Assembly (NCBI GenBank): GCA_014383445.1
Contig: JACNHV010000150.1
Coordinates: 1-39,728 of the forward strand
Direction: 5' to 3'
Source of the DNA: Candidatus Desulfobacula maris
GTDB taxonomy: Bacteria > Desulfobacterota > Desulfobacteria > Desulfobacterales > Desulfobacteraceae
DNA: 39,728 bases
Below are positions 1 through 39,728 of this stretch, piece by piece. The position numbers and the translations under genes were made by a program. The notes under the pieces are model-generated. The model was not told where the DNA came from, searched no databases, and saw nothing but the letters and a program-made list of their open reading frames with translations. Position 1 is the stretch's first letter; each line of letters starts with the position of its first letter.

Positions 1-2
1 AT

Positions 3-116
3 CAAAAAGAAATGGTGCAAAGTATTTCAAGGCAGTATACAGAGTATGAATCCATAGATTTTATAAAGGATTTGGCAGGTCATAACAGGGTGGCTTTAAT
101 TAAAAAAATCGATTGA
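3..116 (+). CDS. prmC: C-terminal tail of probable release factor glutamine methyltransferase (PrmC/HemK), partial
   Basis: An open frame enters from the left edge and stops at TGA 114-116, giving 37 residues. The tail contains IKDLAGHNRVALIKK, which resembles the end of PrmC/HemK proteins (typically KDLAGxDRVV near the C-terminus). PrmC N5-methylates the GGQ glutamine of peptide release factors, which would suit the translation genes that follow. The methyltransferase core (NPPY motif) lies outside the window, so the call rests only on the tail and on context. The gene ends 153 bp before rpsB. Confidence 0.5.
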   Translation, partial: QKEMVQSISRQYTEYESIDFIKDLAGHNRVALIKKID

Positions 117-269
117 TTAAAAAAAAGATTTTTGATATATAAATCAAGATTTGTGTTGGATAAGAAAAACTCACATTCAGGGACTTGAAAATCAGGTGCT
201 TTTATAAAAGTCGAATTTTAAGGATGATCTGGATGGTGGAAAAAAACCATTAATTAATTTGGAGAACAA

Positions 270-1139
270 ATGGCTTACATTACAATTAGAGAACTTTTAG
301 AAGCAGGTGTCCATTTCGGACATCAGACCAAGCGCTGGAACCCAAAGATGAAAAGGTATATTTTTGGTGCAAGAAACGGGATTTATATCATTGACCTGCA
401 ACAGACGGTTAAATTGTTCAAAAAGGCCCATGATTTTATTAAAAATGTGGCGGCCAATGGTCAGGACGTCCTTTTTGTCGGGACAAAAAAGCAGGCTTCG
501 GAAGCAATCTATGAAGAAGCAAACCGCGCTGAAGAATTTTATGTTCAAAACAGATGGCTGGGTGGCATGTTGACCAATTTCCAGACCATTAAGAATAATA
601 TCACCCGGTTTCATTTTTTAAATTCAATTGAAAATGATGGAACCCTTGAAAATTATCCAAAAAAAGAGCAGGCAAAAATGCTCAAGGAAAAAACCAAGTT
701 GGAGTTTGCCATTGGCGGTATCAGTGATATGAAAAGATTGCCCGGCGCAATTTTTGTTATTGATCCTAAAAATGAATCCATAGCTGTAAAAGAGGGTAAA
801 AGATTAGGAATTCCAATTATTGCAGTTGTTGATACAAATTGTGATCCTGATAATATTGATTACGTGATTCCAGGTAATGATGATGCCATCAGATCCATTC
901 GTCTGTTTGCTTCCCGTATGGCAGATGCCTGTATTGAGGGAAAAGGGCTTTATGAAGAAAAACAGCGTGCTGAATCTGATAAAGATGGTGTAGAAGAAAA
1001 GAAAGATTTTCCCGATGAAAAAGTGTCCATTGAAGTTGTTTCCGATGGTACGGACGGTCCTGTCGTTGAAAAAATTAAAAGAAGAACAACACCAGTTGAA
1101 CAGACAGAAGAAGTCGACTTAAGTAAAGATAAGGAGTAA
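270..1139 (+). CDS. rpsB: 30S ribosomal protein S2
   Basis: Small-subunit protein S2, which binds the head/body junction of the 30S subunit and is needed for S1 recruitment. The N-terminus shows the family signature ([19 protein letters not shown], residues 9-27), followed by the [10 protein letters not shown] block and the PGAIFVIDP and [13 protein letters not shown] segments. At 289 residues it is longer than the roughly 230-260 usual for S2. The extra 45 or so residues are a charged, Glu/Asp/Lys-rich C-terminal tail, likely disordered. ATG 270 is preceded by GGAG. The gene ends 5 bp before tsf, the usual rpsB-tsf pair. The 150-bp leader contains a short palindrome (TTGATATATAAATCAA, 132-147), but no convincing promoter was found. 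Confidence 0.98.
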
Positions 1140-1144
1140 AAAAA

Positions 1145-1741
1145 ATGGTGGAAATTTCCGCAGCAATGGTAAAAGAGCTTCGTGAAGCTACAGGCTCAGG
1201 CATTATGGATTGTAAAAGGGTTCTTGCTGAAGCAGAAGGTAATATGGAGAATGCAGTTGATCTATTGAGAAAAAAAGGTTTGGCAAAAGCTGCAAAAAGA
1301 GCTGGCCGCTCAACTTCTGAAGGCATAATTTATTCTTATATTCATACCGGTGCCAAACTGGGCGTACTTCTTGAGGTCAACTGTGAATCTGATTTTGTCG
1401 CTAAAACAGAAAATTTTCAGCAGTTTGTAAAAAATATTGCCATGCATATTGCCGCAGCAAATCCCATGGGGCTGAACCCTGAAGATGTTGACTCGGCAGT
1501 TGTTGAAAAGGAAAAAGAGATTTTCCGGGCACAAATGCTTGAAGAAGGCAAACCCGAGAATATGATTGATAAAATTGTTGAGGGTAAAGTAGAGAAATTT
1601 TATAAAGAAGTCTGCCTGATGAGTCAGCAGTATGTGAAAGATCCCCAACAGACAATTACGGATGTATTAAAAGAAACCATTAGTAAAATTGGTGAAAATA
1701 TTCAGATAAAAAGATTTGCACGTTTCCATATAGGAGAATAG
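1145..1741 (+). CDS. tsf: Elongation factor Ts
   Basis: Guanine-nucleotide exchange factor that regenerates EF-Tu-GTP in the cytoplasm. The N-terminal UBA-like module is followed by the signature [18 protein letters not shown] (residues 16-33) and [20 protein letters not shown]. The core segment [14 protein letters not shown] contacts EF-Tu. At 198 residues this is the short form with a single core subdomain, as in Thermus, rather than the roughly 280-residue E. coli form. The start ATG has AAGGAG about 8 bp upstream, inside the end of rpsB. It is followed 4 bp later by pyrH. Confidence 0.97.
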
Positions 1742-1745
1742 AATC

Positions 1746-2468
1746 TTGAGCAAAAAGCCGGAATTTGAACGGATTTTAATTAAGCTGAGCGGAGAAGCCC
1801 TGATGGGAAATCAGGGCTTTGGTATCGAGCCTGAAATGATTCATTATGTTGCGGCAGAGATTGAAAAGGTTTACCGCCTTAATGTGCAGATCTCTATTGT
1901 TGTAGGTGGTGGAAATATATTCAGGGGTATTGCCGGAAGTTCGGCTGGTATGGACAGAACTTCTGCCGATAATATGGGAATGCTGGCAACGGTTATAAAC
2001 AGTCTGGCTATTTGTGATGCCCTGGAAAAACGTGATGTTCAGACACGGGTGCAGTCTGCCATACGTATGGACAAGATTGCAGAACCATTTATTCGTAGAA
2101 AAGCCATTCGACATCTTGAAAAGGGTCGTGTGGTTATTTTTGCTGCTGGTACGGGGAATCCCTATTTTACAACAGATACTGCGGCTGTGTTAAGGGCCCA
2201 TGAAACAAGGGCCCAGATTCTTTTAAAAGCCACCCAGGTTGATGGCGTGTATGACAAAGATCCAGTTGTTCATGATGATGCTGTGATGTTTGATGAATTG
2301 TCTTATATGAAGGTCATTGAAAAACAGCTTCATGTAATGGACATGACAGCAATTTCTCTTGCAATGGAACATGATTTGCCATTGCAGGTGTTTGATCTTC
2401 ATAAGGAAGATAATATTTATAAGGCTGTGTTGGGCCAGGATATCGGTACTCGGATTTATAACAAATAG
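1746..2468 (+). CDS. pyrH: UMP kinase
   Basis: Phosphorylates UMP to UDP in pyrimidine nucleotide synthesis; the bacterial type is hexameric and belongs to the amino-acid kinase family, not the P-loop kinases. Visible motifs are [10 protein letters not shown] (phosphate binding), [24 protein letters not shown] and the [19 protein letters not shown] block. The length of 240 residues is normal. The start codon is TTG at 1746, four bases after the tsf stop, with GGAG at about 1733 as Shine-Dalgarno. The rpsB-tsf-pyrH-frr order is strongly conserved in bacteria. Confidence 0.97.
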
Positions 2469-2494
2469 TTAGCCATTATTGAGGACAGATTGTT

Positions 2495-3052
2495 ATGATA
2501 AATGAAATGCTCCAGGAAACCAAAGAAAGAATGGGTAAATCTGAAAAAGCTTTTGAAAAAGAACTATCAAAAGTACGTACGGGCAGAGCATCCCAGGCAA
2601 TACTTGATGGAGTTAAAGTCGATTATTATGGCACTCAGACTCCTTTGCCTCAAATGGCAACTGTATCCATCCCGGAAAGCAGGCTAATTACGGTGAAACC
2701 CTGGGATGTCAGTATAATTAACCAGGTTGAAAAGGCGATCTTAAAAGCCAATCTTGGTCTGACACCTTCCAATGATGGAAAACTAATCAGAATATCCATA
2801 CCGCCTTTGACAGAAGAGAGAAGAAAAGAGATTGCAAAAGCTGCAGCTAAAATCTGTGAAGATTATAAAGTGGCCATTCGAAATATCCGGAGAGATTCCA
2901 ATGAAATGGTAAAAGATCTTCAAAAGGAGGGGGATATTTCTGAGGATGACAGTTTTAAGGCTCAAAAGCAGATTCAGGAAGCCACTGATGAATATATTAA
3001 GCAGTTAGACGAAATCTTTGCTAAAAAAGAAAAGGAAATCCTTGAAGTCTAA
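2495..3052 (+). CDS. frr: Ribosome recycling factor
   Basis: Splits post-termination 70S ribosomes together with EF-G. The full-length 185-residue protein has the expected three-helix-bundle/beta-domain pattern: KVRTGRAS near residue 30, DYYGTQTPLPQMATVSIPE, and ISIPPLTEERRKEIAKAA. The C-terminal helix carries NIRRDSNEMVKDLQKEGDISEDD. ATG 2495 follows GAGGA at suitable spacing. Its last codons overlap the start of uppS. Confidence 0.97.
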   Translation: MINEMLQETKERMGKSEKAFEKELSKVRTGRASQAILDGVKVDYYGTQTPLPQMATVSIPESRLITVKPWDVSIINQVEKAILKANLGLTPSNDGKLIRISIPPLTEERRKEIAKAAAKICEDYKVAIRNIRRDSNEMVKDLQKEGDISEDDSFKAQKQIQEATDEYIKQLDEIFAKKEKEILEV

Positions 3053-3803
3053 CTCAACACAGGACTTGCCCCTTGATCCTGAAACACTTCCATTTCATGT
3101 GGCCATTATCATGGATGGCAATGGAAGATGGGCTAAAAAAAGGTTAATGAACCGTGTAAAAGGGCATGAACAAGGCACACAAACCGTTCGTTCCATTGTG
3201 ACAGCTGCAAGAGAGCTTGGCATAGGGATGATCACATTATATGCATTCTCCACAGAAAACTGGGCAAGACCGAAACTTGAAGTAAAAGCATTAATGATGC
3301 TTTTGAAAAAATTTATTATATCTGAAAGAGAAGAGTTTTCAAAAAACCAGATTCGTGTCAATATCATAGGTCAAAAGCACAGACTTCCCCTGGATGTTCA
3401 AAAAGAAGTTGATATCACATTGGCGTTGACAAAAAACAACGATAAAATGGTTTTAAATCTGGCATTGAGTTATGGTTCAAGAGAAGAGATCGCAAATGCC
3501 GTTAAACAGATTGCCCAAAAAATAGAATCAAAAGAGCTCGACTCCAAGGATATTACCCAGGACCTTATTTCAGATCACCTATACACAAAAACAATGCCTG
3601 ATCCTGACTTGATTATCCGCACAAGCGGGGAGTATAGGTTGAGTAATTTTATGTTGTGGCAGGCTGCATATTCTGAAATTTATATTTGCGATACCCTGTG
3701 GCCGGATTTTTCTAAAGATGAATTTATTGAAATTTTAAAAAATTATCAGAAGAGGGACCGACGGTTCGGGAAGGTATCATGCAGCACATCAAACGATGGA
3801 TAA
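3042..3803 (+). CDS. uppS: Undecaprenyl diphosphate synthase (cis-prenyltransferase)
   Basis: Condenses farnesyl diphosphate with eight isopentenyl diphosphates to make the C55 carrier precursor for peptidoglycan and surface glycans. The diagnostic AIIMDGNGRWAKKR motif holds the catalytic Asp (residue 25 from this start). The C-terminal RTSGEYRLSNFMLWQAAYSE block binds the homoallylic substrate. I chose TTG 3042 because AAGGA lies 5 bp upstream; an in-frame TTG at 3018 has no ribosome-binding site and would add eight lysine-rich residues. The start lies within the last codons of frr, and the 3' end overlaps cdsA by 25 bp, so the genes look translationally coupled. Confidence 0.95.
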   Translation: MKSNSTQDLPLDPETLPFHVAIIMDGNGRWAKKRLMNRVKGHEQGTQTVRSIVTAARELGIGMITLYAFSTENWARPKLEVKALMMLLKKFIISEREEFSKNQIRVNIIGQKHRLPLDVQKEVDITLALTKNNDKMVLNLALSYGSREEIANAVKQIAQKIESKELDSKDITQDLISDHLYTKTMPDPDLIIRTSGEYRLSNFMLWQAAYSEIYICDTLWPDFSKDEFIEILKNYQKRDRRFGKVSCSTSNDG

Positions 3804-4594
3804 CCGCACTAATACTTGCCCCCATAGTTTTATGGATTCTCATTAAGGGTAATACATTATTTTTTGCCATACTGATCTCAGTCGTTGCCATATTTGCCAT
3901 CCGAGAATACTTGAGAATTGTTTTTGGAAATGATGAAGAACCCATTTCCAATATTATAAAGCTTATCTCCTACATAGTTTCAATAGCGCTTATTATCAGT
4001 GCCTGCCTGGGATCATGGGAAATTCTGTTTTTAATCCTTGCCATGAACCTGATGGCCTTATCTATTTTTGTGTTGTTTCGGTTTGCCAGCAATCAGGCCA
4101 TATTTGATATTATTGCAAGACAGGTCTTAGGCATTGTTTATATTCCGGTTTCCTTGTCTCTTTTGATTTTCATTAAAGAACTTGATGGGGGAACCTTTTG
4201 GATTATCTGGCTGTTAGTTGTTATTTTTGCCAGTGATACGGGTGCATTTTACAGTGGAACATTTTTAGGGAAAAATGCGCTTGCTCCAAACATAAGCCCC
4301 AACAAAACCATTGAAGGGTCTTTGGGTGGCGTAGCAGCCTCAATGGTTGCCGGATTTATTTTTTGTCAGTGTTTTTTTCATGATCTGTCTTTGTCGTTTC
4401 TTACCATACCGGGATCTTTTCTGCTTGCCATTGCCGGACAAATTGGAGATTTGTTTGAATCTGCCATGAAACGGGCATCAAGTATTAAAGATTCAGGCAG
4501 GATTCTTCCGGGGCACGGCGGAATGCTCGATAGAATTGACGGGTTGCTTCTGGCCATTCCTGTTTTTTATGCCTATCTGGTGTTTGTTTTATGA
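3779..4594 (+). CDS. cdsA: Phosphatidate cytidylyltransferase
   Basis: Integral membrane enzyme that makes CDP-diacylglycerol from phosphatidate and CTP, the branch point for phospholipids. It is 271 residues with about seven or eight hydrophobic segments. The CdsA signature is complete near the C-terminus: SAMKRASSIKDSGRILPGHG followed by GMLDRIDG, with the metal-binding Asp residues. The FASDTGAFYSG and SPNKTIEGS motifs in the middle are also typical. It begins inside the end of uppS and ends in a 4-bp ATGA overlap with dxr. Confidence 0.96.
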   Translation: MQHIKRWITALILAPIVLWILIKGNTLFFAILISVVAIFAIREYLRIVFGNDEEPISNIIKLISYIVSIALIISACLGSWEILFLILAMNLMALSIFVLFRFASNQAIFDIIARQVLGIVYIPVSLSLLIFIKELDGGTFWIIWLLVVIFASDTGAFYSGTFLGKNALAPNISPNKTIEGSLGGVAASMVAGFIFCQCFFHDLSLSFLTIPGSFLLAIAGQIGDLFESAMKRASSIKDSGRILPGHGGMLDRIDGLLLAIPVFYAYLVFVL

Positions 4595-5739
4595 AATTCT
4601 TGTCAATATTAGGCTCAACAGGTTCCATCGGCACCAGTGCTCTGGAAATTGTCAGGATGCATCCTGATCGCTTCCAGGTAAAGGCATTGACAGCGGCTAA
4701 TAACATAGGCTGTTTTGCCAGGCAGATTGATGAATTTAAACCTGAACTGGTTGCAGTACTGGATGAAACAAAAGCTTTGGAACTCTCCAGGGTTTTAAAG
4801 GGGACCTGCAGGCCTCAAATCCTGTTTGGGGAAGCTGGATATTGTGAAGCTGCCGCTTACAAGTCGTCAGATATGGTTCTTCTGGCCATGGTGGGTGCGG
4901 CAGGGCTTAAACCAGCACTTTGCGCAATTGAATCAAAAAAACAGATTGCCCTTGCCAACAAGGAGACCCTGGTCATGGCCGGTGAAATAGTAATGGCCAA
5001 AGCCTTGGAAAATGATGTTTCAATTCTGCCTGTGGACAGTGAACACAGTGCCATTTTTCAATGCCTCAAGGGGAACCGGAAAAAAGAATTGAAAACAATA
5101 TTTCTGACTGCTTCAGGGGGACCTTTTAGAAAAATATCTTTTGATACATTCAAGGATATTTCATTAAAAGATGCCCTTAATCACCCCACCTGGAATATGG
5201 GGCATAAAATTACAATTGATTCAGCCACAATGATGAATAAAGCTCTTGAGATTATTGAAGCGGTTCATCTGTTTGACATTACCCATGAAGAAATTCAGGT
5301 GCTTGTCCATCCCCAGAGTATTGTTCATTCCATGGTGGGATATAAAGATGGAAGCATCATGGCACAAATGGGACTGCCGGATATGAAGGGGGCTATTTCC
5401 TATGCCCTGTCAGAACCTGAACGACTCGATCTGCAAATGGATTTTCCCGATTTTACAACCATTGGTTCTCTGACGTTTGAAAAACCGGATATCCAAAAAT
5501 TTCCATCCCTTTTATTTGCATTTGAGGCCTGCAAGCAAAAAGGGACTCTTCCGGCTGTCATGAATGCTGCCAATGAGGTGGCCGTTTGTGCCTTCCTTGA
5601 AAAACGCATTGGTTTTTTAGATATTTTTAGACTTATTTCCAGTACAATGGAACATCATACACGGATTGACAATCCTGACCTTTCAGGTATTATTGAAGCG
5701 GATTGTTGGGCACGCGAAAAAGCGCAATCCCAAATATAA
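4591..5739 (+). CDS. dxr: 1-deoxy-D-xylulose-5-phosphate reductoisomerase
   Basis: Second step of the MEP isoprenoid pathway: NADPH-dependent conversion of DXP to MEP. The N-terminus has the dinucleotide-binding GSTGSIGTSALEIV. ALANKETLVMAGE and PVDSEHSAIFQCL carry the metal and substrate residues. TASGGPFR, HPTWNMGHKITIDSATMMNK and VHPQSIVHSMV follow in family order. The length (382 residues) is normal. It is coupled to cdsA by overlapping start and stop. With uppS in the same run, the operon supplies precursors for the undecaprenyl carrier. Confidence 0.97.
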   Translation: MKFLSILGSTGSIGTSALEIVRMHPDRFQVKALTAANNIGCFARQIDEFKPELVAVLDETKALELSRVLKGTCRPQILFGEAGYCEAAAYKSSDMVLLAMVGAAGLKPALCAIESKKQIALANKETLVMAGEIVMAKALENDVSILPVDSEHSAIFQCLKGNRKKELKTIFLTASGGPFRKISFDTFKDISLKDALNHPTWNMGHKITIDSATMMNKALEIIEAVHLFDITHEEIQVLVHPQSIVHSMVGYKDGSIMAQMGLPDMKGAISYALSEPERLDLQMDFPDFTTIGSLTFEKPDIQKFPSLLFAFEACKQKGTLPAVMNAANEVAVCAFLEKRIGFLDIFRLISSTMEHHTRIDNPDLSGIIEADCWAREKAQSQI

Positions 5740-5762
5740 AAGAGATTTAAAAGTGAGGTTTT

Positions 5763-6833
5763 ATGGGTCATTCTGCTGTGGCATTTATTATTGTTATCGG
5801 CATTCTTGTTTTTATTCATGAATTTGGACATTTTATTGCGGCAAGACTCTGTGGAGTTGGTGTTGAGGTATTTTCCCTGGGTTTTGGACCTAAAATTTTA
5901 AAAAAACAAATTGGGCGAACCCAGTATTGTCTGGCTGCCATACCCCTTGGCGGATATGTGAAAATGGTGGGAGAAGAACCAGGAGGCACTATTGACCCTG
6001 GAGATGTTAACTCTTCTTTTGCCCATAAGTCATTGCTGCAAAAAACTATCATTGTTGCAGCAGGACCTTTTTTTAATTTTTTCCTGGCCATATTTATTTT
6101 TTATGTTCTTTACCAGTTTGCAGGAGTTTACCTGGCTAAACCTATTGTGGGTGAAGTCATGGAAGATGCACCTGCCTTAGCAGCCGGAATCAAGCCCGGG
6201 GATGTGATCAAAGAGATAAATAAGAACAAAATTGAATCATTTGAAGATATCTCCCGGATTATTAGTACAAGCAAGGGCGGGCAATTGGACATTATTGTAG
6301 AGCGTGATGGGCGATTTAAAGGCGTTGCTCTTTCTCCAGTTCTAAAACCAGGCAAAAATGTATTTGGTGAAGAAATTGAAAAATATGTTATTGGTATCGT
6401 TGGTACAGGAGAATCTTTTCATAAAAGCCTTAACCCAATTGCTGCCCTGTGGCGGTCCATTACAGATACTTACGGGCTTGTAAAGTTAACTCTGCTTTCT
6501 GTTGGAAAAATGATCAGCGGAAGCGTGTCTGCAGACAACCTGGGCGGTCCTTTGATGATTGCCCAATTGGCAGGTGAACAGGCAAAAGCAGGTGTTATGA
6601 ATTTTGCCTGGTTTATTGCACTGCTTTCTGTAAATCTTGGTATCATCAACCTTTTTCCGATTCCCGTGTTAGATGGCGGCCATTTGTTGTTTTTTGGTAT
6701 TGAAGCGGCTACTGGTAAAGCTGTAAGTGACAAATTGCGCGAAAAATCGAATCAATTCGGTGCTGCAGTGCTTATAGCTTTAATGGTTTTTGTTTTTTAT
6801 AATGACATTGTAAGAATGTTTAGTGGTGGATAA
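5763..6833 (+). CDS. rseP: Site-2 zinc metalloprotease RseP
   Basis: Intramembrane protease that cleaves anti-sigma factors and remnant signal peptides in the inner membrane. The zinc motif HEFGH is at residues 19-23 in the first membrane segment. The second motif, NLFPIPVLDGGH, is near residue 300 and supplies the third ligand, Asp. Between them lies one PDZ domain (roughly residues 125-210, with DAPALAAGIKPGDVI), where E. coli RseP has two. The length is 356 residues. It follows dxr by 23 bp, the usual location in this cluster. Confidence 0.96.
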   Translation: MGHSAVAFIIVIGILVFIHEFGHFIAARLCGVGVEVFSLGFGPKILKKQIGRTQYCLAAIPLGGYVKMVGEEPGGTIDPGDVNSSFAHKSLLQKTIIVAAGPFFNFFLAIFIFYVLYQFAGVYLAKPIVGEVMEDAPALAAGIKPGDVIKEINKNKIESFEDISRIISTSKGGQLDIIVERDGRFKGVALSPVLKPGKNVFGEEIEKYVIGIVGTGESFHKSLNPIAALWRSITDTYGLVKLTLLSVGKMISGSVSADNLGGPLMIAQLAGEQAKAGVMNFAWFIALLSVNLGIINLFPIPVLDGGHLLFFGIEAATGKAVSDKLREKSNQFGAAVLIALMVFVFYNDIVRMFSGG

Positions 6834-6834
6834 T

Positions 6835-9800
6835 ATGATTTCCTGTATTGAGATTGCTCTTAAAAAAGAGCTGAGGGATGCAGAAGCATTTTCTCTTAAA
6901 AAAAAGGCAGACTCTTATTTTGGAATTAACATTCAAGAGGCACGATGCATCCATATTGTGACCATTGAGTCAGATTTGGATCTTCATCAACTTGAAGCGG
7001 TAAAAGATGAGATTCTCACCAATCCCGTGACCCAGGTTTCAAGCTTAAATCCCTTGGATATTGGCTTTCACTGGTGTATCTGGGTCGGATTCAGACCCGG
7101 GGTAAAAGATAACCCCGGTGCAACGGCAATGGAAGCCATTCAGGATTATTTAGGGAAAAGCTTTGGGCCTGATGAGGGCATATATACGTCAAAACGATAC
7201 TGCCTCAAGGGTAACGCACTTGTTCGTGAAGATGTGGAAAAACTGGCGTCTGAGCTTTTATCAAATACTATCATTCAGCAGTTCAAAATTTTTTCCATTG
7301 AAGAATGGGATAAGGATATGGGAGCCAATGTTAAACCTGCCAAGGTTATCCTTGACCACACTCCCTGCTTTGAGGTTGTAAGCATTGAGTCAGATGAACA
7401 GCTTGCAAAAATTTCAGATGAGAGAAATCTGGCACTGAATCCAAGAGATATTCCCGTGATTCGAGAGTATTTTCTGGATTCAAAAGTATTGGAATCCAGA
7501 AAAGAAGTTGGTCTTTGCCAGCCAACAGATGTGGAATTGGAATATATTTCCCAGGCCAGAAGCGATCATTGTAATCATAATACCTTCCAGGGAATTTTCA
7601 GGTACAAGGATATGACCAGCAATGAGGAAAGCATTGAAAACAGTCTTTTTAAAACCTATATCAAGGAACCAACCTTAAAGCTCAAAGATAAAAAAGACTG
7701 GGTGATCTCTGTATTGTGGGACAATGCCGGGGTTGGCAGGTTTGATGATGAAAATAATTATGTAGTTACAGGCGAAACCCATAACTCACCCTCCAATATG
7801 GAAGCCTATGGCGGTGCAATAACCGGAATTGTAGGCGTTTATCGTGATCCCATGGGAACAGGTCTTGGATCCAAATTGTTCATGGGCAGTTTCGGGTATT
7901 GTGTGGGAGATGTGAATTATAATGGCCCCTTAAAACCGCCGCTTCACCCAAGACGTCTTCTTGACGGTGTAATTGAGGGCGTAAAGGATGGGGGAAATAA
8001 AAGTGGTGTTCCCACCACCTTTGGCCAGACATTGTTCAACCCGGGATACATGGGCAAAAGCCTTGTATTTGTAACAGCATTGGGGATTATGCCAAGTAAG
8101 GTTAAAGGAAAGCCAAGCCATGAGAAAAAAACATCTCCGGGCGAATTGATTGTCATGAGTGGCGGCAGGGTAGGAAAAGATGGAATCCATGGCGTGACAG
8201 CCTCTTCGGAAAGTTATTCGGAAAATACACCGGCAGGTCATGTCCAGATAGGTGATCCCTATACCCAGAAGAAAATGCATGATTTTCTCCTGATCTGCCG
8301 GGATGAAGGCCTGATTCCATTTATTACAGATAATGGCGGTGGTGGTTTGTCCTCATCCATTGGTGAATCTGCCATGATATCCAACGGGTGTGTGGTGTGG
8401 CTGGATCGCGTACCCTTAAAATATGAAGGGCTTGATATGTGGGAAATCTGGGTTTCAGAATCCCAGGAACGAATGACCATTGCAGTTAAGCCGGAAAATC
8501 TGCACAGGTATATGGAACTTTCAGCAGAGCATGAAGTTGAAAGCACTGTGATAGGCGAATATACAGATACGGGTAAACTGCATATCAAATATAAGGATGA
8601 AACCTGTGCCTATGTGGATATGGATCTTCTGGACAAAGGTTTTCCATCCTGGGAATTTGATGCCATCTGGATTTCACCTGAAGCACGTGGTCTGACAGAA
8701 CCCGTGATAAGTTCTCCCTCTGATTTTAATAAATTGTTGCTCAGTATGCTTGAGCGGCCAAACCTTGCTTCAAAAGAATGGATTATCCGGCAGTATGATC
8801 ATGAAGTTAAAGGCGGATCAGTAATAAAACCCCTGGTGGGTGTGAATCATAATATACCGTCAGACGCAAGCGTGACGCGCCCGGTCCTGGCATCTCAGAA
8901 GGGCCTTGCATTCACCCAGAGCCTTTTACCCTGGTATTCAAAAATTGATGCCTTTCATATGATGACATGCACCATTGACGAAGCTGTGAGAAGATTGATA
9001 GCAGTGGGTGCAAATTTTGATCATATAGGCGGGCTGGATAATTTTTGCTGGCCAAATATACTATTTGATCCTGAAAATAATCCAGATGGGAAATTTAAGG
9101 CAGCTCAGCTTGTCCGCGCCTGCAGGGCCTTGAAAGAGGCCTGCGAAAAATATGAAATTCCATTGTTATCCGGCAAAGACAGTATGTATGTGGATGGTCA
9201 TCTTGAAGGTGAGTTTGGTGAACGGGTTAAGGTCTCAGCCCTTGAAACCGTTCAGTTTTCAGCAACATCTGTCATTGATGATGTTGCTAAATGTATATCC
9301 ATGGACCCAAAGGTAAGCGGTGACCTTGTTTATGTATTGGGGGTGACGCGCAACGAACTTGGGGCATCAGAATACTATGAAAGTTTTCATAAAACAGGCC
9401 TTAATGTGCCACATGTTGATTTTGATAAATTTAAAGTAATATACAGGGCATTGCAAAAAGCAATTGAAAATGAACTTGTCGCTTCCTGCCACGCTATTGC
9501 AAGGGGGGGGCTCGCCGTTCATCTGTCTTATATGACCATGGCAGGGGGACTGGGACTTGAGGTCAATTTGTCGGATCTTCCAAAGGATAAAGGCCGGGGC
9601 CGGCTTTCTAACGAAGCTGTTTTGTTTTCAGAATCAGCCGGCAGATTCATTGTTACAATTTCTCCGGAAAACAAAACTATTTTTGAAAAATTATTTAAAG
9701 GTATTGCATCAGCCTGCCTGGGTTTTGTAACAGATCAGCACAACCGCCTTAAAATTTTTAGCCCTGATAAAGATGCATTGATAGACCTTTCAATGAAAGA

Positions 9801-9843
9801 ACTTGAAAAAGCTTTTAACAAGACCTTTGGAGATATGATATGA
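6835..9843 (+). CDS. purL: Phosphoribosylformylglycinamidine synthase, PurS-like/PurL fusion
   Basis: ATP-dependent amidation of FGAR to FGAM in purine synthesis. Residues 1 to about 170 are a PurS-like region (VGFRPGVKDNPGATAMEAI, then YTSKRYCLKGN). The PurL synthetase follows, with the linker motif QARSDHCNHNTFQG, the ATP-site GETHNSPSNMEAYGGA, GGRVGKDGIHG, DNGGGGLSSSIGE and the second half-site SGKDSMY. At 1002 residues it is longer than plain small PurL (about 740) and lacks the C-terminal glutaminase of large PurL (about 1300), which is encoded next door. I chose ATG 6835 over the GTG at 6823 because the latter would sit inside the end of rseP. An 8-G run in the coding sequence (9503-9510) encodes part of ARGGLA. 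Confidence 0.95.
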   Translation: MISCIEIALKKELRDAEAFSLKKKADSYFGINIQEARCIHIVTIESDLDLHQLEAVKDEILTNPVTQVSSLNPLDIGFHWCIWVGFRPGVKDNPGATAMEAIQDYLGKSFGPDEGIYTSKRYCLKGNALVREDVEKLASELLSNTIIQQFKIFSIEEWDKDMGANVKPAKVILDHTPCFEVVSIESDEQLAKISDERNLALNPRDIPVIREYFLDSKVLESRKEVGLCQPTDVELEYISQARSDHCNHNTFQGIFRYKDMTSNEESIENSLFKTYIKEPTLKLKDKKDWVISVLWDNAGVGRFDDENNYVVTGETHNSPSNMEAYGGAITGIVGVYRDPMGTGLGSKLFMGSFGYCVGDVNYNGPLKPPLHPRRLLDGVIEGVKDGGNKSGVPTTFGQTLFNPGYMGKSLVFVTALGIMPSKVKGKPSHEKKTSPGELIVMSGGRVGKDGIHGVTASSESYSENTPAGHVQIGDPYTQKKMHDFLLICRDEGLIPFITDNGGGGLSSSIGESAMISNGCVVWLDRVPLKYEGLDMWEIWVSESQERMTIAVKPENLHRYMELSAEHEVESTVIGEYTDTGKLHIKYKDETCAYVDMDLLDKGFPSWEFDAIWISPEARGLTEPVISSPSDFNKLLLSMLERPNLASKEWIIRQYDHEVKGGSVIKPLVGVNHNIPSDASVTRPVLASQKGLAFTQSLLPWYSKIDAFHMMTCTIDEAVRRLIAVGANFDHIGGLDNFCWPNILFDPENNPDGKFKAAQLVRACRALKEACEKYEIPLLSGKDSMYVDGHLEGEFGERVKVSALETVQFSATSVIDDVAKCISMDPKVSGDLVYVLGVTRNELGASEYYESFHKTGLNVPHVDFDKFKVIYRALQKAIENELVASCHAIARGGLAVHLSYMTMAGGLGLEVNLSDLPKDKGRGRLSNEAVLFSESAGRFIVTISPENKTIFEKLFKGIASACLGFVTDQHNRLKIFSPDKDALIDLSMKELEKAFNKTFGDMI

Positions 9844-10664
9844 AAAAGGTTAACGCATTGATTTTAACTGGATTTGGTTTAAACTGTGATGATGAAACAG
9901 CCCATGTGTTTGAACTTGCAGGAGCCACATCCCATAAAGTCCATATTAACGCATTAGTGTCCGGGAAAATCAAGCTGGAAGATTTTCATATCATTGCCTT
10001 TGGCGGAGGATTTTCCTGGGGGGATGACCATGGCGCAGGCGTGATTCAGGCTTTAAAGCTTAAAAATCACGTGGGCAAAGATCTGTTGTCCTTTGTGGAT
10101 CAGGGGAAGCTTATCATTGGAATCTGTAACGGATTCCAGGCTTTGGTTAATTTAGGATTGTTGCCCGGACTTGATAATGATTATACAAAGCGAAGCGTAT
10201 CCATTACCTTTAATGACTGCGGTAATTTTCGGGATCAATGGGTCCACCTGGCGGCAAATTTAAAAAGCCCTTGTGTATTTACAAAAGATATTCAAATGGC
10301 TGATTATCCGATTCGTCATGGAGAAGGGAAAATTATTGCAGACCAGAAAATTATTGACACCCTTGTGGCCAACAACCAGGTAGTGTTTCAATACGCTGAT
10401 ACTGCCGGAACTCCTGCAAAAGGAGTTTTTCCCTTAAATCCAAATGGTTCCATGGAGGATATTTCCGGTATTTGCGATCCTTCAGGCCGAATTTTCGGGT
10501 TGATGCCGCATCCTGAGGCGTATAATCATTTTACAAATCATCCTGACTGGACACGAAAGGTTCAAACTCTTAAGCGAGAGGGAAAATCCCTTGATAAGGA
10601 AATGACCATTGGTGTTAAATTGTTTAAAAACGGGGTTGATTATATTCAAGAATCTTTCTTTTAG
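9840..10664 (+). CDS. purQ: FGAM synthase glutaminase subunit PurQ
   Basis: Class I glutamine amidotransferase that feeds ammonia to PurL. The nucleophile elbow is IIGICNGFQALVNLG, with Cys96. The catalytic His-Glu pair is in GLMPHPEAYNHF near the C-terminus. GLNCDDETAHVFELAGA at the N-terminus is typical of PurQ. At 274 residues it is somewhat longer than the usual 220-260. Its start overlaps the purL stop (ATGA), which fits stoichiometric co-translation of the two subunits. Confidence 0.96.
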   Translation: MKKVNALILTGFGLNCDDETAHVFELAGATSHKVHINALVSGKIKLEDFHIIAFGGGFSWGDDHGAGVIQALKLKNHVGKDLLSFVDQGKLIIGICNGFQALVNLGLLPGLDNDYTKRSVSITFNDCGNFRDQWVHLAANLKSPCVFTKDIQMADYPIRHGEGKIIADQKIIDTLVANNQVVFQYADTAGTPAKGVFPLNPNGSMEDISGICDPSGRIFGLMPHPEAYNHFTNHPDWTRKVQTLKREGKSLDKEMTIGVKLFKNGVDYIQESFF

Positions 10665-10686
10665 AATCTGAGAGTGAGGAGAACCT

Positions 10687-11370
10687 GTGCTGGGAACAAT
10701 TGTAAATTGTCTGACAATTATTGCAGGCAGTATTATTGGGTTATTGTTTAGAAACGGAATCCCTGAAAAATATAATCAGACTGTGATGCAGGCCATTGGC
10801 CTTGCTGTTATTCTGATCGGGATAAAAAGTGCCCTTGGGTGTAATGATCTTGTGATCATTATTGCCAGCCTGGCTTTTGGCTCTCTTATCGGTGAATGGA
10901 TTGGTATTGAAAATTATCTTGAACGTCTGGGTAACTTTCTTGAAACCAGATTTTCAAAAAATTCCGCAAGTTTTTCAACGGGATTTGTCACTGCTTCATT
11001 AATGTATTGCGTTGGCTCAATGGCCATTGTAGGAGCCCTTGAAAGCGGTCTTACGGGTAACCATGCCACCTTGTTTGCCAAGGCAACCCTTGATGGCATT
11101 GTTGGAATTATTTTAGCTTCATCCCTTGGGATCGGCGTTCTTTTTGCGGCAGTTCCAGTGTTATTGTATCAAGGCTCCATCACCTTGATGGCAGGACTTT
11201 TAAAGCCATTGCTGGTTCCTGCTGTCATCAGCCAGATGTCTGGTATCGGCGGCCTTTTAATTGTTGCATTGGGCTTAAATATGTTAAGGGAAAAGAAACT
11301 TAAAGTGGGTAATATGCTGCCAGCTATTTTTATTCCTCTGATCTATTTTTTTATTAAAAATTTAAATTAA
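10687..11370 (+). CDS. DUF554 family membrane protein
   Basis: A 227-residue hydrophobic protein with about six or seven membrane segments. The N-terminus (GTIVNCLTIIAGSIIGLLF) and the glycine-rich FATGFVTASLMYCVGSMAIV-type segment (residues 97-117) match the DUF554 (YdfK-like) family, whose function is not established. It starts at GTG 10687, 22 bp after purQ, with GAGGAG upstream. It is probably co-transcribed with purLQ, but nothing in the sequence ties it to purines. Confidence 0.85.
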   Translation: MLGTIVNCLTIIAGSIIGLLFRNGIPEKYNQTVMQAIGLAVILIGIKSALGCNDLVIIIASLAFGSLIGEWIGIENYLERLGNFLETRFSKNSASFSTGFVTASLMYCVGSMAIVGALESGLTGNHATLFAKATLDGIVGIILASSLGIGVLFAAVPVLLYQGSITLMAGLLKPLLVPAVISQMSGIGGLLIVALGLNMLREKKLKVGNMLPAIFIPLIYFFIKNLN

Positions 11371-11409
11371 CATAGAAAATTATTTTTACGAATATTCGAA
11401 TCATTTGAA

Positions 11410-11430
11410 GCCTTTAACAAGGCCTCTTCT
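11410..11430 (+). terminator. Weak intrinsic terminator candidate after the DUF554 gene
   Basis: A 5-bp perfect stem GCCTT-taac-AAGGC (11410-11423) is followed by the pyrimidine-rich CTCTTCTTTGTTT. It sits in the 84-bp gap before the EamA gene. The stem is short and the tract is not a clean T run, so it may not terminate efficiently. Confidence 0.3.
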
Positions 11431-11454
11431 TTGTTTGTATGTAAAGGAACGTGA

Positions 11455-12339
11455 ATGAAAAATATTACACTCTATATAATTACTGTTCTAGTATGGGGAT
11501 CAACATGGCTTGCCATTAAATATCAATTGGGATCTGTGGACCCGATGGTATCTGTTGTTTACAGGTTTGGACTTGCAGCAGTACTTTTGATGCTTTTTTG
11601 CTATGCAAAGGGGCTTAACTTGAAGTTTTCTTTAAAAGAACATTTGTTTATGGCGCTTTTAGGGACCCTTTTGTTTTCTGTAAACTATTGGCTTGTGTAT
11701 GTGGCAGAGTTATATCTGACCAGCGGACTTGTTGCTGTCTTGTTTTCTTCAATTGTATTTATGAATATTGCCAATGGATCTATTTTCCTTGGCTCGGCAG
11801 TAGAGAAGTCAATGGTTGCCGGGGCTGTTTTGGGTATTATTGGAATTATCATGATTTTTATGCCTGAGATAGAGTCTTTTGATTTATCAGATAAAGGGGT
11901 ATTCGGGCTTTCTATCGGGTTTATAAGTGTTCTCCTGGCCTCATTCGGCAATATCACATCGGCTAGAAATACAAAACATAATATTCCAGTGATTCAGGCA
12001 AATGCATTTGGAATGGGATATGGGGCCATATTGCTGACATTGGTAGCCGTATTTTCAGGAAAAGAGTTCTCTTTTGTGGTCTCTATCCCTTATATCAGCT
12101 CTTTATTTTATTTGTCTGTTTTTGGATCAATCATTGCATTTGGCAGTTATCTGACCCTTATCGGTTCCATAGGTGCGGACAAAGCCTCTTATACCATTAT
12201 GATTGTTCCTGTGGTGGCATTGATTCTTTCATCATTTTTTGAAGGGTATTCCTGGAATTTTTCTGCAGTTCTGGGCATGTTTCTAGTTGTAGGCGGTAAT
12301 TTTCTGGCCTTGAGTAGAAGGCGATTGTCTTCTGCTTGA
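11455..12339 (+). CDS. EamA/DMT-superfamily transporter
   Basis: A 294-residue inner-membrane protein with about ten transmembrane segments arranged as two EamA repeats. The N-terminal segment LYIITVLVWGSTWLAIKYQLG is the classic start of a DMT exporter. VYRFGLAAVLLMLFCYAKG and LFSSIVFMNIA follow, and a basic tail (SRRRLSS) ends the protein. Members commonly export amino acids or other metabolites; the substrate cannot be read from sequence. ATG 11455 follows AAAGGA. It stands alone with weak coupling to its neighbours. Confidence 0.88.
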   Translation: MKNITLYIITVLVWGSTWLAIKYQLGSVDPMVSVVYRFGLAAVLLMLFCYAKGLNLKFSLKEHLFMALLGTLLFSVNYWLVYVAELYLTSGLVAVLFSSIVFMNIANGSIFLGSAVEKSMVAGAVLGIIGIIMIFMPEIESFDLSDKGVFGLSIGFISVLLASFGNITSARNTKHNIPVIQANAFGMGYGAILLTLVAVFSGKEFSFVVSIPYISSLFYLSVFGSIIAFGSYLTLIGSIGADKASYTIMIVPVVALILSSFFEGYSWNFSAVLGMFLVVGGNFLALSRRRLSSA

Positions 12340-12395
12340 TCTCTTAATTTATTGTGGTTGCATATCCCAATTAAGATGTGCTAATTAGATTTGGT

Positions 12396-12728
12396 ATGAA
12401 ACAGTATTTAATAGATGGGCTGCGGCTGACGGATTATCAAAAATTAAAGGCTTATCTGGATAAATATCTGGAATCGTCCCCCCTTGGTGGGATTTACTGG
12501 CTTGAATTGGACAGGGAATTGTTAACGCCCATTCAAAAAAGCCATGAAGGATGTCATCCCCATGTATTAGCCTTAATATTGGAAGAAACTTATTTGTCTT
12601 GTGAATTTCTGGTAAGAATTAAAAAAAATATAAAATGTGATTGCATGGATTATGCAACAAGGGAGCAGCGTGACTGGATCATTGATCAGGCCGATGCAAT
12701 TATTGAAAAACTTGGTATTTGTATATAG
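12396..12728 (+). CDS. Small conserved-looking protein of unknown function
   Basis: A 110-residue soluble protein from ATG 12396; an in-frame GTG at 12378 would add six residues, and neither start has a strong Shine-Dalgarno. I do not recognise the family. Visible features are GIYWLELDRELLTPIQ near the middle and a Cys/His-containing stretch (HEGCHPH around residue 50, then IKCDCMDYATREQRDW around 80-95) that could bind metal. The C-terminus is an amphipathic helix (IIDQADAIIEKLGI). It ends 20 bp before the ribonuclease J gene and is probably co-transcribed with it. The coding potential (codon use, spacing) looks real. Confidence 0.7.
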   Translation: MKQYLIDGLRLTDYQKLKAYLDKYLESSPLGGIYWLELDRELLTPIQKSHEGCHPHVLALILEETYLSCEFLVRIKKNIKCDCMDYATREQRDWIIDQADAIIEKLGICI

Positions 12729-12748
12729 TCCTGTTATAGGAAATTTAA

Positions 12749-14398
12749 ATGCTTAAAATTATTCCACTTGGAGGGCTTGGCGAAATAGGTCTCAATATGA
12801 TGGTGATTGAATATGACGAAGTCATGTTTATCATTGATGCCGGACTTATGTTCCCTGAAGACTACATGCTGGGAGTGGATATTGTGATCCCGGCCTTGGA
12901 TTATATCAGGGAAAATCGTGACAAGATCCATGGCATTATCCTTACCCATGCCCATGAGGACCATATCGGGGCGTTGCCATACCTTTTAAAGGAGATCAGG
13001 CTTCCAGTATATGGAACAGCCTTTACCCTGGGGATAGTCAGAAATAAGCTTGTTGAGTTTGATCTTAATCAATATGTTGATTTAAACCTTGTGAACCCCG
13101 GCGAAACATTTTTAATAGAACCCTTTGAAATAGAATTTATTCGTGTCAGCCACTCTACGATTGACGGTGTCGGGCTTGCCATCCAAACCCCTGAAGGTGT
13201 AATTGTTCATACCGGCGATTTTAGAATCAGTCATAATGCAGACAAGATGAAGAACACGGATATCTCAAGTTTTGCAAGACTTGGAGAAAAAGGTGTTATG
13301 GTTCTGATGTCGGATTCCACCAATGTTGAAGTCAAAGGGTATACAATGCCAGAGTTGGAAGTGGCAAAAAACCTTGAAAAACTGGTTACTGCTGCCAAAG
13401 GCAGAGTGATTGTTGCCCTGTTCGCCTCAAATGTATCCAGAATACAACAGGTGATTGATATAGCCATCCGCAGCCATCGTAAGGTAATTTTTAATGGCCG
13501 GAGTATGGAGCAGATTATTGCTGTGGCAACCGAACTTGGGCATATCCAATGCCCTGCCAATACCATACTGGATGTAAAACAGATTGGCAAATACAGGGAT
13601 GATGAAATTGTCATTATTACAACGGGCAGCCAGGGGGAGCCAATGTCTGCACTGGTAAGGATGGCTTCTGGCACCCATAAGCATATTAAGATTAAAAAGG
13701 GCGACAATGTGATTCTGTCTTCCAAAGATATCCCGGGAAATGAAAAAGCCATTGCCAGCATTATCAATAAACTGTACCGCAGGGGTGCCGAAGTAGTGTA
13801 TTCAAAAATTGCACAGATCCATACATCTGGCCATGCCCATCAGGAAGAGCTTAAAATGATGCTGAATTTGATCAAACCTGAATATTTTATCCCTGTTCAT
13901 GGGGAGTATCGTCATTTGGTTATTCACGCAAGACTCGCCGAAAAACAGGGTATGCCAAGGGAAAATGTCATTGTGGCTGAGGATGGAGATGTTATTGTTT
14001 TTGATAAGGATGGTGGCAGGATAGAAGGCCACACACATACGGGTAGAATCTTTGTTGATGGTAAAGGGATCGGTGATGTAGGAAGAAGCGTTTTAAAGGA
14101 GAGACGGGAACTTTCTGAAGGCGGGCTTGTTGTTGTCACCATGGTCATTGATGAGGAGACAGGGGTGGTCCTTTACGGGCCGGAATTGATTTCAAAAGGG
14201 TTTGTTTTTGATTCTGTCACAGGATACCTGGTTGATGATGCCCAGTGTGTTATTCTTGAAATTGTAGAAGAGATAGAACCCGGAACTGAAGCACGGATAG
14301 AACTTATCAGAAAAAAAATGCAAAAAGCCCTGAAACAATATTTTGCCTTTACCATAAACCGCAAACCCTTAATTGTACCGGTGATTATTGAAGTATGA
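12749..14398 (+). CDS. rnj: Ribonuclease J
   Basis: Metallo-beta-lactamase/beta-CASP ribonuclease with 5'-3' exonuclease and endonuclease activity in RNA maturation and decay. The zinc motif HAHEDHIGALPYL holds His67, His69, Asp71 and His72. VHTGDFR and MSDSTNVE (residues 150-190) are beta-lactamase motifs, and the beta-CASP signatures VIVALFASNVSRIQQ, TTGSQGEP and HTSGHAHQEEL follow. VPVHGEYRHL-type motif C is present as IPVHGEYRH. The length (549 residues) is standard. The 3' end overlaps ftsK (ATGA). RNase J is common in Firmicutes and also occurs in Desulfobacterota. Confidence 0.95.
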   Translation: MLKIIPLGGLGEIGLNMMVIEYDEVMFIIDAGLMFPEDYMLGVDIVIPALDYIRENRDKIHGIILTHAHEDHIGALPYLLKEIRLPVYGTAFTLGIVRNKLVEFDLNQYVDLNLVNPGETFLIEPFEIEFIRVSHSTIDGVGLAIQTPEGVIVHTGDFRISHNADKMKNTDISSFARLGEKGVMVLMSDSTNVEVKGYTMPELEVAKNLEKLVTAAKGRVIVALFASNVSRIQQVIDIAIRSHRKVIFNGRSMEQIIAVATELGHIQCPANTILDVKQIGKYRDDEIVIITTGSQGEPMSALVRMASGTHKHIKIKKGDNVILSSKDIPGNEKAIASIINKLYRRGAEVVYSKIAQIHTSGHAHQEELKMMLNLIKPEYFIPVHGEYRHLVIHARLAEKQGMPRENVIVAEDGDVIVFDKDGGRIEGHTHTGRIFVDGKGIGDVGRSVLKERRELSEGGLVVVTMVIDEETGVVLYGPELISKGFVFDSVTGYLVDDAQCVILEIVEEIEPGTEARIELIRKKMQKALKQYFAFTINRKPLIVPVIIEV

Positions 14399-16653
14399 AA
14401 AAAGAACTCTATGGCATACTACTTTTTTTTTCCATTGTATTAACTTCGGTCAGTTTTTTTTCCTATAATGTTGCAGATCCCTGTGTAGGGAACAATTTTT
14501 TCATCATTCCAGATAATATCCACAACGCTTTCGGGCTGTTAGGAGCCCATTTTGCCGGTTTTTTTATTTTTCTGTTCGGGTTGGGTGCGTTCTGGATTCC
14601 GCTTGTCTTAGGGTTTGTCAGTGTATGGCTATTAAAGGGAAGATCTGTAAAAATAATCCTGCTCACCTTTTTGGGGGGTTTTTTCTTAATGATTTGTACG
14701 GGCGGCCTATTGTTTCTTTTTAAAGACGACTACCCGCTTTTGGGTACAACCATCTCTTCGGGTGGTATTATTGGTAATACCTTTACCTCATTTTTGTTAA
14801 AATACGCCAATATTACAGGCTGTATTATTGTCCTGTTGTTTTTTTTGATCACGGGTTTTATTCTTGCCACAGGTATATCTATTATTTCTCTTGGGCTGTT
14901 TTTAAGACAGAAAACCATTGAACTTTTAACAATCATTAGAGATGATTTTCAGGAGTTTATTATTTTTTTTCAAGAAAAATATAAAAACTGGAAAAAAAAA
15001 AGAGACCAGGCTGAAAAAGAGATTGATATTACCCCTGTCTTTATTAAAAAAGATATTCTTATTAAAATTCCGGAAAAGACTCTGGAAAGAGAGTTTCTGA
15101 AAGAGCCGGAAGACATTTTTGAGCCGATAATAAAGGAATTGGAAGAAGACAATTCTGTCTTTAAACCAGATGTGGACTTTAGCGATATCCGGGAAAACCT
15201 TGAATTTAATCTTCCTTTGATTTCATTTCTGGATGAGAAAAAAAAGGTTGAAAAAAACATTGATACAGACCTGTTGAAAGAGAAAAGCAGAATTCTGGAA
15301 AGCAAACTCAATGACTTTAACGTATTCGGAGAGGTGGTTGAAATACTGCCGGGTCCTGTCATCACAACCTTTGAATATCGGCCGGCATCTGGAATCAAAA
15401 TCTCTAAGATCGCTGGTTTGTCTGATGATCTGGCCCTGGCCTTAAGTGCCATAAGCATTCGGATCGTAGCTCCCATTCCAGGCCGGGACGTTGTTGGAAT
15501 TGAGATCCCAAATGAAGAAAGGGAAATCGTTAATTTAAGAGAATTGATGGCATCAAAAGAGTTTGTACAGTCTTCATCCATGCTGACCCTCGGACTGGGA
15601 AAAGACCTTATGGGAAGGCCCGTGGTGACAAAAATGGATTCCATGCCCCATCTTCTCATCGCAGGTGCCACAGGAACAGGTAAGAGTGTCGGGTTAAATG
15701 CAATGATTATCAGCCTTTTGTACAAAGGCACTCCCGATGATGTTAAAATGATAATGATTGATCCCAAACGCATTGAGCTTTCCGTGTATAACGATATTCC
15801 CCATTTGATTTCTCCTGTGGTTACAGATATGAAAAAGGCAACCAATGCCCTTTTCTGGGCAGTCAGGGAGATGGAACGGCGGTATGAACTGCTGGAACAG
15901 ACAGGGTTTAGAAATATTGTCCAGTTTAACAATATGGTCAAGTCGCAGAAAAAGAAAAAGATTGAAGATCCAGATGAGGTCAATAAAGAGCAGTTTAAAA
16001 AACTTCCCTATATTGTTGTCATTGTGGATGAACTGGCAGATCTCATGATGGTCTCATCAAAAGACGTGGAATTTGCGTTGACCAGGCTTGCCCAGATGGC
16101 AAGGGCAGCAGGAATTCATCTGATTATTGCCACCCAGAGACCATCTGTTGATGTGCTCACAGGAAGTATTAAAGCCAATTTCCCCACCCGGATTTCATTC
16201 CAGGTATCTACCAAGGTTGATGCCAGAACCATTTTTGACGGGGGAGGACCTGAGAGCCTCCTGGGAAACGGTGATATGTTGTTCTGTCCTCCCGGGACAG
16301 GAAAACTTGTCAGGATTCAGTGTGCCTATATTTCTGAACGAGAGATTGCCAGGGTGACTAAATTTTTAAGAGAGCAGAGATCCCCGGATTATATTGAAGA
16401 TATTACAACAAGTGATGGCGATGATGACGATCAAGCCTTTGATGAGTCTGACTATGATGAAAAATATGATGAGGCAGTAGCCCTGGTGACCAAAACCAGA
16501 CAGGCATCTATCTCTTTTGTACAGCGGCGTCTTCGCATCGGCTATAACCGTGCTGCACGGCTGGTTGAAATAATGGAATATGAGGGAATTGTCGGCCCCC
16601 AGATCGGTTCAAAACCCAGAGAAATACTTGTCAGAAGCTATGATGAAGATTGA
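14395..16653 (+). CDS. ftsK: DNA translocase FtsK
   Basis: Septum-anchored DNA pump that clears and resolves chromosomes at division. The N-terminal 170 residues hold four hydrophobic membrane segments. A charged linker (to about residue 290) precedes the motor, with Walker A AGATGTGKSVGLN near residue 424 and Walker B IVVIVDELADLMM near 540, then IATQRPSVDVLTGSIKANFP. After an acidic linker (DGDDDDQAFDESDYDEKYDE), the C-terminal gamma winged helix (RQASISFVQRRLRIGYNRAA) recognises KOPS sites. At 752 residues it is of the short-linker SpoIIIE/FtsK type. The methyltransferase gene begins inside its last codons. Confidence 0.96.
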   Translation: MKKELYGILLFFSIVLTSVSFFSYNVADPCVGNNFFIIPDNIHNAFGLLGAHFAGFFIFLFGLGAFWIPLVLGFVSVWLLKGRSVKIILLTFLGGFFLMICTGGLLFLFKDDYPLLGTTISSGGIIGNTFTSFLLKYANITGCIIVLLFFLITGFILATGISIISLGLFLRQKTIELLTIIRDDFQEFIIFFQEKYKNWKKKRDQAEKEIDITPVFIKKDILIKIPEKTLEREFLKEPEDIFEPIIKELEEDNSVFKPDVDFSDIRENLEFNLPLISFLDEKKKVEKNIDTDLLKEKSRILESKLNDFNVFGEVVEILPGPVITTFEYRPASGIKISKIAGLSDDLALALSAISIRIVAPIPGRDVVGIEIPNEEREIVNLRELMASKEFVQSSSMLTLGLGKDLMGRPVVTKMDSMPHLLIAGATGTGKSVGLNAMIISLLYKGTPDDVKMIMIDPKRIELSVYNDIPHLISPVVTDMKKATNALFWAVREMERRYELLEQTGFRNIVQFNNMVKSQKKKKIEDPDEVNKEQFKKLPYIVVIVDELADLMMVSSKDVEFALTRLAQMARAAGIHLIIATQRPSVDVLTGSIKANFPTRISFQVSTKVDARTIFDGGGPESLLGNGDMLFCPPGTGKLVRIQCAYISEREIARVTKFLREQRSPDYIEDITTSDGDDDDQAFDESDYDEKYDEAVALVTKTRQASISFVQRRLRIGYNRAARLVEIMEYEGIVGPQIGSKPREILVRSYDED

Positions 16654-17257
16654 TTTTGATGTATGGAATAGCATCAAAGGCTTTATGGATGGCGATGAAG
16701 CCCAAAGACTTTACAGCATTGGGCTTAAAGCAGCAGTGAACGGACCTGTCCTTGAAATCGGAAGTTATTGCGGTAAATCAGCCTATATTATCGGCTCAGC
16801 ATGCAAAGAAAAAAATTCCATTCTCTTTTCCATTGATCACCATAAGGGATCTGAGGAGCAGCAGCTTGATGAAGAGTATTTTGACCCGGATTTGTTTGAC
16901 ACAAAATTATCAAGAGTGAATACCTTTCCATTTTTTCAGGAAATCCTCATCCGGACAGGCCTTGAAAATACAGTGGTGCCAATTGTTGCATCGTCACGCA
17001 TTGCCGGGAAAATGTGGAAAACACCCATTTCAATGCTGTTTATAGATGGGGGGCATTCCTTTGAGGCATGTCATGAAGATTTTTTGACCTGGGCCTGCCA
17101 TATCAAACCCAACGGGTTTCTGGTGATTCATGATATTTTCAAGGACCCTGAAAAAGGGGGACAGGCCCCCCGTCAGGTATACGAAATTGCCCTTACGTCA
17201 GGAAATTATGAAGAACTTGAAATGACAAAAACCCTGGGAGTCTTGAAAAGAAAATAA
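16640..17257 (+). CDS. Class I SAM-dependent methyltransferase (Methyltransf_24-like)
   Basis: A 205-residue predicted SAM methyltransferase. Motif I is VLEIGSYCGKSAYII (residues 37-51), and ILFSIDHHKGSEE gives the acidic motif II. The MLFIDGGHSFEACHEDFLTW block is characteristic of the Methyltransf_24 family (cephalosporin-hydroxylase/glycan-associated group). The substrate is unknown. Tandem ATGs at 16640 and 16643 lie inside the 3' end of ftsK (stop at 16651-16653), so translation is probably coupled. A longer in-frame extension into ftsK (from 16580) is overlap, not real N-terminus. The next gene starts 13 bp after its stop. Confidence 0.78.
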   Translation: MMKIDFDVWNSIKGFMDGDEAQRLYSIGLKAAVNGPVLEIGSYCGKSAYIIGSACKEKNSILFSIDHHKGSEEQQLDEEYFDPDLFDTKLSRVNTFPFFQEILIRTGLENTVVPIVASSRIAGKMWKTPISMLFIDGGHSFEACHEDFLTWACHIKPNGFLVIHDIFKDPEKGGQAPRQVYEIALTSGNYEELEMTKTLGVLKRK

Positions 17258-17270
17258 GGAATAAACTTTT

Positions 17271-17729
17271 ATGATAGAACCTGTTCTTGAAATAATAAAA
17301 AAATATTATCTTGAATTGCTCCCGTTTAACAAGATCCTGGGCATTGATATTGATTCTCTTGATTATGAAACGGGCCAGGCGGTCACAAGTTTTAACATGA
17401 CAAACGATTTGATCGGAAATTCAACGGCCGGCATCCTGCATGGAGGGGTGACAGCTTCTGTTATTGATTTAACTGGTGGACTTTCTGCACTAATTTCCTG
17501 TGCAAAATCTCATGAAGGTAAATCCCTTGATTTAATTGAAAAAAAATTGACGTCTTCTGCCACCATAGACATGCGGGTGGATTATTTAAGACCTGGCCAG
17601 GGCAAATCATTTAAATGCAAAAGCCGGATCATCCGGGCAGGCTCCAGAATTGTTGTTGCCAAAATAGATTTGTATAATGAAAAAGAAACCCGGATTGCCA
17701 CAGGGACTGCAACCTATCTGATCGCCTAA
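17271..17729 (+). CDS. PaaI-type hotdog-fold thioesterase
   Basis: A 152-residue hotdog-fold protein. The signature segment GILHGGVTASVIDLTGGLSA (residues 51-70) carries the HGG turn and the catalytic Asp of the PaaI/YiiD group, which hydrolyses acyl- or aryl-CoA thioesters. MRVDYLRPGQGKSFKCKSRIIRAGSR is the usual second half. It follows the methyltransferase by 13 bp and ends convergent with the ChaN-like gene. PaaI homologues often act on phenylacetyl-CoA-type esters, but the physiological substrate is not given here. Confidence 0.85.
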   Translation: MIEPVLEIIKKYYLELLPFNKILGIDIDSLDYETGQAVTSFNMTNDLIGNSTAGILHGGVTASVIDLTGGLSALISCAKSHEGKSLDLIEKKLTSSATIDMRVDYLRPGQGKSFKCKSRIIRAGSRIVVAKIDLYNEKETRIATGTATYLIA

Positions 17730-17775
17730 GGGTTTCAGATATAATATTGTTAGAAAAAGTACAAGGGATGTGAAA

Positions 17776-18801
17776 TTATAATTCCTTTGATTTCTTTTTC
17801 ATTTTTTTCAAAGATTTTTTGAATTCTTCACACGGGTCAGCATAGGAGACTCTCTGGGTAAACCAGAGAAAATCTGCCAGTGGAACTTTTTCAAATCCAG
17901 CAAGTTCCAAAGGAAGGACATATTCCAATAAGCCTGACGGCTTTACACTGATTTCCTTTAAAGCGATGTTGACCTGTTTAATGGTCTTATCAATTGCGGC
18001 AACCCTGTTGATCACACCCAGTCCATACTCGGTATGACCGCCGCCAATAATGATGACAATGGGTCCTTTGTAATGTTTATACAGCCGGGTGATGGATAAT
18101 GCCATTTTGTCATTTCTTGCCATCCAGGTATCATACAGCCGGGCCTGCATTTTTTCATTACCCATGCCGCAGTGGACGGCTTTGAAAATGGAAAACATGT
18201 AGTCTTTGTACGTCTCATCAGATAATTGTGTCGTAAAGACCTGCTCTTTTTCAATGGAACTGATTCCGTTTATTCCTTTTCGTGTAATTCTTTTTTTCAA
18301 TGCAGAGGGCAGATCAATCCCTGCCACCTTGAGTTTTTCTTCTTTTGCAATGCTTAAGAGATCATAATAATAGTTCCACATTATATCTGACTGGGTGTCC
18401 CATCTCAGTTTTTTTCTCAAATCAATTTCAATAATTTTTTCTATTTTTTTTGTATGGGTCACTTTTCCGGAGTCAACAAAATTTAGCAGATCAGGCGTGT
18501 CTTCCAGGGAAAAAAATTCAAATCCAAGGGTTGGGGTTAATCCTTTTTCAATCAATCCAAGGATGACTCTTTGCTGGATATGGTGCTGCTCAGGATTGTC
18601 ATGTTTTTCAGAAAGATAGATCACATCATAGGTGCTGATATCCTTGATCAGGGATTCAAAATCTATGGCCTGATTTGATTTGGTGTTAATGATTTTTCCG
18701 ATTAAAGGATCTTGTCTCTTCATTGTTTTATGTGTTGTGGCGCAGGATTGAATCAGTGACAGGGCAAAAAAAACCAGGAAAAGAAAAAACAGTCGATTCA
18801 T
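17776..18801 (-). CDS. ChaN-like lipoprotein (haem/iron-regulated DUF399 family)
   Basis: A 341-residue protein with an N-terminal lipoprotein-like signal (hydrophobic stretch, then LSLIQSCATTHK with candidate lipidated Cys20). The body matches the ChaN fold: DVIYLSEKHDNPEQHHIQQR near residue 55-74, LGFEFFSLEDTPDLLNF, and IVIIIGGGHTEYGLGV near the C-terminus. ChaN homologues bind haem or are iron-regulated outer-membrane lipoproteins in some bacteria; the role here is unknown. The lysine-rich C-terminus (KKSLKKMKKKSKEL) is unusual. It is the last gene of a leftward series and is separated from the upstream methyltransferase gene by 48 bp. Confidence 0.8.
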   Translation of the reverse strand: MNRLFFLFLVFFALSLIQSCATTHKTMKRQDPLIGKIINTKSNQAIDFESLIKDISTYDVIYLSEKHDNPEQHHIQQRVILGLIEKGLTPTLGFEFFSLEDTPDLLNFVDSGKVTHTKKIEKIIEIDLRKKLRWDTQSDIMWNYYYDLLSIAKEEKLKVAGIDLPSALKKRITRKGINGISSIEKEQVFTTQLSDETYKDYMFSIFKAVHCGMGNEKMQARLYDTWMARNDKMALSITRLYKHYKGPIVIIIGGGHTEYGLGVINRVAAIDKTIKQVNIALKEISVKPSGLLEYVLPLELAGFEKVPLADFLWFTQRVSYADPCEEFKKSLKKMKKKSKEL

Positions 18802-18849
18802 TGTTTATCTCCATTAACATTAAAAAATATAAATACAATCTATCAAACC

Positions 18850-19560
18850 TTACAATTTTTTAAAATAGAGAACCAGGCTTTTTCCAAGGACAGGGTTCAG
18901 CAATTTATCAATGATGGCTGTTATTTTTGGTTTTTTCATTAAATCCCAGACAAGCAACCTGTGATAAAGATTCACAAGTTTAGAATCTGTCCTGTTGGGT
19001 CCCACAAAGCATTTGAGCCACCAGAACGGGGCATGGATACTGTGGGCATAATGGGATGCATAATGCTTTACCCCAAAATATTCAATTGTTTTAATCAAAG
19101 ATTTTTTTTTGTAGATTCTTACATGTCCCATGTTTGCGTTAAAATACTCATCTGATAAAAACCAGCAGATTTTTTCCGGCCAGAATCTAGGAACGCTGAC
19201 AGCAAGAATTTTTTTGGACTTTAAAATCCTGACAAGCTCAGATATGGCCATTGCATCATCCAGGATATGTTCCAGAACTTCAGAACAGATAATAGAATCA
19301 AAACTGCTGTTTTTAAAGGGCAGGTTTGTTATATCCATACAGGAAAGATCAAAGCTTTTGCAGTTAAGATCGTTGAGTGACTTATGAAATGCCAGCTTTT
19401 TTTTAGTTTCAATAAGGTTATTAAAAATAAAATCTGCACCAATGCATTTGGTGCCATTTTGTTGGCAGGCCTTTATGGTATGCCGGCCTTCACCACATCC
19501 GATGTCAAGGATTCTGTCTTCAGGATGAATGTCAAGTTTTTTAAAATCAATGGTAATCAT
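18850..19560 (-). CDS. Class I SAM-dependent methyltransferase (Methyltransf_11-like)
   Basis: A 236-residue methyltransferase with motif I RILDIGCGEGRHTIKACQ (near residue 15), then GADFIFNN and the motif IV/post-I SFDSIICSEVLEHILDD typical of the Methyltransf_11 group. The C-terminal third is hydrophobic/aromatic and lacks an obvious substrate motif. I chose the ATG at 19558-19560 because GAGAGA lies just upstream. The start overlaps the 3' end of the glycosyltransferase gene by 14 bp, so the two are coupled, suggesting action on a glycan or glycolipid. A start at 19584 would extend it by eight residues. Confidence 0.85.
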   Translation of the reverse strand: MITIDFKKLDIHPEDRILDIGCGEGRHTIKACQQNGTKCIGADFIFNNLIETKKKLAFHKSLNDLNCKSFDLSCMDITNLPFKNSSFDSIICSEVLEHILDDAMAISELVRILKSKKILAVSVPRFWPEKICWFLSDEYFNANMGHVRIYKKKSLIKTIEYFGVKHYASHYAHSIHAPFWWLKCFVGPNRTDSKLVNLYHRLLVWDLMKKPKITAIIDKLLNPVLGKSLVLYFKKL

Positions 19561-20806
19561 TGATAATCTCTCTATACGCTTCAACGGTCCTGATAGCGGT
19601 TTTCTCCCAGGTGAATTCTTTTAATACACGTTGATAGCCTTTCTGGGCAAGGGCTTCGCGCTGGGAAGGATCATCCAATAATTCCAAAATGGCTTTTTCC
19701 AGGGCCTTTGCATTTGCCGGCGGCACAAGCTTTGCCGCATCTCCGGCAACTTCAGGCAATGCACCGCCTGTGGTACAGATCACGGGTACTCTACAGGCCA
19801 TGGCTTCTCCTACAGGAAGTCCAAAACCTTCATATAAAGACGGCACAACTGCAAGACTTGCTTTGGCATACTCTTTGACAAATTGTTCATGGTCAATGCG
19901 GCCCGTGAATTTGATGTGTTGTCCTATCTCAAGTTTTTTAATCAGGTTTTCAATGCCTCCATTTTTTTTGGGGCTGCCAATTACAACCAGCTTGACGGGC
20001 CTTGTTTTCAAAACACCTTTTATGGCAAAAAGAAGATGATAGAGTCCTTTTAGGGGAGTGTCAGCACTATTTGTTACAATGATGCGGCCTGGTTGTTTTT
20101 TAATGGTCTCCATGGGATAAAAATTATTTGTATTAATGCCAATGGGAATGGTTTTAAATTTTGACTCAGGAATGTTGAATTCTTTTGCAATATCTTTTTT
20201 GCTGCTTTCGGAAACAGTTATGATACAGGACAGTTTTTTTGCCACTTTTTTTTGCATGCTGATAAATGAATACCATCTTAAGGCCTTGACTTTTTTTAGA
20301 AAAGATTTTGTACTTTGAATCGCAAGCCTTCTGTCCACCATCATGGGATGATGGATGGTTGCTGTAACGGGCATTTTTTTTGCCAGGGACAAAATACCAT
20401 AAGACAGACCCTGGTTGTCATGGATGATATCATATTTCTTTTTTGTTTCTTTAAGGTGTTTTTTCACCCGCATTCCAAAGGTCATGGGTTCTGGGTAGCC
20501 CATTGTGGAGACATCCAGCCATTCAATCAGGTTAATGGGATCTGCAAGTTCATTTAAGGTCGGGGTTCTGAAAAGATTTTCAGGATTATAAAGATCCAGT
20601 GTCTTAAGCATGGTAAGTGTTACATTATTATTTAACCGATTATTTGGCTGGTTATTTAATAATGGATCAGGCGGCCCTGCAATAACCTCGACATTGTGGC
20701 CAAGGTCGGCAAGGGCATGGCTTAAGTGCCTGATATAGACACCCTGGCCCCCGCAGTGGGGGTTGCTTCGATAGCTGATAAGGCCTATCTTAAGTGATGA
20801 ATTCAT
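19547..20806 (-). CDS. GT4-family glycosyltransferase
   Basis: A 419-residue GT-B fold retaining glycosyltransferase. The N-terminal Rossmann half starts LISYRSNPHCGGQGVYIRHL, with the glycine-rich acceptor loop, and a DNQGLSYGILSL segment. The C-terminal half has the GT4 donor motif VVPSLYEGFGLPVGEAMACR (E-x7-E) and GGALPEVAGDAAKLVPP. It probably adds a sugar to a lipid- or cell-surface acceptor; the donor is not readable. It shares an overlap with the downstream methyltransferase. The start codon (20804-20806) lies about 15 bp from the tRNA-Arg gene, which precedes it on the same strand. Confidence 0.88.
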   Translation of the reverse strand: MNSSLKIGLISYRSNPHCGGQGVYIRHLSHALADLGHNVEVIAGPPDPLLNNQPNNRLNNNVTLTMLKTLDLYNPENLFRTPTLNELADPINLIEWLDVSTMGYPEPMTFGMRVKKHLKETKKKYDIIHDNQGLSYGILSLAKKMPVTATIHHPMMVDRRLAIQSTKSFLKKVKALRWYSFISMQKKVAKKLSCIITVSESSKKDIAKEFNIPESKFKTIPIGINTNNFYPMETIKKQPGRIIVTNSADTPLKGLYHLLFAIKGVLKTRPVKLVVIGSPKKNGGIENLIKKLEIGQHIKFTGRIDHEQFVKEYAKASLAVVPSLYEGFGLPVGEAMACRVPVICTTGGALPEVAGDAAKLVPPANAKALEKAILELLDDPSQREALAQKGYQRVLKEFTWEKTAIRTVEAYREIINDYH

Positions 20807-20815
20807 GAATGTTTT

Positions 20816-20891
20816 TGGTGCGCCCGGCTGGAATCGAACCAGCGATTTTCAGCTTCGGAGGCTGACGTCTTCTCCACTGGACTACGAGCGC
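20816..20891 (-). tRNA. tRNA-Arg (anticodon CCG)
   Basis: Reading the minus strand gives a 76-nt cloverleaf. The acceptor is GCGCTCG paired with CGGGCGC (one G-T pair), followed by discriminator A and an encoded CCA (20818-20816). The anticodon stem TCAGC/GCTGA encloses the loop CTCCGAA; the anticodon CCG lies at 20856-20858 and reads the codon CGG. The T arm GCTGG-TTCGATT-CCAGC is perfect. The D arm is slightly irregular, with one mismatched pair. It sits between folC and the glycosyltransferase gene, all on the same strand. Confidence 0.95.
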
Positions 20892-20918
20892 GAAAATCAT
20901 ATAATACTTGAACCATGA

Positions 20919-22226
20919 CTAATGTTCAAGGTCATTTTCAAATTTTTCTCTGGCTTCTCCGGCAACATAGAGTGATCCGGCAATACAAATGGCATCCTCT
21001 GCATTTGAAGTTTCAATGGCATGGGTTACAGCCTCTTTTACATCTTCAATAATAGTGACAGGGCATGTGGTAAATCTTTGGGCAGCTTCTTTTAATACTG
21101 AGGGGTCAAGGCTTCTGTTGATTTTTGCCTTTGTTATAATAATATGTTGAGCACAGGGAACAAGGCTTTTAAGCATTTTTTCATAGGGTTTGTCATCAAG
21201 GATGCCAATGACAAGTGTCAGTCTTCTGTTTTTCAAGGTTGAGGATAAATATTTGCCAAGCATCCTGGCGGCCATAAGGTTGTGCGCACCATCAATAATT
21301 ACCAAAGGATTTTGCCTGACATACTCAAGCCTTCCCGGCCATTTGGCAAGTAAAAGTCCCTCTTGAACAAGGGTTTCATTAAAATTGTATTTTTTATCAG
21401 TCATTTTTAATTTTTCAAAAATCAGTTCACAGGCGGCAAGGGCAAGACTTAAGTTTTCTTTCTGGTGATCTCCGGGCAAGGGTTTTATCAGACGATGAAA
21501 GTTTTTGTTCAATCCAGTGTATGTATAGGTATTTTGGTTTGGATTTTTTCTAGTGGAAAAATCTTTTTTATAGATAAAGAGATCAGAGGATTTTTCTTTT
21601 GCAAGCTGTTTGATGACGACAAGCCCTGAAGGCTGAGAAATTCCGATGACAACAGGCGTACTCTGTTTGATTATGCCACCTTTTTCTTTTGCCAGATCTT
21701 TAATGGTATTACCCAGATATTCTGTATGTTCGATGGACAGGTTGGTAATAACACTCACCTGGGGGTTTATGACATTTGTAGCATCAAACCTTCCTCCCAT
21801 GCCCGTTTCAATAACAGCCCAATCCACGTTTTCTTTTGAAAAATGGTAAAATCCCATGGCTGTTGCAATTTCGAAAAAAGTAGCTTTTCTTTTCCCAATA
21901 TCTGCTGCATGAACCGCTTCATAGACGGCCACAATCTGGTCATTTGAAATTTGTTTGCCGTTAATTGAGATCCGTTCATTAAATTTAACCAGATGGGGTG
22001 AGGTATAAAGTCCTGTTTTAAATCCGGCTTTTTGTAAGATTGATGCGATATATGTGGCAGTAGACCCTTTGCCATTGGTACCGGCCACATGAACCAGACG
22101 ATAATTTTTCTGGGGGTTGTTTAAAATTTTTAAAATATTTAATATGGTGTCAAGCTCAAGCTTAATGCCGAAACGGCCAAGCTTGTAAATTTTATCAAGA
22201 CACTTTTGGTAGGCATTTTTTTTCAT
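20919..22226 (-). CDS. folC: Bifunctional folylpolyglutamate synthase/dihydrofolate synthase
   Basis: Adds glutamate to dihydropteroate and folates. The 435-residue protein shows the P-loop HVAGTNGKGSTATYIASIL, the Mur-ligase-like GLYTSPHLVKFNERISING and WAVIETGMGGRFDATNV. The C-terminal domain carries VIIDGAHNLMAARML and VIGILDDKPYEKML. The domain order and length match FolC. It lies between rpsU and the tRNA on the minus strand and is separated from rpsU by an intrinsic terminator, so it likely has its own promoter in the short region near 22230-22290. Confidence 0.95.
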   Translation of the reverse strand: MKKNAYQKCLDKIYKLGRFGIKLELDTILNILKILNNPQKNYRLVHVAGTNGKGSTATYIASILQKAGFKTGLYTSPHLVKFNERISINGKQISNDQIVAVYEAVHAADIGKRKATFFEIATAMGFYHFSKENVDWAVIETGMGGRFDATNVINPQVSVITNLSIEHTEYLGNTIKDLAKEKGGIIKQSTPVVIGISQPSGLVVIKQLAKEKSSDLFIYKKDFSTRKNPNQNTYTYTGLNKNFHRLIKPLPGDHQKENLSLALAACELIFEKLKMTDKKYNFNETLVQEGLLLAKWPGRLEYVRQNPLVIIDGAHNLMAARMLGKYLSSTLKNRRLTLVIGILDDKPYEKMLKSLVPCAQHIIITKAKINRSLDPSVLKEAAQRFTTCPVTIIEDVKEAVTHAIETSNAEDAICIAGSLYVAGEAREKFENDLEH

Positions 22227-22236
22227 TTTTTACAAT

Positions 22237-22280
22237 AAAAAACCCGGTATAAATAATTTAATAAATAATTTATACCGGGT
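22237..22280 (-). terminator. Intrinsic terminator after rpsU
   Basis: On the minus strand a long stem ACCCGGTATAAATTATTTA / TAAATAATTTATACCGGGT (at most one mismatch, small loop) runs into TTTTTT at 22242-22237. It lies 14 bp past the rpsU stop. The stem base ACCCGG/CCGGGT is GC-rich. This is one of the clearest terminators in the window. Confidence 0.88.
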
Positions 22281-22293
22281 AAGTTTTAATGGT

Positions 22294-22503
22294 TTAGCTA
22301 TTTCTTCTGCGTGATCTTGAGGCAGCAATTCTTTGTCTTCTCATTGCTTCTCTCATCTTACGTCGTCTTAACTGACATGGTTTCTCAAAATGCTTTATCA
22401 CTTTAAGACGTTTGAAGAGGCCATCATTCTGGATTTTCTTCTTCAATATTCTTAATGCTCTTTCAACATCGTTATCAATAACCGTGACTGTAATTTCCTT
22501 CAA
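22294..22503 (-). CDS. rpsU: 30S ribosomal protein S21
   Basis: Small (69 residue) basic 30S protein involved in initiation complex formation and Shine-Dalgarno pairing. The sequence shows DNDVERALRILKKKIQNDG, then FEKPCQLRRRKMREAMRR and the Arg-rich tail RSRRRNS typical of S21. It is preceded by a GGGGCG-containing ribosome-binding region and a candidate minus-strand promoter upstream (TATAAA near 22550). It is a single-gene unit closed by the terminator at 22237-22280. Confidence 0.96.
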   Translation of the reverse strand: MKEITVTVIDNDVERALRILKKKIQNDGLFKRLKVIKHFEKPCQLRRRKMREAMRRQRIAASRSRRRNS

Positions 22504-22586
22504 AAAACATCGCCCCTTTCATAGTGTATTTAAATATCAAGATATTTATAACCGAACTTTGTAGCAAACAAACGCTTTAAAAGCAA

Positions 22587-22633
22587 GGAAAAAATAAAGC
22601 CTTCCCACCCGGAATTGAAAATAGAAAGGCTTT
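22587..22633 (-). terminator. Intrinsic terminator after adk
   Basis: On the minus strand, AAAGCCTT (22633-22626) pairs with AAGGCTTT (22603-22596) around a 22-nt loop and is followed by ATTTTTTCC (22595-22587). It lies 27 bp past the adk stop. The 8-bp stem is moderate, but the T-run is clean. Confidence 0.75.
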
Positions 22634-22659
22634 AAAATTTTAAGCTAAACCAACAGGTC

Positions 22660-23334
22660 TTAGATTTTGGAAATCAACTCATTTGTTACAGATTTAAGAT
22701 CTTTTTCACCTGCCAGTGTAATATATTTTATAGAAGCGTCTTTTTCTGCCAGATCTCTGAAATAGTAGGAAGAAGCAAGTGTGCCTGTGTCAGTGTCATA
22801 GTAGATGGAATGACGTTTATCAATGGCTGTTTCATCCTGATCATCATCCCGTTTGGTCAATGCTCCGCCGCAAACCCTGCATTTGTCTCCATCTGGTTTA
22901 ATGGCATCAATAAAAATATTGTTTGGGTGGTTGTTGTCGTTTACACAAAGACGGCGGCCCATGATTCTGTTTTTTGCGATTTCCCTGTCAAGAATCATTT
23001 CAATAACATAATTGAGTTTGATTCCGGCTTTTTCCAACGAGGCATGAAGTTTTTCAGCCTGAACTTTATTTCTGGGAAAACCGTCCAGAAGCCATCCGTT
23101 TTTGCAGTCATCCTGTTTTATCCTGTCAAGAACCATTGGGATGGTAATGTCATCAGGAACCAGATCTCCTTTATCAATGTATTCTTTTGCTTTTTTGCCG
23201 AGCTCAGTTCCGCCTTTGATGTTTTCACGGAAAATAGCCCCTGATTCAATGTGGGCAAAATTATATTTATCTTTCAGGATAGATCCCTGGGTTCCTTTGC
23301 CACTGCCGTTTGGTCCAAAAAATAGAATGTTCAT
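22660..23334 (-). CDS. adk: Adenylate kinase
   Basis: Interconverts AMP + ATP with 2 ADP. The P-loop is FFGPNGSGKGTQGS at residues 4-17, and the AMP-binding IESGAIFRENI segment comes next. WLLDGFPRNKVQAEKL is the NMP/core motif. The LID contains cysteines (RRLC, then CRVCGG) around a longer-than-usual insert, resembling a zinc-type LID though the usual C-x2-C spacing of the first pair is not present. At 224 residues it is close to the long bacterial form. It is followed by a terminator, and its upstream spacer holds the palindromic element at 23370-23518. Confidence 0.94.
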   Translation of the reverse strand: MNILFFGPNGSGKGTQGSILKDKYNFAHIESGAIFRENIKGGTELGKKAKEYIDKGDLVPDDITIPMVLDRIKQDDCKNGWLLDGFPRNKVQAEKLHASLEKAGIKLNYVIEMILDREIAKNRIMGRRLCVNDNNHPNNIFIDAIKPDGDKCRVCGGALTKRDDDQDETAIDKRHSIYYDTDTGTLASSYYFRDLAEKDASIKYITLAGEKDLKSVTNELISKI

Positions 23335-23369
23335 TTAAGACTCCTTATATTATTTATCAATTAAGTACC

Positions 23370-23518
23370 TAGTGTTTGAACGAAAACTCACCCATCTACA
23401 GCGTTGCTGCAAAATCCTGAAATCCTCATGTACATTAGTACACTCCGGTTTCAAGATTTTTTGCGCCTTGTATATGGGCAACCTTTCGCCCAAACACGGG
23501 GTTTTCGGTCAAGCACTA
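23370..23518. repeat. 149-bp nested imperfect palindrome, MITE/REP-like element
   Basis: The ends form an imperfect inverted repeat: the left end TAGTGTTTGAACGAAAAC pairs with the right end GTTTTCGGTCAAGCACTA. Inside, CACCCAT pairs roughly with ATGGGC. TACAGCGTTGCTGCAAAATC pairs with GATTTTTTGCGCCTTGTA, and the centre is GTACATTAGTAC. The hexamer TACCTA lies at both outer edges (23366-23371 and 23517-23522) and may be a target-site duplication overlapping the terminal repeat. It contains only spurious small ORFs and no transposase, so a non-autonomous element or an intergenic repeat family is likely. Confidence 0.7.
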
Positions 23519-23534
23519 CCTATAACTACTGGTA

Positions 23535-23558
23535 CAACTTTTCTAAAGTTGCTTTTTT
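23535..23558 (+). terminator. Terminator-like hairpin upstream of eno
   Basis: A perfect 7-bp stem CAACTTT-tct-AAAGTTG (23535-23551) is followed by CTTTTTT. It points along the + strand, but no + strand gene lies upstream (adk is on the other strand). It could insulate eno from read-through of the palindromic element or end a short unannotated transcript. GC content of the stem is low. Confidence 0.45.
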
Positions 23559-23600
23559 AAATATAAGAGTGGTTTTTATTTGTCAAGGTTAAGAATAGCC

Positions 23601-23629
23601 TTGAATGTCAGAATGGATATTGTTATTAG
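23601..23629 (+). promoter_or_regulatory. Candidate sigma-70 promoter for eno
   Basis: A -35-like TTGAAT (23601-23606) and a -10-like TATTAG (23624-23629) are separated by 17 bp. The predicted start near 23636 leaves a leader of about 65 nt before ATG 23702. Matches to consensus are only partial (4-5 of 6 and 4 of 6). Confidence 0.35.
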
Positions 23630-23632
23630 TAG

Positions 23633-24973
<1,341 letters not shown>

Positions 24974-24988
24974 TTTTTTAAATTTACG

Positions 24989-25021
24989 TGTGGCGGTTAA
25001 GTTATGTGTGACATTTAGGTT

Positions 25022-25022
<1 letters not shown>
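24989..25022 (+). repeat. 18-bp-period tandem repeat, copy A (two degenerate units)
   Basis: Two units with an 18-bp period: TGTGGCGGTTAAGTTA (24989-25004) and TGTGACATTTAGGTTA (25007-25022). The second unit matches the units at 28149-28182 at 15 of 16 positions. The last A of the unit is the first base of the ATG of the next gene, so the repeat also supplies the AGG that could act as its ribosome-binding site. Confidence 0.6.
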
Positions 25023-27516
<2,494 letters not shown>

Positions 27517-27550
27517 ATCATGAAGAGTTTTATATGACAGGATCAGGCCA

Positions 27551-28153
27551 ATGGAGTCGAAGATTACAATTGAGTGTGGAAATATTAAACTTGAGGGCAG
27601 CTTAAGGAAAAACAGGTCTCAAAAGGCAGTGATTATCTGTCATCCCCATCCGCTTTATGGCGGGAATATGGATAATACTGTGGTGATGACCATTGCAGAC
27701 GCTTTTTTTGAAAAAGGATTTACAACCTTGAGGTTCAACTTCAGGGGAACCTGTAACAGCACGGGCATGTTTGACAATGGAATAGGGGAGCAGGAGGATA
27801 TCAGGGCTGCCATGTCCTGGCTAATGGAAAAGGATTATCAAAAAATTTATCTTGCCGGGTATTCGTTTGGTGCAAGAATGAATGCTTTGGTGGTTTCAAA
27901 GGGGTGTGAAATTGAAGATCATGTTATGGTGTCGCCACCTGTAGGATTTATGAGTTTTGATGAAATTAAAAAAATGCCCTCCGCAGGCCTGATTGTCACC
28001 GGTGCTAATGATGAAATCGCTCCAAAAGATCAGATTCAAGAGCATATCAATCGGTGGCAGATTGATCCGCAATATGAAATTATCAAAGATTGTGACCATT
28101 TTTATTCCGGCTGTCTTGGAAAACTTAAGACCATACTGACAGATTACTTGTGA
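27551..28153 (+). CDS. Alpha/beta hydrolase (COG2945-like)
   Basis: A 200-residue compact alpha/beta hydrolase. ICHPHPLYGGNMDNTVV (residues 29-45) is the oxyanion-region signature of this family. The nucleophile elbow is GYSFGA with Ser105. Asp154 in GANDEIAP and His183 in CDHFY complete a plausible triad. Family members are often annotated as dienelactone-hydrolase-like esterases without a known substrate. It starts 34 bp after pyrG, and its stop codon lies inside the first unit of the 18-bp tandem repeat. Confidence 0.85.
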   Translation: MESKITIECGNIKLEGSLRKNRSQKAVIICHPHPLYGGNMDNTVVMTIADAFFEKGFTTLRFNFRGTCNSTGMFDNGIGEQEDIRAAMSWLMEKDYQKIYLAGYSFGARMNALVVSKGCEIEDHVMVSPPVGFMSFDEIKKMPSAGLIVTGANDEIAPKDQIQEHINRWQIDPQYEIIKDCDHFYSGCLGKLKTILTDYL

Positions 28154-28190
28154 CCTTTAGGTTACGTGTGACCTTTAGGTTATCTGTCAT
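28149..28190 (+). repeat. 18-bp-period tandem repeat, copy B (two identical units plus partial)
   Basis: TGTGACCTTTAGGTTA occurs at 28149-28164 and again at 28167-28182, followed by a partial unit TGTCAT (28185-28190). The spacing is 18 bp. The same unit with one change is at 25007-25022. Both occurrences are in the same orientation and start at, or just after, the stop of a + strand gene. Confidence 0.75.
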
Positions 28191-28235
28191 AAAAAATGGC
28201 ATTTATCAAATGGACCTTGCTTTGAGGGGTGTATA

Positions 28236-28427
28236 ATGGGATCAACACAACAAAATTTTGATTATATTGTCATCGGTTCCGGGTTTGGCGGAAGTGTATC
28301 TGCCTTAAGGCTTTCACAAAAAGGGTATCGTGTGGGTGTCCTTGAAAAAGGAAAAGAATGGAAGAAAGAGGATTTCCCAAAAACCAACTGGAATATCAAA
28401 AGGGGTGGATGCTTCAAATTAAATTAA
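28236..28427 (+). pseudogene. N-terminal stump of a GMC-type FAD-dependent oxidoreductase
   Basis: A 63-residue ORF with its own ribosome-binding site (GAGGGG) and an intact FAD-binding beta-alpha-beta motif: [20 protein letters not shown], then GVLEKGKEW and [10 protein letters not shown]. These match the first 55 or so residues of cholesterol/choline-oxidase-like GMC oxidoreductases, which are normally over 500 residues. After about 28405 the sequence loses resemblance to the family (GGCFKLN, stop). None of the three forward frames downstream to 28684 continues it. The gene appears cut off by a deletion or by insertion of the downstream cluster. A functional mini-protein is unlikely. Confidence 0.8.
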
Positions 28428-28535
28428 AATAAGGCAAATCTAAAGAAAAGGCTTATAAAATAAGCTAAAATCATGAAATATGGTTTCGATAGTTATAAAA
28501 ATTTTAAAAGTTTCCTTATAAAATAAAATTAATGC

Positions 28536-28565
28536 TTGACAAAAATTTATGAATTTGGTTAGCCT
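28536..28565 (+). promoter_or_regulatory. Candidate promoter of the aminomutase/BKACE/TRAP cluster
   Basis: A perfect -35 TTGACA (28536-28541) is followed, after 18 bp, by TAGCCT (28560-28565), which keeps the three most conserved -10 positions. The start would be near 28572, giving a leader of about 110 nt that ends in the strong Shine-Dalgarno AAGGAGGGG before ATG 28685. The region 28430-28684 is very AT-rich and has no other gene. The Lrp-type regulator encoded downstream is a natural candidate to act here. Confidence 0.5.
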
Positions 28566-28684
28566 TAAAGAAATAGAGCACTCAAATTTTGTTTTATGTC
28601 TCTTTTTTGCATTCTTAGGTTGGAGTTGTCTATTTTGTTAAATTTTACACATTATTAAACTTATATATTTTAAGGAGGGGAACC

Positions 28685-30307
28685 ATGCCAATCAAAGGAA
28701 ACACTCTTATTCTTGACGGTTATACATTAACAATTGAAGAATTGATGAAAGCCGGTAAAGATTTGTCCATGAAAGTTGAAGTTGATGAAAACAATTGGCC
28801 CAAGATTAGGGATTGCAGAAAACTGGTTGACAAATGGGCCAATGAAGAACGTTGTATCTATGGTGTAAATACAAGTTGCGGCGGTCTTGTGGATCATCTT
28901 CTGCCCAAAGAAAGAGATAATGATTTTCAGAAAAACCTTGTCAGGAGTATCACCACCCAGGTGGGCAGGCCCTTTGAAGATGAGCTTGTCAGAATTTTCA
29001 TGATCGCCAGGGCCAACTCTCTTTGCCGCGGTTATTCCGGTATTAAAGAGGTCAATTTAAAAATCTATCTGGAAATGATTAATAAAAACGTTTTTCCCCT
29101 TGTTCCAAGAAAAGGTTCTCTAGGTACCAGTGGCGATCTAGGACCTTTAGGCTGTATAGCAAGCGTTGCCTTTGGTGAATGGAAGGCAAACTATAAAGGC
29201 AAACTTCTGCCGGGTAAAGAGGCAATGAAAGCTGCTGGTATAGAACTTATGTACTTGAGTGCAAAAGAAGGCTTATCTCTTATCAATGGTACTTCCGGAA
29301 TGGTGGGACTTGCCTGTACAGTTATTACAGAGGCCACCAATACATTGAAAAACTCTGATATTATTGCCGCCTTTGCCATTGAAACCCTTATGGGAAGAAC
29401 CAATCCCTTTGATGTGAGAGTTCATGAACAAAAATATCATCCAGGTCAATATGCCACTGCCATGAATCTGACCAAACTTTTAACGGGAAGTAATATGGCC
29501 ATTGATGAACAGGAACTCTCATTGAGACTTCAGACAGTGCTTAAAAAACATGAAGGTATTACCGTGGCAGATATTCCTGTTGAAGATGCCTACTCCATTC
29601 GTTGCACCCCCCAGTTTGTGGGTCCCACAAAAGAGGCTGTGCAGCACGCCCGGGAAGTTCTTTTAAGAGAGCTCAATTCCAGTAATGACAATCCTTTGAT
29701 TTTTACGGAATGGGACACATTTATTCATAATGGACATTTCCATGGTCAGCCCATCTCATTTGTAATGGACTGCCTGGCGATCTCCATGGTCAACATCGGG
29801 GTTGTCAGTGACAGGCGAATTGACAGGTTCATGGATGCCAATAACAGCACAGGTCTGCCACCCTTTCTGTGCAAAGAAGACACTGGGGTTCGCATGGGTC
29901 TTATGGGCGGTCAGTTCATGACAACATCACTTGTTGCAGAGAACAGAACCCTTGCCGTTCCAGCTTCCATCCAGTCCATCACATCCACGGCAGACTTTCA
30001 GGATATAGTCAGCTTTGGTCTGATTGCTGGAAGAAAAGCCAGAAAGATTGTTGAAAATACCAATCATATTCTGTCTTTTGAATTGCTTTGCGCTGCCCAG
30101 GCAGCAGATTTAAGGGGTGTTGACTTATTAAGCCCTGCTGGTAAAATCATGCACAAAGCGGTTCGTGAAACCCTTGAGTACATGGATTATGACAAGGTTT
30201 ATATTGACGATCTTGAAGAACTCAAAGCCAGAATCGAATCAGGTGAATTTGTTGAAAGGGTTGAAAAAGAGGTTGGCGAGCTTCTCATTGTTCACGAAAG
30301 AGAATAA
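28685..30307 (+). CDS. MIO-dependent aromatic amino acid 2,3-aminomutase / ammonia-lyase (AdmH-like)
   Basis: A 540-residue member of the HAL/PAL/aminomutase family. The MIO cofactor triad is Thr148-Ser149-Gly150 in GSLGTSGDLGPLG, rather than the usual Ala-Ser-Gly; Thr-Ser-Gly is, to my knowledge, the triad of the Pantoea phenylalanine aminomutase AdmH, also about 540 residues. Other catalytic residues fit: Tyr60 (YGVNT), Asn201 (LINGTSGMVGL), Tyr303 and Arg306 (EDAYSIRCTPQ). The substrate-selecting pair is Ser88-Ile89; the His of histidine ammonia-lyase (SH) is absent, as is the His of tyrosine-specific enzymes, so a non-polar aromatic ring (phenylalanine) is the best guess. Lyase versus mutase activity cannot be settled by sequence alone; the neighbouring beta-aminotransferase favours a mutase. 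Strong ribosome-binding site AAGGAGGGG. Confidence 0.85.
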   Translation: MPIKGNTLILDGYTLTIEELMKAGKDLSMKVEVDENNWPKIRDCRKLVDKWANEERCIYGVNTSCGGLVDHLLPKERDNDFQKNLVRSITTQVGRPFEDELVRIFMIARANSLCRGYSGIKEVNLKIYLEMINKNVFPLVPRKGSLGTSGDLGPLGCIASVAFGEWKANYKGKLLPGKEAMKAAGIELMYLSAKEGLSLINGTSGMVGLACTVITEATNTLKNSDIIAAFAIETLMGRTNPFDVRVHEQKYHPGQYATAMNLTKLLTGSNMAIDEQELSLRLQTVLKKHEGITVADIPVEDAYSIRCTPQFVGPTKEAVQHAREVLLRELNSSNDNPLIFTEWDTFIHNGHFHGQPISFVMDCLAISMVNIGVVSDRRIDRFMDANNSTGLPPFLCKEDTGVRMGLMGGQFMTTSLVAENRTLAVPASIQSITSTADFQDIVSFGLIAGRKARKIVENTNHILSFELLCAAQAADLRGVDLLSPAGKIMHKAVRETLEYMDYDKVYIDDLEELKARIESGEFVERVEKEVGELLIVHERE

Positions 30308-30317
30308 GGACAAAACC

Positions 30318-31691
30318 ATGATTGAAAGAAAAACTGGGACGGGAAAACAAATTAGTATTGAAGAACAAATTGAAAAGAAAATTGCAGATGCCTATAAGGA
30401 AAAGTTTCCAGTTTCCAAAGAGCATCATGAACGACTGATCAATTATATTCCCGGTGGTGCAACCAGAAGCCTGAGTTATTTTAAACCCTATCCCATTCAT
30501 ATTGATTATGGACAGGGTGCATACGTCTATACCCATGAAGGTCATAAACTTTTTGATGTAACCAATGCCTATGGTGCCATTGTCCATGGCCATGGGGACC
30601 TGGATGTTGTCAAGGCTGTTTCTCAAGGCATTGCAAGAGGCTCCCAGTACTCTACCCCCACAAAGGGGCAGTATAAACTGGCAAAGCTCTTATGTGAAAG
30701 GATACCCGGGTTTGACAGGGTCAGGTTTGTAAATTCAGGGACAGAAGCCACATTGTTTGCTTTAAGGACTGCAAGGGCTTACACGGGGAAAGACAAGATC
30801 CTGAAAATGACTGGCGGGTTTCATGGAACCCATGATTGCGTGGCAGCATCCACAAAAAAGAATGTGATTACTGCAGGGATTCCCAAAGGTATGACCCAGG
30901 ACATGCTGGAAGTGCCATTTAATGATTTTAATGCCCTTGAACGAGCAGTAAAGGAAAATGCTGACCATTTGGCTGCTGTCATAATGGAGCCCTTTCTTGG
31001 GGCTGGCGGTGTTGTGCTGCCAAAGCCTAAGTATCTTGAGCATGTACGGAAAGTGACATCTGATAATAATGTTCTGCTGATTTTTGATGAGATTTTTTCT
31101 TACAGGGTCCATACAGGAGGGTGCCAGACGCTTTATGGTGTTATTCCTGATCTGACAACGGTTGGAAAGGTTGTGGGAGGCGGGCTTCCAATTGGTGTGT
31201 TTGGCGGCAAGAAAGAAATCATGAATATTTTTTGCCATGAAAACACGGACAGGCCATTATACCATTCCGGAACATTTAACGGGTATGAAACAGTTATGCA
31301 GGCAGGATATGCAGCCTTGTCCAAATATGATGAAAAAGCTGTAACCTATATTAATAAACTGGGGGATCATTTCCAGAAAGGCATTTTGGAAAGTTTTAAA
31401 TCCAATGGATTAAATATCCAGTCCAACCAGATTGGATCGTTGCTGAATCTGCATTTTGTCAATGAACCAATAACAACGGCAGAGCAGGTCTTAAAATCAG
31501 AAGAACAGCTTCACACGCTGATGCACCTGTCCTTACTGAACAAAGGATTTTTTACAATTCCAAGGGGGTTATTTATCCTGTCTACCATAATGACAGAACA
31601 GGAAATTGATCATCTGGTCAATAAAATAGATGAAACATTAAAAGAATTGTTGCCATTGATTAAAGAAAAATATAACCATTTATTATTGTAA
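30318..31691 (+). CDS. Class III aminotransferase, beta-phenylalanine aminotransferase-like
   Basis: A PLP enzyme of 457 residues in the glutamate-1-semialdehyde aminomutase branch. FVNSGTEATLFALRTARAYTG holds the phosphate loop (Ser140-Gly141-Thr142), Asp257 is in LIFDEIF, and the PLP lysine is Lys284 in TTVGKVVGGG. HSGTFNG supplies the second-subunit Thr319. From memory it follows the Variovorax beta-phenylalanine aminotransferase closely, including the N-terminal ATRSLSYFKPYPIHI, whose Arg50 aligns with the substrate-carboxylate Arg41 of that enzyme, and the C-terminal IPRGLFILSTIMT. Predicted reaction: 3-amino-3-arylpropanoate + 2-oxoacid -> 3-oxo-3-arylpropanoate. I chose ATG 30318 (AAGGA 7 bp upstream); the frame extends back to 30165 only as overlap with the aminomutase gene, which ends 10 bp before. 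Confidence 0.85.
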   Translation: MIERKTGTGKQISIEEQIEKKIADAYKEKFPVSKEHHERLINYIPGGATRSLSYFKPYPIHIDYGQGAYVYTHEGHKLFDVTNAYGAIVHGHGDLDVVKAVSQGIARGSQYSTPTKGQYKLAKLLCERIPGFDRVRFVNSGTEATLFALRTARAYTGKDKILKMTGGFHGTHDCVAASTKKNVITAGIPKGMTQDMLEVPFNDFNALERAVKENADHLAAVIMEPFLGAGGVVLPKPKYLEHVRKVTSDNNVLLIFDEIFSYRVHTGGCQTLYGVIPDLTTVGKVVGGGLPIGVFGGKKEIMNIFCHENTDRPLYHSGTFNGYETVMQAGYAALSKYDEKAVTYINKLGDHFQKGILESFKSNGLNIQSNQIGSLLNLHFVNEPITTAEQVLKSEEQLHTLMHLSLLNKGFFTIPRGLFILSTIMTEQEIDHLVNKIDETLKELLPLIKEKYNHLLL

Positions 31692-31729
31692 TGGGTTTAA
31701 CTTAACAAAATTCCAGTAAAAGGAAATAA

Positions 31730-32212
31730 ATGGTTCTGGATAAAATTGATAAACAGATTTTAAATACACTTCAAGAAAATGGAAAAACAACAAATTCCAG
31801 GTTGTCTAAGATTGTCGGGATCTCAGCTCCTGCAACCCTTGAAAGGGTAAAACGACTGGAGCTTGCAGGGGTGATTTCTCATTTTACAGCTGTAATTGAT
31901 CCTGAAAAAATCGGATTTACAATTATGGCCATGGTCAATATCAGCTTAAGCCTGAGTAGTCTTTCATCTGTGGCTGCCATAAAGGAAAAATTTGCTGAGC
32001 TGGATGAAGTCATTCAATGCTACCAGATTGCCGGTGCAAATGACTTTATCTTAAAGGTGATTGCAAAAGATATTAAAGCTTATGGACAGTTTATGAACAT
32101 GAAGCTTACCCAGATAGAAGGTATTCAGGTCATTAAATCTTCTTTTGTGATTGATAATGTCAAGGATAAGAAAATGTTTGTCCTTGATTTGGATGAGGAA
32201 TATGTGGTGTAA
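31730..32212 (+). CDS. Lrp/AsnC-family transcriptional regulator
   Basis: A 160-residue regulator with an N-terminal winged helix-turn-helix (LDKIDKQILNTLQENGKTTN, then LSKIVGISAPATLERVKRLE) and a C-terminal RAM/ACT-like ligand domain (AMVNISLSLSSLSSV, YQIAGANDFILKVIAKDI). Lrp family proteins usually sense an amino acid and act as octamers. Lying in the middle of the cluster on the same strand, 38 bp after the aminotransferase gene, it probably senses the amino acid substrate or product and controls the promoter near 28536. ATG 31730 is preceded by AAAAGGAAA. Activator or repressor role is unknown. Confidence 0.92.
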   Translation: MVLDKIDKQILNTLQENGKTTNSRLSKIVGISAPATLERVKRLELAGVISHFTAVIDPEKIGFTIMAMVNISLSLSSLSSVAAIKEKFAELDEVIQCYQIAGANDFILKVIAKDIKAYGQFMNMKLTQIEGIQVIKSSFVIDNVKDKKMFVLDLDEEYVV

Positions 32213-32249
32213 GAGATAATAAAATTTTTGTAACAGGAGAAATAAAAAA

Positions 32250-33185
32250 ATGGATAATAAAATAATCATCACAGCAGCCATTACCGGATCTGTTCATATA
32301 CCAACCATGAGTGATTACCTCCCCATAACTCCTGACCAGATTGTGGAGGATGCGGTAAAAGCCCATGAGGCAGGCGCTGCCATTGCCCATATCCATGTCA
32401 GAAATCCTGAAAACGGATTACCCGTATCAGATCCGGATCTTTTCATGGAAGTATGTTCAAAGATCAAAGCCAGATGTAATATGATATTGCTTCCCACCAC
32501 AGGCGGCGGCATGAATCAGACCACGGAAGAAAAATTGATTCCCATCAAGCAGTTAAGGCCTGAAATGTGTTCTTTTGATCCTGCACCCTTTAATTTTGGT
32601 ATTTTCCAGATTGCAGGCCGGTTTAAAGAATTTAAACATGAATGGGAAAAAGATTATCTTGAACTGTGTAAGAATGTCACCTTCAGACCAACCTTTAACG
32701 ATGATATGATCTATGGAAAGACTTTTCTTGAAATTGATACCAAACCAGAACTTGAAATTTATGAGCTGGGCCATGTTTCCTATGTCAAATGGCTGTTTGA
32801 AGAGAATCTTTTAAAATCACCGGCACATCTTCAATTTGTATTCGGTCCCATGGTGGGATGGATGACTCCTTCTGTCAAACACCTGGTGCTGATTTATGAT
32901 GAGGCAAAGGAAGTTCTTGGGGAAGAAAATTTTACCTGGTCAGTTGCCGCCGGCGGAAGATTCCAGATTCCCATCACCACAACGGCTATGGCAATGGGTG
33001 CACAGAATGTAAGAGTCGGACTTGAGGATTCAATTTATGCCGGCAAAGGCATTATGGCAAAAGCAAGTGCGGATCAGGTGGGTATGATAAAAAGGATTGC
33101 AAAGGAAATGAGCCTTGTGCCTGCAACATCAGATGAGGCAAGACAGATTCTTGGATTAAAAGGATTGGATAAAGTGAATTTTTGA
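32250..33185 (+). CDS. Beta-keto acid cleavage enzyme (BKACE, DUF849)
   Basis: A 311-residue zinc-dependent TIM-barrel enzyme. The family exchanges a beta-keto acid with acetyl-CoA to give acetoacetate and a new acyl-CoA; the prototype is Kce of lysine fermentation. Visible signature: IITAAITGSVHIPTMSDYLP at the N-terminus, zinc ligands His47 and His49 in AHIHVRNP, LPTTGGGMN, and Arg255, Glu259, Asp260 in VRVGLEDSIY. The position matching Kce Glu14, which I recall as contacting the substrate amino group, is Ser14 here, in line with an uncharged side chain. It is about 35 residues longer than Kce, with an insert near residues 110-165. With the preceding genes the predicted substrate is 3-oxo-3-phenylpropanoate, giving benzoyl-CoA. 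ATG follows CAGGAGAAA. Confidence 0.92.
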   Translation: MDNKIIITAAITGSVHIPTMSDYLPITPDQIVEDAVKAHEAGAAIAHIHVRNPENGLPVSDPDLFMEVCSKIKARCNMILLPTTGGGMNQTTEEKLIPIKQLRPEMCSFDPAPFNFGIFQIAGRFKEFKHEWEKDYLELCKNVTFRPTFNDDMIYGKTFLEIDTKPELEIYELGHVSYVKWLFEENLLKSPAHLQFVFGPMVGWMTPSVKHLVLIYDEAKEVLGEENFTWSVAAGGRFQIPITTTAMAMGAQNVRVGLEDSIYAGKGIMAKASADQVGMIKRIAKEMSLVPATSDEARQILGLKGLDKVNF

Positions 33186-33262
33186 GTAATGAGTTGTGAG
33201 ATGTGAGTAGTGAGAATATTACCCATATGTTTTTTCATTACCCACCACTCAACGTTCACTAC
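33183..33262. repeat. Inverted arrays of a TGAGTRR heptamer between BKACE and ligase genes
   Basis: Five heptamers of consensus TGAGTAG run along the + strand from the BKACE stop (TGA at 33183, 33190, 33197, 33204, 33211). On the minus strand, degenerate heptamers begin at 33258, 33251, 33244 and 33237. The two arrays face each other and can pair imperfectly (18 of 27 positions identical when the right arm is reverse-complemented), making a long weak hairpin with a loop near CCCATATGTTTTTT. It lies inside the presumed operon. Confidence 0.6.
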
Positions 33263-33299
33263 TTTTATATAATTAATTAAAAATTAAGGAGGGCCATCG

Positions 33300-34880
33300 T
33301 TGAATTATTCAGGTTATGCTTCAATTCATGCTCGGCACATTCCTGACAAGGTTTGCCTCATCGAACGAACCCCGGCAAAGGGTGAAAGACGAACCTTTAC
33401 CTGGCAGGAATTTAATGACGAGATTAATCGAACAGCGAATTTTTTGGCAAAAGAGCTGGGGGTTACACATGGAGATTTTGTCATGCACCTTCAGAAAGAT
33501 TCTTTGGAATGGCTTGTCACCTATTTTGCCATCATCCGTCTGGGGGCTGTGGTTGTACCCTTAAACTTCCGTTTTGAAAGTTCTGATATCCTGTATGCAG
33601 CCGAAGTTTGTAACCCGGATGTATTTATTATCGGGTCTGAATTTTTAGGGGTTGTCCAGCCTGCTCAAAAAGATCTTGCCACCATTAAAAGTTATATATG
33701 TGTCGGCAACGATGTTCCTGATGATATGATAGATTTTAAAAGAATCCAGGAATACCAGGATATTTCAAATGCACTGATGGAAGTTGACAGGGATCACGAC
33801 CTTGCCATGATGTTCACTTCAGGTACTACAGGCAAACCCAAACCTGTACTTCACACTCATTTTTCAATTAATAATACTGCCATTGGTAATGGAATGAGCT
33901 ATTTCGTTCAAAAGGATGATAATTATTTATTCTTTTTACCTTTATATCACAGTGGGACCATGTTTTTATGGGCACCCTTTTATGCCACTGGTGCGCAAGG
34001 AACCATTATAAGAGATTTCAGAGATCCCAAATGGATAATTGAAGCCATTGCCGAGGAAAAATGCACGGATGTACTGTTTGTGGTGCCCATTGGAATTGCT
34101 GTGCTAAATGCCATTGAAAAAGGGAATATTATTCTTTCTGATTATGACCTGTCTTCATGGAAATATATGGAGATAGGTGCTCAGCCAGTGCCATTTGACA
34201 TTATGAAGCTTCTTGTGGAAAAGCTGCCCTGTGCAGTATCAAATATCTATGGCATCACTGAGGGCGGCGGCGGCGGATTGTTCAACCTGTATCCGGAAGA
34301 TGTCCTTTCAAGACCCGGTTCCATTGGCAAACCAACCTTTGGTGTTGAAGCTAAAATTGTTGGTCCCACAGGCGATGAACTTTCCAATGATGAGGTTGGG
34401 GAGCTGATATTCAGGACACCGAGAATGATGCGGGAATACTATTCAAATCCTGAAAAAACCCAGGAAGCATTAAAAAATGGTTGGCTTTCCACCGGAGATT
34501 TACTAAAGAAAGATAAAGATGGATATTTTTATATTGTCGATCGAATGAAAGATATGGTCACCAGTGGCGGTGAAAATATCTTTCCCGTTGAAATTGAAGA
34601 TGCTTTGATGGATCATCCTGATATAGATGATATCGCATGTATCGGATATCCTGATGACAGACTTGTGGAGATCGTTCTTGCAGTGGTTCAAGTCAAAGAG
34701 GGAAGACAATTGAGCGAAGAAGATGTGATTGAATTTGCAAAATCAAAATTATCCCTTTATAAGGTACCGCGCAGGGTTATTTTTGATCAGGTCCCTAGAA
34801 ATCCCACAGGAAAGCTCATGAAACCTCAACTTCGGGAAAAATTTACCGGCAGAAAGGAGGCGTTTAAAAAACTGGATTAA
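33300..34880 (+). CDS. AMP-forming acyl-CoA ligase (class I adenylate-forming)
   Basis: A 526-residue ANL-superfamily ligase: acid + ATP + CoA -> acyl-CoA + AMP + PPi. The P-loop is TSGTTGKPKPV (residues 173-183); the usual GKPKG ends in Pro here. YGITEGGGGG at 317-326 has five glycines. STGD at 397-400, DRMKDMVTSGGENIFPVEIE at 414-433 and the catalytic Lys505 in NPTGKLMK complete the active site. Substrate is not readable. Candidates in context are acetoacetate released by BKACE, benzoate, or an imported aryl acid. TTG 33300 is the start, with AAGGAGGG 6-7 bp upstream. The gene is separated from BKACE by the heptamer arrays. Confidence 0.88.
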   Translation: MNYSGYASIHARHIPDKVCLIERTPAKGERRTFTWQEFNDEINRTANFLAKELGVTHGDFVMHLQKDSLEWLVTYFAIIRLGAVVVPLNFRFESSDILYAAEVCNPDVFIIGSEFLGVVQPAQKDLATIKSYICVGNDVPDDMIDFKRIQEYQDISNALMEVDRDHDLAMMFTSGTTGKPKPVLHTHFSINNTAIGNGMSYFVQKDDNYLFFLPLYHSGTMFLWAPFYATGAQGTIIRDFRDPKWIIEAIAEEKCTDVLFVVPIGIAVLNAIEKGNIILSDYDLSSWKYMEIGAQPVPFDIMKLLVEKLPCAVSNIYGITEGGGGGLFNLYPEDVLSRPGSIGKPTFGVEAKIVGPTGDELSNDEVGELIFRTPRMMREYYSNPEKTQEALKNGWLSTGDLLKKDKDGYFYIVDRMKDMVTSGGENIFPVEIEDALMDHPDIDDIACIGYPDDRLVEIVLAVVQVKEGRQLSEEDVIEFAKSKLSLYKVPRRVIFDQVPRNPTGKLMKPQLREKFTGRKEAFKKLD

Positions 34881-34935
34881 ATAAAATTTCCCATTGAGGT
34901 TGACTTTTCGTTGAATTATAACGTAGGTTATGGGT

Positions 34936-35020
34936 CCACTGAGTGGTACTTGGGCAATTGAGCACGACGATATTGTTTAGTAAGTTTTAACAGAGATTGC
35001 TTAAAAAGAATCTCATTTTT
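34936..35020 (+). promoter_or_regulatory. Possible operator and weak hairpin in the ligase-dctP spacer
   Basis: The 169-bp spacer before dctP contains the odd-centred palindrome CCACTGAGTGG (34936-34946), which could be a regulator site, and a hairpin GAGATT-N10-AATCTC (34993-35014) followed by ATTTTT. The hairpin could be a weak attenuator or partial terminator that sets transporter versus enzyme expression. No convincing promoter was found here. Confidence 0.3.
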
Positions 35021-35049
35021 ACATAATCATAAATTTAGGAGGGTGTTCC

Positions 35050-36081
35050 ATGAAAAAATGTAAAGTAGCTTTAACCATTAGCAGTATTTTTTTCTTAATG
35101 ACAATCCTATCATCCAGTGTAATGGCAAAACAGTTAAACTTCTCTTCCTGGCTGCCGCCGGGGCATCCCATTGTTGCAGATATGATGCTCCCCTGGATGG
35201 AAAATGTTAAAAAAGCAACAGGCGGAAGGGTTGATATCACGCTTCTGGCAAAAGGACTGGGCCATCCAAAATCTTACTTTGATATTGTAAAAAACGGTAT
35301 GGCTGATGCCGGCTATACATGTAACGCTTATTCACCAGGTCGGTTTACATTGTCAGAAGGTGTGGAACTCCCCTTTCTAGGGAACAGCGCAGAGGCAAAT
35401 AGTGTAGCCTATTGGAGAACCTATAAAAAATATTTTGAAAAAGGCGATGAATATAAAGGCGTACAACTTCTTGGCGTTATGACCCATGGTCCGGGGCAGA
35501 TTCATAATTCGAAAAAAGTAGCTCAGTCTATTGCTGACCTTAAAGGCATGAAGTTCAGGGTGCCCGGCGGGATTGCAGCACAAGTTGCCGCAAGTCTGGG
35601 CATTGTTGGAATTCAAAAGCCGGCCAGCCAGGCTTATGAACTTCTATCCCGTGGTGTTGCAGATGGCGTTGTTCTTCCGCTGGAATCAATCAAATCTTTT
35701 AAAATTACCAAAGTGGTTCCATACACCACATTGGTACCGGACGGGCTTTATAATGTTTCTTTTTATCTGGTTATGAACCAAGATACTTTTAATAGTTTCT
35801 CTCCAGCAGATCAAAAAGCAGTTATGGCAGTATCTGGTGAAGCATTTGCAAAACTTGCAGGTAGAGCATGGGATGCAGCAGATCGAGTCGGTCTGGCAGA
35901 CATGAAAGCAAATGGCAATTCTGTTGAAACTGCCTCAAAAGCATTTATCGCAGAAATTAAGGAAGCAACAAAACATTTAGAGGAAGACTGGGTAAAAAAA
36001 GCAAATGAGAAAGGTGTTGACGGCGCTGCAGCATTAAAATTTTTCCGTGGCCAAGTAGCAAATTATGACGTTATTAACTAA
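35050..36081 (+). CDS. dctP: TRAP transporter substrate-binding protein (DctP family)
   Basis: A 343-residue periplasmic solute receptor for a tripartite ATP-independent transporter. The signal peptide ends in SSVMA-KQL (cleavage after residue 26). The mature part begins with the family-like LNFSSWLPPGHPIVADM. Arg170 in GMKFRVPGG is the conserved arginine that clamps the ligand carboxylate in DctP proteins. Thus the ligand is probably an organic or amino acid with a carboxylate, in keeping with the cluster's aromatic amino acid or aryl acid theme. A strong ribosome-binding site (AGGAGGG) precedes ATG 35050. It overlaps dctQ by 17 bp. Confidence 0.93.
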   Translation: MKKCKVALTISSIFFLMTILSSSVMAKQLNFSSWLPPGHPIVADMMLPWMENVKKATGGRVDITLLAKGLGHPKSYFDIVKNGMADAGYTCNAYSPGRFTLSEGVELPFLGNSAEANSVAYWRTYKKYFEKGDEYKGVQLLGVMTHGPGQIHNSKKVAQSIADLKGMKFRVPGGIAAQVAASLGIVGIQKPASQAYELLSRGVADGVVLPLESIKSFKITKVVPYTTLVPDGLYNVSFYLVMNQDTFNSFSPADQKAVMAVSGEAFAKLAGRAWDAADRVGLADMKANGNSVETASKAFIAEIKEATKHLEEDWVKKANEKGVDGAAALKFFRGQVANYDVIN

Positions 36082-36577
36082 AAGTAACACTCAAGCCGGT
36101 GCGTGGAATTTATGCTTAAATTTTCTGCATCGGCTTTTCGAACCTTTGGTATCAATTGCATTGTTTTTCATGATGGCATTAACTTTTTTTGATGTCATCG
36201 GGCGGTATATTTTTAACTCGCCCATTATCGGTGCACTTGAATTAACTGAGTTTTCAATGGCCATTGTAATTTTTTTGGGCCTGGTTCTTCTGACTTCTCA
36301 AGAAGGCCATGTGACAGTTGATTTGATTGATAACTTTGTGCCTGATAAAATTAAACCCATTCAAAACATTATCATTAATCTGATTAATTTAGCTGTCCTG
36401 ATTGTTATCAGCTGGCAGTTGTGGATAAAAGCAGGAGATGCTGCCGAGTATGGGGATAGGACTGAGTATTTGTATATGCCGCTGTCACCATTGATTTTTT
36501 TCATGTCAATTATGACAGGTGTAGCCGGTCTGATTTTGTTATTTATTATGATCAATTCGTTAAAAATGGAAAAATAG
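36065..36577 (+). CDS. dctQ: TRAP transporter small membrane subunit (DctQ family)
   Basis: A 170-residue protein with four membrane segments: LVSIALFFMMALTFFDVIGR (a DctQ hallmark), FSMAIVIFLGLVLLT, IIINLINLAVLIVISW and FFMSIMTGVAGLILLFIMI. It pairs with the large DctM subunit. EGHVTVDLID after TM2 is typical of the family. ATG 36065 lies inside the end of dctP and the stop is 4 bp before dctM, so the three are translationally linked. Confidence 0.92.
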   Translation: MTLLTKSNTQAGAWNLCLNFLHRLFEPLVSIALFFMMALTFFDVIGRYIFNSPIIGALELTEFSMAIVIFLGLVLLTSQEGHVTVDLIDNFVPDKIKPIQNIIINLINLAVLIVISWQLWIKAGDAAEYGDRTEYLYMPLSPLIFFMSIMTGVAGLILLFIMINSLKMEK

Positions 36578-36581
36578 GTTT

Positions 36582-37874
36582 ATGGAAGCATCTTTAATTG
36601 GATTTGCATTTCTTCTCATTTTGATTCTTGCAAAAGTCCCCATTCCTATGGCTATGGCAGTGGTTGGGTTTGTAGGATTTGGAGAGGCTATCAACTACCA
36701 CGCAGCCCTTAGTATGGTCTCTACGGTCGCCTCTGAAGAAGGAATGAATTATAGCTTGTCCGTAGTACCACTTTTTATTTTAATGGGTAATTTTGTGACG
36801 CAGTCCGGACTTTCGCATGAGCTTTATAAGTCTTCCTATGCCTTTTTCGGGCATAGGAAGGGCGGACTAGCCATGGCAACAATCGTAGCTTGCGGCGGGT
36901 TCAGCGCAGTATGTGGCAGTTCTTTAGCGACCGCAGCGACCATGAGTAAGGTCGCCATGCCATCCATGCGTAAATTTGGCTATGCCGACAGCCTGGCAAC
37001 GGGTTCTATTGCTGCAGGAGGAACACTTGGTATCCTTATTCCTCCGAGTGTTATCCTAGTCCTTTACGGGATAATGACTGAAAGTGATATTGGACAACTA
37101 TTTGCTGCCGGTATTTTGCCGGGTCTTCTCGGAATTATCTGCTACTTAGGCGCTGTTGCTGTTGCAACAAGCATTAATCCGAAAATTGGTCCCAGAGGTG
37201 AGCTGGTCGCGTGGCCTGACAGATTCAGAAGCCTTAAAGGGGTGTGGGGCGTGTTGTTGTTGTTCTTTATTGTCATGGGCGGCATTTACGCCGGGATTTT
37301 TACACCCACCGAAGCTGCGGGTATTGGGGCAACTGGTGCTTTCTTGTTTACCCTGTTTCGTAAAAAACTTACCCTGGAAATATTAAAGAAGGTTTTAGTT
37401 GATTCAGCAAGTACAACAGCCATGATCTTTTTTTTGTTGATGGGTTCATTTATTTTTGCCAACTTTGTCAATGTGGTTGGAATGCCCGATGCTTTAGCAG
37501 AATTTGTATTGGGTTGGGATGTTTCACCTTTTGTTGTTGTGCTCATTCTTATGCTCGTCTATATTGTCTTGGGCTGCATTTTGGAAAGTATGTCAATGAT
37601 TGTTTTAACAGTTCCTGTTTTTTATCCCATGATGCAGGCACTTGGCTTTGATCTCATCTGGTTCGGTATTGTAGTGGTGGTTGTTACTGAAATAAGTTTG
37701 ATTACTCCACCTGTTGGATTAAACGTGTTTGTGCTGAAGGCTGTATTGCCTGATGTAAAAGTCGGCACCATCTTTAAAGGGGTAACACCTTTCTGGATAG
37801 CTGATATTATTCGTTTAACACTTATTGTATTTTTTCCAGCGATTTCACTATTTCTGGTCAGGCTGATGGGTTGA
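36582..37874 (+). CDS. dctM: TRAP transporter large permease subunit (DctM family)
   Basis: A 430-residue, roughly 12-segment sodium-coupled permease. It carries the DctM hallmarks PLFILMGNFVTQSGLSHELY, the helical-hairpin segment CGGFSAVCGSSLATAATMSK (Ser/Thr-rich, transport site), GSIAAGGTLGILIPPSVILV, and the second repeat YAGIFTPTEAAGIGA and ITPPVGLNVFVLK. The length is normal. It closes the operon and is followed by a strong terminator. Confidence 0.95.
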   Translation: MEASLIGFAFLLILILAKVPIPMAMAVVGFVGFGEAINYHAALSMVSTVASEEGMNYSLSVVPLFILMGNFVTQSGLSHELYKSSYAFFGHRKGGLAMATIVACGGFSAVCGSSLATAATMSKVAMPSMRKFGYADSLATGSIAAGGTLGILIPPSVILVLYGIMTESDIGQLFAAGILPGLLGIICYLGAVAVATSINPKIGPRGELVAWPDRFRSLKGVWGVLLLFFIVMGGIYAGIFTPTEAAGIGATGAFLFTLFRKKLTLEILKKVLVDSASTTAMIFFLLMGSFIFANFVNVVGMPDALAEFVLGWDVSPFVVVLILMLVYIVLGCILESMSMIVLTVPVFYPMMQALGFDLIWFGIVVVVVTEISLITPPVGLNVFVLKAVLPDVKVGTIFKGVTPFWIADIIRLTLIVFFPAISLFLVRLMG

Positions 37875-37910
37875 AGTCAGTTAAAATTTTTGGCAATCGT
37901 TTTACAATAA

Positions 37911-37958
37911 AAGCCGGAATTTAAAGAGATGCTCTCTTTAAATCCCGGCTTCTTTTTT
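37911..37958 (+). terminator. Strong intrinsic terminator after dctM
   Basis: AAGCCGG (37911-37917) pairs with CCGGCTT (37945-37951), with an inner TTTAAAGAGA / TCTCTTTAAA stem and a small loop, followed by CTTTTTT. It marks the end of the accessory cluster. The reverse strand also ends the stem in TTTTA, so it may serve the convergent receiver-domain gene as well. Confidence 0.92.
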
Positions 37959-37987
37959 ATGGGTTAGCCAGATAGATATATTGTTGA

Positions 37988-38488
37988 TTATATATAATAA
38001 TTTTTATCAAATTTATCCCAGAATTCTTTATCGTCATCTTTCCAGTTGTTACCAAAACGCTTGTTAAAACTGGTTCCCAGTTTTTCAAAGGAAAATTTCC
38101 AGGTGGATCTGCCTTGTTTGTGTTTATTCAAAAGTTCATTGATTAATGAATCAAGTACACTTAAATGCTCTTTTGAAAGATAGGAAATAGCTCCTTTTTT
38201 AATGGATTCGATCAAGGATTCCGGATTCATTGCGTTTGCCGTCAACATGATGGCGGGGATGCCTTTTTGTACACATTCTTCTAAAAGTTTAATCCCGTTG
38301 ACCCCCATAATGTCAAGGATAGCAAGATCATAGTGGGTCTGGAGAATTTTTTTGGAAGCTGTCTCATAGTCCTGAGCAACGTCTATCTTTGCTTCATCCA
38401 GAATTTCCTGAATGGTTTCAAGAACATCCCATTCATCATCAACAGCAAGTATGTGTCTGCCTTTGAGAAAAGAATCGATTTTTGTCAT
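37988..38488 (-). CDS. Stand-alone response regulator receiver protein
   Basis: A 166-residue CheY-like protein. The acidic pair is Asp17-Asp18 in LAVDDEWDV, the phosphoacceptor is Asp59 in LAILDIMG, Thr83 is in MLTANA and Lys106 is in YLSKEH. After the receiver (to about residue 125) comes a short basic/aromatic tail (RSTWKFSFEKLG, then WDKFDKNYYI) without a recognisable output domain, so it probably works by protein-protein contact in a phosphorelay. No histidine kinase gene is in the window. The start follows AAGGAG on the minus strand. Confidence 0.9.
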   Translation of the reverse strand: MTKIDSFLKGRHILAVDDEWDVLETIQEILDEAKIDVAQDYETASKKILQTHYDLAILDIMGVNGIKLLEECVQKGIPAIMLTANAMNPESLIESIKKGAISYLSKEHLSVLDSLINELLNKHKQGRSTWKFSFEKLGTSFNKRFGNNWKDDDKEFWDKFDKNYYI

Positions 38489-38951
38489 TTTTTCTCCTTA
38501 TAAAAAGATATATATAGGTATCAATGGTGTTTGTCTTATAATAATTTTGTCAATATCGTTATTCGCACTATAAATATTAGTTTTTATAGCTTTATTCTTA
38601 ATTTTATAAAGTATCCAAAACATATCGAAAAGTCAAGCCATTACAGGCATTAAGCAGAAAAGCGACCGTCTACTTTTATTGTGTTAACAAACAAAATGGC
38701 TTAAAGTATTTTTTTAACTGACATTTATTCAAAATACAATGTTTTAATTTATCAGAAATGAAAATCGAGGAATACCATCATTGCAATCTCTGTATTAGAA
38801 AACATAAAACCGGTTAAATAGAGCTTAAAACCATAGGTGTTTTAAAAGGATAAAAAGATTGACGATGAAAGGGTGAAACGATATGTTTAGAAAAGTTTAA
38901 TTTATGAAGAATATTTTGATAAAAACAAACTGTTAAAAGGATACAAAAGAT
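38489..38951. other. Gene-free AT-rich divergent spacer
   Basis: About 460 bp between the receiver gene (leftward) and the nitrilase gene (rightward). I see no ORF with coding character, no tRNA and no clear terminator. It contains TTGACA- and TATAAT-like fragments on both strands (for example TTGACA at about 38550, minus strand), but none at proper spacing. It presumably holds the two divergent promoters. Confidence 0.5.
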
Positions 38952-39728
38952 TTGAAAAATAATTTTAAAGCAGGCATTGTTCAGTTTGATGTGAAAAGTG
39001 GACAGGTTGAGACCAATTTGAATACTGCGCTTGGACACCTGGAAAAACTGGCAGCAAAAAATGTTTCCCTTGCCGTCCTGCCGGAAATGTTTTCCTGTTC
39101 CTTTGATAATGAAAACTTAAGCAAACATTCAAAGCTTTCAGATAAGGTCGTGGAAAGTCTTTCTTTTTTTGCCAGAAAGAACCAGATGGCAATTGCTGGA
39201 ACCCTTCCTGAAAAAGAAAAAGGTCAGATATTCAATACTATGGTGTTCATTGATGTGGATGGAAAGGTAAAAGCAAGATATAGAAAGATACATCTTTTCA
39301 GGCTTACAGGCGAACATCTGTATTACACTGCCGGAAATAAGATTGTTACGATTGACTCAAGTTTTGGAAGGCTTGGGTTGATGATCTGTTATGATTTGAG
39401 GTTTCCAGAGCTTGCCAGATCTTTGTATTTAAAGGATGCACAAATGATCATTGTGTCTGCACAATGGCCGGAACCAAGAAAAGAGCATTGGAAAACACTG
39501 ATCAAAGCGCGGTCCATTGAAAATCAATTGTTTATGGTCTGTTCAAACCGGACAGGGACGGAAGGCGACCTAATTTTTCCGGGGATGTCCATGATTGTAG
39601 ATCCAATGGGAAATGTCCTGACAGAGGCGGCAAACAATGAGAAAATTGCTTTTGCAGATATTGATCCTGGTCTGGTGAAAAAAGCCAGAACATTAATCCC
39701 ATGCAGTACAGACCGGAGACAAGAGATA
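38952..39728 (+). CDS. Carbon-nitrogen hydrolase (nitrilase superfamily), C-terminus cut by window end
   Basis: The frame opens at TTG 38952 (AAAAGG 11 bp upstream; an in-frame stop lies at 38934) and stays open to the last base, 259 codons. The catalytic triad of the superfamily is present: Glu45 in LPEMFSC, Lys112 in YRKIHLF and Cys146 in LMICYDLRFPEL. AGTLPEKEKGQIFNTMVFID and PGMSMIVDPMGNVL further support an omega-amidase/NitFhit-like amidohydrolase that cleaves small amides. Substrate unknown. It lies outside the terminator of the aromatic cluster, so any functional link to it is unsupported. Confidence 0.88.
   Translation, partial: MKNNFKAGIVQFDVKSGQVETNLNTALGHLEKLAAKNVSLAVLPEMFSCSFDNENLSKHSKLSDKVVESLSFFARKNQMAIAGTLPEKEKGQIFNTMVFIDVDGKVKARYRKIHLFRLTGEHLYYTAGNKIVTIDSSFGRLGLMICYDLRFPELARSLYLKDAQMIIVSAQWPEPRKEHWKTLIKARSIENQLFMVCSNRTGTEGDLIFPGMSMIVDPMGNVLTEAANNEKIAFADIDPGLVKKARTLIPCSTDRRQEI

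Follow-up and report, generated by a model that had tools for sequence, protein, structure and literature searches.

Can a single block of genes carry phenylalanine to benzoyl-CoA in a marine sulfate reducer's genome? This question is raised by positions 28685-37874 of the window, that is, the whole 39,728-nucleotide stretch of Candidatus Desulfobacula maris DNA that was analysed. Our reading, to which we give a probability of about 0.7, is that the block is a peripheral catabolic route from L-Phe to benzoyl-CoA, although the substrates, the mutase outcome and the fate of acetoacetate are inferred and no assay stands behind them. This route, already proposed in a preliminary description of the sequence, is supported by genomic context, while the enzyme activities remain inferences.

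In the route we propose, an MIO enzyme would move the amino group of L-Phe to give beta-phenylalanine, an aminotransferase (AT) would remove that amino group to leave 3-oxo-3-phenylpropanoate (benzoylacetate), and a BKACE would exchange benzoylacetate with acetyl-CoA, yielding benzoyl-CoA and acetoacetate. Ring reduction of the benzoyl-CoA would follow by the class II (bam) pathway. Acetoacetate, whose fate is inferred, would be activated again and cleaved to acetyl-CoA. The sensor of the amino acid is probably an Lrp regulator. The downstream ligase and TRAP transporter would take up and activate aryl acids as a module of their own, feeding the same pool. All three reactions have precedents in their enzyme families; that they act in combination, and that the BKACE takes an aromatic substrate, is inferred.

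The block begins with the gene for the MIO aromatic lyase/mutase (28685-30307; PF00221, 520 bits), followed by those for the class III PLP aminotransferase (30318-31691; PF00202, 187 bits; the ATG at 30318 is the best start), the Lrp/AsnC-family regulator (31730-32212; PF01037 and PF13412) and the BKACE (32250-33185; PF05853). An AMP-forming acyl-CoA ligase (33300-34880; PF00501), with a TTG start found at the same place in its orthologues, precedes the TRAP genes dctP (35050-36081), dctQ (36065-36577) and dctM (36582-37874), which match the TRAP Pfam set PF03480, PF04290 and PF06808. All eight genes are on the plus strand, and the distances between them, from the MIO gene through dctM, are 10, 38, 37, 114, 169, -17 and 4 bases; by this strand and spacing the block reads as one operon, a likely conclusion inferred from sequence alone. 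The preliminary description had listed the same co-oriented genes, and this inventory held gene by gene. The folds of the block enzymes are certain by homology. The Lrp regulator likely exerts amino-acid-responsive control of the operon, and the TRAP transporter is predicted, by inference, to take up an aromatic substrate. A CheY-like response regulator gene on the minus strand (37988-38488; PF00072) falls just outside the block and is conserved beside it, in the same place in nearly all loci.

The identity of the MIO enzyme is central to the route. TIGR04475 (AdmH-type phenylalanine aminomutase) is its best family at 659.5 bits, below the cut-off of 800, and the orthologue in the relative G001 scores 663 bits. 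The closest solved structure is AdmH (3unv), at 44% identity, and the MIO triad TSG occupies residues 148-150. A list of AdmH pocket residues was mapped through an alignment onto the MIO protein and 34 orthologues. Y59, G66, L85, TSG, L197, Y303, R306, F411, F438 and Q439 are kept, the exceptions being V108, replaced by I/V (position 89), and L421, replaced by M404; across the 34 orthologues these AdmH-type pocket residues are invariant or, as with I/V at 89, nearly so. Position 89 is His in SgTAM and Ile or Val in every orthologue, which argues against tyrosine and histidine as substrates.

These proteins were also placed in a tree with AdmH, plasmid-borne relatives, one tyrosine aminomutase and several HutHs, the source genome's own included (midpoint root, some long branches). 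The MIO orthologues form a 12-row clade with 100/100 support, sister to AdmH and its NRPS-cluster relatives, and HutH forms a separate clade that holds the second MIO gene of the source genome. Two other identities were rejected: HutH (TIGR01225, 460 bits against a cut-off of 539; separate clade) and tyrosine 2,3-aminomutase (TIGR03832, 443 bits against 501; no SgTAM His; apart from TAM in the tree). Because its score is below NCBIfam's cut-off, we call the MIO protein a sister clade of AdmH and not a member of TIGR04475; the earlier label "AdmH-like" thus held in part, in that the protein groups with AdmH by tree and pocket, yet as a sister clade below the cut-off. It is likely a phenylalanine 2,3-aminomutase converting L-Phe to beta-Phe, a prediction in which the substrate, and the choice of mutase over lyase activity, are inferred without an assay. 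Searches beyond the family, in a phylum sample of 395 genomes and an order sample of 389, turned up no member of the clade; the phylum sample gave only HutH-type matches at 36-40%. The four annotated plasmid-relative neighbourhoods that were examined are NRPS/PKS or other biosynthetic clusters.

For the aminotransferase, the best solved structure is the beta-transaminase 6k8h, with 6iz9, 2yku and 4ao9 close behind and mixed with GSAMs, and the best NCBIfam models are GSAMs. Aryl-beta-transaminases carry the Crismaru motif, Arg41, Val43, Glu75 and Tyr76 in VpAT numbering (PMC9850050). When the motif was aligned through StoTA, the block enzyme was found to keep the carboxylate-binding Arg (R52) and the ring-binding Tyr (Y87; both numbered from a translation starting at 30312), which are invariant in the orthologues, with Val43 changed to Leu and Glu75 to Ala. 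We predict that it is a beta-phenylalanine transaminase producing benzoylacetate from beta-Phe; the substrate is inferred and no assay supports it.

The BKACE scores 286 bits against PF05853, for which the gathering score is 24.8, and H47, H49, R255, E259 and D260 are invariant in 35 orthologues; H47, H49 and E259 we take to be the Zn ligands. The position of Glu14 in the lysine-pathway enzyme is Val or Ile in the block BKACEs. No function-specific NCBIfam cut-off is reached; the top score is to the 3,5-dioxohexanoate family NF053538 (337 bits against a cut-off of 430). The predicted reaction, benzoylacetate plus acetyl-CoA to benzoyl-CoA plus acetoacetate, rests on an inferred substrate without an assay, and no BKACE with activity on benzoylacetate was described in the literature searched.

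The re-activation of acetoacetate is left without an explained enzyme, which counts against the proposed route, since only 2 of the 20 genomes tested have TIGR02429, the usual acetoacetate CoA-transferase subunit. Two candidates were set aside. AtoAD is increased on Phe and phenylacetate in D. toluolica (PMC5109826); as the acetoacetate-activating partner it was rejected, TIGR02429 having no match at E<=1e-40 in the D. toluolica-like genome G055, which we take to be Desulfobacula toluolica Tol2. The block ligase was rejected as an acetoacetate-CoA ligase: no family model supports this, and its orthologue lies in the phenylacetate cluster of a D. multivorans-like genome.

The preliminary description had suggested that related genomes be searched for the aminomutase-aminotransferase-BKACE triad and this genome for benzoyl-CoA reductase genes, and had held that the absence of any benzoyl-CoA pathway from this genome would help to refute the route. 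The first search, once run, showed that about 40 species, all from a single Desulfobacterales family, keep the triad, with MIO proteins 83-98% identical. Outside the source species, 42 loci from Desulfobacula, Desulfotignum, Desulfospira and their relatives were compared; nearly all show the order MIO-AT-Lrp-BKACE-ligase where the contig is long enough, a recurrence that is therefore not due to chance. The Lrp gene, present in most loci, is absent beside the block in L039, L043 and L047, and one locus has a block without the ligase; the constant core is MIO, AT and BKACE.

The benzoyl-CoA genes gave the same kind of support, and the possible refutation did not materialise. The source genome carries bamB at a contig edge (C369; 86% identity to the BamB of L106), had on C38, above the NCBIfam cut-off, and on the same contig the N-terminus of bamA, cut by the contig end. 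Among 86 genomes of the family, 35 have both the MIO gene and bamA, 6 bamA only, 8 the MIO gene only and 37 neither (p=3e-10, in a test that ignores phylogeny); within the genus g4, bamA occurs in 2 of 19 genomes and the MIO gene in exactly those two (p=0.006). After follow-up with Had, BamB and BKACE, the 54 genomes that are >=90% complete divide into 31 with the block and bam markers and 23 with neither, without any conflict; this is a hand count, and besides the discordant genomes the follow-up took in only a few controls, not all of the "neither" genomes.

Physical linkage to bam genes was found in three relatives. In G001 (Desulfobacteraceae bacterium 4572_130; the same contig as L047), one strand carries had, a hydrolase, an SDR, bamA, a TRAP transporter, the MIO gene, an EamA transporter, the AT and the BKACE. 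In G019 the block adjoins a bam-type TRAP, orthologous to the one beside the bam genes of the D. toluolica-like genome, and then a regulator and BamB (1289 bits to the benzoyl-CoA reductase structure 4z3w), and in G017 it adjoins bam-type heterodisulfide-reductase-like (electron-transfer) genes. G017 and G019 belong to one genus and perhaps reflect one linkage event; G001 is separate. It is difficult to account for all three neighbourhoods if the block produces neither benzoyl-CoA nor a compound that feeds it. The genes, their order and conservation, and their co-occurrence and linkage with bam genes are the part of our reading that is shown.

The ligase and the TRAP transporter, which had been grouped with the route, call for a correction. 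In the genome G246, which we take to be Desulfococcus multivorans, the phenylacetate/phenylpyruvate cluster contains a ligase orthologue (about 72-73% identical) with a TRAP as its neighbour, and a homologue of the CheY-like regulator (about 56-60% identical); no matches to MIO, AT or BKACE were found in that cluster. Ligase, TRAP and regulator thus seem to constitute an aryl-acid module to which MIO-AT-Lrp-BKACE is an addition. In G001, moreover, no ligase orthologue was found. The structural relatives of the ligase include feruloyl-CoA synthetase and 4-coumarate-CoA ligases, and we infer, without an assay, that it is probably an aryl-acid (phenylacetate-type) CoA ligase that the triad does not require. 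Ligase and TRAP therefore probably stand outside the three-step route, as a separate module for uptake and activation of aryl acids.

Every contig of sufficient reach has a TRAP transporter close to the block, but not always the same one: three different TRAP sets occur beside the block across the loci, and that of the window is replaced in most relatives and differs in type from the block TRAP of G055. The latter is 75/80/90% identical (Q/P/M) to the G246 TRAP at 2.78 Mbp, which matches the published 74-90% identity between D. multivorans and D. toluolica for a phenylalanine/phenylacetate-importing system (PMC5109826). Very likely, then, the D. toluolica block, at about 2.119-2.129 Mb, adjoins this published transporter, a conclusion that rests on the inferred identities of G055 and G246.

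Several observations speak against the route: the MIO protein is below the TIGR04475 cut-off, the AT lacks Glu75 and has GSAMs as its best models, and the BKACE is below every cut-off; the phenylpyruvate/phenylacetate assignment published for D. toluolica also counts against it. We weighed four other explanations. The one that survives best, although we consider it unlikely, is a lyase route, in which the MIO enzyme would be a phenylalanine ammonia-lyase, the block ligase would make cinnamoyl-CoA, beta-oxidation would lead to benzoyl-CoA, and AT and BKACE would have some other role. Such a lyase, cinnamoyl-CoA and beta-oxidation route to benzoyl-CoA occurs in enterocin biosynthesis. In its favour, MIO mutases and lyases have a common fold and mechanism, and the ligase lies within the operon, with its feruloyl- and coumarate-activating structural relatives. 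Against it, AT and BKACE accompany MIO in nearly all loci, G001 keeps the three beside bamA without a ligase orthologue, and the MIO clade groups with aminomutases in the tree.

Scavenging of external beta-Phe or related aryl-beta-amino acids, with the mutase merely interconverting the alpha and beta isomers to make either one usable, is also improbable. AT and BKACE alone would suffice to take beta-Phe to benzoyl-CoA, and the constant presence of a TRAP near the block would suit uptake; however, growth on beta-Phe would need no dedicated mutase, and in nature free beta-Phe occurs more rarely than Phe does. Still less probable is the same chemistry on another substrate, tyrosine (leading to 4-hydroxybenzoyl-CoA) or a substituted phenylalanine: the MIO specificity is indeed inferred from residues only, but the SgTAM His position is Ile/Val in all orthologues and the remaining pocket matches Phe-specific AdmH. 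That the block has no joint benzoyl-CoA role, Phe being degraded only via phenylpyruvate and phenylacetate while MIO, AT and BKACE handle an unrelated beta-amino compound, is very unlikely, since published proteomics summarised in PMC5109826 supports the phenylpyruvate route but bam co-occurrence and direct gene linkage would be left unexplained.

The L-Phe to benzoyl-CoA reading bears on published work. Phe degradation in D. toluolica has been assigned to the phenylpyruvate/phenylacetate route, and how benzoyl-CoA is finally formed is unclear or tentative in the schemes published for D. multivorans and D. toluolica (PMC5109826); if true, the proposed route would offer a testable explanation for this final step. 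No prior description of it was found in the open-access literature searched, which excludes the 2013 D. toluolica genome/proteome paper; an earlier mention there is possible, and novelty is provisional. A bolder reading, which we hold somewhat more likely than not, is that this is an undescribed anaerobic Phe route in which the aminomutase is catabolic and the BKACE takes an aromatic substrate, and that it is widespread among Desulfobacteraceae that degrade benzoyl-CoA. If true, it would be a new entry to the central anaerobic aromatic pathway, giving benzoyl-CoA without ATP-dependent aromatic-acid activation, which would matter where sulfate reducers live close to the thermodynamic limit; the antibiotic-type AdmH family would gain a catabolic role and the BKACE family an aromatic substrate.

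Each enzyme can be set beside a known counterpart. AdmH/PaPAM of andrimid biosynthesis has the same fold, TSG-derived MIO group and nearly the same substrate pocket, and belongs to the sister clade; it differs in being only 44% identical, and the plasmid relatives examined lie in biosynthetic clusters, whereas the block MIO lies among catabolic genes. The aryl-beta-amino-acid transaminases VpAT (4ao9), MesAT (2yku) and StoTA (6k8h) are, like the block AT, class III PLP enzymes with the Arg and Tyr kept; unlike them, the block AT has Ala for the motif Glu75. Aerobes generally lose the beta-keto product of such transaminases as acetophenone, whereas here the BKACE would capture benzoylacetate. 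With the lysine KCE and the triacetate acetoacetate-lyase of phloroglucinol degradation (PMC10470551), the block BKACE has in common its family, the presumed metal residues and the presumed exchange with acetyl-CoA to give acetoacetate; its proposed substrate, however, is aromatic, and Glu14 is replaced by Val/Ile rather than Trp.

The same holds for whole pathways. Acetophenone/ethylbenzene degradation (carboxylase: PMC5214803) also leads through benzoylacetate to benzoyl-CoA. That pathway makes benzoylacetate by carboxylation and uses a CoA ligase and a thiolase; here, in contrast, benzoylacetate would arise from Phe and be consumed by the BKACE. The phenylpyruvate/phenylacetate/phenylglyoxylate degradation of Phe in Thauera and Aromatoleum starts and ends at the same points, but the proposed route would get from one to the other without decarboxylation of a keto acid, oxidation of phenylacetyl-CoA or an ATP-dependent ligase before benzoyl-CoA.

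Next to the same core operon, three non-orthologous TRAP systems interchange (loci L108, L110 and L014, and many others), and one of the three is the TRAP system that adjoins the bam genes. Three more BamB paralogues (55-64%) were observed in the D. toluolica-like genome G055, at C1 4892567-4898978 and 5164053-5166014.

Upstream of the MIO gene, the window holds an N-terminal remnant of a GMC/cholesterol-oxidase-like FAD gene (28237-28428, + strand), whose frame is terminated by an early stop; immediately ahead of it, GTGACCTTTAGGTTA is present in tandem copy (28150-28190). An apparently intact homologue of 528 aa lies in the same neighbourhood at locus L119 (11659-13245).

At locus L034, a ligase gene (85% identical, match from 1756) is found upstream of the MIO gene, where it adjoins an alpha/beta hydrolase. 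This placement reflects a local rearrangement or a duplication; the usual ligase site is not visible, as the contig stops inside the BKACE gene. A second BKACE, unrelated to that of the block (30% identical), is encoded in the organism's own genome (contig C171, locus L118, 2246-3154), where its neighbours code for a ketopantoate-reductase-like protein and for peptide ABC permeases.

Downstream of the block, a CheY-like response regulator (37988-38488, - strand) is kept in nearly all species. In the D. multivorans-like genome, the homologue of this regulator belongs to the phenylacetate cluster and is accompanied by two sensor kinases.
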